DNA of 64,000 nucleotides from a virus: positions 1 through 64,000 of the IMG/VR virus record IMGVR_UViG_3300022924_000018. One strand, given 5' to 3'. Below the pieces are notes generated by a model that was given only the letters and a program-made list of their open reading frames with translations, searched no databases and was not told where the DNA came from. The stretch's first letter is position 1; every line of letters starts with the position of its first letter. A program made the position numbers and the translations under genes. This document shows positions 1-64,000 of the stretch, piece by piece.

Positions 1-3
1 TAA

Positions 4-3000
4 GAAAATTCACTTAGATTCAGATATGATGATGGAGAGTTAAGTAACTATAGCGATTTCAGTAATGTGCCTTTACCTCCAAAAGAAAGCTTTACAGGAG
101 TTAATGCGATTCCTACAGATAACAATGGAATAAAGATTACAATTCAAACAGGAAGCAGGATAGTAACTCAAATAGAGATTGCTATGGTAGCACCTAAAGA
201 TGATTTGCCAAATCCTGCATGGGTTACAATTGCTACATTAGATAAAAAGAAGTTAAACATTCCTGACAATAGCCAGTTTGTATATAACTTTTACAATGAC
301 GGTAGTTACCCTGTTTCTAATTTAGAAAAGATTATACGTCCATACTCATTTTTACCTAAAGCACCTTTATGTCAGGCAAAAGCCCGTAATTCTATAGTAT
401 ATAGCAATTTTAATGAAGGATTTGCTGATGTGCCATTGGATACAGACTTAGAGGTTACTTATGAAGATTTATTTATTGAAGAGGGTACGGAAAACATTTT
501 TAATGAACCTGATTTTTCTTTTACTGACATTCCAAATACAGGCGCATATTTATACAATAGGAATTTAAATCATGGACAGTATAGGGATTTGGATGATAGC
601 CTTCATTTTGTTACTTCAAATAAAAGAGCTAATAGCTTAAAAGTAACAATAGGTAATGATGTAAAAAAAGGTAACATCTACACAGGACAAATGAGTAATG
701 GTGTTCATACCTTTTACGTTAGTTATGAAGCAAAAGTAACTGATACAGCTTTAACTGTAGCGAATGAAATAAAACAACAATTATTAAATCAGACAGGCGG
801 TAATGGTGGAAACATCATTAAACAGATAATGGGCAACATTAAGCCTGCGGAAACACAGCCCGTTCGTAATATTTACATCAATACAGATGATGGTTTAGGA
901 AATATATCTTTTGAGTTTTCGATTATAGATTATACTGATGGAGGATACTATGGCGCAAGTGCAAGTGTTAATCCTGTTCAGTTTAATACATTAAAAGATA
1001 CGGGACAAAGCATCAGCAACATGAAGCTTGGTGCAGGTATTAAGTTTGGTATCATGTACGAGGATTTTCAAGGACGTAGAAGTCTTGTTTATACTGATGA
1101 TAACCTTATTACCACAACTGCTAGTCAAAATACATTAGGGGGCATCAAAGCGCCTGTAGTAACTTTAACAATAAGACATTTTCCTCCTATATGGGCTAGA
1201 TACTACCAGATTGTAAGAACAAGGGATTTAACCTATGCTGACTTCATACAAATGATAATTCAGAAGGTTATTGACGTTCCTGTTACTAATAGTGGAGGAG
1301 ATTACTTGGATTTAGTTGTAGGTAGTTTATATACTTATCAAAAGATACATCCCAACACTACTCTTCAATATACTTTTAAAAAAGGGGATAGATTAAGGGT
1401 TATTACTAAAGGTGATGGTAGTTATTATCCTTTCTTTGAAACAGAAATTCTTTCTTACAAGGACACAACAACAGAGGTTATAAACTCTAACTTAACTGTT
1501 AACGGCACAGACACGATTACGGTAGATTCTGCAAATTCTGATAATATTGGCAGATTTATTTTGGTTGATGGAAATGAGAGAGAGATTTTAGCTGCCCCTA
1601 GTGGTACAACATATACCGTAGATTCCCCTATTGGAGTAGCTAGTCAGCCTCCTTATTTATCATACGAATTAATTGACAGGAGGGGTTTATTAAGAATAAG
1701 AAGACCAAGCACAGCTAGTGGTGTAGTTTTAGATGATCTATCGTTAGTTGAGATATTTACACCAAGTTTGAGTGGGGATACTTTAGGTCAAAAGCAATTC
1801 TTTCATTTTAATAAGAAGTTTGACATATTGAATGCGGGAACTGCAACACGGTATCATTCAGCAAATCAACAATCTCAAAGCGCAGTAACAGATGCTATTG
1901 TAAGGATAACAGAAGGAACGGTATATGTAAGAAACAGGGAGATGCCTATTACCAATACAATTCCAAATGCACAGGTAGAAATTAAAACAATTGAAGACCC
2001 TAGTTATTCAGACTTTTATTATAGTGAATTAAATGATAACGGCAGAGATAACGTAGAGGATAATAAGCAAGGCGTAGTGCATTTTGGAGACAGAATGAGG
2101 TATTCTAACATAGAAATAGAGAACACCGCTATAAATGGCTTAAATGACTTCGATAACTTAGATAGAGAAGATTATAATGATAAGTATGGTTTCTTTAAAC
2201 TTACGATTGCTACTGAAAATCAGATTTTAGCTTTTAAAGAATTAAAAGATTGTATAGTACCTGTATTCCAAACAGTAATTCAAGATAATTCAGGACAAGA
2301 GTTGTTGGGGGCAAGCAAAAAACTGCTTAATGATATAAGATACTATTCTCACGATGGCGGTATTGGTGATAATCCTGAAAGCTATTGTAGAAATGAAGGA
2401 CAGCATTACCATGTATCGGCAAATTCAGGATGCTATGTTAGATTGAGTCGTGACGGAGTTACACCTATTAGTCAGATATACTTTTTTGATAATGAAGCAA
2501 GGGCAATTTTAGCAAGAGCCAGTGCTAATAACACAAAAATATTTGGAGAATTTGATAGGCTATTGGCATCAGTGGTTTGGTATGTGGAAGGTTACAATGA
2601 AAAGAGCTTCTCTCAAGGCTTTAATGGGGCTACATGGGAAGTTTTATCTCCCGCATTAGTTAGTCCCGTACAGACCATTGTAACGCCTCCTACGAATGGG
2701 GTACTTAGTACCGACCCAACAGGATTAACTGTTTATACTCCAAATACAGATTTTGTAGGCAACGATAGTTTTACTTATTCAACTGTAGGTGGTGTAATTA
2801 GAAAAGTTTGCATAAGGGTAGATGATGTTCCTCAAAGACCTACAGGATGGAGACAACAAGTAGGTTCAGAGTTCTGTGTTGAGGAGATGGGCGAGAATAA
2901 TGGCAAACAAGGATGGTTGGTGTTAGAAGAATACTATTTAGATGATTCTAGTGTAACAGGGAATGAAAAGCCTAACGATGAAACTGACCCTAATTATGTG

Positions 3001-3759
3001 CCGCCTATAGATAATTTAGTAGATTGTCCACTTCCAATACCTCCAACACCTGCTACGGTTCATTATAGCCTTAGTAGAGATGCTTCGCCTTATGTTGATG
3101 GAAACATGGGTCTACAGAAGAATGGTGGTTCTAGCGAGCTTATAACATTCGTAGGAACAGGAGATAGCACCTTAGGTTTTAATGTTGGGGACACTTTAAC
3201 CGTAAACACCTTCCACTATCATTTAGCTGTTAGATGGCCTGATGACGCTAGTTTAACTGTTAACATACGTGAAGGTGGAATTGGTGGAACAATAATATAT
3301 ACTTTTACAGGCGGGTCAGTTGGTTTAGCTGATGTATATAGCCATAGTGAAGTATTGACACTAACAGAATATACTGTAGAAGTAACTACAAATAGTACAG
3401 ATGCAACGCTTAAAACCCCTCCAATGGGTTATGAGTTAATTAATAACACAGCAATTGCAGATGGACTTATATTGGTTAGCGCTACTGATACGACTACAGC
3501 AATAATTATGTTGGGAGAGTCACCTTCTCAAGTTCCAGTTCCAGTAACAGGAAGTCCAAGATCAGGGTCTTACAACATGAAGGATGATGCTAACACACAA
3601 AGTATTTTTGTAAATAATACAAGTAGCAGTTCTATTGACGTAACAGTAACGACAGTTCCAAGTGGAGGTTCATTTACAGATACCCAAACGATATTAGCAG
3701 GGGCAACATATAACTTTACAGGTGTGGATAAGGTTGGATTTAGATTAACAGTTAACTAA
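4..3759 (+). CDS. Large tail / stabilization-type virion protein (5' end unresolved)
   Basis: Likely a structural tail-knob or head-tail stabilization protein of the kind found in crAss-like phages. This is inferred from the stretch RYDDGELSNYSDFS encoded at 25-66, which resembles the recurring (F/Y)xYDDGExSxxSxxS signature of that group, from the length (over 1230 residues) and from its place before internal virion genes. Around residues 870-915 (counted from the GTG at 67) lies a cadherin/Ig-like segment with PNTDFVGNDSFTYS. The reading frame is open from position 4, directly after a TAA at 1-3. The only nearby start is GTG 67, which would cut off the signature. The true 5' end is therefore upstream, in another frame or lost at the window edge. 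The stop overlaps the next ATG (TAATG). Confidence 0.6.
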   Translation, partial: ENSLRFRYDDGELSNYSDFSNVPLPPKESFTGVNAIPTDNNGIKITIQTGSRIVTQIEIAMVAPKDDLPNPAWVTIATLDKKKLNIPDNSQFVYNFYNDGSYPVSNLEKIIRPYSFLPKAPLCQAKARNSIVYSNFNEGFADVPLDTDLEVTYEDLFIEEGTENIFNEPDFSFTDIPNTGAYLYNRNLNHGQYRDLDDSLHFVTSNKRANSLKVTIGNDVKKGNIYTGQMSNGVHTFYVSYEAKVTDTALTVANEIKQQLLNQTGGNGGNIIKQIMGNIKPAETQPVRNIYINTDDGLGNISFEFSIIDYTDGGYYGASASVNPVQFNTLKDTGQSISNMKLGAGIKFGIMYEDFQGRRSLVYTDDNLITTTASQNTLGGIKAPVVTLTIRHFPPIWARYYQIVRTRDLTYADFIQMIIQKVIDVPVTNSGGDYLDLVVGSLYTYQKIHPNTTLQYTFKKGDRLRVITKGDGSYYPFFETEILSYKDTTTEVINSNLTVNGTDTITVDSANSDNIGRFILVDGNEREILAAPSGTTYTVDSPIGVASQPPYLSYELIDRRGLLRIRRPSTASGVVLDDLSLVEIFTPSLSGDTLGQKQFFHFNKKFDILNAGTATRYHSANQQSQSAVTDAIVRITEGTVYVRNREMPITNTIPNAQVEIKTIEDPSYSDFYYSELNDNGRDNVEDNKQGVVHFGDRMRYSNIEIENTAINGLNDFDNLDREDYNDKYGFFKLTIATENQILAFKELKDCIVPVFQTVIQDNSGQELLGASKKLLNDIRYYSHDGGIGDNPESYCRNEGQHYHVSANSGCYVRLSRDGVTPISQIYFFDNEARAILARASANNTKIFGEFDRLLASVVWYVEGYNEKSFSQGFNGATWEVLSPALVSPVQTIVTPPTNGVLSTDPTGLTVYTPNTDFVGNDSFTYSTVGGVIRKVCIRVDDVPQRPTGWRQQVGSEFCVEEMGENNGKQGWLVLEEYYLDDSSVTGNEKPNDETDPNYVPPIDNLVDCPLPIPPTPATVHYSLSRDASPYVDGNMGLQKNGGSSELITFVGTGDSTLGFNVGDTLTVNTFHYHLAVRWPDDASLTVNIREGGIGGTIIYTFTGGSVGLADVYSHSEVLTLTEYTVEVTTNSTDATLKTPPMGYELINNTAIADGLILVSATDTTTAIIMLGESPSQVPVPVTGSPRSGSYNMKDDANTQSIFVNNTSSSSIDVTVTTVPSGGSFTDTQTILAGATYNFTGVDKVGFRLTVN

Positions 3760-4661
3760 TGGGAAGCGTAACAGTATTAAAGAACAGTAGTGTTAGTATA
3801 GACCTAGCAATAGATTACAGGGATAATGGATGGACTATATCAGGTGGTGTAGCTACGCACTCTGCTTGCAATTCAGGGCTGATTAAGCTTAATGGGTTTC
3901 CATTTAAAGTTGGTGTGCCTAATGTTTTTAGGTATGTGGTTTCGGGATATGCAAGTGGTGGAGTTAATATTAATGTAGGGGCACAATCGGGAGCAACAGA
4001 TACAAGTAATGGAGTAAAGTTTGTTACGCTTACGCCAAATACAGTTAACGACCAAATATCCTTTTATTCAGATGGCAACCTTTCGGTGGAATTACTAGAA
4101 GTATATACGGATACTTTTGAAGAGACTGCTGTAGCAATGTATTTTAGCGAGCCTAACAACCGTTGGACTATGTATTCATCTATTAGGCCAGACTTCATGT
4201 TAAAGTTCATTACAAGCTTTTATATGTGGCAAAACGGGGTATTATGGGAGTCTCATACTAATCCTGCACACAATAACTTTTTCGGGGTACAATATCCAAG
4301 TATAATTACGTTCTATGTTAATTTAGAGCCTACAGTAGTTAAGAACTTTTTTAGCGTAAGAGAAAAGTCAAATAAGGTATGGGCTGTTACTGATGTGGAG
4401 ATAATGGAGAGTTATGGTAAGCCTAACGGACAGAGGTCAAGAATTAAGTCGGGGAACTTTAAACATCTTATGGGTGATTATTTCGCAGACTTCTTGCGTG
4501 ACCAAAATGACCCGAGATTTGCAAATCAACTTGATGCTTTAATGAGAGGCGCTCTACTTCAAGGCAACGTAGCCAAGATTACCATAGAAAACAATGATGA
4601 AACAGAGGTTAGGTTGCTTAGTGTAGACGTAATTGTAAGCAAGCAAGAGTATACCTATTAA
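3759..4661 (+). CDS. Putative tail protein, unknown family
   Basis: A 300-residue protein translated directly after the large tail protein (TAATG overlap), so the two are probably made together. It is rich in Gly, Val, Asn and aromatics, has a beta-structure look and lacks a signal peptide, membrane span or Cys cluster. The last third (DYFADFLRDQNDPRF, then TEVRLLSVDVIVSKQEYTY) is more helical and then ends in strands. I do not recognise the family; position suggests a virion component of the tail or connector. Confidence 0.55.
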   Translation: MGSVTVLKNSSVSIDLAIDYRDNGWTISGGVATHSACNSGLIKLNGFPFKVGVPNVFRYVVSGYASGGVNINVGAQSGATDTSNGVKFVTLTPNTVNDQISFYSDGNLSVELLEVYTDTFEETAVAMYFSEPNNRWTMYSSIRPDFMLKFITSFYMWQNGVLWESHTNPAHNNFFGVQYPSIITFYVNLEPTVVKNFFSVREKSNKVWAVTDVEIMESYGKPNGQRSRIKSGNFKHLMGDYFADFLRDQNDPRFANQLDALMRGALLQGNVAKITIENNDETEVRLLSVDVIVSKQEYTY

Positions 4662-4679
4662 ATAATATAAATCATTTAC

Positions 4680-4687
4680 TACCTTTG
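4680..4687 (+). promoter_or_regulatory. Putative Bacteroidota -7 promoter box
   Basis: TACCTTTG matches the TAnnTTTG -7 consensus and lies 25 bp before the ATG at 4712 in a 50-bp intergenic gap. No clear -33 TTTG is visible at the expected distance. Confidence 0.45.
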
Positions 4688-4711
4688 AGATAGTAATTTA
4701 AACTTAAACAC

Positions 4712-5383
4712 ATGGCAGCATCTACAGGAGGCTTATCTACAGGGAGTTTAGTAAGCGCAGGAATTAGTTTACTGCCTGCCTTGTATAAAGGAATTTCAGG
4801 CATATTTCAAAAGAGTCAGGCTAACAGAATAAACCCAACAGACCCAGGATATAAACTTAACACCGGGGTTATAAATAACGCAAGGGTTTTATCTGATAGG
4901 TCAAATAACTACCAATTGGCAGGATATAACGATGCTGTAGATAATATCAACTCTACAAGCGCAACAGCGTTTAATAATGGAGTGCAAGGCGCTACAAGCG
5001 GTGGTGATGTATTAGACCTAGCTACTAAGATTGCTTATGGTCAGGGACAACGTTTAAATGATTTGGCTGTTAACAATGCGCAAGGAAAAGATCAGGCTTT
5101 ATTACAGTCTTTGAATGCAGATGCAGCAGCAGGAGAAGAGTATCAACAAAAGAATGCTTATGATAGGGATGTTTACCAACAGAAATTAAGACAGAAAGCA
5201 GCATTGATACAGAGTGCAAACCAAAATATTTATGGAGGTATTGATGATGCAGCACAAGTTGGTTCAAGTTTATTGAATCCTATGCCTATGGGAGATACAA
5301 GTTCAACTACAGGAGGTGGTTTAAGTCCTGCACAAATACAAGCATATAATCAATTGAGAGCAAGAAGAGGTTTAGTAAGTTAA
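4712..5383 (+). CDS. Putative internal (cargo-type) virion protein
   Basis: A 223-residue protein with a Gly/Ser/Ala-rich N-terminus (residues 1-20) followed by Gln/Ala/Asn-rich helical sequence and a Gly-rich tail. This composition is common in small phage ejection proteins. It sits 2 bp before another Gln/Ala-rich protein and upstream of a giant internal protein, which supports a role inside the capsid or in DNA ejection. Function is inferred from context only. Confidence 0.55.
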   Translation: MAASTGGLSTGSLVSAGISLLPALYKGISGIFQKSQANRINPTDPGYKLNTGVINNARVLSDRSNNYQLAGYNDAVDNINSTSATAFNNGVQGATSGGDVLDLATKIAYGQGQRLNDLAVNNAQGKDQALLQSLNADAAAGEEYQQKNAYDRDVYQQKLRQKAALIQSANQNIYGGIDDAAQVGSSLLNPMPMGDTSSTTGGGLSPAQIQAYNQLRARRGLVS

Positions 5384-5385
5384 TT

Positions 5386-6996
5386 ATGGCAGTAGATTTA
5401 AATACAGTTCCATTAGGTCAAGCGGGTACGGGTGCTGCGTTTGTATTAGGTAATAGCCAAGCTGCTGACCAATTTGCTCAAACACAAGCAAGAAATCAAC
5501 AATACGCTTATCAGAATGCTTTACGTCAACAACAAGAGGCAGCAAAGAAAGCAGCGTTATGGCAACAAAACGCTTTAAAGGTTGAAGGTGGTTTATATTG
5601 GAAGCCTGAATTTGACAAAATGTATCAGACTCATTTGGAAGATGGCATTAAACTACGTCAAGCAGGAATTAATCCTTACGACTATAATCCTAACGACCCA
5701 AACCAAGCTCAAAAAGCCGAACCATATTTATTAGAAAGAGAAAGAATACTTCAAGATACTAAAAACAGAAAAGCTACTGAAACTGAAATCGCAAAAAGAT
5801 TTAGTGCTATTACAACCAATCCAAGTAAATATGAACCCGAAGATATTGACGCTTTAAACGAATACATTAATACACCATATTCACAAGCTAAAAACATTCC
5901 TGTGCCTACATTAAGAGAGGCATTTAATGTTGATAGGGATTTAGTTGCTAAATTAGACCCTGTAACGTTTCAAACAAGCAAAACAGTAGGCAATACTAAG
6001 ATTGATGAGAACAAGATGTTGGTAGAGCCTACAAAGCGAAATATTGAAACTTTAATAGCGGATACTGATACAGGTAAAAGATGGATTAAAAGACAAACAG
6101 GGTTAACGCCTAGTGAAGCTAAAAACATTCCTGATACTTTTGAGGCTAATAAAAAAAGATTGATGGAGGAGTACAAGGGCAATCCTGATATGAGGACTAA
6201 ACTGGCTGCACAATTTGGTATAACAGGTGAGAGTCAGGAATTAGACGATCTGTTAAATCAACAAGCAATGGAAGATGTAAGGAAGAAACAGGCTTATAAT
6301 GGTGTTATAAATCAATATACAGAATTGGCTAGAGCAAAAGCTAACGAGTTTGTTAAAACTAACCCTGACTTTAGAATAGAAGATCAGGCAATGCAGCGTG
6401 AAGGACTTCAATTACGCAGGGAAGCTAACAACAGAGAAAGAGTAAAGTTTAACGAGAGAGGACGAGCAACTTCACAAGGAGAAGCAGAAGACTTAGTTAT
6501 ACCATTTGCTGATGGCAAAGGTGTTGCGGAAGGAAAAGGTTATGTTAAAGTACCCATGGCTACTAAAAACTTTGCAGGAACAAAAGGCGCTATTGACTTG
6601 TCTACAGGTAAGCCTGTTGATTTAACTAATTCATCTAATGATTATCAGGTAGTAGGAGTAGCTAACTTCCCTTTCATCAACAAAGAGGTGAAGGATAATG
6701 CAGGTAACAGTATTCCAAAAGGTTCATTGGCACAACCTAACTTTGCTAAGGGTAATAGTGATATAGTAAACGAAAAACCAATGATACACGTGCAGTTGAA
6801 AGAAGGAGATTTGGTATCTGATTACTTAGTTCCTTTTGATAGAATGCCACAGAACTTAACAAAGAACGACAAGGCTATTTTAAGCAGTTTTAAGCCCGCA
6901 ACAGGAAGTAACACAACACAAAGTACTAATAAACAAAAAGAGTTGCCTAAATCAGTAACAAGTAAATTCAAAAACGTTCCTAAAGGAGGATTTTAA
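5386..6996 (+). CDS. Putative internal (cargo-type) virion protein
   Basis: A 536-residue, largely helical protein. Residues ~28-60 are an uninterrupted Gln/Ala-rich helix; the middle is charged and coiled-coil-like; residues ~370-480 look like a beta-rich domain (DLVIPFADGKGVAEGKGYV and following); the tail is Lys/Pro-rich. No membrane span or catalytic motif is recognised. It lies between the small Ala-rich protein and the giant protein, with gaps of 2 bp on each side. A structural cargo or ejection role is likely, but the family is not recognised. Confidence 0.6.
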   Translation: MAVDLNTVPLGQAGTGAAFVLGNSQAADQFAQTQARNQQYAYQNALRQQQEAAKKAALWQQNALKVEGGLYWKPEFDKMYQTHLEDGIKLRQAGINPYDYNPNDPNQAQKAEPYLLERERILQDTKNRKATETEIAKRFSAITTNPSKYEPEDIDALNEYINTPYSQAKNIPVPTLREAFNVDRDLVAKLDPVTFQTSKTVGNTKIDENKMLVEPTKRNIETLIADTDTGKRWIKRQTGLTPSEAKNIPDTFEANKKRLMEEYKGNPDMRTKLAAQFGITGESQELDDLLNQQAMEDVRKKQAYNGVINQYTELARAKANEFVKTNPDFRIEDQAMQREGLQLRREANNRERVKFNERGRATSQGEAEDLVIPFADGKGVAEGKGYVKVPMATKNFAGTKGAIDLSTGKPVDLTNSSNDYQVVGVANFPFINKEVKDNAGNSIPKGSLAQPNFAKGNSDIVNEKPMIHVQLKEGDLVSDYLVPFDRMPQNLTKNDKAILSSFKPATGSNTTQSTNKQKELPKSVTSKFKNVPKGGF

Positions 6997-6998
6997 TA

Positions 6999-7310
6999 AT
7001 GGCAGAAGAATTAGAACAAGTAGTAGAAGAACAACCAAAACCAAGTATCTACAAGTTTTTAAAAGATAATGGTTTAACTACTAAAGATGAGGCTACTTTC
7101 GGTAAAGAATATTCTACTCCTGAAAAACAAAAGGAGTTGTATGAGTTTATGAAGGGAAACCAACTTACAACTAAAGATTTAGCAACATTCAGCTCCGACA
7201 ACTTCGGGGCTTTTAAAAAATACGGACAACCCAAATCAAGTTTCTACACAAGATTTAAGCAATGGATTAACAACATCTGGTACGCAATCATCAACTTCCC
7301 AAGAGGATAA
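6999..7310 (+). CDS. N-terminal segment of the giant internal virion protein (split by a frameshift)
   Basis: Residues ~15-70 hold two copies of a short helical repeat (YKFLKDNGLTTKDEATFG and YEFMKGNQLTTKDLATFS). Repeats of this kind are typical of the N-terminus of very large internal proteins in Bacteroidota phages. After the A6 run at 7215-7220 this frame ends with a W/I/F-rich tail unlike the rest. The +1 frame is open from 7183 without interruption to 13254 and continues with polar, Gln/Thr/Ser-rich sequence. I read this as the front end of the next gene, separated by a real frameshift, slippage or a one-base assembly error. ATG 6999 follows the previous stop by 2 bp. Confidence 0.6.
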   Translation: MAEELEQVVEEQPKPSIYKFLKDNGLTTKDEATFGKEYSTPEKQKELYEFMKGNQLTTKDLATFSSDNFGAFKKYGQPKSSFYTRFKQWINNIWYAIINFPRG

Positions 7311-7506
7311 CACTACCTACGGTACAATTCCATTAGAAGACGTTACAGTAAGCGCTAAGAGAGTAAATCCTTTAGTTGGTAACGACCTTCAATCTCAAAT
7401 ACCTCAAGCAAGACAACAAGAGTTAGTACAAGATGTTAATGCCAATCCTAAGGAGTTTCTTCCAAAAGAACAACCACAGGAACATTGGTATAATGTAGGG
7501 GGCGCT
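7183..7506 (+). other. Open coding stretch joining the two parts of the giant protein; A6 frameshift site at 7215-7220
   Basis: No separate gene is needed here. The frame of the downstream giant protein is open from 7183 (after a TAG at 7180) and gives protein-like sequence such as TTYGTIPLEDVTVSAKRVN and EHWYNVGGAM up to the ATG at 7507. The upstream frame reads TTT AAA AAA TAC across the A6 run. Removing one A, or a +1 shift there, fuses both frames. Confidence 0.6.
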
Positions 7507-10500
7507 ATGCTTCAAGCAATACCTAAATCCGTATATAAAACCGCATCAGACGTTATTCAGTCTCAAATTAACTCTATATCTCCTAAAGATAAATCCATTA
7601 AAAGCAATGATGGTAAAAGTTTAGCTGAACAGTATTTTAGAGACGTTCTAAGCATCTTTGATGATAAAAACATAGTTGATGTAGCCAAGAACCTTAATCC
7701 CGCTATGAACTCTTTAAATGAGCTTTCTAGGAGTGTAGTAAATTCAAATGTTTCCCAAGAGCAAAAGAATGAAACCATTAAGGAGTTAAACAAAATGAAA
7801 GCTTCTATTCAAGGTCGTGTTAACATGATGGATGAATATGCAGCAAGAAATCCTTATCCACAAAACATAGCTACGAATACGGCTGTAGGAATAGCAGGAA
7901 TGCTACCTGATATAGCTGTAGCAGGATTGGGTGGAGCAGGAGCAACGGGAGAAGCTTTAGCAGCAAGAGTTGGTAGCGCTATAGAAGGTAAAGTACCTGC
8001 AATAGTTCAGAAGTTAGCACCTAAAGCAGCAGCGTTATTAGAAAGGTCTGTCAAAGCACCGTTTACTAAAGTAATGGCAGCTAAAGGCGCAGCAGAGGGT
8101 GGTGCATCCAACGCTCAATCACCTTTATTAGGAATGGTAGAGGGAGGACTAAAAGGAACAGGAGAGGGTATGTATATGCATGTTCTTGGAGAAGCAGCGG
8201 GGAAGGTAAGTCCATACATATCCAAAGTAATAGGAAAAACAGGAGCATCAAGCGAAATATCAACAGCTATTGCTAATCCATTGGCTAATGCAGGAGTATT
8301 CACAGCAGGGAAGGCTATTAGAACTCCTTTAGAGGAGGGGAGAATGGCTACGCAGGAAGAACTTGAACACGAAATGGCTATGGGTATAGGGTTTAGTCTT
8401 TTGCATGCAGGACAAACGTTTAAAACGCATCAGGAGGCTAATCATTTTTACGAGAACACTTTAAAGACAGACCCACAAGAAAGTTTAGGTAGAATATTAA
8501 ATGAAAAGCCTGAAAACATATTGAGGGACTATAACCCTGAATTGAATGTTAAAGACTTAACAGAGGCACGTAATGAGTTGAAAGATGCTATTATTAAAGA
8601 ACCTGATTTAGCTGTTAAAAAGCAATTAGGAGAAGAGGCATTGAAAATACAAAATCAATTAGATGCTAAAGAGGCGGTAGAGGGAATTGTAAAAGATAAG
8701 GATGCCTTGGTTGAGATGGTAGCGAAGTTACCTGAATTAAATCCTAAACAGAAAGAGGAGTATGTAACTAAGATTGAGCAGATAGCAAATGATTATGACC
8801 CTGTAGAAGTTGAAAAAAATACACTGAATAATAAAATTCAGAAGTCACAGGACAATATAGATTATTGGGAAGGCAGATTAAAAGAAGAGAAAGTTCCTTC
8901 TGAAAGAATGGAGATTGAAAAGTCAATAGATAACAATAAAAAGTTTATTGAAGATGATACAAAACGACTTAAAGAAATTATAGACACCCCAAAAGAAATT
9001 AAGCCTGTAGAAGAAGTTAAAGCAGAAGAACAACCAACTACACCAAAAGAAAAAGAAACTCCTTTAGAAAAAACTAAAACACCATTAAATGAAACAAAAG
9101 AACAGCCTATACCTAAAGTTGAGAATGTGGAAGAGGTATCAGCACCTAAGACAGAAAAAGCAAGTCCAACGGCAGGAGAAGAAAGCGTAAAAAAAGGTGA
9201 ACTGAAAGACAAAACCTACACTACTAATGATGGCGAAAAGCTAGACATAAAAATATTTGATGGCATAAATGGCGAGGTAGAGAGTGTTTCTGATATAAAA
9301 AATAAGGATAGGTTATCATTTTCATTGTTTAATGATAAAGGTCAATCTGTTGCAGGAGTAAGTTTTTGGAAAGATAAAGATGGCAAGTGGGTATCTAATA
9401 TGACTAATGTTAGTGAAGGATACCGAAGAAAAGGTATTGCAACGGCAATGTACCAATTCGCTAAAGAGAACGGGTATGATATTAAGTCTTCTGATTTTAG
9501 GTCTGAAATAGGAAATAAATTCACCAATAAGTTTTTTAAAGAAAATAAACCTTTTGATTTAGAAGAAAGACAAGCAGAATTAAGAGCAAAAGAAAATGTT
9601 AGTGATAATAAACAACCTACCGTTAAAGGAGAAACTAAAGCTAATGCAGAAGTTATACAACCTACCAAAGATGACGGAAGAAGAAATGAATCTAAAGCTG
9701 AAAGAGTTGGAACAGCAGATCAAGAAGACACAGGAGTAAGCGGTATTAAGAAAAAGCTTGTAAGTGATGAGATAATTGAAGGTGTAAACATTGATAAAAT
9801 CTCTGATAAAGAAATGCAGGACTTAGGGAAGAAGCTTATTGATACAGGAGAGATTAAGCCTAAAGAGATTGTAGATGAAATAGCAGGTATGCGACGAAAG
9901 GTTACAATAAAGGGTAGAGATTGGGTTGATGAACGCACTGATAGTAATCCGAGAGCTTTACAACCAAAAGAGGTTGTTGCCTTAATCCATTACAAAGCTA
10001 CTTTAGATAATGAGCGTAGAGAACTTTTAACAGAAAGCAATAAGTTAGCATCGGAAGGGAAATCAACTAAAGCTGTAGACGCTAAATTAGCCCGTTTACA
10101 AGACGATATTAACTCATATGATGTTATGTCAGTTATCACAGCACAACAACAGTCATTAGCGTTTAGATTGAGAAAAGGATTGCTTGATAAAGACTACAAC
10201 TTAGTTGAACAGATTGAACAGTATAAGAAAACTAACGGAGGTGAAATACCTGCTGATGTTGAAGCTAAATTCAAGGCATTAAATAAAGAGTTAACAGACT
10301 TAAAAGAAAAGATTGCCGTAGCCGAAAAGAAAGCGCAGGAGGCATCGGATAGTCAGGCTATAGATAACATCAAACAAGATGTAGAACGTAGCGATAAGAC
10401 GAGGAAATCAAGCCTATCGACAACAGAACAAGCAAGAAAAAAAGAGTTAGCTAAAAAGTACAGGGTATTTAATGATGTATCCCGTATTGTAACATTAATT

Positions 10501-13254
10501 GCAGAGAAAGACTTTAGGGAATACGCTAAGTTGGTTCTTAAAGAGGCTAAAGGAGATTTCCAAACATTTGCCGTTGAGATATTGGGAACTTTGGGTGTAG
10601 ATGCTAAAAAGTATTTGCCTAAGTTATACGAAGAGATAGGCGGTAAAGGCAAAGTTGATATGGAAAACCTAATTGATAAACCTTTTGTGAAAGACGGAGA
10701 ATTAGTAATTCCTAACAACTACATACGTGACTTAGTTAATCAGGGAATAACGGATATAAACGAGTTATCAGAGGCAGTTAAAAAGATTGTAGAAACAGAT
10801 TTGCCTGATGTTACTTTAAGAGAGGTAAGGGATGCTATAACTAAATACGGCAAAACAGTTAACCAAACAGCAGATGAAGTAACACGAAGCATTAATGAAG
10901 CTAAAAGATTAGGGAGGTTATACTCTGAATTAGAGGATTTGGCTAATCAAAAGAAAAAGGCTAAAACTATTAAGCAGACTAATAAAATATCTCAGCAGGA
11001 AAGGGAATTAAAAAGACAAGCGAGAATACTAGAAGATAGATTACCTAAAACCAATGAGGAGATTGTTTTAGCGGAGGAGAAAAGAATTACCAATGCTATA
11101 TCCGCTACTGAAAGGGCTATACTAGATACTCAAGAGAGAATTGAAAACGGAGAGCTAGAAAGGGAAGTAAATAATGTACCTGAAACTCCTGAATTGAAAG
11201 AGGCTAGGGAACGATTGAAAGTTGAACAAGATAAATTAGCAGAATTACAGAAAGAAGCGGGTGTATTTGAGAGAAGAAGGGTAGAGAACAGAAAGAAACA
11301 GCTAGATAAATTTATAGCGGAGAGAAGACAGAGATTAGCTGATAGAAACTTTGCACCTAAAGCTAAAGCAGAACCTATACAGGCAGATGCAGAGCTTTTA
11401 AAGTTAGAAGAAGAAGCTAACAGGATAAGGAATGAATATGAGGAAGCACATTATGAGAATGAGCAAAGAAACAGACCTCTATCCCAAAAGATATATGACA
11501 ATGCTATTGGTTGGGGAACAGGTATTCAACGTGCTTTACAAGCAGGGTTAGATGCTAGTGCTTTCTTAGTTCAGGGTGTTATTGCTATTGGTTCACAAAA
11601 TCCTGTTAAAACATGGGAGGCGGTAAAAGAGTCAGCTAAATTCTTGGCATCAGAGAAATATGAGCAAGAGTTTTTTACTAAACTAAAATCTGCTAAAGAC
11701 TTTAACGAGATGAAAGAGTCTGGTCTTGCGCTTAACTATCCAAATTCTAAATTAGGTAGCAGGGATTACCAATTGCAGGGAAGTGAAATTAGTAAGATAT
11801 GGAACTTTATAGTGTCGCCATTAAAATATACGATAGGAGAAAAGGCTTATGAAAGAGCAAAGCTATTTAATCCTTATAGAGCAACAGAGCGCTCGTTTAC
11901 AGGCGCTATTGATACGTTGAGAGTACAAATGTTCAGGGAGTTCACAACATTGCTTAAACAGGATGGAATTACCTTTGAAAGCAATCCTGAAATGTATAAG
12001 ACTGCTGCAAATGCTGTAAACAACATGACTTTTAGAGGTAGATTAAGAACGTTAGAACCAATTGCAAAAGAACTATCGGTATTATTCTTTGCCCCTAGAA
12101 AGATTTCAGCAACACTAGCACTTACAAACCCTTATTATTGGGGGGATTTAGCGGTAAACAATCCTACAGTAGCTAAAAGGGCTTTATTGAAGATGGCTAG
12201 CTTTATTGCACTTGCTACGACTTTGACTTTAGCGCATAAGGCTTTTAACGATGATGAGGAAGATGAGAATAAAGACATATTCAATCCTATCAGTCCTGAC
12301 TTTATGAAGTTAAAGATTGGTAATACTAGATTGGATTTCTTTGGGGGATTAAATCAGAACGTTGTATTGTTTGCGAGGATGTGGACTAATAAGTATAAGA
12401 CTTCTACATCAAGCAAAGTAAGTACGCTTGGAGATAATGCTTTTGTTCCTACAAGGGCTGAATTAGCCTCAAGGTTCTTAACTAATAAATTTGCCCCTAC
12501 AAGTGCATTACTATACAGATGGGCTGACCAAGGCAAAGGAAGACAAGTAGAATGGGGAGATGAGGCTTTAAATGGGGTAACACCAATATGGGCGCAAAAC
12601 ATTAAAGAGCTTTACAAAGAACATCCCGCTACTATGGCTTCGTTCTTGACGGGTATGGCTTTCTTCGGACAGAACATGAGTACATACGGTGGTGCTAAAT
12701 TTATGGAAAGAGGAAAGGATGATAAGCTTATTGATTTGGTGTCGGAAAAGGGAGGTTCTTTTAGTGAGAAAACTCGTTCAAGCATTGAAGTTGTAGATGA
12801 GAAAACAACGGAGAAAAGAGGGGTTACTACGGCAGAGTTTGAGAAGTATGAAAAAGAGTACGGGGATTATGTTAAAGCAGAACTTAAATCTAACTATACA
12901 AAGCTAAAAGCAATGAATACAGAGGATTTTGAGAAAGAGTTGAAGAAGATTAAATCTAACGCAACAGAGGTCGCTAAAGAAGCTGTATCAGGCATTGACG
13001 AGGATATGTTAAAGATGAGGAAAGACGGAGAAACAGTTAAACTAACTCCTGAACAATTACAGGAACGTATAAGCTTAAATAAAGAGTTTATGAAGAAAGC
13101 AATAACCAAAAAGGACAGGTACATCAGATACTTTATGCGAAAAGATAAGGTTAGTAAGGAAGTAGCGGAAAAGAAAGCAGATAAAAAGCTTAAAAGCCTT
13201 GCTAATGAATTTTCTAAATCAAAGATGGAAAAAGAGGTATTCTCTAATAAATAA
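7507..13254 (+). CDS. Giant internal virion protein with GNAT-like segment (large polyvalent-type protein)
   Basis: 1915 residues from this ATG, about 2080 if joined to the upstream fragment. Regions in order: an Ala/Gly-rich hydrophobic stretch (~120-200), long charged coiled coils, an acidic Pro/Glu/Lys linker (~490-565), a GNAT acetyltransferase-like segment (~595-680, with EGYRRKGIATAMYQFAKENGY matching the acetyl-CoA loop pattern), further coiled coils (~860-1300), then a C-terminal domain beginning SQKIYDNAIGWGTGIQ with hydrophobic helices including a probable membrane span (KMASFIALATTLTLAH). Size, helices and place among virion genes suggest a protein packaged in the head and ejected with DNA. 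ATG 7507 is not preceded by a stop in frame, so it is probably not the true start. Confidence 0.65.
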   Translation: MLQAIPKSVYKTASDVIQSQINSISPKDKSIKSNDGKSLAEQYFRDVLSIFDDKNIVDVAKNLNPAMNSLNELSRSVVNSNVSQEQKNETIKELNKMKASIQGRVNMMDEYAARNPYPQNIATNTAVGIAGMLPDIAVAGLGGAGATGEALAARVGSAIEGKVPAIVQKLAPKAAALLERSVKAPFTKVMAAKGAAEGGASNAQSPLLGMVEGGLKGTGEGMYMHVLGEAAGKVSPYISKVIGKTGASSEISTAIANPLANAGVFTAGKAIRTPLEEGRMATQEELEHEMAMGIGFSLLHAGQTFKTHQEANHFYENTLKTDPQESLGRILNEKPENILRDYNPELNVKDLTEARNELKDAIIKEPDLAVKKQLGEEALKIQNQLDAKEAVEGIVKDKDALVEMVAKLPELNPKQKEEYVTKIEQIANDYDPVEVEKNTLNNKIQKSQDNIDYWEGRLKEEKVPSERMEIEKSIDNNKKFIEDDTKRLKEIIDTPKEIKPVEEVKAEEQPTTPKEKETPLEKTKTPLNETKEQPIPKVENVEEVSAPKTEKASPTAGEESVKKGELKDKTYTTNDGEKLDIKIFDGINGEVESVSDIKNKDRLSFSLFNDKGQSVAGVSFWKDKDGKWVSNMTNVSEGYRRKGIATAMYQFAKENGYDIKSSDFRSEIGNKFTNKFFKENKPFDLEERQAELRAKENVSDNKQPTVKGETKANAEVIQPTKDDGRRNESKAERVGTADQEDTGVSGIKKKLVSDEIIEGVNIDKISDKEMQDLGKKLIDTGEIKPKEIVDEIAGMRRKVTIKGRDWVDERTDSNPRALQPKEVVALIHYKATLDNERRELLTESNKLASEGKSTKAVDAKLARLQDDINSYDVMSVITAQQQSLAFRLRKGLLDKDYNLVEQIEQYKKTNGGEIPADVEAKFKALNKELTDLKEKIAVAEKKAQEASDSQAIDNIKQDVERSDKTRKSSLSTTEQARKKELAKKYRVFNDVSRIVTLIAEKDFREYAKLVLKEAKGDFQTFAVEILGTLGVDAKKYLPKLYEEIGGKGKVDMENLIDKPFVKDGELVIPNNYIRDLVNQGITDINELSEAVKKIVETDLPDVTLREVRDAITKYGKTVNQTADEVTRSINEAKRLGRLYSELEDLANQKKKAKTIKQTNKISQQERELKRQARILEDRLPKTNEEIVLAEEKRITNAISATERAILDTQERIENGELEREVNNVPETPELKEARERLKVEQDKLAELQKEAGVFERRRVENRKKQLDKFIAERRQRLADRNFAPKAKAEPIQADAELLKLEEEANRIRNEYEEAHYENEQRNRPLSQKIYDNAIGWGTGIQRALQAGLDASAFLVQGVIAIGSQNPVKTWEAVKESAKFLASEKYEQEFFTKLKSAKDFNEMKESGLALNYPNSKLGSRDYQLQGSEISKIWNFIVSPLKYTIGEKAYERAKLFNPYRATERSFTGAIDTLRVQMFREFTTLLKQDGITFESNPEMYKTAANAVNNMTFRGRLRTLEPIAKELSVLFFAPRKISATLALTNPYYWGDLAVNNPTVAKRALLKMASFIALATTLTLAHKAFNDDEEDENKDIFNPISPDFMKLKIGNTRLDFFGGLNQNVVLFARMWTNKYKTSTSSKVSTLGDNAFVPTRAELASRFLTNKFAPTSALLYRWADQGKGRQVEWGDEALNGVTPIWAQNIKELYKEHPATMASFLTGMAFFGQNMSTYGGAKFMERGKDDKLIDLVSEKGGSFSEKTRSSIEVVDEKTTEKRGVTTAEFEKYEKEYGDYVKAELKSNYTKLKAMNTEDFEKELKKIKSNATEVAKEAVSGIDEDMLKMRKDGETVKLTPEQLQERISLNKEFMKKAITKKDRYIRYFMRKDKVSKEVAEKKADKKLKSLANEFSKSKMEKEVFSNK

Positions 13255-13263
13255 ATTAAATAA

Positions 13264-13271
13264 TAACTTTA
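13264..13271 (+). promoter_or_regulatory. Weak -7-like promoter box
   Basis: TAACTTTA differs from TAnnTTTG in its last base and lies in the 43-bp gap before the ATG at 13298. Confidence 0.25.
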
Positions 13272-13297
13272 CAACATAAACTTAAATACAGATAATC

Positions 13298-13774
13298 ATG
13301 GCCTTAACACCTAGTCTATCATACTCCCAATCATCTGATGGAAAAATTCTTACCATTATAGACACATCAAACTATGTCGCTCAAAGTGTAGACCCTGCTT
13401 CATATGTCAGAACCGTAGAGATATGGACTCTAAAAGATGCAAGTGGTTCTTTATTGGATACCTTAACATTTAATGGTTCAGAGTTAACGGTTGACTACGA
13501 TTTAACTGCCGACCTTTATCTATCCCTTAAACTAATATTTACAGGCTCACCTAGTGTTGCTAGCAAGATTATCAATATCGGAACTACCCAATTTGAATAC
13601 ATTGCCTTAGATAAGCGTTTAATGAAAAACTGTGGATGTAGTAACAGTAAAGGATGTGATAAGACTACTTTAGGTGCTTTATATTTAAGTAGGGCAGAAC
13701 AGCAGGTATTAGCAGGTAATCCCGCTAAGTTCAACTCATACATTCAAGCTAGTCTTAAAGTGTTAAACGGATAA
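13298..13774 (+). CDS. Virion-associated protein with Cys cluster, unknown family
   Basis: 158 residues: a beta-rich N-terminal half (Thr/Ser/Val/Leu) and a C-terminal part with Cys112, Cys114 and Cys120 (KNCGCSNSKGC) followed by a helix. The Cys cluster could bind a metal or form disulfides. The next gene also carries a CxxC motif and follows after 3 bp, so the two may interact. No enzymatic motif; probably a tail or adsorption-apparatus component. Confidence 0.55.
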   Translation: MALTPSLSYSQSSDGKILTIIDTSNYVAQSVDPASYVRTVEIWTLKDASGSLLDTLTFNGSELTVDYDLTADLYLSLKLIFTGSPSVASKIINIGTTQFEYIALDKRLMKNCGCSNSKGCDKTTLGALYLSRAEQQVLAGNPAKFNSYIQASLKVLNG

Positions 13775-13777
13775 GCC

Positions 13778-14395
13778 ATGACAATAGAGGAAATACAAGA
13801 TACTATTCTACTTGCCAACTCGTTCACGCTTGAGCTTACTGATCTTTTATTAGAGGAGCAAAAGAAGGGCTGTAGCGGATGCAAATATGAAGGACAGATA
13901 AATCAGATAAACAACTTAGTTCTTTCGTTAGAGAACAGGATAAGCCGTAATGATTTAAGTTTAGATACATATAAGATTTACAGTTGCCTTTTAACAGCTA
14001 TAGAGAACTTTAGTGGTTCTTCTGTAATCGACCCTAACGCTTTGGTTAGCGGAATAACAATTATTGTAGATGGTGGAGGAAGTGGTGACGATACACCTGA
14101 TTCTATTGACGTGTTCTATTCCGATATGACGGGTGACGATGGTAATGGTGGCAGAACAACTTATACCAACACTGATTTAATAGGTTGGATTCCATTTATT
14201 CAAACACTAGGCGTTTCTATGCTTTATATTGATGTAGACTTTACGTGGAACTCAAGTACCGCAGTTTTGGAGTTATTGCCTAATGGAAATTTACCTGCTA
14301 TTTATTCAGGCGGTACATTCAGAATTACAGGTTATAAGAGAGATGGGGATGTGCCTATAAACCCTTTAGTTCCGTTATTAATAAATTGGTCTTAA
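13778..14395 (+). CDS. Virion-associated protein with CxxC motif, unknown family
   Basis: 205 residues. The helical N-terminal ~75 residues contain Cys32 and Cys35 (KGCSGCKYEG). A Gly/Asp-rich linker (~95-130) leads to a beta-rich C-terminal domain ending LVPLLINWS. It follows the Cys-cluster protein by 3 bp. Linker plus C-terminal beta domain is compatible with a tail or fibre adaptor, but this is an inference. Confidence 0.5.
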   Translation: MTIEEIQDTILLANSFTLELTDLLLEEQKKGCSGCKYEGQINQINNLVLSLENRISRNDLSLDTYKIYSCLLTAIENFSGSSVIDPNALVSGITIIVDGGGSGDDTPDSIDVFYSDMTGDDGNGGRTTYTNTDLIGWIPFIQTLGVSMLYIDVDFTWNSSTAVLELLPNGNLPAIYSGGTFRITGYKRDGDVPINPLVPLLINWS

Positions 14396-14407
14396 CAAGG
14401 TATAAAA

Positions 14408-15412
14408 ATGAGTTCTATAAAATCTTTAGCCGATAATTCGGTGTCAACATATCCAACAGATAGCAATGTAAACGTATATGCTACGGGAAGCACACCTATG
14501 CAGGTTATATTAAGTTCAGGAGAAGAGGTAACAATAGCAGAGTTAAACGGAGGTAGTCCTATTACAACAAGTCCCTTTGACTTTACCTACAATTCCTCTA
14601 CATTTCCAAGTGGCGTTAATCCTGTAGTTACAGATGTAGGAACAGACAAAACAATAACATTTACATTTTCAGGAGATATAGATTCAGGTGATTTACCTAT
14701 CATATGCAAGTACTTAGGTGATACTTTAATTGATAATAAGATTTCAAGAGCAACAGGAACAACATTGATTAATGTAATACCAACAGTTGATGGGTATATT
14801 TGTAGTCCTGTAAGCTTTGATGAGTTGATTTTTGATGAAGATAAAGATGTTGATATTGTCCTAACTCCTGTTATAGTCCCTGCATTATATTCGGGATACA
14901 CATTAGATAATCCTGAAACATTTAATAACGGGATAGTTTTAAATGAAGTCGACGGTGTATATAAGAGTGAGGGAGGTTCAGAGTTTATAGGTCAAGGATT
15001 AGAGGGAATGGTCGTAAATGGTAAAAGAGCAATTATTTACACAGAGGATACTAAAAATATAGTTTTTGGTTTAGGTGCTTCGGGAATGGATAACCTATAT
15101 GATGCTCCTGCAATATCTTTTGAGATTGACAGTATGGGATTTGTTATTGTAGTTAAAAATAATGTTTACGTGTCCGACTTATCCCCACAACCATCTGTTG
15201 GACAAGGCTTATTGTTTAAACGTATGACAGTAGAAGACCCATCAACAGAATTAACTACCATAAGGGTTGGACGTACCATAGATGGAGAAAACTTTCTAAC
15301 AGGCTATCAGGACGTACCATTACAGTATTTTAGAGATACAGGGCGTTGTGCGGTTTATGAAATGGCTAACAATACATCAATAGAATTAAATCATCCACAA
15401 TATAAAGCTTAA
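14408..15412 (+). CDS. Putative tail / adsorption protein
   Basis: 334 residues, beta-rich throughout, low in Cys, with an Ig-like looking middle (SFDELIFDEDKDVDIVLTPVIVP) and a C-terminal half reminiscent of carbohydrate-binding beta sandwiches (VVVKNNVYVSDLSPQPSVGQG). It lies 12 bp after the previous gene and 6 bp before the next, in the block that leads to the tail fibre. Role inferred from context. Confidence 0.45.
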   Translation: MSSIKSLADNSVSTYPTDSNVNVYATGSTPMQVILSSGEEVTIAELNGGSPITTSPFDFTYNSSTFPSGVNPVVTDVGTDKTITFTFSGDIDSGDLPIICKYLGDTLIDNKISRATGTTLINVIPTVDGYICSPVSFDELIFDEDKDVDIVLTPVIVPALYSGYTLDNPETFNNGIVLNEVDGVYKSEGGSEFIGQGLEGMVVNGKRAIIYTEDTKNIVFGLGASGMDNLYDAPAISFEIDSMGFVIVVKNNVYVSDLSPQPSVGQGLLFKRMTVEDPSTELTTIRVGRTIDGENFLTGYQDVPLQYFRDTGRCAVYEMANNTSIELNHPQYKA

Positions 15413-15418
15413 AATAAA

Positions 15419-16525
15419 ATGAGTACAATATGTAACTTATCGTGGGTTGAAATGCCTCCTGAACCAACAACAGAATTTGATGTTCTTAACACTTATGAGC
15501 AGATGTTTACACATGTGAACTTTGCCTTTGGTTCAGGAACAGACGGACAGCACATAACAACTATACCTGCAAAGAAAGGTGGTAAGCCCCTTATTTATTC
15601 AGGAGTAAATAATCCGTTAATTGGAGGAGCGCCAATATTAACTATTTTTAAAGATGACCCAACCGAGGCTAGTATAGATGTTCCAAATATCCCTAGCTTA
15701 ATGTATAGAAGTGCTGAATTTGACCCAAGTCTTGCTAATCCAAGAGAAGTAGCGTTTGTTATGAGGTTTTTAGCAGGGCAAGATTATGAGCAGTTTCAGG
15801 ACACCTTTGTAGGTGGTGACCCATTTGGAGATTCAGGGGCTCAATTTAGAGTGATAGACGGAGTTAATCAGAAAGCAGGTTTTAGAGCAAGAGTTGGAAA
15901 CAATGATGTGATCGGCAGTTCTTTTTGCCCCTACTGGAAGAAATCTTTAGTTCAATTGTCAATGACAGACTCACTAACTAGAATGTGGGTTAATGGAGTT
16001 TACCAAGGTTCAATAGAACCTAGCGATGCTTTACTTAAAACATGCAATGAGATTTTTGTAAACACTAATAATCCTGACCAACAATGGTTTGCTTCTTATC
16101 ATAAAGTTGATGGGTTGTTTAGTGATGATGACAGGCTTAAAATAGGTGTTTCTTTAATGAGAAAACATAAATGTGGTGTAGACCCTCAATTCCCATATGC
16201 AATTAATGTAGCACAGGGGTTATCATCAGGAGTTTGGTCTAGTACTTATACAACGAGAAATCCATCAGGAGGAGGTATTAATCCTGCTCTTACACAAAAT
16301 CAATGGATTATTAATATTAGGAATACGGGGGCTTTTGAATATCAAAAAGTTATTGCTACTACACCAACGGTAACGGAGTCTGCTGTTAATGCTGCTGTTG
16401 CTGCTTATAAAGCTGAAATAGGTGGTTCATTTGAGAGTTCACATATTTACAATCAGGTAAAGGCTTTTGATAATTCAGGGTTTGGGTGGAAATATATGCG
16501 TGGAGATTATAGTTTAATAGCATAA
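15419..16525 (+). CDS. Putative tail / receptor-binding beta-sandwich protein
   Basis: 368 residues. The middle (~90-250) resembles a concanavalin-like lectin/LamG fold in its pattern: FVMRFLAGQDYEQFQDTFVGG, QFRVIDGVNQKAGFRARVG, a short mobile loop, and WFASYHKVDGLFSDDDRLKIG near the end. The C-terminal ~100 residues are a separate small domain. It precedes the signal-peptide tail fibre by 11 bp. A role in glycan recognition is plausible but unproven. Confidence 0.5.
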   Translation: MSTICNLSWVEMPPEPTTEFDVLNTYEQMFTHVNFAFGSGTDGQHITTIPAKKGGKPLIYSGVNNPLIGGAPILTIFKDDPTEASIDVPNIPSLMYRSAEFDPSLANPREVAFVMRFLAGQDYEQFQDTFVGGDPFGDSGAQFRVIDGVNQKAGFRARVGNNDVIGSSFCPYWKKSLVQLSMTDSLTRMWVNGVYQGSIEPSDALLKTCNEIFVNTNNPDQQWFASYHKVDGLFSDDDRLKIGVSLMRKHKCGVDPQFPYAINVAQGLSSGVWSSTYTTRNPSGGGINPALTQNQWIINIRNTGAFEYQKVIATTPTVTESAVNAAVAAYKAEIGGSFESSHIYNQVKAFDNSGFGWKYMRGDYSLIA

Positions 16526-16536
16526 TAAAAAACAAG

Positions 16537-19263
16537 ATGAAAAGAATATTAACGATATTATTAATGGGTATTGCCTTTGCTTCATATGGACAGGCAGACA
16601 TTAACAGGACAGTAAAAACACCTGCAACGGGTTCTAATCAAAATAAGACTGCTGTAAGAGATGCTAATCTAACTGCTGTTTATAATTTAAGGATGCCATC
16701 TTGGAGTTCGTTCAACCTGTTTAATGCTAAGCCTGATAGTGCAGGCTACATAGGCTACCAAAACGTAATTAAAAGAGCAGCTATTTGGAGTGGCAATAAG
16801 TTTGACACATTGGCATTTACTCAAGATTTAGCAAATTACATGACTATTACAGACGGTTTAAAGCGATTAGACAGCATAACTGTTAGTGGGCTGACTGTTA
16901 CCGCATATGCTCCTATTCAGTGGCGTATAAACGCTGTAAATTATCAAAAATTAACAAATAGCGTATTCTCTATTCCTGCTACTACAGACGGGTATAACAG
17001 AATAGATTTATTATATGCCACGACAAGTAATACAGTTTTGAGATTACAGGGTACAGAAACTATGGGTGTAGCAGTAGAACCCGTTCCTCCTGTTAATACA
17101 ATTAAGGTAAGTGCCATATTTATTACAGGAAGCACTATAAGTCCTCCTTTTCCAGATTTAACGGATTATCTTACAAAGAGTGAGGCAACATTATTATATC
17201 CTACTTTTAATTATCTTACATCAAACTACTATACAAGCTCACAATCGGACAGTAAATATATATATGCAAGTCCAAATACTCCACAATCAGCAAGCATAGA
17301 CATAACAGATAATGCAACTATTGGCTCTAATTTATCAGTAGGAAATAACGCAACAATTGAAAGGACTTTATTCACATCTGATATAAGGTCATTAACTGGG
17401 GAGAATTTAACGTTATATACTGCTAATAATTTATACCTTAACCTATCGGGAGGTAGTAAGCTTATTGTTGGTGATGCAACCGAGGGTGCTGTTGCTGATT
17501 TTAGAACTACCGTTAATTTGATTAAAATACCAACAACAGCAACAGGCACCAATTACTCATTAGTAAGAGATAGTGTATCAGGAGAGATTAAGCAACAAAT
17601 GATTACAGGAGGCGGAGGCGGTTCAGGAACTGTTACAAGCGTTTCAAGTGCTAACGGAGATATAAGTGTAGCAACGGGAACAACAACCCCTTTATTGACC
17701 TTAAATAGTGGCACAGGGGCAAACCAAATTGTTAAAAGAGATGGTAGTGGTAATATCGCTGATTTATCAGGATATGCTTTATTAAATGGTAACAATACAT
17801 TTAACGGAATAGAAACAATAACTGAATCGGCATTTCCTGATTACAATACAGTAGTAAGGTCATACAACATACAGGTTAATGATATAGCGGGTTATTTTGG
17901 TAGATTATCTCCTGCCGAGCTTTTAATACAAGGTAATCTTTCGGGAAGTGGATTTGTATTAAGGGGTGATAACGTTACAGGGGCGCTAAAGACATTTCAA
18001 ATGCCTAATGTATCGGGTATATTAGCTTTAACTTCTGATTTACACTCTCCGGTAACTATAGGGACTGCTAACGGACTTTCTTTAGCCGGACAAGCATTAT
18101 CTATGGCTTTAGCAAACGGAAGCGTTACAGGGGCTTTAAATGCCACTGATTACAACACATTCAACAACAAACAACCTCAACTCAACGGAACAGGATTTGT
18201 AAAGGCATCTGGAACAACGATTAGTTACGACAATAGCACTTATCTTACAACGACAGCAGCGGCAGCAGGGTATGTAGATTTAACTACTAATCAAAATGTT
18301 GGAGGCACTAAAACAATGACTGCTAATAACTTTTATATAGATGGCAGTGTGGGTACTCAAAAGATGTTTGGATTTAGTGGCGCTGATACTAATCCTAACT
18401 TTAAAGGTGTTTATGACTTTGATGGTGGTTACAGCGGGTTTCAATCAGGTACTAATAAAGGTGTTCAGGTATTCGGATATTGGGGAGTAACTATTCAGGG
18501 CAATACTCAACAGGCGACTCCTAACACATTAGCAACTATCACTGGGGCTACAACAGATAATAGCTTAACTGTACTTCAAACAACATCTAATGCACCTATA
18601 ATGGAGATAAAGGCTGCATCAGGAATATCTGCTAATTATTTAAACATAAGTACAAGTGCAGGAACAGGAAATATTTTTAATATCAACTCTTCGGGTAATG
18701 CAACATTAGCGGGCAGTTTAAACGGCATAACATTTACAAATTCAGGGACTAAGACTTTAAACTTAGCTAGTGGAAGTTCTTTAATTACTTCGGGGGCTTT
18801 CTCCACTACTTTAACATCAACAGCTAATACAACAGTTACCTTTCCCACAACAGGAACTTTATACGGTACAGCTACGGGAAGTATTACATCAGCACAGTTA
18901 TTAGCTTCTTTAAGTAATGAAACAGGGACAGGTGTAGCAGTATTTGGTACATCACCAACAATTACAACTCCCAATTTAACTTATGCCATAGCAAATAAAA
19001 CCACCACTTATACAGTTGTTTTAACAGACTATACATTGACAGGGGATGCAACTACAGCCTCTTTTACTATGACTTTACCTACAGCAGCTTCATCAACGGG
19101 AAAGATTTTTAGCTTTAAGAAGATAGATAGTTCAGCGAACACGGTGACTATCAAAGGTAATGGTGCAGAATTGATTGATGGAACTAATACAAAAGTAATT
19201 ACTACTCAATATGGCGGTTTTACATTGCAAAGCAACGGAACGGTATGGTACATTATATTATAA
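16537..19263 (+). CDS. Tail fibre protein with N-terminal signal peptide
   Basis: 908 residues, repetitive and Gly/Thr/Asn/Ser-rich, with fibre-type phrases such as GSGTVTSVSSANGDISVATG and KRDGSGNIADLSGYALLN, and a C-terminal block (IFSFKKIDSSANTVTIKGNG, ending NGTVWYIIL) typical of many tail-fibre tips. The first 18 residues are a signal peptide (MKRILTILLMGIAFASYG, then Q), which is odd for a protein assembled on a virion in the cytoplasm. Fibre trimerisation and receptor binding are the expected roles. Confidence 0.75.
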   Translation: MKRILTILLMGIAFASYGQADINRTVKTPATGSNQNKTAVRDANLTAVYNLRMPSWSSFNLFNAKPDSAGYIGYQNVIKRAAIWSGNKFDTLAFTQDLANYMTITDGLKRLDSITVSGLTVTAYAPIQWRINAVNYQKLTNSVFSIPATTDGYNRIDLLYATTSNTVLRLQGTETMGVAVEPVPPVNTIKVSAIFITGSTISPPFPDLTDYLTKSEATLLYPTFNYLTSNYYTSSQSDSKYIYASPNTPQSASIDITDNATIGSNLSVGNNATIERTLFTSDIRSLTGENLTLYTANNLYLNLSGGSKLIVGDATEGAVADFRTTVNLIKIPTTATGTNYSLVRDSVSGEIKQQMITGGGGGSGTVTSVSSANGDISVATGTTTPLLTLNSGTGANQIVKRDGSGNIADLSGYALLNGNNTFNGIETITESAFPDYNTVVRSYNIQVNDIAGYFGRLSPAELLIQGNLSGSGFVLRGDNVTGALKTFQMPNVSGILALTSDLHSPVTIGTANGLSLAGQALSMALANGSVTGALNATDYNTFNNKQPQLNGTGFVKASGTTISYDNSTYLTTTAAAAGYVDLTTNQNVGGTKTMTANNFYIDGSVGTQKMFGFSGADTNPNFKGVYDFDGGYSGFQSGTNKGVQVFGYWGVTIQGNTQQATPNTLATITGATTDNSLTVLQTTSNAPIMEIKAASGISANYLNISTSAGTGNIFNINSSGNATLAGSLNGITFTNSGTKTLNLASGSSLITSGAFSTTLTSTANTTVTFPTTGTLYGTATGSITSAQLLASLSNETGTGVAVFGTSPTITTPNLTYAIANKTTTYTVVLTDYTLTGDATTASFTMTLPTAASSTGKIFSFKKIDSSANTVTIKGNGAELIDGTNTKVITTQYGGFTLQSNGTVWYIIL

Positions 19264-19269
19264 ATATAA

Positions 19270-19290
19270 AGCGGGTGTAAAAGCCCGCAT
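19270..19290 (+). terminator. Hairpin after the tail-fibre gene
   Basis: GCGGG (19271) and CCCGC (19284) form a 5-bp stem around TGTAAAAG, followed by ATTTC. The loop resembles that of the hairpin after the SSB-like gene (TGTAAAAAG). The weak T tract makes it a partial terminator at best. Confidence 0.45.
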
Positions 19291-19311
19291 TTCACTTCTA
19301 ATCCCTATTAT

Positions 19312-19971
19312 ATGAAAAAACATCTACTTATTCTTCTTCTTGGGTTATCTACAGCATCTTTTGCGCAAACGCAGGATGTTACCATTTTAGACCCGCATGT
19401 AACGCAGATTCAGAGAACGGCAGACTTACTTTCAGCGTTGCCCCGTCAAAGGGTTTCTACCTCAACAGCCTTAGTTTTAACCGATCAATGGCAGACGGTT
19501 ACATTTGTATCAGGTAATAGCCTTTTTGATATGAACAACTTTGCAACGAGTCGTTGGGACTTCACCAATTCCAAGCTACTCACCAACCCCTTGAATAACT
19601 ATGAACAAGGTTATACATTAAGGTTTGATATGAGTTTACAGAATGTAACAGGCATGAGTAAGGTGCAGCTAAGATTCGTTATTCCTGCCCCTACACCTAC
19701 TTACTTTCCTTTTCCTAACTCAAGTACCAATAGCTTTGTAGACGTCACTACGCTCACTATACAAGGCGAGATAAAGAACAACAGTTTTGGTTATGACATT
19801 TACACTAATTCAGATTTCAGGACTTATGGGTGTCAGATTCAGATGAGGGCATTAAGCTATTCAAACACGAGTAACATTCTTACAGGGCTTATATCGCAAG
19901 TGTTAACAGTACTTACAGGAAGTAACAGGGTAAGCATACTAAACTCATCACTGAATATTTACGCTAAATAA
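19312..19971 (+). CDS. Exported virion-associated protein, unknown family
   Basis: 219 residues with a clear signal peptide (MKKHLLILLLGLSTASFA, cleavage before Q19). The mature part is beta-rich (WQTVTFVSGNSLFDMNNF, YEQGYTLRFDMSLQNVTG) without recognised catalytic residues. It sits just after the tail fibre, which also carries a signal peptide, suggesting a shared destination or an adsorption accessory. Family not recognised. Confidence 0.5.
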   Translation: MKKHLLILLLGLSTASFAQTQDVTILDPHVTQIQRTADLLSALPRQRVSTSTALVLTDQWQTVTFVSGNSLFDMNNFATSRWDFTNSKLLTNPLNNYEQGYTLRFDMSLQNVTGMSKVQLRFVIPAPTPTYFPFPNSSTNSFVDVTTLTIQGEIKNNSFGYDIYTNSDFRTYGCQIQMRALSYSNTSNILTGLISQVLTVLTGSNRVSILNSSLNIYAK

Positions 19972-19972
19972 T

Positions 19973-19980
19973 TATATTTG
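19973..19980 (+). promoter_or_regulatory. Bacteroidota -7 promoter box
   Basis: TATATTTG is a perfect TAnnTTTG match, 30 bp before the ATG at 20010. Confidence 0.5.
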
Positions 19981-20009
19981 GAGAAACTTATACTTAAAAA
20001 TTAAAAATC

Positions 20010-20156
20010 ATGGAAGAAAATTTACAAAACGAAGAATCGTCTTTAAGAGGTGACACTTGCAATGGGGTAGAGAAACCTACAGATGGCAATGATTGGATTT
20101 GTCAAGATGGTAAATGGGTTAAAATAGATGTTCCAACCCTACCAACAGAACCTTAA
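20010..20156 (+). CDS. Small acidic protein with a Cys pair
   Basis: 48 residues (MEENLQNEESSLRGDTCNGV...) with Cys17 and Cys31 and a WICQDGKWVKI motif that looks like a tiny beta-hairpin stabilised by a disulfide. Perfect promoter box and A-rich leader upstream. It opens the run of small membrane-protein genes. Function unknown. Confidence 0.5.
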   Translation: MEENLQNEESSLRGDTCNGVEKPTDGNDWICQDGKWVKIDVPTLPTEP

Positions 20157-20167
20157 TCATTTCAGAG

Positions 20168-20545
20168 ATGTATAAATACCTACGAGAACATGGGATATTG
20201 ACTACATTTCTAATTCACTGGCTTCTATATTATTTTGCTTTGCTTAATAATACATTGGATTGGGGGTTTAGCGGCAAGTTAAATTACTCAATCCAATGGG
20301 GAAGCCTACCGATATTGGGAATAGGCGTAGCTATTACTTTTTCCAAGTGTATTGATGATTGTAATGTAAGATTGTTAAATGCATGTATATTTAGTATGGC
20401 GGTAAGGCTAGTGGTCATTGTGCTTAAGCCTTGGGGTTTTGACAGTAGTCCTACCATTATGTTCATTTGCGGATTCTGCTTGATATTTTACTTTCTTTAT
20501 GAGTACTTTTACATGAAATCAAAAAGAAGAAAACTATACATTTAA
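20168..20545 (+). CDS. Small multispan membrane protein (holin region)
   Basis: 125 residues with about four hydrophobic helices (around 10-30, 45-60, 70-88 and 95-115) and a basic tail KSKRRKLYI. Eleven bp after the small acidic gene. Location upstream of the lysis block makes a holin or membrane-remodelling role possible; no family recognised. Confidence 0.5.
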   Translation: MYKYLREHGILTTFLIHWLLYYFALLNNTLDWGFSGKLNYSIQWGSLPILGIGVAITFSKCIDDCNVRLLNACIFSMAVRLVVIVLKPWGFDSSPTIMFICGFCLIFYFLYEYFYMKSKRRKLYI

Positions 20546-20550
20546 CTTTG
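20543..20550 (+). promoter_or_regulatory. Bacteroidota -7 promoter box
   Basis: TAACTTTG overlaps the stop of the preceding gene and precedes ATG 20597 by 46 bp. Perfect consensus; no evident -33 element. Confidence 0.4.
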
Positions 20551-20596
20551 CCTATAAGATAAAAATTCTACTTCACAATTTTATAACATTTACACC

Positions 20597-20941
20597 ATGA
20601 AGGGAATTTATCTAAAGCTTTCTATCCTAGCATACACAATATTTGTTTTATGCTACAATTTCTTTGAAGTTACGCTATCAACTAATTACTATTATTTATT
20701 TGAAAAATGTTTTATGCTTATGGTTCTTTTTATAGACTACAAAAGTTCTACGATAACAGACAGGCTGTTTATAAACTATGCAAGAATATTAACGACATTG
20801 GTGCTTGTGCATCTTATACTATCCTTATTTCAGGACGGTGTTAAAGAGTATGGATTGGCATTCTTAGTGTCTAGCGTTGTACTATCTATCTTTGGTTCGT
20901 TAATTGCGCTTTACTTGGAAATAAGGAGAGAGAAATTATGA
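20597..20941 (+). CDS. Small multispan membrane protein
   Basis: 114 residues with four predicted membrane helices (about 5-24, 30-47, 62-80 and 86-106) and a short basic C-terminus. Its stop overlaps the next start (ATGA), so it is translationally coupled to the lipoprotein-like gene at 20938. Holin-like or antiholin-like size and topology; not assigned. Confidence 0.5.
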   Translation: MKGIYLKLSILAYTIFVLCYNFFEVTLSTNYYYLFEKCFMLMVLFIDYKSSTITDRLFINYARILTTLVLVHLILSLFQDGVKEYGLAFLVSSVVLSIFGSLIALYLEIRREKL

Positions 20942-21201
20942 AAAAGGAAAGATTTGTTTGGAGTTGGCCGATACTGCTTATGATATGCGTTACCTTTAGC
21001 GCTAGTGTGTTACAGTCTTGTGGGGCAATAAAAGTTGATAGCATTAACAAACGTCCTATATTAAACACATTCAATCAGCTTAATGCTGTGTGTTGGGTGT
21101 CAGGGTTTACAATTGTTATAGGCATTGCTTTTGCGTATTACGTACACCTACAGTTAACAAAACTAGATGAAAAGATTAACCAATTAAAGCACAGTGAATA
21201 A
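20938..21201 (+). CDS. Lipobox-plus-TM small protein (spanin-like topology)
   Basis: 87 residues. An N-terminal hydrophobic helix ends in a lipobox-like VLQS-C28, and a second helix spans ~51-72 (VCWVSGFTIVIGIAFAYYV), followed by a charged amphipathic tail (KLDEKINQLKHSE). A lipid anchor at one end and a membrane span at the other recalls unimolecular spanins, but the connecting segment is only ~22 residues. It may instead be a plain two-span protein. Confidence 0.45.
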   Translation: MKKERFVWSWPILLMICVTFSASVLQSCGAIKVDSINKRPILNTFNQLNAVCWVSGFTIVIGIAFAYYVHLQLTKLDEKINQLKHSE

Positions 21202-21203
21202 TA

Positions 21204-21500
21204 ATGAATCAATCAGAAGAAAGGGTACAATTATCCCGCAAGTGGAAGCTATTTCAGTTGTATTCACTTCAAATTGCTTTGGGTTGCCTTTCAGGATTGA
21301 TATTATTAAACTTCTCTTATGTGGAGGGAGTGTTCAAGAAAATTCATTTGGAAGCTCTGTATGCTTACTTCCTTGCATCCGTCATTATTATTGGTGTATT
21401 TGCTTTTATGTGTTCAGGAGGAATAGGATTATTCAGATTGATAAATGCAAAGCGATTACTAAGGATTATAGAAAAGGAGGACAATAACGATGGAGTATAA
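21204..21500 (+). CDS. Small two-span membrane protein
   Basis: 98 residues, amphipathic start, two hydrophobic helices (about 20-38 and 52-72) and a basic/acidic tail (KRLLRIIEKEDNNDG). Two bp after the preceding gene and overlapping the next by 11 bp. An alternative frame over the same DNA (from 21194) was judged a shadow because it lacks membrane-helix structure. Confidence 0.45.
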   Translation: MNQSEERVQLSRKWKLFQLYSLQIALGCLSGLILLNFSYVEGVFKKIHLEALYAYFLASVIIIGVFAFMCSGGIGLFRLINAKRLLRIIEKEDNNDGV

Positions 21501-21843
21501 TTACAGAATAGGTCTGGTTGTTTTTCTTATTAATGTTACTATAATTATTTGTTGCAGTATAGGAAGCTATTATAGGTTTCATAGCGCTGTTAACTCTAAA
21601 ACAAAGAAAGAGGCAGACCAACACTTCTTAGTACTTTTATGCTTCCTTACTTTTCTTGTAGCTAATTCTTTTGCCCTATATACAGGATACAAAGCTTATA
21701 TACTGACTCCTTCGTTAATACGGAGTGATTTGATAATTTATAGATTGGCTGACAGAAGTGCTATGTTGCTTGTTAGTATAGGATTGATGTTATTGGGAAG
21801 GAATATTAAAGGAGTGTTTAAACATGAGGATATAGATACTTAA
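21490..21843 (+). CDS. Small three-span membrane protein
   Basis: 117 residues, helices at about 5-25, 45-65 and 90-108, between charged loops. Last of five consecutive small membrane-protein genes (20168-21843) that overlap or abut. The set may include the holin(s), but no member can be singled out from sequence alone. Confidence 0.45.
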   Translation: MEYNYRIGLVVFLINVTIIICCSIGSYYRFHSAVNSKTKKEADQHFLVLLCFLTFLVANSFALYTGYKAYILTPSLIRSDLIIYRLADRSAMLLVSIGLMLLGRNIKGVFKHEDIDT

Positions 21844-21916
21844 AGAACTGTAACTTCGTTATATTCATAATTTGTTTTTAGAGAAAGGAGAAAGGTGTTC
21901 GGATGGATGCCTTTTC

Positions 21917-21942
21917 TTGTTTATTGATATTCAGTACATTTA
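21917..21942 (+). promoter_or_regulatory. Possible promoter before the beta-helix gene
   Basis: TTG at 21917 and TACATTTA at 21935-21942 resemble a -33/-7 pair with one mismatch and short spacing, 19 bp before ATG 21961. Confidence 0.25.
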
Positions 21943-21960
21943 CATAAAAAAAGAATCACT

Positions 21961-23199
21961 ATGGCTTTAAGAAAAGGAACAATCACAGAGGGAGGTAATA
22001 AGATTACTTGGACTCAAACGGATAAGGGTATATCCTATTCAGATGGAAAGACTGCTATCCCATCTCCTGACAACATGGATGCTAAAATAGCTTATAAGAC
22101 CGCTACCTCTGTTGTAGTGCCTCCTGTAGTTATACCACCTGTTGTGGACACTAAATGGGTTTCATATACTCCTGATGAGTTGTCTACTAAAGTTGGATTA
22201 AAAGACGTAAACGTTAGGATTAAGGCATCAACTAAGCCTTATACAGGTCAATATACCCTTACAGATTTTGAGCGTGTTACAATTGATCTAAATGCGTCAG
22301 AAGGTGTAGTATTCTCTACATGGAATATGGAAGCTTTTGTGCTTAAAGGAATAACGAATGATTTACATTTTATTAATGGAAATGTAACTAAGACTAACAG
22401 GCCATTTGTTAAGTACGATTATTTGGGAAGTAAGCAATTAAGTGGCATTACTTTCGATAAAATGGTGTTGGACAATACAGGTAGTTTATTTGACTCTCAA
22501 GGTGGTTATAAAGACTCTGTAGAGCAATTGGCTTTAGGTATTATCAATAACTTTAAAGTAACGAATACAACTATTAAAAACTCTCCAAATCAAGGTACTT
22601 TTGTTGTGGTTAAGGGGGAAGATTGGCTATTTGAAAATGTTACGGTAGATAATGTAGCTGTTACATCTGGACAACATGCACATATATTGGTGTTGATGGG
22701 TAATGGAATCATAAGGAATAGCATAGTTACTAATCATAGGGGAAGTTTTAATAGGGTTACGGCATATAACTTAACCACGGCTAATAAGAAATCGGTATTT
22801 ACTAACAATATTGTTGATAGTTCAACTAGGTACAGTGCCTTTGAGGTGTTTTACTTACCTGATGAGGTTTATAAAAAAGCAGGATTGTTTTATCCTTCTA
22901 GTGTATTAATTTACAATAATACTATTGGTAGATTAGGATGGACAGATAAGATTTGGGAGAATGTTGGTGTTGATATCTATGATAGCAGAGGTGCTGTAGA
23001 GTTCTATAACAACTTATGCTATAATTTATACTCAAACAATAACAATGCTAATCCTAGTTTAATTAACTATGCGAGTAGGGATGCTAAAGACCCTTTAGTT
23101 AAGTCTTATGGCAATGTGTATAAAGCTACATGGCAAGAAGCAGTAGAGAACTTAAACAGTTTTAAATCTAAATTTAATGGCGTAGGAGCGTCTTTGTAG
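21961..23199 (+). CDS. Parallel beta-helix protein (possible depolymerase or receptor-binding protein)
   Basis: 412 residues. A small N-terminal domain (1-47) and a Pro/Val linker (VVVPPVVIPPVV, ~51-62) precede a right-handed beta-helix-like region (~75-400) with recurring short strands and Asn/Gly turns (LHFINGNVTKTNR, WLFENVTVDNVAV, NGIIRNSIVTNHRG, SVFTNNIVDSS), as in pectate-lyase-like phage enzymes. No conserved catalytic Asp/Arg set can be claimed. It lies between membrane-protein genes and the muramidase, so it could act on surface glycan or be a late-added spike. Confidence 0.55.
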   Translation: MALRKGTITEGGNKITWTQTDKGISYSDGKTAIPSPDNMDAKIAYKTATSVVVPPVVIPPVVDTKWVSYTPDELSTKVGLKDVNVRIKASTKPYTGQYTLTDFERVTIDLNASEGVVFSTWNMEAFVLKGITNDLHFINGNVTKTNRPFVKYDYLGSKQLSGITFDKMVLDNTGSLFDSQGGYKDSVEQLALGIINNFKVTNTTIKNSPNQGTFVVVKGEDWLFENVTVDNVAVTSGQHAHILVLMGNGIIRNSIVTNHRGSFNRVTAYNLTTANKKSVFTNNIVDSSTRYSAFEVFYLPDEVYKKAGLFYPSSVLIYNNTIGRLGWTDKIWENVGVDIYDSRGAVEFYNNLCYNLYSNNNNANPSLINYASRDAKDPLVKSYGNVYKATWQEAVENLNSFKSKFNGVGASL

Positions 23200-23202
23200 G
23201 AT

Positions 23203-23739
23203 ATGCTGAATAAACAAGATATAAAAGAACTTGCAGAAAAGAACGGTTACACTTATGATAACTTAAATGCCGTTGTTAAAGTGGAGTCGGGAGGGATAGG
23301 ATTTGCAGCAGATGGAAAGATTATAATTCAATTCGAGCCATCTTGGTTTAAGAGGAAGTCTCCTTATACCCCATCTGGACTGTGGTCACAGAATGGAGTT
23401 GAAAGACAAGTAAGAGAATGGCAAGCATTTAATGACGCTTTTAAACGTGACCCAAATGCTGCTATGGAATCAACATCAATAGGATTGATGCAGGTAATGG
23501 GGTTTCATTATAGCTTATTAGGATTTAAAACTGTAGGAGAGATGTGGGATTTTGCAAAGGTTTCAGAACGAAACCAATTAGATTTAGCGATTAGATTTAT
23601 CAAGTCAAATAAAAAACTAGATAAGGCTTTAAAAGAGGGCGATGCAGCCACTTTCGCTTATTATTACAATGGTAGTGGGTATAAGAAATTTAAATACGAC
23701 ACACGGCTTGTATCAGCAGGAATGAAATCAACTAAATAA
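23203..23739 (+). CDS. N-acetylmuramidase-type endolysin (DUF3380-like)
   Basis: 178 residues. The pattern of the muramidase family first described as DUF3380 is visible: Glu28 in VVKVESGG as likely catalytic acid, IIQFEPSWFKR (~41-51), STSIGLMQVMGFHY (~91-104) and a C-terminal FAYYYNGSGYKKF. It would cleave the glycan backbone of peptidoglycan at lysis. No signal peptide, so release by a holin is expected. Membrane protein and spanin-like genes follow directly. Confidence 0.75.
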   Translation: MLNKQDIKELAEKNGYTYDNLNAVVKVESGGIGFAADGKIIIQFEPSWFKRKSPYTPSGLWSQNGVERQVREWQAFNDAFKRDPNAAMESTSIGLMQVMGFHYSLLGFKTVGEMWDFAKVSERNQLDLAIRFIKSNKKLDKALKEGDAATFAYYYNGSGYKKFKYDTRLVSAGMKSTK

Positions 23740-23747
23740 AATATATT

Positions 23748-24131
23748 ATGGAATTTCAAATTTATCTTAAATGTGTTATAGCAGGAATACTAGGTATGAT
23801 TGCTCACATTGTCTTTTTAAAGCTTCCTGCGGTAAGGAAACGTAGCTTGGCAGCTAACAAGCCATTTAACCTTAAAGAGTACTTTAAAGATGATTGGTTA
23901 GCTATTCTTGGCTCTTTTCTTACTGTAGTTATTTGCGTTTATCTATTGGATGAAATTATAGGGTACAATCCTAACTTCTTTAGATATGTTAAATATGGGT
24001 TCTTGTTTATAGGTTATACAGGGAGTTCAGTATTAATTGGGATACTAGGTAAGGCAGACCCTAAAATACTAACTAAGGTGGATAAGGCTACAAATGAGTT
24101 AAGCGACATTAAAGCGGGAGATAGATTATGA
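23748..24131 (+). CDS. Small membrane protein of the lysis block (holin candidate)
   Basis: 127 residues with three hydrophobic helices (about 5-24, 49-69 and 77-97) and a charged C-terminal tail (KADPKILTKVDKATNELSD). It lies 8 bp after the muramidase gene and overlaps the next gene by ATGA. Order endolysin, membrane protein, spanin candidate makes this the best holin candidate in the window. Confidence 0.55.
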   Translation: MEFQIYLKCVIAGILGMIAHIVFLKLPAVRKRSLAANKPFNLKEYFKDDWLAILGSFLTVVICVYLLDEIIGYNPNFFRYVKYGFLFIGYTGSSVLIGILGKADPKILTKVDKATNELSDIKAGDRL

Positions 24132-24664
24132 AGGAAGACGGGAAGGGATTAATCAATTGGTCTTTGGTAGGTGTGGTTGTTGGAGTGATTATGCTGTTGC
24201 TGTTTTTAGCGGGGTTATTCCAATCATGCGGAACACGTAAGGTAGAAACTCAAATCGCTAAGACAGATGTTAAGGTTGATAAGGAGGTAAAAGAAAGCGG
24301 TACTCAATCTAACAAAGTAGAAATTTATACTAATACTGTTGCCTCTGAAAAGAGTGATAAAGTAGACGAAAGACAAGAGCAAAGGATAACAGAGCTTTAT
24401 AATGAAAATGGGGTGCTTATAAAGCGATTGACGGAGTTAACTAATCAAAAGAGTACAGATAAGTCAATTAAAGATAAAAGTGTCTTAGAAAGCTTTATTT
24501 CGTTTGAATATAAAACGTTTGTTACTACCTATCGTGAAACTATTACTATACACACTAAAGGAAAAGTTAAGGCATCCGAAACAAGTAACAAGTACTTTTA
24601 TATTACTATAGCTTTATTAGGTGGATTAGTTATTTGGTTAGGGTATAAAAAGGTAAGGGGCTAA
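24128..24664 (+). CDS. Unimolecular spanin candidate
   Basis: 178 residues. An N-terminal hydrophobic segment (~11-30) ends in a lipobox-like LFQS-C34. A ~115-residue charged coiled-coil-like periplasmic stretch follows (KVDKEVKESGTQSNKVEIY..., ELYNENGVLIKRL), then a C-terminal membrane span (~155-173, YFYITIALLGGLVIWLGY) and a basic end. An outer-membrane lipid anchor plus inner-membrane C-terminal span is the known architecture of u-spanins (for example T1 gp11), which fuse the two membranes at lysis. The alternative is a two-span Rz-like protein. Last late gene before the convergent terminator. Confidence 0.55.
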   Translation: MKEDGKGLINWSLVGVVVGVIMLLLFLAGLFQSCGTRKVETQIAKTDVKVDKEVKESGTQSNKVEIYTNTVASEKSDKVDERQEQRITELYNENGVLIKRLTELTNQKSTDKSIKDKSVLESFISFEYKTFVTTYRETITIHTKGKVKASETSNKYFYITIALLGGLVIWLGYKKVRG

Positions 24665-24677
24665 TCACCCCTTTTTT
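24655..24677 (+). terminator. Intrinsic terminator between converging operons
   Basis: AAGGGG (24655) and CCCCTT (24668) form a 6-bp stem with a 7-nt loop, followed by a run of T. It lies between the stop of the spanin candidate and the end of the converging - strand cluster, and ends late + transcription. Confidence 0.65.
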
Positions 24678-24678
24678 A

Positions 24679-25140
24679 TTAATCATTCGGTTTAAATAAC
24701 ACTATCCATTTGCCTGTTGTTGATTCTGCTTCTAACCATTTGGTATTTGCTTCTTTCCATTTTACATCCGAAGTGTAATCATGATAAATTGGATATTCAT
24801 AAGGATTAACCTCATACACTTGTAAATGCTGCATCAGGGATTTGAAGGAATCTAGGGCGCTAAATAACGAATGAGTAAAATACCCTTTACGGTAATCCTT
24901 ATGCTTAATTAAACCGTAATCATTATACTCATCAACCATAATCTTAGCTGTTTCTTCTGTAACCTCGCTTGTAAGTCCGATTAAAACCGTGCCTTTCGGG
25001 AAGTATTCCCTGAATGTTTCATGACCAACAAAGTAAGATAAATAAGGCTTTTCATCATTGAAATACTTAAACCTATCTGCCCCGGGTGATGGAAGGAAAA
25101 ACGTTACCGTTCCCTTTTCTGTTTTATGTTCTACTTGCAT
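24679..25140 (-). CDS. Hypothetical early protein, last of the leftward cluster
   Basis: 153 residues, rich in aromatics and charged residues (DEKPYLSYFVGHETFREYFPKG), with a mixed alpha/beta look and no Cys, membrane span or known motif. It starts 2 bp after the preceding Zn-binding-like gene. Family not recognised. Confidence 0.55.
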   Translation of the reverse strand: MQVEHKTEKGTVTFFLPSPGADRFKYFNDEKPYLSYFVGHETFREYFPKGTVLIGLTSEVTEETAKIMVDEYNDYGLIKHKDYRKGYFTHSLFSALDSFKSLMQHLQVYEVNPYEYPIYHDYTSDVKWKEANTKWLEAESTTGKWIVLFKPND

Positions 25141-25142
25141 GG

Positions 25143-25391
25143 TTAAGCGTTAGATGTAAAACAAGTTACGCATAAAACAGGATGTGATTTCTTACCAAAT
25201 TCAAAATCGATTTTAGAAAGTTGTTTGTCGCAATTACAGCAATTAGGATTATGATAAAGTTCTTTTTCTTCATCCCATTCTAAATCCATTTTTTCGGCAA
25301 TATCTTGTATCTTATCGGGATTTGGATTAGCTATGTCTAGTTTATCAAACGCAAGGTCTAATACTTCATTGTCAGTTAAGTGTGTTTTCAT
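25143..25391 (-). CDS. Small protein with a C-terminal zinc-finger-like module
   Basis: 82 residues: an acidic helical N-terminal half, then CCNCDKQLSKIDFEFGKKSHPVLCVTC, i.e. CxxC...CxxC spaced like a treble-clef or zinc-ribbon site. Likely binds one zinc ion; role unknown. Confidence 0.5.
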   Translation of the reverse strand: MKTHLTDNEVLDLAFDKLDIANPNPDKIQDIAEKMDLEWDEEKELYHNPNCCNCDKQLSKIDFEFGKKSHPVLCVTCFTSNA

Positions 25392-25425
25392 AATCTTACT
25401 TTAAATTGTTTCTAAATCTGTTAGG

Positions 25426-25626
25426 TTAGTATGAGTTTAGAATAGTCATAGCATATTGAAATGCCCTAGTCCAAGTTTGTTCCAATCCATTAATTTCATT
25501 CCATCCGATTCGATCTGCGTGATCTTCATAACTATATTGCACGTCGTCGGGGTCTTGAATAGTTTTCATAATATCCGCCCGCATTTGTTCTTGATGGTTT
25601 TTTCTAATTATATCTATTGTTTCCAT
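25426..25626 (-). CDS. Hypothetical small acidic protein
   Basis: 66 residues, helical, with many Asp/Glu/Gln and two Trp (DRIGWNEINGLEQTWTRAFQYAMTILNSY). Not recognised; part of the dense leftward cluster. Confidence 0.45.
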   Translation of the reverse strand: METIDIIRKNHQEQMRADIMKTIQDPDDVQYSYEDHADRIGWNEINGLEQTWTRAFQYAMTILNSY

Positions 25627-25631
25627 ATCTC

Positions 25632-25856
25632 TTATGTTAAATCCTTTAGGTTGAGGATTGATTGTTTGTCAATAATAACCTCGTATCCGGCATCCCCTTT
25701 ATCAATGCATTTATAATTTGCCTTTTCCGCTGCTTCATCTAACTTTTGATTGGCGTATAGCTTCATTGCTTTTAAAATCATTGCATCTGTTTTACGACCA
25801 ACTGGCCATGGTCTATTTGGACAAACTAAGTCAAGTATTTCTTCTGCTGTTTTCAT
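25632..25856 (-). CDS. Hypothetical small protein
   Basis: 74 residues starting MKTAEEILDLV, a start shared by many small Bacteroidota-phage proteins of unknown role; helical, with a C-terminal part IIDKQSILNLKDL. Similar to the MEIK-type proteins at 51803 and 52197 in its opening pattern. Confidence 0.45.
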   Translation of the reverse strand: MKTAEEILDLVCPNRPWPVGRKTDAMILKAMKLYANQKLDEAAEKANYKCIDKGDAGYEVIIDKQSILNLKDLT

Positions 25857-25866
25857 ACTTGTAAAT

Positions 25867-25965
25867 TTACCTTTTATATACCCTTAAAAACGTTCTATAC
25901 TTACCGTCTGTAGGGATGTGTTTGTCTAAACATATTATATGCCATATTGCTTTTAGTAGCTTCAT
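25867..25965 (-). CDS. Basic microprotein
   Basis: 32 residues (MKLLKAIWHIICLDKHIPTDGKYR...), with a hydrophobic amphipathic start and a basic end. The start overlaps the stop of the upstream gene (ATGA), the coupling seen throughout the cluster, which is the main reason to accept it. Confidence 0.4.
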   Translation of the reverse strand: MKLLKAIWHIICLDKHIPTDGKYRTFLRVYKR

Positions 25966-26222
25966 AGCAGTTCTAATTTTTTATTGGTGTCTCTAGATAA
26001 TTTTCCAAACCCTCGATTAAACAACTTTAAATAATCATTAACAAGTTTTCTATGCGTTTCAATAAAAATCCAATCTTCATCATCCATGACGCTACCTATA
26101 GTCATATTTCTACCAACACTCATTATTAATTGCTGTACAATTCGTATTTCGGACTGTCTATCTTCGAAATATTCTATATGAGTCAAAAGTTTATTTGCCT
26201 CATTAATTGTTTCTTTTTCCAT
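25962..26222 (-). CDS. Hypothetical helical protein
   Basis: 86 residues, almost all helical and amphipathic (EANKLLTHIEYFEDRQSEIRIVQQLI), consistent with a small coiled-coil protein. Two bp after the exported-protein gene at 26225. Confidence 0.45.
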   Translation of the reverse strand: MEKETINEANKLLTHIEYFEDRQSEIRIVQQLIMSVGRNMTIGSVMDDEDWIFIETHRKLVNDYLKLFNRGFGKLSRDTNKKLELL

Positions 26223-26224
26223 TT

Positions 26225-26515
26225 CTACTTCTCCTTTTTAACTTGGTTAGTACCTAAGAACTGTGCTAATCCCTGCATCTGTTCTCTTAACTCTTTAGCT
26301 TTCTTACTTGGTATATCACTTTCTTCTATTGACTTATTAATGTTTCCTAATATTCCGTATATCTGCTTTAGATTAGTAGGTGTTAGATTTAAGTGGGTAA
26401 TGGTGTCCTGTACGGCTTTAACTTCTTGTTTAGGCTTAGTTACCTCTTTAGTTGATTGACCGTAGCTTATAACGGCTGTAAATGCGAATAATGTTGTAAT
26501 GATAAGTTTTTTCAT
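26225..26515 (-). CDS. Exported early protein with signal peptide
   Basis: 96 residues. A signal peptide (MKKLIITTLFAFTAVISYG, cleavage before Q20) precedes a charged helical mature part of ~76 residues (LKQIYGILGNINKSIEESDI, KKAKELREQMQG). Export of an early phage protein to the periplasm suggests superinfection exclusion or envelope modulation; this is inference. Confidence 0.55.
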   Translation of the reverse strand: MKKLIITTLFAFTAVISYGQSTKEVTKPKQEVKAVQDTITHLNLTPTNLKQIYGILGNINKSIEESDIPSKKAKELREQMQGLAQFLGTNQVKKEK

Positions 26516-26733
26516 TTTATTATTTGTTTTATTAATGATGATAAGTTGTGTATTTCTTCATGTGTTATGATTATTTCTTTCCCCTTTTTAGTAGTTAAAA
26601 CAATAAAGTCATTTTCGCTACTCGTATATACATTACCTCCGTTTTTTAATGGGTAAGAAATGCTTAAAGTTGTTGATGCTTCATTTTGAGGCCAATTATA
26701 AGCAGGCTGAATGTATTGTGTTTCATTTTCCAT
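26512..26733 (-). CDS. Hypothetical small beta-rich protein
   Basis: 73 residues (ENETQYIQPAYNWPQNEAS..., NGGNVYTSSENDFIVLTTKKG, ending in an amphipathic helix). ATGA overlap with the exported-protein gene. Not recognised. Confidence 0.45.
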   Translation of the reverse strand: MENETQYIQPAYNWPQNEASTTLSISYPLKNGGNVYTSSENDFIVLTTKKGKEIIITHEEIHNLSSLIKQIIK

Positions 26734-26734
26734 C

Positions 26735-27040
26735 TTATTCCTTAATTATTAAAATCCTCTTTACTGTTATTGTTTTAAGCTTATATCCTTTATATAAATA
26801 TATAGGGAACATAAGTTGATCGTAGAAGTTTAACGTAGCTACATCCCTTTTTAAATCAGTTGTATTGGCTATGTAATATCTATCGTTAGATTTAGTATAA
26901 ACGTAAGTATAAAGGGTGTCAGGTTCGTTATGATTAGTGTTTTCAAGTTTACTGACATATATGTTTACATCAACGTATTCGGGTAGTGTTTCCTGCTTTG
27001 AGCATCCTGCAAAAAGTAATAGGAGTAGTAGATATTTCAT
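26735..27040 (-). CDS. Early lipoprotein
   Basis: 101 residues with a short hydrophobic leader and a good lipobox (LFAG-C13). The mature part is charged and beta-rich (EYVDVNIYVSKLEN, ANTTDLKRDVATLNFYDQ). Small lipoproteins made early by phages can block receptors against superinfection; that role is a hypothesis here. Confidence 0.55.
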   Translation of the reverse strand: MKYLLLLLLFAGCSKQETLPEYVDVNIYVSKLENTNHNEPDTLYTYVYTKSNDRYYIANTTDLKRDVATLNFYDQLMFPIYLYKGYKLKTITVKRILIIKE

Positions 27041-27044
27041 AGTT

Positions 27045-27230
27045 TTATTTCTTAATTACTGATTCATTTTGTAGTCCCCATGCAGGGCTTTCTCGGTCTA
27101 AGTTTCTAAGTGACCATTTCTGTGCGAGGGTAACATCCATTTCTGTTATCTTTAAATGATGCGCCACCCTTCCAATAGTAAAATTAGGATTAGCCTTTAA
27201 GAAAGCTAATATCTCTTCTCTGCTTTTCAT
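27045..27230 (-). CDS. Small helix-turn-helix-like protein
   Basis: 61 residues; NFTIGRVAHHLKITEMDVTLA (~17-37) has the spacing of a helix-turn-helix, with a short N-terminal helix before it. Could be a small regulator. Overlaps the downstream gene by 4 bp. Confidence 0.45.
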   Translation of the reverse strand: MKSREEILAFLKANPNFTIGRVAHHLKITEMDVTLAQKWSLRNLDRESPAWGLQNESVIKK

Positions 27231-27484
27231 AAATTCTCAAGTTTGTTTTTAATATCATTTTGTGAATAATTGTTTCTTTTGTAACCGAATGGATTGGCAA
27301 GCTTAAATAAATAGTCCATAGTCTTAAAATAAGGTTCTTGTTTATGTATAGGCATTTCTTCAAACTCTATATTGTCTAGCTTTCGCTTTAAATACTTGTA
27401 TTCTTTTTTAGGAGTGACTTTGCTTTTGGAGGTTTCCTTTTGCTTAGACGTTACTTTAGGAGGACTAAACGGGTAATATCTCAT
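27227..27484 (-). CDS. Basic hypothetical protein
   Basis: 85 residues, Lys-rich (TSKQKETSKSKVTPKKEYKY at ~11-30), disordered N-terminus then a helical part. Possibly nucleic-acid binding by charge alone. It follows the hairpin pair downstream of the SSB-like gene. Confidence 0.45.
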   Translation of the reverse strand: MRYYPFSPPKVTSKQKETSKSKVTPKKEYKYLKRKLDNIEFEEMPIHKQEPYFKTMDYLFKLANPFGYKRNNYSQNDIKNKLENL

Positions 27485-27494
27485 AATAAGAAGT

Positions 27495-27556
27495 TAAAGG
27501 AGGCTTTTTACACCTCCAATTAGATTAAAATGGTAGTGTTATTTTCTTACCATTTT
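27495..27556 (-). terminator. Two tandem hairpins downstream of the SSB-like gene
   Basis: On the - strand a 9-bp stem AAAATGGTA/TACCATTTT (27548-27556 with 27527-27535) is followed by GGAGG/CCTCC around TGTAAAAAG and a short T run. They directly follow the SSB-like stop codon and would end or attenuate leftward transcription. Confidence 0.55.
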
Positions 27557-27896
27557 AGAAGGGTAAATCTTGGTCTGGGTCTTCCTCTACAGATGCGGGT
27601 GCTTGTTGTGTTGGTGTTCCCGAAGTCTGATTGATGTTAAACTTCCATAGTTGTAAGCTTAGGTAAAACTTTTCTTTATACTCGTTACCTCTAAAATTCG
27701 CTGACACCGTTACGTTATATCCAACCCTAATTTCATCTAACTTAACACAGTTGTCTTGTGTAGCTTGAATAGGAATGAATTGAGGATATTCGGTTGCCTC
27801 ATCAATTGTTAAAACTAAATCTCTTTTTTTAAATTTTTCAGAAACTTGTTCTGTTGTTCCTACGGCTTTTACCGTTCCTGTAATTTCTACTGTCAT
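27555..27896 (-). CDS. Single-stranded DNA-binding protein (OB-fold, DUF3127-like)
   Basis: 113 residues: a compact OB-fold-like body (VEITGTVKAVGTTEQVSEKFKKRDLVLTID, then YNVTVSANFRGNEYKEKFYLSLQLWKFNI), a Gln/Pro/Thr linker and the acidic tip DPDQDLPF typical of SSB proteins that recruit partners. It resembles the DUF3127 proteins used as SSBs in Bacteroidota elements. Same strand as ERF, Gp157-like and RuvC-like genes. Its start overlaps the upstream stop (ATGA). Confidence 0.7.
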   Translation of the reverse strand: MTVEITGTVKAVGTTEQVSEKFKKRDLVLTIDEATEYPQFIPIQATQDNCVKLDEIRVGYNVTVSANFRGNEYKEKFYLSLQLWKFNINQTSGTPTQQAPASVEEDPDQDLPF

Positions 27897-28246
27897 GATG
27901 TTTTAATTATTGATTCTTCTTTTTTTAATTTATTTATTAATGAGGCAACCCTCTTTTGATTCTCTACACTTAAAGCCAAACTGTCGTACACTAAATTAAA
28001 GTTTCTCTGCGTTTCAGCCTCTATAAGATCGTTTTCTAATCCAAATGATGCAATATCTCTGCTTAGGTTTTTAAGTAGCGTAGAAACGTTCTTTTGTGTC
28101 TTATCGCATAAGTTAAACAGATACTTGTTATCCTCCTCTTTAATGCCGTATTGAAGTGTTAGCATCGTTAAGTAATCTTTGAATATTTCTCCACTTATAA
28201 GGCTACCTGACTTTACGTTGAATGTAATTGATTCCTTAATTGTCAT
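27893..28246 (-). CDS. Hypothetical helical protein preceding the SSB gene
   Basis: 117 residues, helical (LLKNLSRDIASFGLENDLIEAETQRNFNLVY), coupled to the SSB-like gene by an ATGA overlap, so it may act on the same single-stranded DNA. Not recognised. Confidence 0.5.
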   Translation of the reverse strand: MTIKESITFNVKSGSLISGEIFKDYLTMLTLQYGIKEEDNKYLFNLCDKTQKNVSTLLKNLSRDIASFGLENDLIEAETQRNFNLVYDSLALSVENQKRVASLINKLKKEESIIKTS

Positions 28247-28335
28247 TTCATTATAGCTAATATTAAAAGTATTAAGTAAATAAGGATGTGCTTTAGGGTT
28301 ATTAGGTCTGTGTTACTGTTTCTGTAGTGTGCCAT
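28243..28335 (-). CDS. Single-span membrane microprotein
   Basis: 30 residues: a polar start (MAHYRNSNTDL) and one hydrophobic helix (ILIYLILLILAIM). ATGA overlap with the downstream start and overlap with the end of the upstream YopX-like gene support translation. Confidence 0.4.
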   Translation of the reverse strand: MAHYRNSNTDLITLKHILIYLILLILAIMK

Positions 28336-28747
28336 GTTCGTAAATATTTCCGATTATTTCAATATTTGGATTGTTAAGTAGAAAAGGTTTATTATTGCAA
28401 GTGTACAGAGGACGGTCTATTCTATTTCTGTTATCAGATGATACTATCCAGTAATTCCAAGCTAAATGTAAATCATCCCAATAAATGCTATACAAATCAT
28501 TTTGACTTCCTAAATCGCTATTAGCACGATATGCTTTTACTAAGTCTCCTTCATAAATGTCTTTTCCGTTTTTATCTTGTTTGCCTGTAAACTGACCAAG
28601 GGTTTCGGGGTTAACTTCATACTTACTAAAATCGTTTGAGTCTGAATGTTCAATTTCGTGAAAGACTCTGCCGTTTATGTTTGCTTTAATGTAATTGCCA
28701 AAAACCATTGTATTTCCATACATTGCTCTAAATTTAATTTCTCTCAT
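28313..28747 (-). CDS. YopX-family protein
   Basis: 144 residues from the chosen ATG. The start MREIKFRAMYGNTMVFGNYI, then LGQFTGKQDKNGKDIYEGDLV and a Trp-rich part followed by IEIIGNIYEHG, is the YopX fold signature widespread in phages and prophages. The molecular role of YopX proteins is unknown. I chose ATG 28747 over a start 54 bp upstream because the family begins with M-R-E-I-K-F-R and it avoids overlap. Confidence 0.7.
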   Translation of the reverse strand: MREIKFRAMYGNTMVFGNYIKANINGRVFHEIEHSDSNDFSKYEVNPETLGQFTGKQDKNGKDIYEGDLVKAYRANSDLGSQNDLYSIYWDDLHLAWNYWIVSSDNRNRIDRPLYTCNNKPFLLNNPNIEIIGNIYEHGTLQKQ

Positions 28748-28772
28748 ATCTTTTAATCTAATATTCTTAATC

Positions 28773-29336
28773 CTAGTTTTTTTGTGTTTTGAAAAAAGCA
28801 ACTAAATCTTTAAGCAAAACTTTTTTGTAATCAGGGTATTTAATACTTTCGGTATGTTCTTGAGTCCACCTGTATCTACCTTTCACCTCTACAGAACCAT
28901 CTTCTTTAAATTCAGGAGGGTAGTAATTTATGCTATAATATTTGCTTAAAACTTTTTTTACTTTATCTGCAAAATCCCATTGATTGTCATCCCATTTCCA
29001 ATGTTCCATATCTTTAACCTTGATAGGAGAAAATCGGACTAAACTTACATTACTCCACCAACATAATCCGCCATCTTCTATACTTTCAAGAAGAAACTCA
29101 TGCCAACCATTATCATGTAGTCTGATTTCTTTAAACCAAGATAAATACCATTTGGTAAAAGGCGCTGCGGATATTCTAACTAAATCTCCATCTCTTAAAG
29201 CTTCACTTTTAACTGACTCAAAACTCCAATCTTTTTGACTTATGTTTCTATGTTCATCATAATATGTCGTTGTGGCAAAATTTATTATATAATTGAGTAT
29301 TTCTATTCTTGCCCTGTTTCTTGTAATTAATTTCAT
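28773..29336 (-). CDS. Hypothetical Trp-rich phage protein
   Basis: 187 residues, many Trp/Tyr, with an SH3-like looking middle (RDGDLVRISAAPFTKWYLSW, DNGWHEFLLESIEDGGLCWW, SLVRFSPI). A domain that reads out a ligand or regulates translation is possible. Overlaps the upstream HNH gene by 4 bp. Confidence 0.5.
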   Translation of the reverse strand: MKLITRNRARIEILNYIINFATTTYYDEHRNISQKDWSFESVKSEALRDGDLVRISAAPFTKWYLSWFKEIRLHDNGWHEFLLESIEDGGLCWWSNVSLVRFSPIKVKDMEHWKWDDNQWDFADKVKKVLSKYYSINYYPPEFKEDGSVEVKGRYRWTQEHTESIKYPDYKKVLLKDLVAFFKTQKN

Positions 29337-29761
29337 TTTCCTAATCTGCTTTTTAAATAACCTAATTCTCTTGATTCTTTGTCGTTGGCATGAATGTAGT
29401 CGTGGTGTGGTTTACATACAGCCATCCATTCTCTACTGTCCAACATATAGTCTTTTCCTCTGCCCCTGATATGATGGCATTCTGTAGATATGCTTATACA
29501 ATTTTTAAACATACATAACGGATGGTCTTTCATAAATTGTTTCCTTAACACGCTATATGCAGCATCTATTTTCTTTTGCTTATCGCTTTTCTTATTAATC
29601 GGAGTTCTCTTCTCTACGGGCTTTATATCGCTTGACTTAGTGGTTATTTTGTAGTTGCCTATGGGTGTTGCCTGTTTGAGCGAACACTCTTTACATTGCT
29701 TTGGGTTACTTTTCCATAGGTAGCATTCCTTTTGGCAGGATGAGCATATTTTAAGTTTCAT
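29333..29761 (-). CDS. HNH nuclease-like protein (NinG/Rap-like)
   Basis: 142 residues. An N-terminal zinc-binding part (CSSCQKECYL...CKEC), a Lys-rich linker and a C-terminal HNH-type core (CISISTECHHIRGRG, then REWMAVCKPHHDYIH). Phage NinG/Rap-type proteins of this build act on recombination intermediates, which fits the SSB, ERF and RuvC-like genes on the same strand. A generic HNH nuclease is the alternative. Confidence 0.6.
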   Translation of the reverse strand: MKLKICSSCQKECYLWKSNPKQCKECSLKQATPIGNYKITTKSSDIKPVEKRTPINKKSDKQKKIDAAYSVLRKQFMKDHPLCMFKNCISISTECHHIRGRGKDYMLDSREWMAVCKPHHDYIHANDKESRELGYLKSRLGK

Positions 29762-29957
29762 CTTCTTTTTCGTAATATTTATTCATAACCTTTTCTTTCA
29801 TCAGTTGCTCTACCCACATTACATCATGTTTAATTGTATGTCTCCAATGAAATCCCTCTTGCTCTGCATTATCTCTTATTCTTTTCAGAACTTCATATAC
29901 AGCATTCAATTCGGGTAGGCTGGCTTTTCTTAGTTTGTCGTATTCTAAAGTCATCAT
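29751..29957 (-). CDS. Hypothetical small helical protein
   Basis: 68 residues with a helical start (LEYDKLRKASLPELNAVYEVLKRI) and a His/Trp-containing middle (FHWRHTIKHDVMWVEQLM). Overlaps the HNH-like gene by 11 bp. A second Met follows the first, so the start may be 29954. Confidence 0.45.
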   Translation of the reverse strand: MMTLEYDKLRKASLPELNAVYEVLKRIRDNAEQEGFHWRHTIKHDVMWVEQLMKEKVMNKYYEKEDET

Positions 29958-30127
29958 ATCCTTTGTTCTCCTTTAATTTTAAACCTATCTGTAAATAAAG
30001 TTCCTTGTTCTTTAGGTAATATATAATACTGATAAGCATTACTACCACATTCGTTTATTCTTATCTCTTGTGTTGCTTCTAATGATTTGAAGTAGTCTGA
30101 ACTCTTGCGCCATTTAGGTTGTTTCAT
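29954..30127 (-). CDS. Small basic protein
   Basis: 57 residues (MKQPKWRKSSDYFKSLEATQEIR...). It starts by ATGA overlap with the gene at 30124 and ends overlapping the next start, so both ends fit tight coupling. Not recognised. Confidence 0.5.
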   Translation of the reverse strand: MKQPKWRKSSDYFKSLEATQEIRINECGSNAYQYYILPKEQGTLFTDRFKIKGEQRI

Positions 30128-30324
30128 AATTCAACTCTTGTTATTGCATGTGCAAGCTTCATTCCATCATCTCCATCAAACTCATGTAGTTCTGGATTAG
30201 CCTCTAATACGTAAGGATAATGACCTTTTACCCATCCTTTAGGCGTTAATAACTCAAACTCTAATCCGTTAATACATTCTTCCATTGTAGGCTCTCTGTA
30301 TTTTGTTTCATCAAAAAATGCCAT
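30124..30324 (-). CDS. Hypothetical small acidic protein
   Basis: 66 residues, compact alpha/beta look (EPTMEECINGLEFELLTPKG, DGDDGMKLAHAITRVEL). Coupled to its downstream neighbour by ATGA. Not recognised. Confidence 0.45.
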   Translation of the reverse strand: MAFFDETKYREPTMEECINGLEFELLTPKGWVKGHYPYVLEANPELHEFDGDDGMKLAHAITRVEL

Positions 30325-30326
30325 AT

Positions 30327-30623
30327 CTATTTATTTTGTGTTTTCTTAGCCTCGTGTTCAGCCTTAAGTTTGTCGATCATTTCCTGAGTGCCTACAAAAT
30401 ATTGAGGTGTTCCCCAAGCAAGATGGTGTTTAAATTTCTCCATGATCTCTTCTCTGCTCTGTAAAACGGCTACAAGCAGATTACCTACGTTTAGTGTGCC
30501 TCTCCTAGCCATAGTTTCGACGTAGTGATATACCAATGGGTCATTAAGATACTTTTTAAAGCCTTGAGGTAAAGAGTCAATTATCAACTTTTTACATTCT
30601 TCTATTTTATTGTATTCTTCCAT
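30327..30623 (-). CDS. Hypothetical helical protein
   Basis: 98 residues, all-helical (EECKKLIIDSLPQGFKKYL, NVGNLLVAVLQSREEIMEKF) with a charged Lys-rich tail. Not recognised. Confidence 0.45.
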   Translation of the reverse strand: MEEYNKIEECKKLIIDSLPQGFKKYLNDPLVYHYVETMARRGTLNVGNLLVAVLQSREEIMEKFKHHLAWGTPQYFVGTQEMIDKLKAEHEAKKTQNK

Positions 30624-30629
30624 ATCTCT

Positions 30630-30833
30630 TTATATTTTATCTATGTCTATAAATTTTGGTAAATCATTTTTATTTTCGCTATAAAATAACAAACCTCTTT
30701 TAGCTATTTGTGGCTCATATTTAGCATCAGGAAATTTAAACAGCTTTTCTGTAGCAAATTCTTTAATCAGATTTAAGTAATACTTTCTGTTAGCCCGGTA
30801 ACTAATTCGTCTATCCCTTGAGTTCTTTTTCAT
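30630..30833 (-). CDS. Small basic protein
   Basis: 67 residues with an Arg/Lys-rich start (KKNSRDRRISYRANRKYYLN), compatible with nucleic-acid binding. Not recognised. Confidence 0.45.
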   Translation of the reverse strand: MKKNSRDRRISYRANRKYYLNLIKEFATEKLFKFPDAKYEPQIAKRGLLFYSENKNDLPKFIDIDKI

Positions 30834-30837
30834 AATC

Positions 30838-30912
30838 TTATTTGTTTACTCCTCCACTACGCTTTGTTTCTTTACACCATTGGTTATAGAGGGTGTTTAG
30901 TTTTTGTTCCAT
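30838..30912 (-). CDS. Microprotein
   Basis: 24 residues (MEQKLNTLYNQWCKETKRSG...). It fills the 4-to-9-bp spaced gap between two genes and has an amphipathic helix. Accepted on spacing only. Confidence 0.3.
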   Translation of the reverse strand: MEQKLNTLYNQWCKETKRSGGVNK

Positions 30913-30921
30913 AATGTTTAA

Positions 30922-31080
30922 TTACTTTCCTAAATGCTTTTCTAATGCGACTATTAACCCAAAAGCAAACTTGTCGTTTTCGTTCCAAAGTTCGCATAAT
31001 AAATTGTACAAGTCTCTTGCTTCATTATCAGTTGCAGTTATCAGTCCGTCTGATATAATGCTTAGTATTTCATGTTTCAT
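30922..31080 (-). CDS. Small helical acidic protein
   Basis: 52 residues (MKHEILSIISDGLITATDNEARDL..., ending KFAFGLIVALEKHLGK), amphipathic helices throughout. Occupies a 290-bp stretch otherwise free of genes. Not recognised. Confidence 0.45.
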   Translation of the reverse strand: MKHEILSIISDGLITATDNEARDLYNLLCELWNENDKFAFGLIVALEKHLGK

Positions 31081-31126
31081 ATTGTTTAAAGGGATTAGAA
31101 AGGGTGTTTCATTTATTGTACTGTAC

Positions 31127-31900
31127 TTACTTGCATACTATTGAAATCTTGTTAGGCTTACGTTTACGAACGAGTCCGTCCTTACCCAAGAAGTAGTTTG
31201 ATGGATAACATAGTCCATAAAAGGCACGAAGATTAAGTTTGTCCTTAGAAACTATTTCAATGTTCTTCTCTGATTTAATCAATCCAACTGCATTTAACTT
31301 CTTTTGTATTTTGTTGCCTGTTGTTATGCTTCTTCTATTTACAAGAGTTGCTAATCCTTTATTGCTGATACTATAATAATCTTCGGTTCTTTCGGGTGTT
31401 GTGTTTTGCAGATAAGCATTTCTCTTTTGAATTAATTTCTTAGCTTCCTTTGGAGAGATAAAATTATCCTCTTGCAGTTTAATGATTTCGGACTTGAGAT
31501 TGGTTATGTATTGTTGTTGCCTAAAGTTTTTTAATAATCGTGTAAATTGAATGTTTAATATTTGTTTGTTCTTGTCATTATTGTATTCTACGGCAATTAG
31601 GGGCGACTGTAGTGACTTTCTAAGTTTGGTTGACCCAACTATGCAAAGATTCCCGTTGTGCATTGTAACGAGTCCTAATTCGGTAAGCTTCTTTATGTGC
31701 CTTTGTAGAGTAGAAATTGATAGCCCTGTTTTCTTAGAAACTTTTCTATATGAGAAGTTGTAGAATTTAGGATTTTTATAAGTCTTTCTTAGGATGATTA
31801 GGATTGATAATGAACGTTCCCATTTTTGAGCAATAGCTTGTTGTATTACCGCTTCGGGTAGCCAAGTGTATTTGTCGTATGTAATGGAAAGTTTGGTCAA
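31127..31900 (-). CDS. Double winged-helix protein with pseudoknot leader, copy 1 (TTG start)
   Basis: 257 residues. N-terminal winged helix at ~50-85 (YRKVSKKTGLSISTLQRHIKK then LVTMHNGNL), a helical, charged middle, and a second HTH-like module at ~180-215 (YYSISNKGLATLVNRR, NKIQKKLNAVGLIKSEKN). A paralogue of identical length lies at 38026-38799 and aligns throughout, sharing NGNL, LIKSE-N and PNKI. Two DNA-binding modules recall plasmid-type replication initiators, but a transcription regulator is equally possible. The only start that fits the paralogue alignment is TTG 31900, since an in-frame stop lies 12 codons upstream. A leader pseudoknot ends 4 nt before this start, suggesting regulated translation, perhaps by the protein itself. 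Confidence 0.65.
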   Translation of the reverse strand: MTKLSITYDKYTWLPEAVIQQAIAQKWERSLSILIILRKTYKNPKFYNFSYRKVSKKTGLSISTLQRHIKKLTELGLVTMHNGNLCIVGSTKLRKSLQSPLIAVEYNNDKNKQILNIQFTRLLKNFRQQQYITNLKSEIIKLQEDNFISPKEAKKLIQKRNAYLQNTTPERTEDYYSISNKGLATLVNRRSITTGNKIQKKLNAVGLIKSEKNIEIVSKDKLNLRAFYGLCYPSNYFLGKDGLVRKRKPNKISIVCK

Positions 31901-31904
31901 AGCA

Positions 31905-32039
31905 AAAGGGTTAGTGAAATTTAACTAGTTACCTTGATTGACGCTGTGGTAGGGCTTTATCGGTAATCTTTGCTAACTCACTAACCCTTTAGGGTTATAT
32001 CTTGATGTTCTTTGTATGATTGTCCTGCCTACCACAGCG
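31905..32039 (-). ncRNA. Leader pseudoknot of the copy-1 winged-helix gene
   Basis: Two perfect inverted repeats interleave. A 12-bp pair CGCTGTGGTAGG (31942-31953) / CCTACCACAGCG (32028-32039) and a 13-bp pair AAAGGGTTAGTGA (31905-31917) / TCACTAACCCTTT (31978-31990) occur in the order B'-A'-B-A along the - strand RNA, which can only be satisfied together as a pseudoknot. A' also has a competing local hairpin (AACCC/GGGTT, 31983-31996). The structure starts about 16 nt after a TATCTTTG promoter box and ends 4 nt before the TTG start codon. The same layout with different stem sequences occurs at 38805-38927. Seen directly; RNA function is inferred. Confidence 0.65.
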
Positions 32040-32054
32040 GTTTCAACCATGCAT

Positions 32055-32062
32055 CAAAGATA
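32055..32062 (-). promoter_or_regulatory. Bacteroidota -7 box driving the copy-1 leader
   Basis: TATCTTTG on the - strand, inside the conserved block TTCATATCTTTG(A/G)TGCATG that also precedes copy 2. It lies 16 bp before the first pseudoknot stem. Confidence 0.6.
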
Positions 32063-32071
32063 TGAAATATT

Positions 32072-32263
32072 TTAATATTTAGGAACTTCTAAGTAATCAA
32101 ATAGTTCCTCCCTCAATTCGTCTATTGCGGAGGTCGTTCCAGAACTTAAACCGTAAGCAGGATGCCCTAAATTCTGTGTCGCTTGTAGTAGCTTTTGTTC
32201 TGTTTCCTTTAACACCGTAAGCACCTCTTCTTTTGTTGCTGTCTCTAGTTTGTCGCTTTTCAT
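32072..32263 (-). CDS. Small protein with GHPAYG motif, duplicate of 47281-47478
   Basis: 63 residues: an amphipathic charged helix (TKEEVLTVLKETEQKLLQATQ) then NLGHPAYGLSS and a second helix (IDELREELFDYLE). About 46 of the first 59 residues are identical to the protein at 47281-47478, so this is a recent duplicate. Has its own promoter box (32335) and a hairpin in the leader. Function unknown. Confidence 0.6.
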   Translation of the reverse strand: MKSDKLETATKEEVLTVLKETEQKLLQATQNLGHPAYGLSSGTTSAIDELREELFDYLEVPKY

Positions 32264-32303
32264 TTTTGTTGAATTTTATAATTTTCATGTTTTCTTTTAA
32301 TAA

Positions 32304-32333
32304 AAGGTGGCGCTTATCCAAGACAACCACCTT
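32304..32333 (-). promoter_or_regulatory. Leader hairpin with CTTGGATAAG core
   Basis: AAGGTGG/CCACCTT (7 bp) encloses CTTGGATAAG, itself a 3-bp stem with a GGAT loop. It would form the extreme 5' end of the transcript from the promoter at 32335. The same CTTGGATAAG core forms a hairpin at 42669-42690. Confidence 0.4.
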
Positions 32334-32334
32334 C

Positions 32335-32342
32335 CAAATCTA
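32335..32342 (-). promoter_or_regulatory. Bacteroidota -7 promoter box
   Basis: TAGATTTG on the - strand, a perfect TAnnTTTG match, 71 bp before the ATG at 32263 and just before the leader hairpin. Confidence 0.5.
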
Positions 32343-32393
32343 AATTAACGCATAGCCTATGAAGCTATAATAGGGGCTCTCATCTTCCTATCG

Positions 32394-32582
32394 TGAATGT
32401 GGAGGGACTCAAACCCTCATGGCTACTGTGTTCCTTCATTACCTTTGCGAACTCTCTAAGAAGCTTTGTTTCGGTACACACTCAATTTCACACACTTTTA
32501 TGTACTCCATTTAATCGCATGACGGGATAGTGTGAAATATAGGCCTTATTGTCTTTACCGTCTCTCTTTCCGGCACACATTC
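32394..32582 (-). ncRNA. Structured RNA with tRNA-like ends (about 188 nt)
   Basis: Read on the - strand: GAATGTG (32576-32582) pairs with CACATTC (32395-32401), seven of seven, and the latter is preceded by a 5-bp stem GAGGG/CCCTC with the 7-nt loop TTTGAGT (32402-32418). This is the geometry of an acceptor stem stacked on a T-arm. A D-arm-like CCG/CGG follows the 5' strand. A P2-like helix (GGC-C-TA with TA-GCC) and a perfect 8-bp stem TTTCACAC/GTGTGAAA lie inside. The element starts 5 nt after the RuvC-like stop codon. No anticodon arm fits and no tmRNA tag is found, so the class is unknown. Confidence 0.5.
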
Positions 32583-32586
32583 ATAT

Positions 32587-33045
32587 TTACTTTTTTAAAT
32601 TAATCGCATATTCCAAAATCAAAAGTGCATCTGCATTTGCAAGTGTAACCTTAATATGAGGATATAACTGTTGTGCTTTTGCTTTAAGTTTATTTTTCCA
32701 TTCGGTTGTTGATAGTTTAGACTTTGTGCCTATAAGCATTGTTTTCTGCCATGCTTGGGGAGAGGTTGTTGTTGTTTTAATTTCATTGGCAATCAAAGCC
32801 ATTTCGATATGTCCGTAGCCTTGACCAAAGTTAAACATTGAAGAACCTCCCATTTTCGGCATACCTCCAACCTTTTCAAGCATACATTCAACATCGTAAT
32901 CGTTTTGTCTTAAGGATTTAAAGAGTTCAAATAAGTCTTTTGGCGTGTCTGGCATTTTATATGAAATGATACTTCCATCAAATGTTCTAACTACTATTGC
33001 ACCATTTGCTCCTGGGTCTATTGCTATTAATGTTTTATTTTCCAT
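32587..33045 (-). CDS. RuvC-like Holliday-junction resolvase
   Basis: 152 residues from ATG 33045. RNase H/RuvC-like features: IAIDPGANGAIVV (Asp10) on the first strand, LEKVGG (Glu57), and NADALLILEY (Asp139) on the last helix, matching the acidic triad that binds two metal ions. Expected to cut branched DNA before packaging. I prefer this start to one 30 bp upstream because IAIDPG then lies ~7 residues in and the overlap with the upstream gene is short. Confidence 0.65.
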   Translation of the reverse strand: MENKTLIAIDPGANGAIVVRTFDGSIISYKMPDTPKDLFELFKSLRQNDYDVECMLEKVGGMPKMGGSSMFNFGQGYGHIEMALIANEIKTTTTSPQAWQKTMLIGTKSKLSTTEWKNKLKAKAQQLYPHIKVTLANADALLILEYAINLKK

Positions 33046-33238
33046 CTGCTGCGGGTTTAATCTCTCCATTATCAAGAGTGAGGGTTAGTTCTTTGTGTTC
33101 TGTTAAAATATGTCTAGCCCATTTAGCACCATCTATAAATCCTTGTCTATAAAAAACTGCTATTTCATTATCCTTATAGTTAAACTGTGCTAATTCATCA
33201 GCATATTCAAGTATGTCTTTTTGCGTTATTGTTTCCAT
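33035..33238 (-). CDS. Hypothetical small helical protein
   Basis: 67 residues (METITQKDILEYADELAQF..., with YRQGFIDGAKWARHI). The FIDGAKWA phrase is common in small Bacteroidota-phage proteins of unknown role. ATG 33238 follows the upstream stop closely (TGATATGG), which argues against an earlier start. Confidence 0.5.
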   Translation of the reverse strand: METITQKDILEYADELAQFNYKDNEIAVFYRQGFIDGAKWARHILTEHKELTLTLDNGEIKPAADGK

Positions 33239-33239
33239 A

Positions 33240-33413
33240 TCATTTTCGTTTTTGTAATCTGCCGTCAAGTTCAATCTTAAACCCTGTACTTTTTAGCTTC
33301 TCCGCTAATTTAAGGCGTTCTGCGACACTATCTAATTGAGGTTGTTCTTTGTCTACCGTGTAAGATATTTTGTTGTGACAGCTTATTTCATTGCCTTTAA
33401 AAGTCTGTTTCAT
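33240..33413 (-). CDS. Small basic protein
   Basis: 57 residues (MKQTFKGNEISCHNKISYTVDKEQPQ...) with an amphipathic helix (SVAERLKLAEKLKSTGF). Coupled to both neighbours by 3-nt spacing. Not recognised. Confidence 0.5.
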   Translation of the reverse strand: MKQTFKGNEISCHNKISYTVDKEQPQLDSVAERLKLAEKLKSTGFKIELDGRLQKRK

Positions 33414-33416
33414 AAT

Positions 33417-33533
33417 TTAAAAATCTTTATCTCTTGGGTCAATTTCTTTTGCCCCCTTTATACACCAAATAAAAATACCTAAAGCTATAACACATATTCC
33501 AAATATGGTAAAAGCAGTTTCACATGTAGACAT
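33417..33533 (-). CDS. Single-span membrane microprotein
   Basis: 38 residues with a hydrophobic helix (AFTIFGICVIALGIFIWCI) and a charged tail (KGAKEIDPRDKDF), type III-like topology. Spaced 1 bp from its upstream and 3 bp from its downstream neighbour. Confidence 0.45.
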   Translation of the reverse strand: MSTCETAFTIFGICVIALGIFIWCIKGAKEIDPRDKDF

Positions 33534-33534
33534 A

Positions 33535-33687
33535 TCAAAATCTTTTAAAGGGGTTTAACAACACTTCAATTGTACTATAGAAAGGTAAAGGCATCTTATT
33601 AACAACTAACATTGGTGGTTTAGGTTGACTAATGTAATGCTGATTAAGTGCTAATTGTGTTTCTCTAAATGTTGATTGCTTTTTCAT
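33535..33687 (-). CDS. Small hypothetical protein
   Basis: 50 residues (MKKQSTFRETQLALNQHYIS..., then QPKPPMLVVNKMPLPF). Start is preceded by a 125-bp non-coding gap holding a structured element. Not recognised. Confidence 0.4.
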   Translation of the reverse strand: MKKQSTFRETQLALNQHYISQPKPPMLVVNKMPLPFYSTIEVLLNPFKRF

Positions 33688-33716
33688 AATGATTGGTTTA
33701 ATTTGGTTAGGTAAAA

Positions 33717-33808
33717 TTAGATTGCCAATCGCTGACTGTACAGCGTTCCCGTCTTTTATAAATTCAATTGAACTTAAAGGTTATATCGCTTGGTTTATGG
33801 CAATCTAA
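33717..33808 (-). ncRNA. Structured intergenic element (about 92 nt)
   Basis: A perfect 10-bp stem TTAGATTGCC (33717-33726) / GGCAATCTAA (33799-33808) closes a loop that contains a second hairpin CGCTG/CAGCG (33730-33745, 6-nt loop) and a TTCAATTGAA palindrome (33763-33772). It begins 5 nt after the stop of the gene at 33814 on the - strand. Could be a processed RNA, a terminator-like structure or a protein-binding site. No tRNA arms fit. Confidence 0.4.
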
Positions 33809-33813
33809 TGAGG

Positions 33814-33978
33814 TTAGTTGATATTCCAACTTGGTCTTTCATTCTCTAATTCAGCTTCCCTTCTATCACGCCTTTCTTGTTCGCTATAATCGGCTAGAAC
33901 ATCTGCTCTATAATCTTCTTCGTTATCCTGTTCAATAGCTATCTGTTCAAGGGTAGGGTTGTCTATGTGCTTTTTCAT
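33814..33978 (-). CDS. Small acidic protein
   Basis: 54 residues, very rich in Glu/Asp/Arg (QDNEEDYRADVLADYSEQER), likely a single charged helix. Small acidic early proteins of phages often bind host DNA-binding or polymerase proteins; here that is only a possibility. Confidence 0.45.
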   Translation of the reverse strand: MKKHIDNPTLEQIAIEQDNEEDYRADVLADYSEQERRDRREAELENERPSWNIN

Positions 33979-33983
33979 AGTTT

Positions 33984-34241
33984 TCATGCTTTTGCAAAAT
34001 CTTCCATTATTACTCCCTTATCTGTTATCGTACCTAATTCTACACAAGTAGAATATTTTTCACTCCAAGCCTTGCAATTGTTTCTTGTTTCAGCGCCTCC
34101 ATTTGATTGGGCAATTGATCTTGCCTCTTTTTCATTTTCAGCATTAATAACAAATCCAAAAGCTTTGTCAAACCAAGGTTCCCAAGGATTTACATCAGAT
34201 TTTTCTAATTTATCTTTAGGTCTTAAAATAAATGTTTTCAT
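33984..34241 (-). CDS. Hypothetical phage protein with NPWEPW motif
   Basis: 85 residues (MKTFILRPKDKLEKSDVN, then PWEPWFDKAFGFVINAENEKEAR, AWSEKYSTCVEL). The WEPWxDKAFGFV and A-W-x-x-YSTC phrases are typical of a conserved small phage protein family whose role is unknown to me. Confidence 0.55.
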   Translation of the reverse strand: MKTFILRPKDKLEKSDVNPWEPWFDKAFGFVINAENEKEARSIAQSNGGAETRNNCKAWSEKYSTCVELGTITDKGVIMEDFAKA

Positions 34242-34243
34242 AT

Positions 34244-34441
34244 CTACTTATATTTAGCTTTTTCTTCTTTAGACAGTTTATCAAATTCAGGCTTTAAACT
34301 ATTCATGTGTGCCTGTATCATAGGTAATACTAATCCGTTAAACCCTGAAAACCTAATAGCATACTTAAACAATTCATTCTTCTCTAGTCCTTTAAGGTCT
34401 ATGGTTGTTTTTGATGTCTTTCTTTCTTTAATATCTTTCAT
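34244..34441 (-). CDS. Hypothetical helical protein
   Basis: 65 residues, basic start (KDIKERKTSKTTIDLKGL) and helical remainder. Two bp from its downstream neighbour. Not recognised. Confidence 0.4.
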   Translation of the reverse strand: MKDIKERKTSKTTIDLKGLEKNELFKYAIRFSGFNGLVLPMIQAHMNSLKPEFDKLSKEEKAKYK

Positions 34442-34445
34442 GTGT

Positions 34446-34787
34446 TTATAGTGCTAGTGGTATTCTGAATGTGTGGTAAGGATATTCTTTGTCGAAGATG
34501 CTTTTCTTCTCAAACTTCTCATAAGAGAATTGTAGGTTCTTATTGCCTCCAACAATAGGCATGGTATCGTTAATTGTTAGGTACTTAAATTTTATAAATG
34601 GCGATCTTTTATCTTTACCTATATAAAGTGTACTTTCATTGGCATACCAAACTATTCTATATACTCTATCGTAAACTTTAAACTCTATCTCCCGACTAAA
34701 TTCTTCATCGCCTAAAGAATTATATTGCCCCATTATTTGAGCGCTTTCGAGGACTAATTGTATTTCTTCTAATGTATGTGGCTTCAT
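34446..34787 (-). CDS. Hypothetical protein
   Basis: 113 residues, N-terminal helix then a beta-rich part (EIEFKVYDRVYRIVWYANESTLYIGK, SYEKFEKKSIFDKEYPYHTF). Not recognised; 3 bp from the upstream gene. Confidence 0.45.
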   Translation of the reverse strand: MKPHTLEEIQLVLESAQIMGQYNSLGDEEFSREIEFKVYDRVYRIVWYANESTLYIGKDKRSPFIKFKYLTINDTMPIVGGNKNLQFSYEKFEKKSIFDKEYPYHTFRIPLAL

Positions 34788-34790
34788 GTG

Positions 34791-35117
34791 TTATAAGTTA
34801 TGTGTTGCTAATAAATCAAATAGTTGCTCAAAGAAGTCATTGTCACTAGCGGTCTTAATAAAATCATTGTCACAAAACTCATCATCTCCTAAAATCCACC
34901 CGTTTCTATCTTCCTTTAATTTATAAGCTTTAAGTAGGTGTACTCTGTGAGCGTAAATACGATGTTCCATGCCATTATAAAATGGTTCGGATGCTAATGG
35001 TTCATCTCCAAAGTGAGCAGGATTAGATTTAAGTTCTTCTTCTTTATATTTCTGTAGTAAGTCATAAGACTCTTTTGTTACCATAATATATACGGCATCA
35101 TCTAAATACTTTCCCAT
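34791..35117 (-). CDS. Hypothetical protein
   Basis: 108 residues, acidic with many aromatics (SEPFYNGMEHRIYAHRVHLL, DDEFCDNDFIKTASDNDFFE). Follows the Gp157-like gene by 3 bp. Not recognised. Confidence 0.45.
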   Translation of the reverse strand: MGKYLDDAVYIMVTKESYDLLQKYKEEELKSNPAHFGDEPLASEPFYNGMEHRIYAHRVHLLKAYKLKEDRNGWILGDDEFCDNDFIKTASDNDFFEQLFDLLATHNL

Positions 35118-35120
35118 AAC

Positions 35121-35624
35121 TTAATTTATCTGCAAATTTTTATTCTCTTTAATTCTTGCACCTTTTACTTTCTCTCCTGCTTCAATAGCATTCTTAACAG
35201 CTTTCTTATCTATTTTGAATGTAGCAGGTACAGGAATTTTAAACTTCTTAGGGATAAGCTTTTCATCCTCTATAATCGTTTCTTTTGAAGTTCTGAATGA
35301 TAGCTTAATGTTCTGCACTTCGATTGATTTAACTTCAAACATTATCATGGCATTCTTTACTCTCTCTTCTAACTTTTCCTTGGCTGTTATTCGTGCCTTT
35401 TTAAGCGCTGTAAGGCGTTCAATTTCTTTATCCAATAAATCTATCTCTCCATCATACTTTTTACAAACATAGCCGTATTTAGCGCTTTTAATCTCAAAGT
35501 TTTCTTTGTTAAGTTCTAAGGCTTTTTCTAATTCTGGTGTTACCTCGCCTCCTGCTTCAACTAATTGTTGAGCAATGGATAAATATTCTTCTTGAAGGCT
35601 GTAAAGATTTAATTCTGTACTCAT
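35121..35624 (-). CDS. Gp157-like phage protein (coiled coil)
   Basis: 167 residues with the order of the Siphovirus Gp157 family: N-terminal helix (LYSLQEEYLSIAQQLVEAGG), a long coiled coil (~50-105), then a beta part FRTSKETIIEDEKLIPKKF and a basic KIDKKAVKNAIEAGEKVKGA end. The family is associated with phage recombination modules and resistance, with unknown biochemistry. It lies near ERF. Confidence 0.65.
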   Translation of the reverse strand: MSTELNLYSLQEEYLSIAQQLVEAGGEVTPELEKALELNKENFEIKSAKYGYVCKKYDGEIDLLDKEIERLTALKKARITAKEKLEERVKNAMIMFEVKSIEVQNIKLSFRTSKETIIEDEKLIPKKFKIPVPATFKIDKKAVKNAIEAGEKVKGARIKENKNLQIN

Positions 35625-35797
35625 GCTTCCTGTTTTTCTAAATGTTTAAACCTTTTTTCAAACAATCCCTTCAATAACGAATTGCTCTGATATGAAAAGT
35701 GGAGGATACTTATGTACCGCTCCAATTCCTTTTTGCTTTTTATGTTCCCTACTTCCTTTGTTATCCTTAGTAGGGCTTCGCTGAATGTTTCCATCAT
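35621..35797 (-). CDS. Small basic helical protein
   Basis: 58 residues (MMETFSEALLRITKEVGNIK...). Both ends overlap neighbours by ATGA, sandwiched between the Gp157-like gene and 35794. Not recognised. Confidence 0.5.
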   Translation of the reverse strand: MMETFSEALLRITKEVGNIKSKKELERYISILHFSYQSNSLLKGLFEKRFKHLEKQEA

Positions 35798-36057
35798 AAA
35801 GCATAATTAAACTTTTTCAACAGACTTCTATTGGATTTTAATACCTTCTTAACCTCTTCCCATTTCTCAAATGTTTCAGGGTCTAAGCTTTCGAGGCACA
35901 TTTCATTAACAAAATCTAAGGCATCTAATTCACCTCTATCATTCGTTAAATACGCTTGAAAATCTTTTTCTAATTGTTCTTGATTTGTAGCTTCTAAACT
36001 TGTGTTAGCATCGCTTTTAGAGTTAAAAAACTCGTTTAATAAATTTGTTCTTTCCAT
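35794..36057 (-). CDS. Acidic helical protein
   Basis: 87 residues, Glu/Asp/Leu/Asn-rich (NQEQLEKDFQAYLTNDRGEL, DFVNEMCLESLDPETFEKWE). Located between ERF-side genes and the Gp157-like gene, so possibly a recombination accessory. Not recognised. Confidence 0.45.
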   Translation of the reverse strand: MERTNLLNEFFNSKSDANTSLEATNQEQLEKDFQAYLTNDRGELDALDFVNEMCLESLDPETFEKWEEVKKVLKSNRSLLKKFNYAL

Positions 36058-36061
36058 GATT

Positions 36062-36211
36062 TTAATTGTTTTTTAAAAATTGTTTATATAAATATTCGTA
36101 TGGCGCATCTTTTTCCCCAAATGAAGCGAATGCCATATTATTACTTTTGTCTATAAGAATTAGTCTTTTCTTGCCTTTACCGTAATCCTTTAATAATATT
36201 TCTAATTTCAT
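36062..36211 (-). CDS. Small hypothetical protein
   Basis: 49 residues (MKLEILLKDYGKGKKRLILI..., with NNMAFASFGEKDAPYEYLY). Starts directly after the ERF stop codon. Compact beta-then-alpha pattern; not recognised. Confidence 0.45.
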   Translation of the reverse strand: MKLEILLKDYGKGKKRLILIDKSNNMAFASFGEKDAPYEYLYKQFLKNN

Positions 36212-36793
36212 CTATGCAGTTTTGCTAAGTTCTTCCTCTAATTCTTTCTCTGTTGCTTTAGATACTGACCATTTCTTTCTAACATCAGCAATCTTATACC
36301 CTTCTCTCATTGCTTTTACAACATTGGCGAAACTAGGAGCATCAGATTTATTTAACCAAGGCAAAGCAGGTTTCTCTTCTTTCTTATCTGTGCCACCTGT
36401 ACTGTTATTACCACTTGCATTGTTACCATCATCATCTTCATCTATGTTAAGCGATAATACAGCCCCTACAGCGTATCTTCTCTGATAAGTGATACATGAG
36501 CCTATTCCTTGAGGATCGTTCTTTGTAGGGTTCATTTCATACGTATCCATTAAGTATTCACCACTCTCTGCATGAATAAGGATTGTAGTTAAACCATGAT
36601 TACCTGTAGGATGCTGACTAATGACTAATCCTGCATCTAATAAGGGTTGATGTATCTCTGAAAGAATATCTGGTAAGGCAGCGTATTTTGATTTAAAGAA
36701 AGGGTTGTTGCTTCCCTTGTTTACCGTTCCTACATTAGTGTGAAACTTTACCAATGCTAATGCAATGTTTTTTATTGATTCTGATTTTTCCAT
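36212..36793 (-). CDS. erf: ERF-family single-strand annealing recombinase
   Basis: 193 residues. Family marks are visible in order: NNPFFKSKYAALPDI (~29-43), an alpha/beta core with TTILIHAESGEYLMDTYEM, and the signature QGIGSCITYQRRYAVGAVLSL (~95-115). An acidic Gly/Asn linker (~116-135) leads to a short C-terminal helical domain. ERF proteins anneal complementary single strands, working with the phage SSB and exonucleases during recombination-dependent replication or genome circularisation. Confidence 0.75.
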   Translation of the reverse strand: MEKSESIKNIALALVKFHTNVGTVNKGSNNPFFKSKYAALPDILSEIHQPLLDAGLVISQHPTGNHGLTTILIHAESGEYLMDTYEMNPTKNDPQGIGSCITYQRRYAVGAVLSLNIDEDDDGNNASGNNSTGGTDKKEEKPALPWLNKSDAPSFANVVKAMREGYKIADVRKKWSVSKATEKELEEELSKTA

Positions 36794-36795
36794 TG

Positions 36796-37074
36796 TTATT
36801 TCTCTGCGTTAAGTTGTTTAATTAATGCATCTGCATGTTGGACTGCTAGTTTTGATATTTGATCAGGTGAATATGCTTTACTATTTGTTTGTGTATAGCA
36901 TCCTTCTGCATTAGCTAATATTCCTTGCATAGCTTTAGTAGCTATATAAGCTCTAATTGTTAAGCCTCCCTCTGTGTAGTTAACCATACCTAAGCTGTCA
37001 CCATCCATTCTGTCTTCGTATTCTTGCCTGTATTTCAGAAGTGGAGTTAATGATTCATTTGGTTCTGTTTTCAT
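36796..37074 (-). CDS. Hypothetical phage protein upstream of ERF
   Basis: 92 residues from ATG 37074. Features shared with a common phage protein family: GGLTIRAYIATKAMQGILA in the middle and AVQHADALIKQLN at the C-terminus. Role unknown. ATG 37074 is preferred to an in-frame TTG 9 bp upstream because it directly follows the upstream stop. Confidence 0.55.
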   Translation of the reverse strand: MKTEPNESLTPLLKYRQEYEDRMDGDSLGMVNYTEGGLTIRAYIATKAMQGILANAEGCYTQTNSKAYSPDQISKLAVQHADALIKQLNAEK

Positions 37075-37075
37075 A

Positions 37076-37291
37076 TTAATCAAGTCTTAAATCCCATCTA
37101 CGTTCAAGAATTGTCTCATGGGATAGTTTATGTTCTTTATCTTTTGTTTTAACCTCTTTAGGAGAGGTGTAAGCTTCTATTTCTTTATCTGACATAAATA
37201 GCCCTGTGTGCGAGTTAAAAGGTCTTCCATTAGGCTTAATTACGATGTATAGAGGTAGATGCTTATAGGGTTGGTGTTTCTTCTTTGCCAT
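37076..37291 (-). CDS. Small basic protein
   Basis: 71 residues, Lys/His-rich (AKKKHQPYKHLPLYIVIKPNG), with a short beta part then charged helices. Overlaps the upstream gene by 29 bp. Not recognised. Confidence 0.45.
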   Translation of the reverse strand: MAKKKHQPYKHLPLYIVIKPNGRPFNSHTGLFMSDKEIEAYTSPKEVKTKDKEHKLSHETILERRWDLRLD

Positions 37292-37577
37292 GATGCTTTA
37301 AATCTATAGTCCACATTAAGAAATTGGTATAGTCTGCCATCATTACTGTAATGTTATGCAGAAGTGCTACATAAGCTTTGTATTTGTAACCTGATGGATA
37401 TTTAACTTTATCCATTTCAATGCCCATAGCTAAACTACTGTATCCATCAGAGCCTAACCAGACTCTAAAAGTGTTTTCTTTATCTATTTCATCGGGCATT
37501 ATAGAAGTTATACCAAAAAGTAGATTCCTAATGTCCTCTACAATATCGTTTTCTGATTTTACTGTTGTTAATGTCAT
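37263..37577 (-). CDS. Hypothetical protein
   Basis: 104 residues, mixed alpha/beta (ENDIVEDIRNLLFGITSIMP, TFRVWLGSDGYSSLAMGIEM). Start at the ATG that overlaps the upstream stop (TGATG). Not recognised. Confidence 0.45.
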   Translation of the reverse strand: MTLTTVKSENDIVEDIRNLLFGITSIMPDEIDKENTFRVWLGSDGYSSLAMGIEMDKVKYPSGYKYKAYVALLHNITVMMADYTNFLMWTIDLKHHGKEETPTL

Positions 37578-37774
37578 CACTTCACATAATTAATCTTGTC
37601 ATCTAATGCTTTCCATTCTAACTCTACTATGAAATCTTTTAAATCCCATAGTTCATTTCTCCTAGCTATAGACTCTACTCTCTCAAAACGCTTTCTATCT
37701 ATTCCTAAATCAATGCTTTCCTTTTCTAGGGTGTCTATTCTTGCCTTTATTTGGGCTTTAATTGCGTCTATCAT
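37577..37774 (-). CDS. Small coiled-coil-like protein
   Basis: 65 residues, charged helices (IKAQIKARIDTLEKESIDLG). Coupled to both neighbours by 1-4-bp overlaps. Not recognised. Confidence 0.45.
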   Translation of the reverse strand: MIDAIKAQIKARIDTLEKESIDLGIDRKRFERVESIARRNELWDLKDFIVELEWKALDDKINYVK

Positions 37775-37956
37775 GGCTGTAATGATTTAAGGTCTTCTAT
37801 TATCTCTTTAAAAATGGGTATAATCATAGTTAATGACGCTTTAGATTGAATGGCAAATTGATTTAACTTACCTTGAAGTAACCTTTCTGACTGTTCGGAT
37901 GTGATTAAGTATCCTTCATACTTTAAAAGTAAAGTTTTAATTTCCTGATGTTCCAT
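37771..37956 (-). CDS. Small helical protein
   Basis: 61 residues, helical (EIKTLLLKYEGYLITSEQSER), downstream of the copy-2 winged-helix gene after a 69-bp gap in which I see no clear signal. Not recognised. Confidence 0.4.
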   Translation of the reverse strand: MEHQEIKTLLLKYEGYLITSEQSERLLQGKLNQFAIQSKASLTMIIPIFKEIIEDLKSLQP

Positions 37957-38025
37957 ATTTGTTATTTTGTTTATGTTTTGTTGTTTAAACCCATTTCAAT
38001 AATTTCACTCTACTTCTTATTCCTT

Positions 38026-38799
38026 TTACCGGACTGTGATTTTATTAGGTAGGATTTGGAACACAATGCCGTGTTTAGAGAGTTGATAGTTGTTGCTAAT
38101 GTACTTCTCCCTAAATGCTCTATAGTTTGGCAAGTAGTCAGCCATTACTATGTTACGTTCCGATTTTATAAGTTTTAATCTGTTAAGGTCTTTTTGAATT
38201 TTAACCCCTGTTCGTGCGCTGCGGTTACAGAGCTTTCCAAATGATTTGTTTGATAGCATTAAATAATCTAGTTTACCAATTTCAGCGTTTTTGTATTGTG
38301 GCATATCGTTCATTTTCTTTCTTGTAAGCTTTATGTCGCTAATTGAAAGTTTGCAATCTGCCTTAGGAATATCAAGGATGTTTTGGCGTAACTTATTTGC
38401 TTTATGCTGTAAGTGTAATTTTCTACGTATTAGTGTCTGTCTTAAATATGTTAGTTGATCTTGCTTGTTATTGTAGATTTTTATAGGAACTAATGTTGTT
38501 TTGTATTGTGCTTTTAAAGCGTGGGTTGATTTAAGGTAAAGGTTGCCATTTCTTATAGAAGCTAAATCAAGTGAAATAAGCTTGTGTAAGGCACGATGAA
38601 GTGTAGCGGGTGAACAACCTATCTTTTTGGATAAATCAGCGTATGTGAAGTTATAATGTACTGGTTTGCGCTTTAATGAAGCTAATCTTATAAAATAACC
38701 CAATTGATTTTCAAAACCTTGTTCAAAGGCAATTTGTATCAGTCCTAGTGGAAGATACTTATAGCTGAATGGTTTTAATTGTTTGGGTTCGTACTTCAA
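38026..38799 (-). CDS. Double winged-helix protein with pseudoknot leader, copy 2 (TTG start)
   Basis: 257 residues, same length as its paralogue at 31127-31900. N-terminal winged helix at ~52-85 (YADLSKKIGCSPATLHRALHK with wing SIRNGNLYL); basic helical middle; second HTH-like module near the C-terminus (LSNKSFGKLCNRSARTG, KIQKDLNRLKLIKSERN). It is strongly basic overall, as expected for a DNA- or RNA-binding protein. The start is TTG 38799; no ATG or GTG fits. The leader pseudoknot ends 5 nt before it. Initiator of replication or regulator remain the main options. Confidence 0.65.
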   Translation of the reverse strand: MKYEPKQLKPFSYKYLPLGLIQIAFEQGFENQLGYFIRLASLKRKPVHYNFTYADLSKKIGCSPATLHRALHKLISLDLASIRNGNLYLKSTHALKAQYKTTLVPIKIYNNKQDQLTYLRQTLIRRKLHLQHKANKLRQNILDIPKADCKLSISDIKLTRKKMNDMPQYKNAEIGKLDYLMLSNKSFGKLCNRSARTGVKIQKDLNRLKLIKSERNIVMADYLPNYRAFREKYISNNYQLSKHGIVFQILPNKITVR

Positions 38800-38804
38800 T
38801 GATA

Positions 38805-38927
38805 AAAGGGGTTAAACATTTCACGTTGATACTAAACTCTGCCAAGCGCCCTGTATCTTATGATTATGTCAACCCCTTTAAGGATATATTTTGGTAATGT
38901 ATAATGCTTATGACGTGGGCGCTTGGC
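38805..38927 (-). ncRNA. Leader pseudoknot of the copy-2 winged-helix gene
   Basis: Interleaved inverted repeats GCCAAGCGCCC (38841-38851) / GGGCGCTTGGC (38917-38927), 11 bp, and AAAGGGGTT (38805-38813) / AACCCCTTT (38871-38879), 9 bp, again in order B'-A'-B-A on the - strand. The B'-to-A' gap is 37 nt, exactly as in copy 1. The B stems share no sequence with copy 1 but are equally complementary, which is compensatory change in favour of structure. Confidence 0.65.
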
Positions 38928-38946
38928 GTTGCCTTATATCATGCAC

Positions 38947-38954
38947 CAAAGATA
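38947..38954 (-). promoter_or_regulatory. Bacteroidota -7 box driving the copy-2 leader
   Basis: TATCTTTG on the - strand in the same conserved context as the copy-1 promoter (TTCATATCTTTGGTGCATG), 20 bp before the first stem. Confidence 0.6.
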
Positions 38955-38964
38955 TGAATATTTT

Positions 38965-39441
38965 TTATTTATGCTCTTTAATAAGCTTTTTTATATCAAC
39001 TTCTTTAAACTCTTCTTCAAAATCGCTACCGTCTTTATACTCTAAAGTAAACAGTTTGTTGTGTTTAAATGCTTTAGGCAGAATTTTTAAATCAATTCCA
39101 TCCCACTCAATATCTTCGTAATGACGCATAAAGAAAACTGATTTACCTTTTATGTCCTCAGCAATTGCTTTCTCCATCATAACATCAAATACAACAACGC
39201 TACCTGTATAACTTCCGTAACCACATAAAGGGACTAAAGAACTGTTTGCGTAAATCTCATCAGCTGATTTAACGGCATCCCAAGCCTGATAAGGTTCGTG
39301 CCATGCGTGACCTACTACATCATCGAATATGTCACCTTCTGTATTTATTCCAGAAGTTTCTAAAATCCTTCTTAATTGCCTTTTTGAAGTTCTTACCTCA
39401 TCATCCTGAATGTAATCACTATCTATAAATATTCTTTTCAT
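38965..39441 (-). CDS. Hypothetical protein with phosphatase-like start (HAD-like?)
   Basis: 158 residues from ATG 39441. MKRIFIDSDYIQDDEV at the start and SVFFMRHYEDIEWDGIDLKIL later suggest an alpha/beta fold, and WHEPYQAWDAVKSADEIYANS a helical insert. The DSD near the N-terminus is suggestive of HAD-type enzymes but the rest of the motif set is not evident. I prefer this start to one 18 bp upstream because it overlaps the stop of the microprotein at 39438 (ATGA). Confidence 0.5.
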   Translation of the reverse strand: MKRIFIDSDYIQDDEVRTSKRQLRRILETSGINTEGDIFDDVVGHAWHEPYQAWDAVKSADEIYANSSLVPLCGYGSYTGSVVVFDVMMEKAIAEDIKGKSVFFMRHYEDIEWDGIDLKILPKAFKHNKLFTLEYKDGSDFEEEFKEVDIKKLIKEHK

Positions 39442-39506
39442 AATTTCTTTTTTTGCCATAAGCAGAACAAAGCTATTCCGGTTATGAGAGTGAGTAGTAT
39501 AGGCAT
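39438..39506 (-). CDS. Single-span membrane microprotein
   Basis: 22 residues: MPILLTLITGIALFCLWQKK and a Leu. It starts by TAATG overlap with the gene at 39506 and ends by ATGA overlap with 38965-39441. Such double coupling is unlikely by chance. Confidence 0.4.
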   Translation of the reverse strand: MPILLTLITGIALFCLWQKKKL

Positions 39507-39784
39507 TATTCTCCTAGTGCTTTATTGATTGCTGCCTTAAATTTATTGTAGCTATCAGTTGATTTTGCTTTTCCTGATTCTACTTTATCCACAAAGTCTA
39601 TTGCAGCTTGTAAAAGGTCTTGTGAAGCGCAAATTAATGTAGCATTAGCTTGTGCAGCAGTAATACCAACCTCAATAAAATCTAACACATTTCTTCCCTC
39701 AGCATAAGGCGAGTTTAGTATTTTAAGAAATCCACTTCTTGATACGGCATGCCATTCACCCTTTGTCCCTTTAAATTCTTTCAT
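39506..39784 (-). CDS. Conserved small phage protein (KGTKGEW type)
   Basis: 92 residues. The order FKGTKGEWHAVSRSG, then EAxANATLICASQDLLQAA-like sequence and a helical end is a widely seen small phage protein of unknown function. Stop overlaps the start of the membrane microprotein downstream. Confidence 0.55.
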   Translation of the reverse strand: MKEFKGTKGEWHAVSRSGFLKILNSPYAEGRNVLDFIEVGITAAQANATLICASQDLLQAAIDFVDKVESGKAKSTDSYNKFKAAINKALGE

Positions 39785-39873
39785 TAGTCTAATATTTTTC
39801 TAATCCATTTAACCAAAAAAGGCACTAAATACAAAGCGCCTCCTATTAATAATCCTATAGTGTATTTGTTCAT
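39784..39873 (-). CDS. Single-span membrane microprotein
   Basis: 29 residues: MNKYTIGLLIGGALYLVPFL then VKWIRKILD, a hydrophobic helix with basic end. TAATG overlap with the downstream gene. Confidence 0.45.
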   Translation of the reverse strand: MNKYTIGLLIGGALYLVPFLVKWIRKILD

Positions 39874-39879
39874 TTCTCA

Positions 39880-40302
39880 TTATAATAGTTTAATCCAACC
39901 TCTATTAATCAATTCTTCAACGCTTAATCCCATGTAAGGAATTGCATAGCCTTTTGATTTTAAGTAATCAAATACATGGCATTGAAATTCATAGTTTTCC
40001 TGAAAATGGTCTATTAGGTTATAACGATTTACATTAAATTCAAATTTTTCACGCAAATAATTATAGTCATGGATAGATAGTGATGAAATAGGTTTGAGTT
40101 GTAAAAATGTGTCTTCTAGAGAGTAAACACCATATTTTTGAGAAAATCCACTTTTATATTCTATTGAAGGTGTATATTTTATAAATATAGAACCTTTACT
40201 TACACCTATAATAACGCCAAAATGAACGTATCTCTTTGATTTTACAATAGCACCTAAATATTGTCCAAAAAACTTTTCTTTGTTTTCGAGTGTGTTTTCC
40301 AT
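39880..40302 (-). CDS. Conserved Bacteroidota-phage protein (SH3-like, YMGLSVEELINRGWIKL tail)
   Basis: 140 residues. N-terminal SH3-like beta barrel pattern (GQYLGAIVKSKRYVHFGVIIG), helical middle, and the C-terminal phrase FDYLKSKGYAIPYMGLSVEE followed by LINRGWIKL, which recurs in many phages of this host group. Role unknown. Confidence 0.6.
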   Translation of the reverse strand: MENTLENKEKFFGQYLGAIVKSKRYVHFGVIIGVSKGSIFIKYTPSIEYKSGFSQKYGVYSLEDTFLQLKPISSLSIHDYNYLREKFEFNVNRYNLIDHFQENYEFQCHVFDYLKSKGYAIPYMGLSVEELINRGWIKLL

Positions 40303-40306
40303 ATCA

Positions 40307-40492
40307 TTAAATCTGAAATACTAATCTCTGTATATACCCCTTATGCATTAACAAGAAGTTTAACGGTATTTTGCTGAGGTTAGCGAGACTTTCGAAGTCT
40401 GCATCTACATTTCCACCTTTATGTATTGAAGTGGCTAATTGAGGATGTTTATTGAACACTTGTTTGAGTGCTATGATTTTTTCAGTTTCCAT
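40307..40492 (-). CDS. Small helical protein
   Basis: 61 residues (METEKIIALKQVFNKHPQLA...). Two bp after the UDG-like gene. Not recognised. Confidence 0.4.
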   Translation of the reverse strand: METEKIIALKQVFNKHPQLATSIHKGGNVDADFESLANLSKIPLNFLLMHKGYIQRLVFQI

Positions 40493-40494
40493 GA

Positions 40495-40926
40495 TTACAA
40501 TTCTAAAAATTCCTTAATTGATTGAATAATTTTCTCTTTGTTCTTAGCGTATAGGTTAAAGTTCCTTTTGCTAGGGTGAATGGTATAAAGCCATTGAGTA
40601 TTGCATCCCCATGTTTTGTCTTTAGTTGCTATATAATCTCTGGCAACATTGCCTAATACCCAAACTTTATTGGCTGATTGCACTTTTATTTCCAGTGTAT
40701 CATCCCAATGCTTATCCATTTGTTCCTGAGTAGGTTTTAAATGCCCTCCGTTAGCATCAAATCCTGTGAATGAACCAAACACAGCATCAAAGTCAAAAAT
40801 GCCTTGTGCAGATTCTTTTGTAATGCCTACTTCTGCTAGCCATTGATACAGCATTGTGGTATCGTATGGGGTTTCTTGCTTTACAAATGGCAACGCTTGG
40901 CCAATTATTAATATTCTATTTTTCAT
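40495..40926 (-). CDS. Uracil-DNA glycosylase-like protein
   Basis: 143 residues with UDG-superfamily order: strand plus loop ILIIGQALPFV (~4-14), KVWVLGNVARDYIA (~87-100) and TIHPSKRNF (~115-123) corresponding to the HPS-type motif. In motif 1 the usual G-x-x-P-G appears as GQALP, so activity is uncertain. It could remove uracil or another altered base, or bind altered DNA. Start overlaps the HNH gene by 11 bp. Confidence 0.6.
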   Translation of the reverse strand: MKNRILIIGQALPFVKQETPYDTTMLYQWLAEVGITKESAQGIFDFDAVFGSFTGFDANGGHLKPTQEQMDKHWDDTLEIKVQSANKVWVLGNVARDYIATKDKTWGCNTQWLYTIHPSKRNFNLYAKNKEKIIQSIKEFLEL

Positions 40927-41488
40927 GATATCTCCATTTACTTCCCAAGCATGTTTTTGAATTATCTTTTAATGCCCTCCAAACTGATTTGGTAGCAGCT
41001 TTAGCTTTTATAGCCTCTTTAATTGAAGGCCATGTTTTAATTATCTGATCTGTTTTTTTGTCTATTTGGTCGACTTTTATACATTTAGGTGCTGTGCCAT
41101 TAATTTTACCTGCCGTATTGTGAGTTTTTAAAACCTCTATCATGTGCTTTTGGTTCATCGAGTTATTACACCATTCAAGATTTTCAAGTCTATTATCGTC
41201 TTTGATGCCGTTGATATGATTTATCTGGGGATATTTTGTTGGGTTTGGAATAAAGGCTAACGCAACTAACCTATGAGTTAAAAACATATGTGATTTTAAA
41301 TCCTTTCGTAAACATATTTTTAAATAACCTTGTACGTCTTTTTTAGGAGTCATAATTGATGAAGGTATTGAGTAATTACCTCTTTTTTCCGTTACTACAA
41401 GCCTATCTAATGACTTTATTCTACCAACATCACTAACTTCGTATAGTCCTTCAAAGCCCAATATGGGTTTCCATTCTTCTTCAAACAT
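40916..41488 (-). CDS. HNH homing endonuclease (NUMOD4 type)
   Basis: 190 residues: NUMOD4 module (EEWKPILGFEGLYEVSDVGR at ~4-23), HNH_3-type core (THRLVALAFIPNPTKYPQIN, then HINGIKDDNRLENLEWC, ~70-107), and a C-terminal NUMOD1-like DNA-recognition module (TWPSIKEAIKAKAATKSVW). Free-standing; probably a mobile gene inserted between 41481 and 40495. Overlaps both neighbours by 8-11 bp. Confidence 0.8.
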   Translation of the reverse strand: MFEEEWKPILGFEGLYEVSDVGRIKSLDRLVVTEKRGNYSIPSSIMTPKKDVQGYLKICLRKDLKSHMFLTHRLVALAFIPNPTKYPQINHINGIKDDNRLENLEWCNNSMNQKHMIEVLKTHNTAGKINGTAPKCIKVDQIDKKTDQIIKTWPSIKEAIKAKAATKSVWRALKDNSKTCLGSKWRYHEK

Positions 41489-42023
41489 GATATGTGCATT
41501 TAGCAGCTTCTTTTAAGCTTGGTTTATGTCCTAATGATTTCTCTGTTCTTTTAAATGATGTTTCCCACATCTTATCTACTTTGATATTTTTAATACCCTC
41601 TACGCTTGCGTGTGCTAAATGTAATATTCCTTTAAACCCTACTTTCCAATAGTATTTTTTAGGCAATCTAACACACATCATCAATTCGGGTATAGGCGCT
41701 TGCCTTGTTTTTACATGGCTATCTAATCCGAAGTATTGAACCCATGAAATTTCTTTACCAATCTTATATCGTAATCCGCTGTTTCCCTCTCCAATATCCT
41801 CTAAGTAAAATCCGTTTGCTAAAGCCCATTCTAAAACAGTTTCTTTATTCATGTTGGGAAACTGCAAACTCAATATTAAGGCATCGTTAGGGATTTCTAA
41901 TTTATCAGGATTAACAATTGTTTTCCATCCTACTAATTCAGGATTACGAGCGAATAAAGAAGCGAACGTACAGCCAATATTTTTGCTGTTGCACATCCAT
42001 TTCCTATTTAAAGTAGTTTCCAT
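41481..42023 (-). CDS. Hypothetical protein
   Basis: 180 residues (ETTLNRKWMCNSKNIGCTFA, NGFYLEDIGEGNSGLRYKIG, ISWVQYFGLDSHVKTRQAPI, MMCVRLPKKYYWKVGFKGI). Conserved-looking and globular, but I do not recognise the family. Two Cys near the N-terminus and a final CTYHV. It is next to the homing endonuclease, which often sits beside conserved DNA-metabolism genes. Confidence 0.5.
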   Translation of the reverse strand: METTLNRKWMCNSKNIGCTFASLFARNPELVGWKTIVNPDKLEIPNDALILSLQFPNMNKETVLEWALANGFYLEDIGEGNSGLRYKIGKEISWVQYFGLDSHVKTRQAPIPELMMCVRLPKKYYWKVGFKGILHLAHASVEGIKNIKVDKMWETSFKRTEKSLGHKPSLKEAAKCTYHV

Positions 42024-42133
42024 AACTCAACAATTAAAGTTTCAAACATAACCCCTAATATGAGGCATTCTACTATTACCAAGCCTTTTACAACTATTGT
42101 ATTTTCAGCTTTATTACCTATGTTAACGTTCAT
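42008..42133 (-). CDS. Single-span membrane microprotein
   Basis: 41 residues with one hydrophobic helix (NTIVVKGLVIVECLILGVMF). TAATG overlap with the upstream gene and 16-bp overlap with the downstream one. Confidence 0.4.
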   Translation of the reverse strand: MNVNIGNKAENTIVVKGLVIVECLILGVMFETLIVELWKLL

Positions 42134-42321
42134 TACTCAATTATTACAGATACTTCTAAGTTCTTATTATGGTTTACCCATGTTGTAATGTCTTTACGCT
42201 TATTACCTACCTTGAACTTAGCAAGGAATATAATATGTCGCTTAACTCCTAATTTATCAGCTATGTAGTTGATTTCTCCAATAGCATTGCTAACTGTTAA
42301 TTTGTCGTCTTGATTTTTCAT
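42133..42321 (-). CDS. Small hypothetical protein
   Basis: 62 residues (KNQDDKLTVSNAIGEINYIA, DKLGVKRHIIFLAKFKVGNK). Helix then strands; not recognised. Confidence 0.45.
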   Translation of the reverse strand: MKNQDDKLTVSNAIGEINYIADKLGVKRHIIFLAKFKVGNKRKDITTWVNHNKNLEVSVIIE

Positions 42322-42334
42322 TGTTTTAGTTTTT

Positions 42335-42589
42335 TTATAAGTTAGCTATTATTGTTTTAGCTATATCTCCATACCATATCATTACTCTTCCATACAAAGA
42401 CATAGGAATACTATATCCTGTTTTATATTTTTTAGAATCTGTAGTAGTAAATTTATATCTAATTTCTTCTAGTTCATCACCATCAGCTTGTATTTTAACT
42501 ACATCATCAGCTAATAAATTCATATTACTTTTGAATGGAACATAAAATTGTTTTTCTGTTCCATCTTTGTTTACTATATATAATGCCAT
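42335..42589 (-). CDS. Hypothetical protein
   Basis: 84 residues from ATG 42589 (MALYIVNKDGTEKQFYVPFK...), beta-rich. The longer frame to 42631 runs through a hairpin and lacks an A-rich leader, so I prefer the internal ATG, which is preceded by ACTTAAAAACA. Not recognised. Confidence 0.5.
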   Translation of the reverse strand: MALYIVNKDGTEKQFYVPFKSNMNLLADDVVKIQADGDELEEIRYKFTTTDSKKYKTGYSIPMSLYGRVMIWYGDIAKTIIANL

Positions 42590-42614
42590 TGTTTTTAAGT
42601 TTTTAAAATGTAAA

Positions 42615-42639
42615 AGCAGGGAAGCAAACAAACCCTGCT
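42615..42639 (-). terminator. Hairpin, possible terminator or attenuator
   Basis: AGCAGGG (42615-42621) / CCCTGCT (42633-42639), a 7-bp stem followed on the - strand by TTTTAC. About 30 bp upstream, at 42669-42690, CACTT-GGAT-AAGTG repeats the CTTGGATAAG core of the leader hairpin at 32304. A TACATTTT box lies between this hairpin and ATG 42589. Confidence 0.45.
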
Positions 42640-42692
42640 AAATCTAATCCTCTACGAAACGAATGCTTTTTACACTTATCCAAGTGGTGTTT

Positions 42693-42875
42693 TTATTTAA
42701 GCGATTTAAGCACGCTATAAGCCTCTGTTATTATTGGCAACTGTTTACCATTACCCGATAGCTTTCGTTCTTTCTCAACGGCTGTAATGACGTTTAAAAG
42801 GGTTTCTTTGAGTATGTTGTTTTGCTCAATTAGATTATCTATAATTCTATGCGAAATATTATCTTTCTCGTCCAT
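42693..42875 (-). CDS. Small coiled-coil-like protein
   Basis: 60 residues (MDEKDNISHRIIDNLIEQNN..., helical with LLNVITAVEKERKL). Overlaps the upstream microprotein by 17 bp. Not recognised. Confidence 0.45.
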   Translation of the reverse strand: MDEKDNISHRIIDNLIEQNNILKETLLNVITAVEKERKLSGNGKQLPIITEAYSVLKSLK

Positions 42876-42981
42876 CTTTAAATGTATTTTTCAATTCAAC
42901 ATTATACTCTTTATTATTCACTAAGTACCAATTTATAATTAGGTTCTTAATCCATTGTTCGTGTAGTGCGTATGGTTTCAT
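42859..42981 (-). CDS. Small basic protein
   Basis: 40 residues (MKPYALHEQWIKNLIINWYL...), amphipathic helix with charged end. It starts 1 bp after the zinc-finger-like gene. Accepted mainly on spacing. Confidence 0.4.
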   Translation of the reverse strand: MKPYALHEQWIKNLIINWYLVNNKEYNVELKNTFKDGRER

Positions 42982-42982
42982 A

Positions 42983-43231
42983 TTAGCTATTTTTATTGAA
43001 AAAATCGCCGATAGTTATTTCGTTACCTTGTGTATAATATCCTTTTCTTGTTTCCATAAAAATCTTTAACTGCTCTATTATTTCTACCTCTGTTTTTGGA
43101 TTTATTTTTTGCCTTGACAAATACTCTTTAAATTCATTTTTACATTCATAGCAGATGTAACCAACGCTATCTATGTAAGTCTCACACATTATTTGAGGAC
43201 AATTTTCCCTATAACAACTCATTACTCCCAT
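42983..43231 (-). CDS. Small zinc-finger-like protein
   Basis: 82 residues from ATG 43231. C6, C11 and C16 followed by C25 and C28 (SCYRENCPQIMCETYIDSVG, then YICYECKNEF), suggesting a zinc site; helical C-terminal half. ATG 43231 overlaps the upstream stop (TAATG), which argues against the TTG 9 bp earlier. Confidence 0.5.
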   Translation of the reverse strand: MGVMSCYRENCPQIMCETYIDSVGYICYECKNEFKEYLSRQKINPKTEVEIIEQLKIFMETRKGYYTQGNEITIGDFFNKNS

Positions 43232-43425
43232 TATTTCCAAGTTTTAAAATCAGATAAACTCCATAACCCTAATAGAATACATATTAAACTCATAAAGCCT
43301 AATAGTAAAGCAAATCCACCTAATCCATCATAACAATTTACTTTATATGCTAAAACAGATAATATGCAAGCAAGGATTGTAAAGAATGCACAACTTAAAT
43401 AGTCGTCAGCGTTTAGTTTCTTCAT
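43231..43425 (-). CDS. Two-span membrane protein
   Basis: 64 residues with two hydrophobic helices (~11-29 CAFFTILACILSVLAYKV and ~37-55 GFALLLGFMSLICILLGLW). Coupled to both neighbours. Confidence 0.5.
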   Translation of the reverse strand: MKKLNADDYLSCAFFTILACILSVLAYKVNCYDGLGGFALLLGFMSLICILLGLWSLSDFKTWK

Positions 43426-43892
43426 GATGTAAATATATTTTCAAGTGTTAAATACCTTTCGCCCTCTAGGTCTTTCATATCGTTTCTAATGGTAATATCT
43501 CCCATTAATAACCGCCAGTATAACCTGTTGTATTTTAAGTCCTCTAATACTATTATGCGCTCGTCTAATGGTGTTGCTTTGCTCTCTGCAAGTATATCGC
43601 CATCTTTTATTGGTTGTCCTTTAGAGTTGTTCATATCCTTGTTATTTTTAATTTGCTCCTCATGTATTCTATAAATAAAATCTCTTATGTAATAAGGCCA
43701 ACCATTTCTTGTCCCCGCTGTACAATCTAAAAATAAACCTGTTTTAGAGTTTATAACAGAGCTTTTTAATCCATTTAGATGAATACAATAAATCCTTTCT
43801 TGCTTATCATTTATAATCCCCAACCACCAGTTAAACGGGAAATCCTTTCCTTTTAACTCCTTTAAATCAGAACGTTTGAAATCATTTTTCAT
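43422..43892 (-). CDS. Hypothetical protein
   Basis: 156 residues. Trp/Arg-rich N-terminal part (FNWWLGIINDKQERIYCIHL) and a GQPIKDGDILAE phrase (~94-105) of the kind found in small beta-barrel domains of phage proteins. ATGA overlaps at both ends. Not recognised. Confidence 0.5.
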   Translation of the reverse strand: MKNDFKRSDLKELKGKDFPFNWWLGIINDKQERIYCIHLNGLKSSVINSKTGLFLDCTAGTRNGWPYYIRDFIYRIHEEQIKNNKDMNNSKGQPIKDGDILAESKATPLDERIIVLEDLKYNRLYWRLLMGDITIRNDMKDLEGERYLTLENIFTS

Positions 43893-44089
43893 ATCACATT
43901 TAGTTTTCGTAATAACTGTTTAGCTGTAGCATTCATTATAGCAAATTCAAAGGAATGAAATAAGACGCTGTAATCAACTGTTTCATACAAATCATGTATT
44001 TCATTGTCTAATTGATAAAAGTGTCTTAAAAGGGCTGAATTGCTTTCGGGATTGCTAACATGTTCCGTTGAGAATAGTTCTGTTTGCAT
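43889..44089 (-). CDS. Small acidic helical protein
   Basis: 66 residues (STEHVSNPESNSALLRHFYQ, DEIHDLYETVDYSVLFHSFE). Not recognised; stop overlaps the next start. Confidence 0.45.
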   Translation of the reverse strand: MQTELFSTEHVSNPESNSALLRHFYQLDNEIHDLYETVDYSVLFHSFEFAIMNATAKQLLRKLNVI

Positions 44090-44116
44090 TTCTTCGCTGT
44101 TTATTAGTGGTAAATT

Positions 44117-44290
44117 CTATTTTGATATGTTGATGATACATTTAGGATGTTCTTTTATTGCTTCATTAAGTTGTGTTAAAACTTTCAAAGCAACTTCATA
44201 ATTACCCCAACCATCTGTATCAATTATACATTCGTGATTACCTACTTTTATGTAAGTAATATCGTTTATTGTTTTGTATTTATTTTTCAT
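44117..44290 (-). CDS. Small hypothetical protein
   Basis: 57 residues (MKNKYKTINDITYIKVGNHE..., IIDTDGWGNYEVALKVLTQL). Beta-hairpin then helix; A-rich start. First gene after the structured 44291-44627 stretch. Not recognised. Confidence 0.5.
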   Translation of the reverse strand: MKNKYKTINDITYIKVGNHECIIDTDGWGNYEVALKVLTQLNEAIKEHPKCIINISK

Positions 44291-44567
44291 AACGTTTCTG
44301 CTTTTGCTTCATCAGTATAGGCACACACCTATAGACGTTTATTTTATCAACCCTCGTGTCCTAGTCGGTTGTTTCTCGCTACATACCCATTACTTTATTA
44401 TTCATGGTTTAGTTAACCGTTTCAAGTTAACAGCGTTTTGCATTTGATTCGAGTTGGTTTTATCCCTTATCTCTACAACTGTTTGGTAGTTAAACCCTCA
44501 TTTACATATTAATGAGATATGCCAATCTTTATTTTAAAACGCAATATTGGGAATACGTTTGTTTTTG
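44291..44567 (-). other. Non-coding stretch with five small inverted repeats
   Basis: No gene found on either strand. Inverted repeats follow one another: TATAGG/CCTATA (44316-44333), CAACC/GGTTG (44348-44371), GTTAAC/GTTAAC (44412-44431), AACT/AGTT (~44477-44491) and CTCATT/AATGAG (44497-44516). Candidate roles are a long structured leader of the gene at 44117, an sRNA, or a replication or packaging site. It directly follows the tRNA-like element. Confidence 0.4.
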
Positions 44568-44627
44568 CCCTTGATAACAGATTCGAACTGTTTAGCCTAT
44601 TATTTCAGCTAATGCCTTAATCAAGGG
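44568..44627 (-). ncRNA. Minimal tRNA-like element: acceptor stem plus canonical T-arm
   Basis: On the - strand, CCCTTGAT (44620-44627) pairs with ATCAAGGG (44568-44575), 8 of 8. Between them lies AACAG-TTCGAAT-CTGTT (44576-44592), a perfect T-stem with canonical T-loop including the G53-C61 closing pair. The 5' strand is followed by TA, as at tRNA positions 8-9. Only 27 nt remain where a D-arm and anticodon arm should be; they can form one short hairpin. It begins 7 nt after a stop codon. Possibly a degenerate or armless tRNA, or a tRNA mimic. Confidence 0.45.
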
Positions 44628-44633
44628 TTTTTA

Positions 44634-45050
44634 TTATTTATTTTTATTGTACCATTTAATAAACCAAACAACGGCATTAAAACATGATTCTATTTTAGTT
44701 TTGTATCTAGTATCTAAATCTTTTAAATCCTTAATGCCTAAATCTATTTGAGAATACCAACCTAAAAACTCTACTCTATTGTCATATTCAGTATGTAAAT
44801 ACACTTGTTCGTCTTTTACATTGGTTGTTTCAATCTTTTCAACCACTGGCATTAACCAATTCCAATCAGAATTATATAAAAGTTCATCCTGACTATAGTG
44901 TTTTTGTGCGCTGACAACATTTTTTAAATCTCCATAGTCTTTATATTGTGCTTTACCTATTCCATAAGTATTTGAATGAACATTATATAAACCGCCCATA
45001 AATTCAGCTATAAGCTTATTGTTTTCTATTGTTGATTGTTGAGTATTCAT
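44634..45050 (-). CDS. Conserved phage protein with IAEFMG motif
   Basis: 138 residues. The start NNKLIAEFMGGLYN, the central WNWLMPVVEKIE and a helical end (FNAVVWFIKWYNKNK) are recurrent in a large family of Bacteroidota-phage proteins of unknown function. A shorter relative lies at 47465-47761. Confidence 0.6.
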   Translation of the reverse strand: MNTQQSTIENNKLIAEFMGGLYNVHSNTYGIGKAQYKDYGDLKNVVSAQKHYSQDELLYNSDWNWLMPVVEKIETTNVKDEQVYLHTEYDNRVEFLGWYSQIDLGIKDLKDLDTRYKTKIESCFNAVVWFIKWYNKNK

Positions 45051-45070
45051 GATATTTTAAACTTTAAATC

Positions 45071-45307
45071 CTATTTTCTTTTTTTTAATATATTTTCTTT
45101 TGTTTTCAAAGCCCATTGTAACGCCATAAAAGTATCATCTTGTTTGCTACACCACGTATGACCGTATTTAATTTGAATAGCTCTTGCAAGATTATATTTA
45201 TGCCTTTTAATTGCTAACCAAAATATATTTTCTGATTTATCTCGCTTTGGCTTATTGTTGCCGTATTGTATTAGTTCATCAAGTAGATGAGGAAATGTTA
45301 CTTTCAT
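45071..45307 (-). CDS. Small basic protein
   Basis: 78 residues with many Lys/Trp (KPKRDKSENIFWLAIKRHKY) and a helical tail. Upstream 100 bp hold no clear signal. Not recognised. Confidence 0.45.
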   Translation of the reverse strand: MKVTFPHLLDELIQYGNNKPKRDKSENIFWLAIKRHKYNLARAIQIKYGHTWCSKQDDTFMALQWALKTKENILKKRK

Positions 45308-45407
45308 AATTTAGTTATGCTTTATACATTTAAAACTTAAAAACAAACTATACCATTTTCGATAAAAATAAAACAGCGGGTATTTTTGATTACCACAAAC
45401 ACAACAT

Positions 45408-45659
45408 TTAGCATTTGTAAAAGTCTTTGTTTTCATTTGGGTATAAGATTTGTTCTTTATAAATTATAATCATTGCTTTATCGCCTTTCCATTTATCAAC
45501 TATTTCATTACATGAGGTGTTGATAAAATCCAAACCGAAATACATCGCCAGAGACAAACCTCTTTGAAACATCCAATCATAATTTGTACATTTTGACTGA
45601 AAAGCGCCATTAACAAATAATTTGTATTGTGTTTGTGGAATTGTGGTTGGTTTTAACAT
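45408..45659 (-). CDS. Hypothetical protein
   Basis: 83 residues (TQYKLFVNGAFQSKCTNYDW, with three Cys and a C-terminal KC). Mixed alpha/beta; not recognised. Confidence 0.45.
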   Translation of the reverse strand: MLKPTTIPQTQYKLFVNGAFQSKCTNYDWMFQRGLSLAMYFGLDFINTSCNEIVDKWKGDKAMIIIYKEQILYPNENKDFYKC

Positions 45660-45764
45660 GGTTATTTATTGTTTTAAGCTATTTATATTCGATTTAAGAG
45701 ACTTTTATATATTGGTTGGTGTTTGGTAGGGTAAATCTTTTAATGTGTTGTAGAGGGGGTTAAA

Positions 45765-46628
45765 TTAGCCGTTTATAATTTCTTGCAATTCATTTGCAAA
45801 TTCATATATATCCGCATCTAATATGCTTTTAGCCTTATTTAACGAATTAACGCATTCTTTGTGTATTCTTTCAGCCGTTCTACTATCGCTATCATAGCCT
45901 AACTCACTGCAAAATTCTTCAAACTCTTGTTCGCCTGCCATTGCATCTGATATGAAGCATTCGAAAGCACTTAATAAATCTTCGCCTTTAATTTCTGTGT
46001 TACCTTGATTGTAATCATTAGTTGAGCCATAGAAATCAAAACCTGTTACGCTTTCATTCTCTGTGTTTTTAACTGTTATGTAGAAACGGTTATGTAAACC
46101 TCCATCTTTGGTATTTGGGAACGCTACACCCGAAGCGATTAGCTTAGATGATATGATAAGGTTCTTGTATTTAAACTCTGTAGTTTCGTAATCGTTGTAT
46201 TGCGTTTTAACATAAACTTGAATTGCTTTTAATTCTAACTCGTTTAAGGTGTGTGCTTTCCAATCCCAACGAAAATGCCCTTTACCGTAATTAACCGCTT
46301 TGTTTTCGTCAGCATCCATTTTATCTCTATAATATTGCCCGCCATGACCTAAGCCTTGTATTTTGTTATCAGCAATGTTTTTAAGTAATACTGGCACGCT
46401 TAAAGGGTCACCAACACTAAATATGATATTATTTAGCTTTCTAATTAAAGCATTTAAGGCGGTTGTTTCTTTGTATTTATAGCTTTCAGTTTTCCAAATA
46501 TCATTTGCAGTTTTATACAAAGGCACGGTTTCCCCTGATACCTGATTATAACATTTGATTATATTATTTGCCATGCTTAAAAAAGCATCTGATTGTTTTG
46601 TTGCAAAGAATTGTATTTCGTTATTCAT
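45765..46628 (-). CDS. Large early protein with conserved phage C-terminal domain
   Basis: 287 residues. The N-terminal half is helical then beta-rich (FRWDWKAHTLNELELKAIQV); the C-terminal ~110 residues carry a domain seen in many phages (FDFYGSTNDYNQG, LLSAFECFISDAMAGEQEFE then FCSELGYDSDSRTAERIHKE). Its role is unknown to me. The His/Asn/Tyr-rich stretch LHNRFYITVKN could be functional. One of the first sizeable products of the leftward cluster, so possibly host-directed. Confidence 0.55.
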   Translation of the reverse strand: MNNEIQFFATKQSDAFLSMANNIIKCYNQVSGETVPLYKTANDIWKTESYKYKETTALNALIRKLNNIIFSVGDPLSVPVLLKNIADNKIQGLGHGGQYYRDKMDADENKAVNYGKGHFRWDWKAHTLNELELKAIQVYVKTQYNDYETTEFKYKNLIISSKLIASGVAFPNTKDGGLHNRFYITVKNTENESVTGFDFYGSTNDYNQGNTEIKGEDLLSAFECFISDAMAGEQEFEEFCSELGYDSDSRTAERIHKECVNSLNKAKSILDADIYEFANELQEIING

Positions 46629-46665
46629 GATATTAGTGTTTTTAAAGCTATATAAGCCGTTTAAA

Positions 46666-47025
46666 TTATTTAGTAGTGTTAGAGCCTAATTTATAAGCTT
46701 GTTGCATTAATGATAATATGTGACTCTCTGTAATTGGATAATCGAAGTCATAACCTGATTTTTTGAGTATATCAGCTAGTTTTCTGTTAAAGTTATCGAC
46801 CTCTACAGGAATAACGTAGTACCTTATAAATTCCCCTCTATGTTTTGCGTTTTCTATGTCTTTGATTTTAGCTTTTTTAGCTTTATCCAAGAATTTAATA
46901 TTTGTCCCCAGATAGTTGTATGCTTGTTGTTTTAAGCTTTGAGCATCCCAAACTTCCATTATAAAGAACGATTCTCCGAATGCGTCTGAATATCTGATTT
47001 TATATAATTGTTTCTTAGCTTCCAT
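46666..47025 (-). CDS. Hypothetical protein
   Basis: 119 residues: beta start (KQLYKIRYSDAFGESFFIME), Lys-rich helical middle, C-terminal helix ending SNTTK. Not recognised. Confidence 0.45.
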   Translation of the reverse strand: MEAKKQLYKIRYSDAFGESFFIMEVWDAQSLKQQAYNYLGTNIKFLDKAKKAKIKDIENAKHRGEFIRYYVIPVEVDNFNRKLADILKKSGYDFDYPITESHILSLMQQAYKLGSNTTK

Positions 47026-47029
47026 AATC

Positions 47030-47284
47030 TTATTTATTTGATGGTGTTAAATATTTACGTGTTGGTTTACCTGCTTTAGTAAGCTTGCCAGTCTCAAAAT
47101 AAAGCCTGCCTTTTTTATTAGCATATACTTTATATGTTTTACCGTTATAGATTGCTTTGTCTTTAGTTTCTACTTTATCCGCAGCATCTAAGTTGTAAAC
47201 AGTTTGAGCAAATAAGCCCGATGCTGTTAAGCTAATAAGCAAAATGATTGCTATTGCTGTAATGTAAAATGTTGTTCTTTTCAT
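47030..47284 (-). CDS. Exported early protein with signal peptide
   Basis: 84 residues. A long hydrophobic leader (FYITAIAIILLISLTASGLFA, cleavage before Q27) precedes a basic mature part with VYANKKGRLYFETGKLTKAG, a beta-hairpin-like module. Stop and start overlap the neighbours. A role at the cell envelope is inferred. Confidence 0.55.
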   Translation of the reverse strand: MKRTTFYITAIAIILLISLTASGLFAQTVYNLDAADKVETKDKAIYNGKTYKVYANKKGRLYFETGKLTKAGKPTRKYLTPSNK

Positions 47285-47478
47285 GGTGTTTTGGTATTTA
47301 TTTCTAAGTAATCAAATAAATTCTCTCTCAAATTGTCAATAGATATAGTAGTCGACGAACTTATTCCGTAAGCGGGATGACCTAGATTTTGTGTTGCCTC
47401 TAATAATTTTTGTTCAGTTTCTTTTAAAACTTTAAGCACTTGCTGTTTTGTTGCTTTTTTTAGATTATCGCTTTTCAT
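47281..47478 (-). CDS. Small protein with GHPAYG motif, duplicate of 32072-32263
   Basis: 65 residues with the same amphipathic helix, NLGHPAYG turn and C-terminal helix as the protein at 32072-32263. About 46 of the first 59 positions are identical. Differences favour Lys over Glu in helix 1 (KKATKQQVLKVLK). Confidence 0.6.
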   Translation of the reverse strand: MKSDNLKKATKQQVLKVLKETEQKLLEATQNLGHPAYGISSSTTISIDNLRENLFDYLEINTKTP

Positions 47479-47761
47479 TTTTAATTATTTTTAATATTAT
47501 TTGATATGAACCTTTTAAGTCTTTGGAGTTAATAAGTTCATTTAGCTCTAAAATTAGATTATTTTGTTTTTTGCATAGAATTAATCTATCATATACTTTT
47601 TTTACCCAATTAATATCTTCATCAAACTTTAACCATTCTATATAATCAAAAGGATTATTTATAAGACCTTTTAGAGAATCGGCACAATCATACCATCCCA
47701 AATCTGTCTTCGCCATTCCCATAAATTCAGCTATACGTTTATTTTCTTTGCTATTATACAT
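47465..47761 (-). CDS. Conserved phage protein with IAEFMG motif (short form)
   Basis: 98 residues. NKRIAEFMGMAKTDLGWYDC and a central FDYIEWLKFDEDINWVKKVY match the pattern of the protein at 44634-45050 (IAEFMG, paired Trp, helical end). Role unknown. Confidence 0.55.
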   Translation of the reverse strand: MYNSKENKRIAEFMGMAKTDLGWYDCADSLKGLINNPFDYIEWLKFDEDINWVKKVYDRLILCKKQNNLILELNELINSKDLKGSYQIILKIIKNEKR

Positions 47762-47802
47762 TTTAATGAGTTTTAAGACGTTTAAATATTAAATTAATAC
47801 AA

Positions 47803-47934
47803 TTAGTAGCCTATACTATTTAAGTTGCTTAGAGTGCCTTTAGAATAAGCCACACACAATGGCAATACAACAAATACAATAAGGAATAATACCGAGGCTA
47901 TAATAACCTTTTGATTGTAATTAAGAGTTTTCAT
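47803..47934 (-). CDS. Single-span membrane microprotein
   Basis: 43 residues with a clear helix (KVIIASVLFLIVFVVLPLCV), short cytosolic start and polar tail. One bp after the lipoprotein gene at 47936. Confidence 0.45.
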   Translation of the reverse strand: MKTLNYNQKVIIASVLFLIVFVVLPLCVAYSKGTLSNLNSIGY

Positions 47935-47935
47935 A

Positions 47936-48235
47936 TTATTGTTTATTAATTAAGTAAGAAGATTTAACAACAAATATATCTGTACTGTCAATGCTACTTT
48001 TAAGCGTTTGCAATTCTTTCAAATGCAGAGTGATCTCGCTATCATTCAAATTAACCATCACACTATCTCCAATCTTTACAGGAATACTAACAGACTCCCC
48101 TTCAATAACAGTAATAACTTTACCGTTAACAATTGATGTAACATCGTAAACCCGTAGTTTAGACTCCTTACACGACTGTATAAGAACAGTAGTACAGAAC
48201 ATAGCACACACAGCGCCTAATAATAATTTTTTCAT
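47936..48235 (-). CDS. Early lipoprotein
   Basis: 99 residues with a signal sequence ending in a lipobox-like LIQS-C22 followed by KES; the mature part is beta-rich (YDVTSIVNGKVITVIEGESV) then helical. Exported early in infection; possible superinfection exclusion factor. Confidence 0.55.
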   Translation of the reverse strand: MKKLLLGAVCAMFCTTVLIQSCKESKLRVYDVTSIVNGKVITVIEGESVSIPVKIGDSVMVNLNDSEITLHLKELQTLKSSIDSTDIFVVKSSYLINKQ

Positions 48236-48256
48236 GTTGATATGATTAAGGATTGA

Positions 48257-48472
48257 TTAAATGTTTTTATTAAATTTAGATGTTGAAAAGTCATAAAAAT
48301 AATCATACTCTTTAACTAGTTTATCATATTCAGAGCCATAACAAAATTCTCCGTTATAAACCTTTTTACCATCGTCAGTAGAATTAAACATATAACCAAT
48401 TGTTCCGCTTGCATTCATTCTGTAAATACCGCCACAAACTGATAATGCATCTTTTTTTAATGAAGTTTTCAT
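48257..48472 (-). CDS. Hypothetical small protein
   Basis: 71 residues (VCGGIYRMNASGTIGYMFNS, EFCYGSEYDKLVKEYDYFYD), Tyr- and Gly-rich beta-like start, helical end. Not recognised. Confidence 0.45.
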   Translation of the reverse strand: MKTSLKKDALSVCGGIYRMNASGTIGYMFNSTDDGKKVYNGEFCYGSEYDKLVKEYDYFYDFSTSKFNKNI

Positions 48473-48551
48473 AATTAATATATTTTATAAATGTTAAAAA
48501 TCAAGTTATTAGAGTGTTGTATTATTGGTAGTCTCTAATGGGTAATGTTAT

Positions 48552-48773
48552 TTATTCTCCTGATAAAACTATCAATACCTCAATCTCATCTAAATCGCCA
48601 TTATCAAGGTTTAACTGAATACATTCCTTCATGTCCTGTAACGTCTCTTCAGCATCCTGACCTAAGCAATAAAACGAATGCATTCTAATACCCTCAATAT
48701 CTTTCAATATAGAGATACAGCCATCTAATGATAATTTGTTAACGTCTTCGCTTAATGTAATTTGATTCGCCAT
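48552..48773 (-). CDS. Acidic small protein
   Basis: 73 residues, strongly acidic (DVNKLSLDGCISILKDIEGI, EETLQDMKECIQLNLDNGDL). Second gene of the leftward cluster; acidic early proteins may target host machinery. The 205 bp between it and the next upstream gene hold only AT-rich sequence. Confidence 0.45.
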   Translation of the reverse strand: MANQITLSEDVNKLSLDGCISILKDIEGIRMHSFYCLGQDAEETLQDMKECIQLNLDNGDLDEIEVLIVLSGE

Positions 48774-48978
48774 GTTATTGATAATTAATGTGTTAGTGTA
48801 TATTATTTAGTACAATCAGCCATTTTTACCTATTTTGTGCTGATTTGGTAATGCAATAGTACGAACAATATTTATAAATGCAATACTTTTATTTAAATAT
48901 ATTTAATAATATTTATAGACGTGCCTCTAAACACATTTAAACACACTATTTATTTTTAATGTATATTATGTTGTTACA

Positions 48979-49356
48979 TTAGGTTATAGAACTAACCAAA
49001 GAAATTATACTACTTATAGCCTTATCAGTAGGTGCAAACAATTTACAGTTATTCCATCCGTTACCAATATACTCAATCATACCGTTGTTATACAATGTAG
49101 TCATCATGCTATATATCTTCTTATAATAACCATGACTAAAACTATGATGCTTCAAAACCTGATTAACACTCATACCTCCACCAGTGTAATGATAATTAGT
49201 AACCAACAACACTAACACCTCAAAACTCTGATTAGTTAAATGGTTATCAGTTATAAACTTGTTCTGATTATATATATATGACGTGACAAACTTTAGGGTG
49301 ACTTTAGTTACAGGGGGTTTATCCAATACTTTTAAGTCTTCAATCTCTGTTATCAT
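48979..49356 (-). CDS. Winged-helix-like regulator, first gene of the leftward cluster
   Basis: 125 residues. The middle and end read like a winged helix (NQSFEVLVLLVTNYHYTGGG, VNQVLKHHSFSHGYYKKIY, MMTTLYNNGMIEYIGNGW). It has only ~20 bp of leader behind a TACATTTG box. Position and fold suggest a phage regulator of the divergent promoters. Confidence 0.55.
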   Translation of the reverse strand: MITEIEDLKVLDKPPVTKVTLKFVTSYIYNQNKFITDNHLTNQSFEVLVLLVTNYHYTGGGMSVNQVLKHHSFSHGYYKKIYSMMTTLYNNGMIEYIGNGWNNCKLFAPTDKAISSIISLVSSIT

Positions 49357-49375
49357 ACATCAAAATTAGTTAAAT

Positions 49376-49383
49376 CAAATGTA
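49376..49383 (-). promoter_or_regulatory. Leftward early promoter box
   Basis: TACATTTG on the - strand, perfect TAnnTTTG, 20 bp before the ATG of the first leftward gene. The identical octamer serves the rightward operon at 49964. Confidence 0.6.
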
Positions 49384-49580
49384 TTATAAAGACTTTTAAA
49401 ACACTATAGTCATGACCTTTAATAATAACACCATTGATAATTAGTTAATATCTTACATAGCTTTAAATTAGTTAGGCTTGCTATTGATATGATTAGTAGG
49501 TTAGTATAAGTAGATAGTGATTGATAATAATGAGATTGAGAATGAAGGGCACCCCGTTGAGATAGATCGTGTTTTGATGA

Positions 49581-49595
49581 GGGAGGGAGGCGGGG
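49581..49595 (+). other. G-quadruplex motif
   Basis: GGGAGGGAGGCGGGG: four G runs with 1-nt loops in otherwise AT-rich DNA. One run has only two G, so it would be a two- or three-tier quadruplex. Confidence 0.45.
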
Positions 49596-49622
49596 CTTTA
49601 TATAGGGGTTATATGAAGCTTA

Positions 49623-49659
49623 TACCATTATGGGGGGGGGTATCTGATATAAAATGGTA
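49623..49659. repeat. Inverted repeat with a G9 tract
   Basis: TACCATT (49623-49629) and AATGGTA (49653-49659) flank nine consecutive G (49632-49640). Homopolymer length here may vary between genomes or reads. Confidence 0.5.
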
Positions 49660-49883
49660 CTTATATATTCATTTGTGTGTAAAGATTTAATAAGTATTAC
49701 TGCTTACTACTGATAAGGTAAGGGTTGGATTTAACCGTTAGCATATTTATATGCGGATACCTTGTTATACTCTTTATATATACGGTATTCTTATTATTTG
49801 TTTAGAGTATTGATTTAATTGGTTGGTTGTTATTTAAACTAAGAATATGCCTTTAAATAGTCTGTGCAGTATTTTACATGAAA

Positions 49884-49892
49884 TGTGGATAA
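49884..49892 (-). promoter_or_regulatory. Perfect DnaA box
   Basis: TGTGGATAA on +, i.e. TTATCCACA on -, the strict bacterial DnaA-box consensus. A single copy, 90 bp before the first rightward gene. Confidence 0.45.
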
Positions 49893-49940
49893 AAAGTATA
49901 GTTATTTGCGTAATTATGCATAAATATATTGTGCAGTGTG

Positions 49941-49971
49941 TTGCATAAAAGAATTAAAGTGCATACATTTG
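49941..49971 (+). promoter_or_regulatory. Rightward early promoter
   Basis: TTG (49941) and TACATTTG (49964-49971) with 20-bp spacing fit the Bacteroidota -33/-7 layout. The box ends only 3 bp before ATG 49975, so the transcript could be nearly leaderless. Confidence 0.5.
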
Positions 49972-49974
49972 GAT

Positions 49975-50478
49975 ATGGCAAAAAGAAAAAAGAAACCTAC
50001 AGAAGAAGAGCTTACGGATGAATTGATGGGGACTAACCCATTTATGACAGATGCGTTAATAACGGTAAGCAAAAGAAGAACACCTAAAGATGTTGAGAAT
50101 GGTGCTATTAATTACGAAGACAACTTAATTGAGATTACGCCTTATACTAAAGTATTTGAGGTAACGGGAGGTAAAGAGAAGATGTTGGCATTGAGTCCTA
50201 GAGGAAAGGAGATGTATTTGTATTTGATACATTATGCGCCAAAGGCTAAAGATTATATGTGGATTAATAGGGTTCACTTTATGAAGAGCAATGATATTAA
50301 GTCTGTACACACGTTTTTAAACGCTTTAGGAGAGTTAAATGCTTCGGGCTATGTTCAGTCCAAGTTTAAGATGAAAGATGTTATATGGCTTAATCCGTTG
50401 TACTTCTTTAAAGGGAGCAGACTAAACAGATTTCCTGATAAACTAACAATTAAACCTTATAAGAAAAAAGATGAATAA
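49975..50478 (+). CDS. Winged-helix replication-type protein (RepL-like)
   Basis: 167 residues from ATG 49975. Lys-rich start (MAKRKKKPTEEEL), then helices and a winged-helix pattern (KAKDYMWINRVHFMKSNDIK, FLNALGELNASGYVQSKFKM) ending VIWLNPLYFFKGSRLNRFPD, close in style to RepL/plasmid-replication-type proteins. First gene of the rightward operon beside the candidate origin, which supports an initiator or regulator role. The longer start at 49936 is rejected because the promoter lies inside it. Confidence 0.55.
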   Translation: MAKRKKKPTEEELTDELMGTNPFMTDALITVSKRRTPKDVENGAINYEDNLIEITPYTKVFEVTGGKEKMLALSPRGKEMYLYLIHYAPKAKDYMWINRVHFMKSNDIKSVHTFLNALGELNASGYVQSKFKMKDVIWLNPLYFFKGSRLNRFPDKLTIKPYKKKDE

Positions 50479-50704
50479 ACTAACAGAGTACATGGTTCAA
50501 GAACCTAAAAGAAAAGGTGAATTTCTTTATAACAGAGCAATATTCATTTGGCATAATAACTACGAGCAAGATTTGAAAGTTCATTGGGGAATGAAATTAG
50601 ATAAGTCAAAAGGGAAAATGGATAGCTATGGCGAGGTTAGAAGCAAAGGCAAGACTATGTTTCGTATCCGTCCAAAAAATGAAAATGAATGGATTAATTA
50701 TTAA
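50471..50704 (+). CDS. Hypothetical basic protein
   Basis: 77 residues, Lys/Trp-rich (LKVHWGMKLDKSKGKMDSYG). Overlaps the RepL-like gene by 8 bp. Not recognised. Confidence 0.5.
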   Translation: MNKLTEYMVQEPKRKGEFLYNRAIFIWHNNYEQDLKVHWGMKLDKSKGKMDSYGEVRSKGKTMFRIRPKNENEWINY

Positions 50705-50708
50705 TAAT

Positions 50709-51134
50709 ATGGCAATATTAAATTACACAACAAAAATAGATAGCATAAAGACTATCGGGGAGATAACAAAATGCTTAGTTGAGCATGGCGCTAAAAAGAT
50801 TGTATCAGATTATGACGATGATGGTGTTCCTATTCAGGTTACATTTCAAATAAGCATAAATGATAATATGGTTTTCTATGCTTTACCTGCAAATTACGGA
50901 GGAGTGCTTAAAGCTATGGATAAGAACAAAAAAGTTCCTCGTAGCATGGTTAATAAAGAGCAAGCAATTCGTGTATCATGGAGAATTATAAAAGACTGGG
51001 TTGAGGCACAAATGGCTATTGTAGAGGCACAGTTAGCTGATATGGCAGAAGTATTCTTGCCTTATGCGGTTACTAAAAATGGTAATACGCTTTACAACGA
51101 GATTAAGAACAACCCTAAACTGCTTTTGAATTAA
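50709..51134 (+). CDS. Hypothetical phage protein
   Basis: 141 residues from ATG 50709 (MAILNYTTKIDSIKTIGEIT...). VSDYDDDGVPIQVTFQISIN and AIRVSWRIIKDWVEAQMAIV are reminiscent of a conserved phage family seen in replication modules. The longer reading upstream overlaps the previous gene in another frame and is rejected. Confidence 0.5.
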   Translation: MAILNYTTKIDSIKTIGEITKCLVEHGAKKIVSDYDDDGVPIQVTFQISINDNMVFYALPANYGGVLKAMDKNKKVPRSMVNKEQAIRVSWRIIKDWVEAQMAIVEAQLADMAEVFLPYAVTKNGNTLYNEIKNNPKLLLN

Positions 51135-51163
51135 ATAGAATAGTAATAAACAAATAAAAGAAC

Positions 51164-51406
51164 ATGAAACTTAAAGAATTTTTAGAACAGCTTGTGGAAG
51201 CAAACAGCCAAGTTAGACTTTGGTATAAGGTAGATGAAGGACATAAAATGATAGCAGAAAATGACCATGCTGTTATGGAACATGAAATCCTACGGTACAA
51301 TACGGTATTGAGTGAATATCTAAATAATGAAGTTGAACACATTTTTTCCGTTTTAATGTACAAATCACAAAGTCCCGAAGCAATAAATATTTCGATTAAA
51401 CTTTAA
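51164..51406 (+). CDS. Small hypothetical protein
   Basis: 80 residues (MKLKEFLEQLVEANSQVRLW..., with HAVMEHEILRYNTVLSEYLN). Alpha/beta; not recognised. Confidence 0.45.
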   Translation: MKLKEFLEQLVEANSQVRLWYKVDEGHKMIAENDHAVMEHEILRYNTVLSEYLNNEVEHIFSVLMYKSQSPEAINISIKL

Positions 51407-51449
51407 CCTTATCCAACCAATAGAACTAAACTATAAAGCAATATAAATT

Positions 51450-51629
51450 ATGGAAAAGCAAGATTTTTACGAGTGGTTTAAAGAAATGTTAGATTATGCT
51501 AATAGCAAAGATTGGTATGTAGATACAGAAAACCCAAACGATTACAAGGACAGTTATGAACAAGGATTAACACCCGAAGAGACTATCGATGATGATATGT
51601 CTGATGCTTATGGAGATTTTGACGACTAA
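51450..51629 (+). CDS. Small acidic protein
   Basis: 59 residues (MEKQDFYEWFKEMLDYANSK..., ending DDDMSDAYGDFDD), highly acidic tail. A-rich leader. Not recognised. Confidence 0.5.
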   Translation: MEKQDFYEWFKEMLDYANSKDWYVDTENPNDYKDSYEQGLTPEETIDDDMSDAYGDFDD

Positions 51630-51639
51630 ATAAATAGAT

Positions 51640-51801
51640 ATGGGATGGTTCAGTAATCCGAAATGCCCTCATTGTGGCACAGAAACAGTAGCAACAGGAT
51701 ATTCATTTCCTTACCCTCAATTGAGATGTAATAGATGCTACAAGGAAAATACAAGACTTAAAGAATTAGAGGATAGGATTAAACAATTAGAAAAGAAATG
51801 A
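51640..51801 (+). CDS. Zinc-ribbon small protein
   Basis: 53 residues: CPHCG (Cys9, Cys12) and CNRCY (Cys30, Cys33) form a CxxC...CxxC ribbon, followed by a coiled-coil helix (LKELEDRIKQLEKK) that could dimerise. A small nucleic-acid- or protein-binding adaptor is likely. Confidence 0.55.
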   Translation: MGWFSNPKCPHCGTETVATGYSFPYPQLRCNRCYKENTRLKELEDRIKQLEKK

Positions 51802-51802
51802 T

Positions 51803-52009
51803 ATGGAAATTAAAACAGCAGAAGATTTTTTAATCGAAATAGACAGACTTCATGGAGATGATACAGTACATGCTACCAAAGAAGAAATAATTGAAATAAT
51901 GACTGATTTTGCAAAACAGTTTGTTGAGTTTGGGATAGAGGACTTAAACAACCAATCTGAATATCAATCAGAGGCTTATTTAAAACACCTTAAATCCTTA
52001 ATAAAATAG
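51803..52009 (+). CDS. Small helical protein
   Basis: 68 residues (MEIKTAEDFLIEIDRLHGDD..., ITDFAKQFVEFGIEDL-like). Two further proteins start with the same MEIK/MKTAEE pattern. Role unknown. Confidence 0.5.
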   Translation: MEIKTAEDFLIEIDRLHGDDTVHATKEEIIEIMTDFAKQFVEFGIEDLNNQSEYQSEAYLKHLKSLIK

Positions 52010-52036
52010 ACTTAATCACTATAAAACACAAACAAC

Positions 52037-52207
52037 ATGAAAGAACCACAGAAAGGAATGCTACACATTGAGATAACAGATAGTGAGCAGATAGTAGAAA
52101 TAGAATGCCATGTAAGTAAGAAACTGTTTGAGTTATCAGCAGAGGACTTGGTAAGTGCAATATGCTTGTTTCAAGAGACTAGAAAGGAGTTAGAAGATGG
52201 AAATTAA
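52037..52207 (+). CDS. Small hypothetical protein
   Basis: 56 residues (MKEPQKGMLHIEITDSEQIV..., with LFELSAEDLVSAICLFQETR). Overlaps the next gene by 11 bp. Not recognised. Confidence 0.5.
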   Translation: MKEPQKGMLHIEITDSEQIVEIECHVSKKLFELSAEDLVSAICLFQETRKELEDGN

Positions 52208-52439
52208 AAGCATAAACGAACTAAAAGAATTATATGCAGATAGCAGAGGTTTTGACAGCTACAATGATTTTCTGAAAAATGCAGGATACCCTACGGATGA
52301 AAGTTGGGAGGCTATTTGCAAAGCTTATGCAGAACAGTTTATGGATTTGGCTATATCTGAAACAGATTATAAACATAATGAAAACGTAAGCACAATATCA
52401 ATCAGAGAATTAGTAGAAATTAAAAACAAAATAAGATGA
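52197..52439 (+). CDS. Small helical protein
   Basis: 80 residues (MEIKSINELKELYADSRGFD..., AICKAYAEQFMDLAI). Resembles 51803 in start and in the AKQF/AEQF helix, so the two are likely relatives. Confidence 0.5.
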   Translation: MEIKSINELKELYADSRGFDSYNDFLKNAGYPTDESWEAICKAYAEQFMDLAISETDYKHNENVSTISIRELVEIKNKIR

Positions 52440-52546
52440 CAAGACTACTTTGCTATCTATTCGGACATAAATGGATAAGAGGAATGTATTATAACAGAGA
52501 TTACTGCTCAAGATGTTGGAATACAAGGCATAATAAGCCTCTATAA
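52436..52546 (+). CDS. Small Cys/His protein (DUF1660-like)
   Basis: 36 residues: MTRLLCYLFGHKWIRGMYYN then CSRCWNTRH. The LCxLFGHKW...CxRC pattern matches small DUF1660-type phage proteins that likely bind zinc. ATGA overlap with the upstream gene. Confidence 0.5.
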   Translation: MTRLLCYLFGHKWIRGMYYNRDYCSRCWNTRHNKPL

Positions 52547-52612
52547 GACCATAACTATTTAAAAACATACAATCTATCCAATAACAAAATAAACAGCTTA
52601 AAAACGAACTAT

Positions 52613-52882
52613 ATGAAATGGAAAGACGCTAGGTTAGAAGTGCCTGAAAAAGAAGAAGCTTGCATAGTATTAACAACAAAGTGTTGGAAAAGGTATCCCA
52701 CTATAGAAACTGCATTTTACGGATATGATTCGTCTACAGAAAAAATGTATTGGTATGGGTGTAAGTTTCATGACGCTATTGAACATGACCAAGATATGAT
52801 TAGCGTTCAGTATTGGTGTTATGAGGATGAGTTTATATTTGAGAATTTTAAAGATGTAGAATTGCTAAATCCAATAAAATGA
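52613..52882 (+). CDS. DUF551-like small protein
   Basis: 89 residues. The start KWKDARLEVPEKEEACIVLT and later FYGYDSSTEKMYWYG, QYWCYEDE recall DUF551-type proteins (W-x-D-x-x-x-x-P-x). Function of that family is unknown. ATGA overlap with the NinB-like gene. Confidence 0.5.
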   Translation: MKWKDARLEVPEKEEACIVLTTKCWKRYPTIETAFYGYDSSTEKMYWYGCKFHDAIEHDQDMISVQYWCYEDEFIFENFKDVELLNPIK

Positions 52883-53352
52883 AAAGAAAACAGCTTGCCC
52901 GCATTGACTTAAGCAACCCTGATAAACCAAAAATCATATTTAACTCAACAAAGGCATTCAAAGAAGATTTAACTGCTTTTAAGGACGGGGCTAAAATTTG
53001 GGTGGAAGTGAGAACATACTCACCGCAGCGTAGCTTATCGCAGAATAGCTATTTACACGTGATATTTGGCATTATAGCAGATGAGATAGGTATCGAGTTA
53101 GAAGAAGCTAAATGGCTGTTAAAAGAGAAGTTTTTAAGAGTGCCGCTAACAGATAAGCATGGCAACGAAGTACACGAAAAGGGAGATATACAATTTAGAG
53201 TAAAAGATACAAGTGAACTATCGAAAACAGATATGATTAGCTTTATAGACCAAATTTACAGATGGAGTTTAGAATTTCTGAATGTGGATTTGCCAAAACC
53301 TTTAGAACAGCAAGAATTACCGATTAATAATTATCCGACAATAGAATTATAA
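52879..53352 (+). CDS. NinB-like recombination protein
   Basis: 157 residues. The stretch RTYSPQRSLSQNSYLHVIFG (~64-83) followed by IIADEIGIELEEAKWLLKEK resembles the conserved R-S-x-x-QN-x-x-(L/H) region of NinB proteins, which bind single-stranded DNA and help recombination in lambda-type phages. Pro/Gln-rich tail. Confidence 0.5.
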   Translation: MKRKQLARIDLSNPDKPKIIFNSTKAFKEDLTAFKDGAKIWVEVRTYSPQRSLSQNSYLHVIFGIIADEIGIELEEAKWLLKEKFLRVPLTDKHGNEVHEKGDIQFRVKDTSELSKTDMISFIDQIYRWSLEFLNVDLPKPLEQQELPINNYPTIEL

Positions 53353-53372
53353 ACAATTTAAAAACAAGAAAA

Positions 53373-53630
53373 ATGAACGAAGAAAACAAAATTCCACAAC
53401 AAAGAAGTGTTGAAGAACAATTAGAAGATTTAAGGCAACAATTAGATTGGAGAAAAGAAGAAGAACGTAAAGAACTAAGAAAAATTAAAGCAGAAGCTTT
53501 TAGAATGGCTATTCAGATTAAACCAAATGGAAGTTTCTCTTCCTCAATAGGACAAACAGTAGAACCTAAGTACTCTACAGAAGATTTAATTAAATCAGCT
53601 AATAAAATTTACGAAGAGTTAATTAAATAA
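53373..53630 (+). CDS. Charged coiled-coil protein
   Basis: 85 residues, Glu/Lys/Gln-rich helix (SVEEQLEDLRQQLDWRKEEE), then NGSFSSSIGQTVEPKYSTED and a final helix. Not recognised. Confidence 0.45.
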   Translation: MNEENKIPQQRSVEEQLEDLRQQLDWRKEEERKELRKIKAEAFRMAIQIKPNGSFSSSIGQTVEPKYSTEDLIKSANKIYEELIK

Positions 53631-53664
53631 CTAAATTTGAAACACTTTAAAAACAAAAACAATT

Positions 53665-54219
53665 ATGACAAAAAGATTTAAGAAACTCACAATTACCCAA
53701 AAGCGCAAAAAGCCTTTCATTAAGGTAAGCTATGATGATGTAGACGTAACAAAAGACCTTCAACAGTTCAATGTAAACTACGTTAAAACATCTAATCAAC
53801 CGATGAGTAAGGCATTAACAGATGCAGTCGAGAACTTTGTTGTCCATTTACTTCACGCTAGTGAGATGATAGACGGCAAATTAGAGCTTGGAGAACACGA
53901 ATTTGATAAATGGGTATCAGGACATAACTTCCAAGACGATGAACGCTACAAACACGTTTATATTACCTCATTAGAGTTTAGTGGTAAAGAAGATTATGAC
54001 GGAATAGTAATCAAAGGCTATAGAGAAACACAATTAACAAGAAAAGCTAAGAAGATCAACTTTGAAACAGGCGTTATTGATTTAAACAAGGAATTAGAAA
54101 ACCCTTATGCTTTATCAGGCAATCTTTGTGACTGTGTAGATGACTTAGTAACTCTTTTAACTAATTATTTGGAGAAAATGGAGACTACTCCTAGTAATCA
54201 ACTTAGCATAGCAGTATAA
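53665..54219 (+). CDS. Hypothetical protein
   Basis: 184 residues, basic N-terminus, helical middle (ALTDAVENFVVHLLHASEMI), beta part HVYITSLEFSGKEDYDGIVI and C-terminal helix with two Cys (NLCDCVDDLV). Conserved-looking; not recognised. Confidence 0.5.
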   Translation: MTKRFKKLTITQKRKKPFIKVSYDDVDVTKDLQQFNVNYVKTSNQPMSKALTDAVENFVVHLLHASEMIDGKLELGEHEFDKWVSGHNFQDDERYKHVYITSLEFSGKEDYDGIVIKGYRETQLTRKAKKINFETGVIDLNKELENPYALSGNLCDCVDDLVTLLTNYLEKMETTPSNQLSIAV

Positions 54220-54284
54220 TGAAAGACATAATCGTAAAAGATACAATGGTTGGCAAAGATATTATTGTCACTTGTAATTCGTAA
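54219..54284 (+). CDS. Microprotein
   Basis: 21 residues (MKDIIVKDTMVGKDIIVTCN plus one), starting by TAATG overlap with the upstream stop. Could also be fortuitous. Confidence 0.3.
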   Translation: MKDIIVKDTMVGKDIIVTCNS

Positions 54285-54345
54285 AATAATCAGAAAAACG
54301 TTGCATTCTACAGGGGAGACTGTTTGGAATGTTATCGGGCGGTAA

Positions 54346-54389
54346 CCAATCCGTTTTATAAAGTCAATCTTAATCGGTTGGCTTTTTTT
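54346..54389 (+). terminator. Intrinsic terminator
   Basis: CCAA-T-CCG (54346-54353) pairs with CGGTTGG (54375-54381) with one bulge, followed by seven T. Ends the first rightward operon. Confidence 0.6.
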
Positions 54390-54396
54390 GTTTATC

Positions 54397-54421
54397 AGTA
54401 GTTCGGAAATACCGAATTACT
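54397..54421 (+). promoter_or_regulatory. Operator-like inverted repeat in the -33 region
   Basis: AGTA-G-TTCGG and CCGAA-T-TACT form a 10-position dyad around AAATA, 3 bp before the -7 box at 54425. Position suggests a repressor or activator site. Confidence 0.45.
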
Positions 54422-54424
54422 TGC

Positions 54425-54432
54425 TATATTTG
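54425..54432 (+). promoter_or_regulatory. Bacteroidota -7 promoter box
   Basis: TATATTTG, followed by an AGCGC/GCGCT leader hairpin and ATG 54473. Confidence 0.55.
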
Positions 54433-54472
54433 TTCAAGCGCAATGTAGCGCTATACATAAACACATACATAT

Positions 54473-54745
54473 ATGTTCATTTTAAGAAAAGTTGCCAACG
54501 GGCATGAGTCAAACACAATTGTAGGAGATTCTTATAATTTCGTGTCAAAGGAAACAAATCCAGAAGAGTTCACTTTAGCATTTAAATCATGGCATGGGGC
54601 TATTTCAATCGCAGAAGAAGATAGCGAGACTTATGCTTTTTTAATTTACGAGTGTGGTCAGAAAAGTATGCCACTATTCAAAAATCAGTACAACTACATT
54701 ATGACAAGCGATGGTAAAACATTTGCTAACATAACGCTTAGATAA
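54473..54745 (+). CDS. Singly transcribed hypothetical protein
   Basis: 90 residues, beta-rich (FILRKVANGHESNTIVGDSY, FKSWHGAISIAEEDSETYAF, NIMTSDGKTFANI-like). It has its own promoter and is followed by a terminator, so it is regulated alone. Not recognised. Confidence 0.55.
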   Translation: MFILRKVANGHESNTIVGDSYNFVSKETNPEEFTLAFKSWHGAISIAEEDSETYAFLIYECGQKSMPLFKNQYNYIMTSDGKTFANITLR

Positions 54746-54775
54746 GATACGGTTTAAACAGTCGTTCAAAAATTG

Positions 54776-54809
54776 AATCCTGCGGTCGAGACGATAGCAG
54801 GATTTTTTT
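54776..54809 (+). terminator. Intrinsic terminator
   Basis: AATCCTGC (54776-54783) / GCAGGATT (54797-54804), 8 bp, running into seven T. Confidence 0.7.
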
Positions 54810-54810
54810 A

Positions 54811-54818
54811 TATATTTG
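54811..54818 (+). promoter_or_regulatory. Bacteroidota -7 promoter box
   Basis: TATATTTG directly after the terminator T run. A leader hairpin CAGGA/TCCTG (about 54828-54843) follows before ATG 54862. Confidence 0.5.
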
Positions 54819-54861
54819 AAGTGCCACAGGAAATATCTCCTGATGAGTTAAAATAAATATT

Positions 54862-55176
54862 ATGAAAAGTACAATCAGAGTCGATTACGATTTCGACGCA
54901 AACGAAACGTTTATTCAGTTAAACATTCCAACAAGCGAGCCTCACCACATGGTTGATGTAGACGTTAAGCTAGATTTAGCCGATAAGCACCTAAAGAACT
55001 TCATAGAGCAATCTTCTACTCGTGGGTTAGAGTTAGTATACCCTAATGATAATAATGACAACAGCACACCTCAAATTAGGTTAAAACAGTCAACTACGAC
55101 AAATAACGTTAGATTAGGTTCTGAACAGCTTGACGAATTGAGAGAAAAAGGAGAATTAACTTATACTCAAAAATAA
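54862..55176 (+). CDS. Singly transcribed hypothetical protein
   Basis: 104 residues, beta-rich acidic start (STIRVDYDFDANETFIQLNI) and polar C-terminal half (NNDNSTPQIRLKQSTTTNNV). Own promoter and terminator. Not recognised. Confidence 0.55.
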   Translation: MKSTIRVDYDFDANETFIQLNIPTSEPHHMVDVDVKLDLADKHLKNFIEQSSTRGLELVYPNDNNDNSTPQIRLKQSTTTNNVRLGSEQLDELREKGELTYTQK

Positions 55177-55240
55177 TTAGCATATTTGCAATTCAAAAGG
55201 CACAACTCCTAGTGCCAATATATTTTGAGTTAATAATCAT

Positions 55241-55277
55241 AAAGGATTTGAGTTTGGTAGCTTGAATCCTTTTTTTA
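55241..55277 (+). terminator. Intrinsic terminator
   Basis: AAAGGATT (55241-55248) / AATCCTTT (55265-55272), 8 bp, into a T run. An additional hairpin GGCAC/GTGCC lies at 55199-55216. Confidence 0.65.
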
Positions 55278-55346
55278 TTTACACGCTTTTCTAACTATTT
55301 GAAAATAATTTCTTGTTTATTGAAAAATACTTTGTACTATTGTGGT

Positions 55347-55523
55347 ATGGAAACAACAAAGAAAAAAATTAAAGTAGAAAACCTTATGACGGTTGAAGAG
55401 TTCGCCACATTTAAGGGAGTAACAGCAAGAACAGTTTACAATTGGATTGATGAAAAAATTGTAAAGACTGAAATGATGTTCGGTAAAAAATTAGTTGACA
55501 AAACTTCTTACTTAAAACCGTAG
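55347..55523 (+). CDS. Small helix-turn-helix protein (excisionase/MerR-like)
   Basis: 58 residues from ATG 55347. LMTVEEFATFKGVTARTVYN and WIDEKIVKTEMMFGKKLVD match the HTH_17 pattern (V-E-E-x-A...V-T-x-R-T-V-Y-x-W-I-x-x-G/E). Probably a regulator or DNA-architecture protein. The longer start (55299) lies in the promoter-like stretch and is rejected. Confidence 0.6.
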   Translation: METTKKKIKVENLMTVEEFATFKGVTARTVYNWIDEKIVKTEMMFGKKLVDKTSYLKP

Positions 55524-55574
55524 ATAGTTTTCGACGGCTCTAAACAATTCTAAAACACTGAAAAATTATTAAAA

Positions 55575-55847
55575 ATGAAATTAGACACAACATTCGACAT
55601 TAGACAATCTGTATTTTTTATACACGACAATAAAGTAGAAGAAAGAACTATTGATGCAATATCAGTCCAAGTAAATTCTGAATTTAAGGATAGAAAATAT
55701 AATAGTTATAAAATGGAAGAATATTACTTTTCAAACGCATACGAAATAAGATTACCTCTTAAAGAGGAAGAAATAGGACATGCTATAATAAGAAAATATG
55801 CTAACCAAATATTTGCGACTAAGGATGAATTATTAAACTCGCTTTAA
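55575..55847 (+). CDS. Hypothetical protein
   Basis: 90 residues (KLDTTFDIRQSVFFIHDNKV, ERTIDAISVQVNSEFKDRKY). Beta-rich; begins with a D-I-R-Q-x-V-F-F pattern common to small phage proteins. One bp before the helicase-loader-like gene. Confidence 0.5.
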   Translation: MKLDTTFDIRQSVFFIHDNKVEERTIDAISVQVNSEFKDRKYNSYKMEEYYFSNAYEIRLPLKEEEIGHAIIRKYANQIFATKDELLNSL

Positions 55848-55848
55848 T

Positions 55849-56514
55849 ATGGTTGGATTTATTAAGCTTCACAGAAAACTACAAGAGTGGGAGTGGTATA
55901 ATAAATCTGAAATGGTTCATTTGTTTATTCATCTTTTAATAAATGCAAATAGCAAGGATAAAGGTTGGCAAAATATAATTGTAAAACGTGGACAAGTAGT
56001 AACTGGATTTAGTGCTTTAAGTGAAAAAACAGGCATATCAATCAGGACTTTAAGAACATGTTTTGAGCGTTTAAAATCGACAGGCGAACTGTCAGTCAAA
56101 ACGACAAACAAATATAGTATCGTAACTATCTGTAAATATGATGATTACAATGATAAAATTATTAAGACCGACAAGCAAATCGACAAGCAACCCGTCACTC
56201 CAACGACAACAACTAAGAAGTATAAGAATAAAGAAGATAATATAAGTGAATATGATAAAGCATTAAATGACTTCTTAGATATGAGAGATAAAATAAAAAA
56301 ACCTGTAAATACTGATAGGGCATTTAATGGGCTTGTTAAAAAACTAAACGAGTTAGCGCCAAATGATGAGGAATTGAAAATAAAAATCATAGACCAATCA
56401 ATAGTGCATAATTACTTATCATTTTTTCCATTAAAACAAGAGTTAGACTTATTTAAGAATAATGGATATAAAAGTAAAACAACAGAGGCATCAGTAGAAG
56501 ATTTTAATTTTTAA
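55849..56514 (+). CDS. Replication initiation / helicase-loader-like protein (winged helix)
   Basis: 221 residues. N-terminal winged helix of the phage replisome-organizer type (GFIKLHRKLQEWEWYNKSEM, RGQVVTGFSALSEKTGISIR, TLRTCFERLKSTGELSVKTT), a polar linker (~115-130) and a helical C-terminal part. It lies 2 bp before the DnaB-type helicase, the usual place for an initiator/loader. Confidence 0.65.
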   Translation: MVGFIKLHRKLQEWEWYNKSEMVHLFIHLLINANSKDKGWQNIIVKRGQVVTGFSALSEKTGISIRTLRTCFERLKSTGELSVKTTNKYSIVTICKYDDYNDKIIKTDKQIDKQPVTPTTTTKKYKNKEDNISEYDKALNDFLDMRDKIKKPVNTDRAFNGLVKKLNELAPNDEELKIKIIDQSIVHNYLSFFPLKQELDLFKNNGYKSKTTEASVEDFNF

Positions 56515-56516
56515 AT

Positions 56517-57524
56517 ATGAACAATATACTAGACCATACAGAAAAAGTAATGAACCATTACCATAGTGGTAAATTAAAAGGCGAACCAACAGGATTTAAA
56601 TGCCTTGACGAATTAATAACGTTCAAACCTAAATATACAACCTATATACAAGGATTTCCTAAATGTGGTAAAACAGAAATGCATTTGGAGATTCTCTTTA
56701 ATCTAACCCAAAAATCACATGCTAAACACGCTATAATGAGTCCTGAAATTGGAGGAGTAGAAGATGTGATTGCAGAGTTAGTTTCGAAATACCTAAGAAG
56801 ACCATTCTTTAAATCATCTTATAATGCCCCACAAGAGCGTGAAATATATCAAGCTATGAATCAACTATCTCAATACTTTTTCGTGCTTGATAACGACTCT
56901 AAAGACTATAATATAGATACTTTTTTTGAGGACTGTATTAAAATAGAGAAAGACAACAAGGTAAAATTGTTCAGCACTTCTATAGACCCTTGGAATGATT
57001 TAGATGAGGACTTACAAAAATTTGGTGGAAGGGAAGATAAATATTTAGCTCACGCATTAAGAAAAGTTCGTTCAACAGCTAAAAATAATAATTGGCATAA
57101 TTTCATTGTTACACATAGCAAAGAGTCTACTGCTGTAGATTATAAGCATTATCAAGGAGGAAAAGTTACTTGTACGCCAATGCCGACATTACAAACATTT
57201 GCAGGAGGACAAGTTTGGAGTAGGAGAGCGTTTAATGTTATAGGAATGTGGAGGCCAGAAGAAGGTGCTGTAAACCCAAAAACACACCAACCTTTTGAAG
57301 ATAATGCTGCGGTTATAAAAATTCTAAAAGCAAAACCAAAAGGAGTTGGAAAGTTGGGTAGTGCTTATTTATATTTTGATTGGAGAAAAAACAGATACTT
57401 CGAGAAGTATAACGATAAAAACTTATATGCTTACGAACACATAAAAGAAGATGAAGAGTTGGCGAAAATAGAAAAAGAAAAGGGAGTTATTGATACATCA
57501 CAAACACAACAAGCATTTTTCTAA
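56517..57524 (+). CDS. DnaB/RecA-type replicative helicase
   Basis: 335 residues. Walker A GFPKCGKTE (~46-54); second conserved region HAIMSPEIGG (~70-80, in the position of the DnaB switch strand); Walker B-like VKLFSTSIDPWND (~155); HNFIVTHSKES (~205) near the sensor region; C-terminal VIKILKAKPKGVGKLG and YFDWRKNRYFE. It lacks the DnaB N-terminal domain, as many phage helicases do. Ends overlapping the next start. Confidence 0.75.
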   Translation: MNNILDHTEKVMNHYHSGKLKGEPTGFKCLDELITFKPKYTTYIQGFPKCGKTEMHLEILFNLTQKSHAKHAIMSPEIGGVEDVIAELVSKYLRRPFFKSSYNAPQEREIYQAMNQLSQYFFVLDNDSKDYNIDTFFEDCIKIEKDNKVKLFSTSIDPWNDLDEDLQKFGGREDKYLAHALRKVRSTAKNNNWHNFIVTHSKESTAVDYKHYQGGKVTCTPMPTLQTFAGGQVWSRRAFNVIGMWRPEEGAVNPKTHQPFEDNAAVIKILKAKPKGVGKLGSAYLYFDWRKNRYFEKYNDKNLYAYEHIKEDEELAKIEKEKGVIDTSQTQQAFF

Positions 57525-57889
57525 TGACAGACTTGGAATATCACTATTTGCAAATATCAAACATACATGATAAGCATTATAAGAAAAATAGAGAACGGTT
57601 ACAAAAAATAATGATTGCAAAGGGTGTAACTACTGAAATGTTAAGTGATTTATTATTATGGGAAAAAGAAAACAAGAGAACAGTTAAATCAAAGAGGCAA
57701 TTAGATAGATTATTCTTATTAGAAGAGGCGTTGGATGTGTTCGATGTTTGTGCTTCAACAGCAGACCAAACAGAGGTATTGTTAAACTTAAAAACTCAAG
57801 AAATAGAGAGTTTACTAAAAGCTAATGAAGAATTAAGGAAAGAACTAGAAACAACAAAACAATTTTATGAAAGCGAAAAGTCTATTTGA
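57524..57889 (+). CDS. Helical coiled-coil protein after the helicase
   Basis: 121 residues. Helical first half, then a C-terminal coiled coil (QEIESLLKANEELRKELETT). TAATG overlap with the helicase gene suggests a partner of the replication complex. Not recognised. Confidence 0.5.
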   Translation: MTDLEYHYLQISNIHDKHYKKNRERLQKIMIAKGVTTEMLSDLLLWEKENKRTVKSKRQLDRLFLLEEALDVFDVCASTADQTEVLLNLKTQEIESLLKANEELRKELETTKQFYESEKSI

Positions 57890-58136
57890 CAGAAACAAAT
57901 CCTATAACTATAATTCCTTTGAGGGTAAGAGTGGCATTTGGAAACTAATAGGTATAGAAGCAGGTTCTACAATGGAAAACACTTTAGATACTTTTTCAAA
58001 TGGCAAAGGCGATTACAAAACATTTAAAAGAGAATATGTAATTGAACAGGCAGACTTAGGAAACATCAAACCAATAGAATCATCAGAGGTAAAACTTAAT
58101 ACAGAAACAAAGAAAAAACAAGGAAGAGCAATATGA
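57867..58136 (+). CDS. Hypothetical basic protein
   Basis: 89 residues (KAKSLFDRNKSYNYNSFEGK, WKLIGIEAGSTMENTLDTFS). Overlaps upstream by 23 bp and couples to the HNH gene by ATGA. Not recognised. Confidence 0.5.
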   Translation: MKAKSLFDRNKSYNYNSFEGKSGIWKLIGIEAGSTMENTLDTFSNGKGDYKTFKREYVIEQADLGNIKPIESSEVKLNTETKKKQGRAI

Positions 58137-58495
58137 AAATAGACAGGCAATTAGTTTTAAATAAATTTGACGGAAAATGCGCTTACTGCGGTTGTGATTT
58201 AGAGAAAGGATGGAACTTAGACCATAAAACTCCTCAATGGCATTGTGAGGGTAAAAAACCATTAGCATCAATAGAGCAAGTACATTGTATGGAAAATTAT
58301 ATGCCTTCATGTAGAAGTTGTAATTTATTTAAGTCAGGTAATAGTATTGAAGGTTTTCGAAAACACATTGAATCACAAATAGAAACATTGAGAAGAGATA
58401 GACCTACATTTAGGGTTGCAGAAAGATTTGGACTTATCGAATGCAAACCTAAGTCAGTAGAATTTTACTTTGAAATTTATGAAAGAAAACCCTAA
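58133..58495 (+). CDS. HNH endonuclease
   Basis: 120 residues. CAYCGCDLEKGWNLDHKTPQ (~16-35) and CRSCNLFKSGNS (~63-74) give the two CxxC zinc pairs and the central D-H of the HNH fold (LDHKTPQ). Basic C-terminus. Could act in replication, packaging or as a mobile nuclease. Confidence 0.75.
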   Translation: MKIDRQLVLNKFDGKCAYCGCDLEKGWNLDHKTPQWHCEGKKPLASIEQVHCMENYMPSCRSCNLFKSGNSIEGFRKHIESQIETLRRDRPTFRVAERFGLIECKPKSVEFYFEIYERKP

Positions 58496-58613
58496 AAACA
58501 GATCAATCCTTCTAAGACTATTTCGAATAGAGTGGTTAAAGAACAGAGATAAAGAAATGGAGATATTAGCAGTGAGAAAGACTAAAGTAGAACAGTTAAA
58601 ATTAGAATTATGA
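58479..58613 (+). CDS. Small basic coiled-coil protein
   Basis: 44 residues (MKENPKNRSILLRLFRIEWL..., EILAVRKTKVEQLKLEL). Overlaps the HNH gene end and the glycosyltransferase start (ATGA). Not recognised. Confidence 0.5.
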   Translation: MKENPKNRSILLRLFRIEWLKNRDKEMEILAVRKTKVEQLKLEL

Positions 58614-59332
58614 GTATATCAGTAGTTATTCCAATTAAGTCAGATACAAAGAACAATAATATAGAGCTTATTTACGCATTAAGAAGCCTTGAGAAGAACT
58701 TAAATGGTTTAGGAGACATATTTATCATCGGAAATAAAATAAACTCTCTAAAGGGCTTAAAATACATTGAATGCAAAGATGATAAAGGTAGTCAATTTAA
58801 AGAAAGAAATATATACCGCAAAATATTATCTGCCTGTAATGATGAAAGAGTATCAAATAACTTTATTTGTACCAACGACGACATATACTTAACCAAAGAA
58901 TTTGATGCTAATTCACTTCCATTTTACCATAAGAGTGAATTAATTAACACAATGTCAAAGAATGCAGGAGATTATAGAAAATCTTTAAACCACACTCGGA
59001 AGCTTCTTATGAAAATGAAAAATACAACGTTAGATTATGATACTCATTTCCCTATACTATACAACAAAGAACATTTTTGTACATTTGCTAGTGAAGAAAC
59101 AAATTGGAATCAGCCATTCTCTTACGTAATAAAAAGTCTTTATTGTAACAGAAAAGGAGTTAAAGGCGAATATGGAGGTGATTGTAAGATACAAACCAAG
59201 ATGACTTACGAAGAAATAGTTAATAAAATTGGAGATAAATCATTCTTTAGCACATCAGACGGATGCATGAATGAGGATATGATAAAATACTTAAACGAAC
59301 TTTACCCAACAAAATCGAAATATGAACGATAG
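58610..59332 (+). CDS. Glycosyltransferase-like protein (GT-A fold)
   Basis: 240 residues. SISVVIPIKSDTKNNNIELI at the start and FICTNDDIYLTKEFDANS (~85-103) with N-DD in place of the usual DxD are typical of GT-A or Stealth-type sugar transferases. DGCMNEDMIKYL near the end fits the acceptor side. Sugar donor and acceptor unknown. See also 63231 and 63878. Confidence 0.6.
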   Translation: MSISVVIPIKSDTKNNNIELIYALRSLEKNLNGLGDIFIIGNKINSLKGLKYIECKDDKGSQFKERNIYRKILSACNDERVSNNFICTNDDIYLTKEFDANSLPFYHKSELINTMSKNAGDYRKSLNHTRKLLMKMKNTTLDYDTHFPILYNKEHFCTFASEETNWNQPFSYVIKSLYCNRKGVKGEYGGDCKIQTKMTYEEIVNKIGDKSFFSTSDGCMNEDMIKYLNELYPTKSKYER

Positions 59333-59600
59333 GAAAAAAGCAGTCAGTTATACTAGAGTAGAGGCAGGCACAATACAGCCCATTACATTTGATGTCTACG
59401 AAGATGAATTAAAAAACCATGTAGATGTGGTAAAAAAAGAAGTTTTCTGTAAAGCGCTTAAACAACGTATAAATACAAGGGTAATAAAATTTGGTAAAGT
59501 TTATGTTCATGCTTTATTTTTTGAAGATGGAAAGGTTTACGATGTAAGAGAGGGAGGTTTTAAATTAAGAGAACTACAGGGAGAAGCATTAAGATGGTAA
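59322..59600 (+). CDS. Hypothetical small protein
   Basis: 92 residues (KKAVSYTRVEAGTIQPITFD, VKKEVFCKALKQRINTRVIK, FGKVYVHALFFEDGKVYDVR). Beta-rich, overlapping both neighbours by 7-11 bp. Not recognised. Confidence 0.5.
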   Translation: MNDRKKAVSYTRVEAGTIQPITFDVYEDELKNHVDVVKKEVFCKALKQRINTRVIKFGKVYVHALFFEDGKVYDVREGGFKLRELQGEALRW

Positions 59601-60496
59601 ACACAAAAGAAATTCAAATGTTATCGAACTATGTTTTGATATTACCAGACCCGCAGCTAGAAACATATCAAATTAAGGGAGTAGATTTAGGGATTATTTC
59701 TCCCGATTTTAAATATGAAAATGGAGAGAAGGTATCGATAAAAGAAAGGAATCAAAGCGTATTTGGAACTGTTTATGGAGTGCCATCAAACCTTATATTC
59801 AACAAAAAGAAAATACTTAAACTAGCAAGCTCACATACGCTTTTCTACAGAGAAAACGAACATAATATCCCTGTCAATATAGGCATTCACAGAGTCATAG
59901 GAGAACTAACTAAAAACTCTGTACTTTACGATACCGATATAGAAATAAGTGCAGGAGACAAGGTTAATTTCAGTTATACAGCACATAAAATAGCTAAAGA
60001 CCAAAAGATGATATTCGATACTGAACTTGGAGAGATGTATCTTATAAAATACGATATGCTATACATGACGGTAGATGAGAATTATAAACCTAAAAAAATG
60101 CTTAATGGATGGGTAATAGCAGAACCCGAAGTTATTGAAGTCAAGAAAGAAGATAATGGACAGGAATTTATCGAACATTCAAGCGGACTTGTTACTTTAG
60201 CACCTAAAAACAAAATAAAGAAGACTAGAAAGACCCAAAAAGGAATAGTTAAACTATTTGGAACAAGGAACAGGGATTATCTTCAAGAGGTCGAAAAGGA
60301 AGACTTCAAAGACAATATGGTAATAGGACAAAACATAGTGTATGACCCAAGAAGAAGTCAAAAGCTAGAATACGAAACACATCAGATTATGAGTGATAAA
60401 ACATTACACTTAATTCAACGAAAAGATATTTTATTTTTAGACGGAATGTTTGGATTGGAGATAGATAAAATGGTAAAGGAGGAACAGAATGTATGA
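59594..60496 (+). CDS. Tandem GroES-like protein (co-chaperonin-like)
   Basis: 300 residues that read as two consecutive GroES-type barrels. First half: NYVLILPDPQLET, FGTVYGVPSNL, ISAGDKVNFSYTAHKIA, MYLIKYDMLYMTVDE. Second half: NGWVIAEPEVIEVKK, KKTRKTQKGIVKLFGTRN, VIGQNIVYDPRRSQKLEYET, LHLIQRKDILFLDG. The order (promoter strand, mobile-loop-like segment, G-D-x-V strand, V/I-x-x-x-D-I-L end) fits co-chaperonins. It would help host GroEL fold virion proteins, as gp31 does in T4. Similarity is by eye only. Confidence 0.5.
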   Translation: MVNTKEIQMLSNYVLILPDPQLETYQIKGVDLGIISPDFKYENGEKVSIKERNQSVFGTVYGVPSNLIFNKKKILKLASSHTLFYRENEHNIPVNIGIHRVIGELTKNSVLYDTDIEISAGDKVNFSYTAHKIAKDQKMIFDTELGEMYLIKYDMLYMTVDENYKPKKMLNGWVIAEPEVIEVKKEDNGQEFIEHSSGLVTLAPKNKIKKTRKTQKGIVKLFGTRNRDYLQEVEKEDFKDNMVIGQNIVYDPRRSQKLEYETHQIMSDKTLHLIQRKDILFLDGMFGLEIDKMVKEEQNV

Positions 60497-61088
60497 TTTA
60501 GATAGGGTTTATATCAACTTCACTAAATGTCCAAAAGGAACTAAGCTTACTGATTTCCATACTGAATTGGCAGCTTTCAGCGAGTTTACGTCTACAAAGA
60601 ATGAGAATATAATAAAAGTTGCAATATTAACAGCAGATATGGAGAGTCCTTTTTTAAAGATTAAGGACAGGAAAACTATGATAAGAACCATTTTCGAGTT
60701 TCTTGGACTTAGTTTAGAAGGTAAACCCACCAAACAACTGTATAACGATATTGTAGAATACAAGGAAACACACTATTTAGACTGCTTTGGGAGATATTTA
60801 ATGATTCTACATGATATAGATTGGACAGAATATCAAAGTACAAAGCAGACCCACGATGTTTTAACGATGGACAGTATGCGACCTCGTGAAAAGGAAGAAA
60901 ACATAGACGCATTCGTAAAACGAAGAGTTAATATACAAACGCATTTAAAGAAGATTGGGGATGACTTAAAGAAGTTGGAGGCTAAGATATTCCCTGACAG
61001 TCGTTCGGCTCGTGAGGTAGCCTTAAATGAGGTTAGAAAGATAATTAGTTACCCAGAGAAATACGCGGTAGATAGGCAAGTAATATGA
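60489..61088 (+). CDS. Hypothetical protein before terminase (possible small terminase position)
   Basis: 199 residues. Helical; N-terminal FHTELAAFSEFTSTKNENII and a C-terminal coiled-coil (NIQTHLKKIGDDLKKLEAKI). It overlaps the large-terminase start by 4 bp. A small-terminase or packaging accessory role is possible from position, but no HTH is evident. Confidence 0.5.
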   Translation: MYDLDRVYINFTKCPKGTKLTDFHTELAAFSEFTSTKNENIIKVAILTADMESPFLKIKDRKTMIRTIFEFLGLSLEGKPTKQLYNDIVEYKETHYLDCFGRYLMILHDIDWTEYQSTKQTHDVLTMDSMRPREKEENIDAFVKRRVNIQTHLKKIGDDLKKLEAKIFPDSRSAREVALNEVRKIISYPEKYAVDRQVI

Positions 61089-63250
61089 TAGATACTAAGA
61101 AATTAATAAAGCCCGATGGAACTGTAGATTTATTTGGTTTCCCTCACTATCAAATGAGATTTACTGAAAAATCTCCAATATACCCATTGTACGGGTACGA
61201 GGCAATACTTCCAGAACCGCCACCAGATAACGAAATACTTAATTATGATTTACCCATTGAGCAACAAATATTTAGGCACGTCCATATTCCAAAGGATTTA
61301 AGTAAATGGAAGGAAAAGGATAAGGACGAGTTTATTGATGGTGAATATAATAGAAGATTCAATGGTATTTGGATTTTTATAAAGGGGCAAAAGTATTACA
61401 TAACAGGAGTATTCTATTTCTTTTTAAACTATTGGACTTCTACATCAGCACCTAAAATTCTTTTTAGAAAGCTTGATCTAGATTTTTTCATTATGTGGTT
61501 TTTAGTAGTTTATGACCCTAAATGTTATGGATTGCTTATAGCGAAATGTCGTCAGGTCGGCGAGACTGAAAAATCAATATGCATCATTTATGAATTTTCT
61601 ACACGTGTAAAGAAGGTTAAATGTCCAATGCAGTCTATTAACGAGACTGATATATATGAAAATGCTTATAAGAGAATACTTCACGCTCATAATGAAATGG
61701 TATTCTATATGAGGGCTTCTAATAGGGGTAGTGTTGACCCGAAAGATGGATTGTTTTTTGATTACCAAAGAGAAACCTTGTCTAAGGATAAGATGAAGAA
61801 AAACCAAGAGGAGCATGGAGCAGCGTCTATAATTAACGAAGATTATGAATATGACCCTTTAGATAGCTCTATTGTTTATGGCGCTACCAAACCTCACGTG
61901 TTTGGTACAGGTACATTTGGACGTTATTATATGGATGAATGGGGCAAGATGGAGCAGATGAATCCATTATACGCTTGGGGTGTTGTTAAGCAGGCTATGT
62001 ATAACAAAATGACTAATGAGATATTAGGTAAGGCATTGTTTACGTCAACTGTAGAAGAATTAAAAGGTGGAGAAACGCTTAGGATAGCTAAAATGATGTG
62101 GAATCAAAGTGACCCTAATAACAGAAAGACAAATGGTGAAACATTAACAGGTCTTTATAGGATTTTCAGAGGTAGCTTAGACGCTGCTCCAATTGATGCT
62201 TGGGGTTTTCCTAAAATGGAAGAGGCAAAAGAAAGAAACAAGAGTGAGATTTCAATGCGTATAGCTCAAGGAGATATAAAGGGTAAAATTGAATATATGC
62301 GTATGAATGCTGAAACTATTGACGATGTATTCCAAAACACAAACGAAGGAACTCAATTCGATTTAGAAAGATTAGCAAACAGACAGCATTATTTATTAAA
62401 CACAGCGCCAAAATCATTATGCGTAAGAGGCAACTTAAAATGGAAAGATGATATAAGAGATACGGAAGTAATTTGGGAGCCTAACACAAAAGGAAAATGG
62501 ATGATTTCAAAACACCCAAGCGATTTTGGATACGAAGCTAATGCCAAAGTAAGAGGGGTAATAGCTCCAAAGCCTGCAAATATTCAATTTTTCAAAGCAG
62601 GACTTGACCCTTATGACCAACAAACCACTAATGACCCTGAACCATCTTTAGGTGCAATAACCGTTAAGCGTGTTCTTGACGAATACATTGATGGTGCTGA
62701 AACTAACTACCATCAACAAAATGACCCTGATGGTAAGTATAGAATTGGCGACCCGATGGATTATGGATTTCACTTTCAGACGAACAGAATTGTTTGTGAC
62801 TATCTATACAGAGAAAATGACCCTAATGACTTCTTTGAAGACGTTATATTGACAATGGTATATTACGGTACAGACTTTTTACCTGAAAAGGATAAGTTTG
62901 GTGCTTGCCATAGTTACTTAAAAACAAGAGGTTATGAATTATATTTAATGGAGAAACCTACTGATAGAAAAAACTCAAAAGGACAAATTGAAAGAGAAGG
63001 AGTTTCGGCAACCATTGGCAATATTGATAGTTATTTCAGCTTTCTAATGACATTAACTGCTAAATGGGCTAACACAATCGACCATCCGAGGGTTATTGAA
63101 CAATTACTTAGTATGAACTGGCTTAATAGAGGTAAGCGTGATCTCGGAGTTTCAACAGGTTGGGCAGAGTTTGCTGCATCACAGCCTAAATCATCATTTA
63201 GAAAACAAATTCAAGAAGATATAAGACATTATGATGAATATGCAGTATAA
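61085..63250 (+). CDS. terL: Terminase large subunit
   Basis: 721 residues. N-terminal region to ~105 (PLYGYEAILPEPPPDN, ITGVFYFFLNYWTSTSAPKI) as in crAss-like terminases, then the ATPase with an unusual Walker A AKCRQVGETEKS (~154-165) and Walker B RYYMDEWGK (~281-289), coupling motif ALFTSTVEEL, and a C-terminal nuclease domain starting FKAGLDPYDQ (~503) with later acidic residues (NRIVCDYLYREND). It drives DNA into the head and cuts it. It overlaps a glycosyltransferase gene at its 3' end. Confidence 0.8.
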   Translation: MIDTKKLIKPDGTVDLFGFPHYQMRFTEKSPIYPLYGYEAILPEPPPDNEILNYDLPIEQQIFRHVHIPKDLSKWKEKDKDEFIDGEYNRRFNGIWIFIKGQKYYITGVFYFFLNYWTSTSAPKILFRKLDLDFFIMWFLVVYDPKCYGLLIAKCRQVGETEKSICIIYEFSTRVKKVKCPMQSINETDIYENAYKRILHAHNEMVFYMRASNRGSVDPKDGLFFDYQRETLSKDKMKKNQEEHGAASIINEDYEYDPLDSSIVYGATKPHVFGTGTFGRYYMDEWGKMEQMNPLYAWGVVKQAMYNKMTNEILGKALFTSTVEELKGGETLRIAKMMWNQSDPNNRKTNGETLTGLYRIFRGSLDAAPIDAWGFPKMEEAKERNKSEISMRIAQGDIKGKIEYMRMNAETIDDVFQNTNEGTQFDLERLANRQHYLLNTAPKSLCVRGNLKWKDDIRDTEVIWEPNTKGKWMISKHPSDFGYEANAKVRGVIAPKPANIQFFKAGLDPYDQQTTNDPEPSLGAITVKRVLDEYIDGAETNYHQQNDPDGKYRIGDPMDYGFHFQTNRIVCDYLYRENDPNDFFEDVILTMVYYGTDFLPEKDKFGACHSYLKTRGYELYLMEKPTDRKNSKGQIEREGVSATIGNIDSYFSFLMTLTAKWANTIDHPRVIEQLLSMNWLNRGKRDLGVSTGWAEFAASQPKSSFRKQIQEDIRHYDEYAV

Positions 63251-63881
63251 AATATCAATCATTCACCCAAGTCGTAACAGACTTGAACAGGCAGAGGAAA
63301 CCATCAAGCTTTGGTTAGATAACGCTAAAGACAAAAGTTCAATAGATTATACACTATCTGTTGACATAGATGATAAGTATTTAAAGCGATATAAGGCTTT
63401 ATCAGACAAGTACGGCACTAACATTCATATAGCTAAAAATAATTCAGCTATAGAGGCTATAAACAGGGCTACAAGAAGGTCTAAAGGAAATATAATTATA
63501 GTGGTAAGTGATGACTTTAACTGTGAACCTAATTGGGATGAAAAACTTTCAAAGGAGTTAGAGGGAAAAGAAGACTTTATAGTCAAGACTCAAGACGGAT
63601 TGCAGGAATGGATTATTACTTTACCGATAATGGATAGAAAGTATTATGAAAGGTTTGGTTATGTATATTACCCTAAGTACCAACATTTATTTTCTGATAC
63701 TGAAATGACAAGTGTCGCTGATTTAACAGGCAGAAAGATAACCTCACAGTTATTCTTTGAACACAGGCATTATTCTACAGGAAAATCAGAGAAGGATGCG
63801 GTAAATACCAAGAACGATTCTACATGGAATCAAGGCAAAAAACTATACAATCAACGAAAAGCAATTAACTTCGGATTATGA
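63231..63881 (+). CDS. Glycosyltransferase family 2-like protein
   Basis: 216 residues. KISIIHPSRNRLEQAEETIK at the start (nucleotide-sugar strand) and NIIIVVSDDFNCEPNWDEKL (~90-109) with the DD metal site of GT2 enzymes; KYYERFGYVYYPKYQH later matches the acceptor-side motif. ATG 63231 overlaps terL by 20 bp; ATG 63240 is an equally good start. Coupled to the next GT gene by ATGA. Confidence 0.7.
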   Translation: MMNMQYKISIIHPSRNRLEQAEETIKLWLDNAKDKSSIDYTLSVDIDDKYLKRYKALSDKYGTNIHIAKNNSAIEAINRATRRSKGNIIIVVSDDFNCEPNWDEKLSKELEGKEDFIVKTQDGLQEWIITLPIMDRKYYERFGYVYYPKYQHLFSDTEMTSVADLTGRKITSQLFFEHRHYSTGKSEKDAVNTKNDSTWNQGKKLYNQRKAINFGL

Positions 63882-64000
63882 TACTAAGCATACTCATAGC
63901 TACAATGCCTAAAAGAAAATGGAAGTTTAATAGACTTCTAAATTCTTTAGACTCTCAATTACCAATGAATGGAAGTGTAGAAATACTGTGGAATGATTCA
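63878..64000 (+). CDS. Glycosyltransferase-like protein, cut by the window end
   Basis: 41 codons visible: MILSILIATMPKRKWKFNRL then LNSLDSQLPMNGSVEILWN. The SILIATxPxR start and V-E-I-L-W-N-D-S second strand are typical of GT2 enzymes. Third sugar-transferase-type gene around the terminase. Confidence 0.55.
   Translation, partial: MILSILIATMPKRKWKFNRLLNSLDSQLPMNGSVEILWNDS

Follow-up and report, generated by a model that had tools for sequence, protein, structure and literature searches.

A predicted pseudoknotted mRNA leader, maintained by compensatory change, in a Flavobacteriia-type phage and in six further phage records

Two paralogous winged-helix (wHTH) genes of a phage that appears from its sequence to be of Flavobacteriia type are each preceded by a leader in which two long inverted repeats interleave, and seven further copies of this leader were found in six other IMG/VR phage records, making nine elements in seven records. 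Since the same pairing is kept with different letters in the seven further copies, the leader is very probably an undescribed RNA control element, and the sequences indicate that it very probably acts on translation of the ORF downstream. Little is known about the timing of genes in Bacteroidota phages, and the ribosomes of their hosts ignore Shine-Dalgarno sequences. The leader seems to control access to the start codon through long-range structure, and nine copies with compensatory change make it a defined, testable element.

The window, the 64,000-nucleotide stretch of DNA analysed here, comes from a 76.6-kb IMG/VR phage record with a terminase distantly related (~25% identity) to those of Flavobacterium, Cellulophaga and related phages. 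Both leaders lie on its minus strand. Copy 1 starts with a promoter -7 box of the Bacteroidota TAnnTTTG type, TATCTTTG (32055-32062). Downstream of it the B' strand CGCTGTGGTAGG (32028-32039) forms 12 perfect base pairs with the B strand CCTACCACAGCG (31942-31953), and the A' strand AAAGGGTTAGTGA (31978-31990) forms 13 perfect base pairs with the A strand TCACTAACCCTTT (31905-31917); A' may extend further, over 31972-31977. The A strand is separated by 4 nt from the TTG start codon at 31898-31900. The box, the two interleaved perfect repeats and the distance to the start are thus present as the first-pass annotation had described them, and so is a second copy with the same order, the same 37-nt gap between B' and A' and the same position relative to box and start codon. 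In copy 2 the box TATCTTTG (38947-38954) is followed by B' GCCAAGCGCCC (38917-38927), which pairs over 11 bp with B GGGCGCTTGGC (38841-38851), and by A' AAAGGGGTTGACAT (38866-38879), the partner of A ATGTTTAACCCCTTT (38805-38819), with 9 perfect base pairs and more if G-U pairs and a bulge are allowed; its TTG is at 38797-38799. The B'-A' gap is 34-40 nt over the family. To this description a third helix, C, is added here, which lies outside B and begins ~4-7 nt past the promoter box. Its strands are GGTTGA (32043-32048), near the predicted RNA 5' end, and TCAATC (31936-31941) in copy 1, and TGATAT (38936-38941) and GTATCA (38827-38832) in copy 2.

The genes downstream, P0001 (31127-31900, minus strand) after copy 1 and P0002 (38026-38799, minus strand) after copy 2, both appear to start with TTG and encode paralogues of 257 aa with 36% identity. 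The genes upstream of the two leaders end ~10 bases before the respective promoter box, so P0001 and P0002 each seem to own a leader. An N-terminal winged helix is found in both proteins, P0001 matching HTH_36 above the Pfam cut-off, and the secondary structure of an AlphaFold model suggests that a second winged helix is probably present. The model (pLDDT 77) had no significant match in the PDB, where the best matches were winged-helix regulators, and its significant matches among viral structures were uncharacterised phage proteins.

Chance is a poor explanation for the arrangement. Copy 1 is the sole interleaved pair with both arms of at least 10 bp in the window, and dinucleotide shuffles of the window gave a mean of 0.12 such knots at arms of at least 10 bp and none at arms of at least 11 bp. 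When the relatives were scanned for promoter, B and A together, the eight elements then known scored 55-73, whereas other real sites reached 41 at most and shuffled genomes 39. The RNA fold z-scores of copies 1 and 2 were -3.5 and -2.9, respectively.

The further copies were located in several ways. A protein scan of viral contigs returned one orthologue of the copy 1 gene, 87% identical, in the record here called G001, and the leader is kept there; other related phages were reached through the terminase and then read piecewise. A blind scan for interleaved repeats gave a second element in G001 and one in G002, a pattern fixing the A and A' arms only added G005, G007 and G008, and a GGGG/CCCC variant of the A-arm pattern added G009, so that the search patterns of the element have located copies in seven phage records. 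A TAnnTTTG-like box stands at the corresponding place in eight of the nine elements and is degenerate in the ninth, that of G009. Unrelated matches to the A-only pattern had a B-like stem of at most 9 Watson-Crick pairs, against 10-15 in true elements, if repeats in an Omnitrophica genome and the low-complexity match L127 are excepted. Pattern matches in Omnitrophica, Xenorhabdus and others, and in L036, have neither the promoter nor the geometry and were discounted as repeats or coincidence. The searches covered IMG/VR, GTDB genomes and phage and plasmid records; neither the protein nor the element was found in isolated phages, plasmids or bacterial genomes, one weak 27-nt match being disregarded. 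G009 had no match to the terminase family of the window phage in a search run without a positive control, which suggests that more than one phage lineage carries the element.

Evidence for pairing comes from helix B, whose sequences are unrelated among the elements except in the orthologous pair of the window and G001 (G000c1/G001c1). Each element's own B stem scores 26-38 and outscores all 70 arm swaps (mean 14.6, maximum 22) in 9/9 cases. As MAFFT misaligns the free B arms, pair counts were taken from arms hand-aligned in a script. In the resulting eight-copy table helix B is 98% paired with compensatory double changes at 12 of 12 pairs, helix C is 100% paired with double changes at 5 of 5, and helix A is 97% paired with double changes, including U-G wobbles, at 5 of 13. 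The covariation expected of a structured cis-regulatory RNA in general is therefore found for the proposed helices, RNA pairing in the leader is well supported on these comparisons, and the selection on structure proposed from the two window copies is upheld. The earlier statement that the B stems are unrelated yet paired holds for the whole family; as to the claimed divergence of A, the two copies do differ, yet over the family A is mostly conserved in sequence (A' AAGGGUUAG and A CUAACCCUUUU) and it is B that forms a sequence-free helix. In several copies A can be extended by a UUAAC/GUUAA segment, by eye and also in nested folds. G-U cells exceed A-C cells within the stems by 16:1, as expected of RNA rather than DNA pairing, a count that is biased because the stems were drawn allowing G-U and serves as supporting evidence only. 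Homologues retaining the gene and lacking the pairing had been named beforehand as a possible refutation; all six known homologues carry the element.

The position of helix A relative to the start codon is constant. From the UUUU of A to the start codon there are 3 nt in seven elements and 4 nt in two, alike for wHTH genes with UUG and for mini-ORFs with AUG. Six elements precede wHTH-type genes with apparent UUG starts (31898-31900 and 38797-38799 in the window; L001, L016, L034 and L035). Four of these genes belong to one subfamily and two, in G002 and G005, to a second, whose proteins are 41% identical to each other and weakly linked to the first subfamily (hhalign probability 36%). The other three elements, G001 copy 2, G007 and G009, precede ATG mini-ORFs of 8-10 codons (MQLNPIPT, MQSTPNTT and MTGNLKTTPT) and have no adjacent wHTH gene, and in G009 no wHTH homologue is detectable at all. 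Since three copies stand before mini-ORFs only, regulation of wHTH genes is not the sole use of the element. In G001 and G007 the mini-ORF is followed by ~200 nt of non-coding sequence that is 69% identical between the two phages (L015:13235-13660, minus strand, and L101:10126-10326). Hairpins in this stretch apparently covary (GUAGAG/CUCUUAC against GUUUAG/CUAAAC; GCAUA/UAUGC against GCAUU/GAUGC), no match to it was found in Rfam, and from its sequence it looks like an undescribed structured non-coding RNA. In G009 (L114:2938-3207) a putative ORF of 70 aa would begin within the ATGA at which MTGNLKTTPT stops, an overlap that may reflect translational coupling, and a long polypyrimidine tract lies downstream.

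The reading we favour, and hold to be probable if by no great distance, is that the element works in cis, as a pseudoknotted leader keeping the 30S subunit out until a signal opens helix A. Judging from the position of the box, transcription would begin at or just 5' of C', giving a leader of ~145-160 nt in which B' should be included. Helices C and B (~5 + 11-15 bp) would close a loop of ~65-85 nt, and the free 3' strand A would pair over ~11-15 bp with A' within that loop. With A ending 3-4 nt ahead of the UUG, the 30S subunit would be excluded and translation would be low. Initiation in Flavobacterium works without a Shine-Dalgarno sequence, is tuned by mRNA structure from about -20 to +20 and favours an A at -3 (PMC6847099). 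In the elements the region before the start is pyrimidine-rich, with a UUG codon in six cases, and the closed state is read as off because the A strand occupies sequence that these initiation rules would require to be single-stranded. Opening of A, by a hairpin between A' and the strand A'' directly 5' of it, by a bound protein or by another signal, would then permit initiation. By analogy with T4 gene 32, where the encoded protein represses its own mRNA, control may be autogenous, and the likeliest controller would be the gene's own product or else another phage or host nucleic-acid-binding protein. The outcome would be control of the dose or timing of a DNA-binding protein.

A competing hairpin at A' had been proposed as the basis of a switch, and this claim holds in part. 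A'' can pair with A' in place of A and is in register in most copies; in copy 1 it is TAACCC (31992-31997, minus strand) and the local hairpin is strong, at 6 bp. In copy 2 it is weak, over the family it is marginal, and its energies are not clearly better than chance, with 10, 122, 100, 26, 32, 27, 17 and 108 of 200 shuffles of the upstream sequence giving an equally good hairpin, so that it stands out in some copies only. A switch through A''-A' is plausible on this sequence evidence. In nested folding, B-type folds and A-type folds come out at similar energy and take turns, so that the two helices may be present together, as a pseudoknot, or may alternate; comparative data alone cannot separate these cases.

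The opposite effect of the same pairing was also considered and appears unlikely: as in IncI-type repZ, the start site would be exposed once A and A' pair, and a counter-transcript or a factor would keep them from pairing. Its precedent is a pseudoknot that serves as the switch for repZ, as given in a reference listed in PMC10286972. The wHTH protein is also weakly similar to phage replication initiators, and TATCTTTG is read exactly on the opposite strand of loop L1, at the matching place, in G002 and G007 (two of the eight elements scanned), with near-matches in others; G009 too has, by eye, an opposite-strand L1 box. These could be promoters of an antisense RNA such as repZ has, but by eye they lack a -33 element, and the kindred A-rich motif CAAAGAUA occurs also in L2, so that the opposite-strand box may instead be an RNA motif. 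Motifs near CAAAGAUA recur in L1 and L2, for instance at ~2985-3005 of L016, where the opposite strand reads TATCTTTG, and would serve either as a loop motif of the RNA or as a promoter for antisense transcription. Against activation, the activating pairing of IncI is short, whereas A is 11-15 bp long and comes so close to the start (3-4 nt) that it should keep the 30S subunit out. The translated leader peptide ORF that overlaps the repZ structure also has no counterpart here: inspection of copy 1, its orthologue and copy 2 showed no conserved upstream ORF or leader peptide, the 25-codon upstream frame of copy 1 being shifted in the orthologue and missing in copy 2.

That the structure protects the mRNA 5' end or yields a trans-acting small RNA, the start-codon position being secondary, seems quite improbable. 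Helix C pairs the predicted 5' end, and the module precedes different ORFs, in two phages ahead of the conserved and apparently structured non-coding stretch, but stability alone would not need the A-to-start spacing of 3-4 nt that is kept in 9/9 elements. Very improbable, finally, are DNA operators for autorepression or looping by the winged-helix proteins: P0001 and P0002 are of DNA-binding type and the unrelated B motifs could be paralogue-specific operators, but apart from scattered near-matches the A and B motifs do not recur elsewhere in these genomes, for which the reading was set aside. Three elements, moreover, have no neighbouring wHTH gene (G009 having no detectable homologue), wobble pairs suit RNA, as does the location of helix C at the RNA's predicted 5' end, and operators would not be expected to keep a constant distance from the start codon.

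Among pseudoknotted mRNA leaders the element is a new RNA family. No element matched any of 4227 Rfam 15 families at gathering score (copy 1 also in E-value mode); the matches in the relatives were tRNAs only, and two sub-threshold snoRNA matches near copy 1 were taken as chance. No paper describing the element was found in titles and abstracts, in agreement with the earlier statement that no described phage RNA of this build was known. The riboswitches of SAM-II and preQ1 type are H-type pseudoknots in 5' leaders whose 3' strand masks the initiation region. The element shares their topology and the placement of its 3' strand, but it has very long sequence-free stems, no visible conserved ligand-pocket core and no Rfam match. 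The closest phage comparison is the T4/RB69 gene 32 operator, an mRNA pseudoknot 5' of the initiation region and the autogenous repression site for a nucleic-acid-binding protein (PMC535899). There a pseudoknot of ~28 nt is followed by a less structured, UUAAA-containing tract of more than 40 nt before the start (PMC535899), whereas here helices of 11-15 bp extend over ~150 nt, the last strand lies 3-4 nt from the start with no such A/U-rich tract between, and host phylum and protein family differ. With IncI-alpha/IncB repZ, so far as the reference in PMC10286972 goes, the likeness is that a pseudoknotted leader would switch translation of an initiator-type protein that binds DNA; the element differs in its much longer helices, in occurring in phages and not plasmids, and in the expected effect of pairing, which is opposite.

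More tentatively, and with a little less than even confidence, the nine elements can be viewed as an undescribed class of portable phage RNA switch. Such a 5'-terminal pseudoknot, with a free B and a nearly fixed A (CUAACCCUUUU), would move between phage lineages, be fixed 3-4 nt before unrelated ORFs (winged-helix regulators, or mini-ORFs with structured RNA) and perhaps use the fixed helix to sense a shared signal from phage or host.

Two further features of these genomes were observed. The phage fragment G007 carries a cluster of six tRNA genes (L101:812-1668, minus strand). Between leader copies 1 and 2 of the window lies a recombination module (35121-35624 and 36212-36793, minus strand), comprising genes for a Mu Gam-like end-protection protein and, nearby, an Erf-like single-strand annealing protein.
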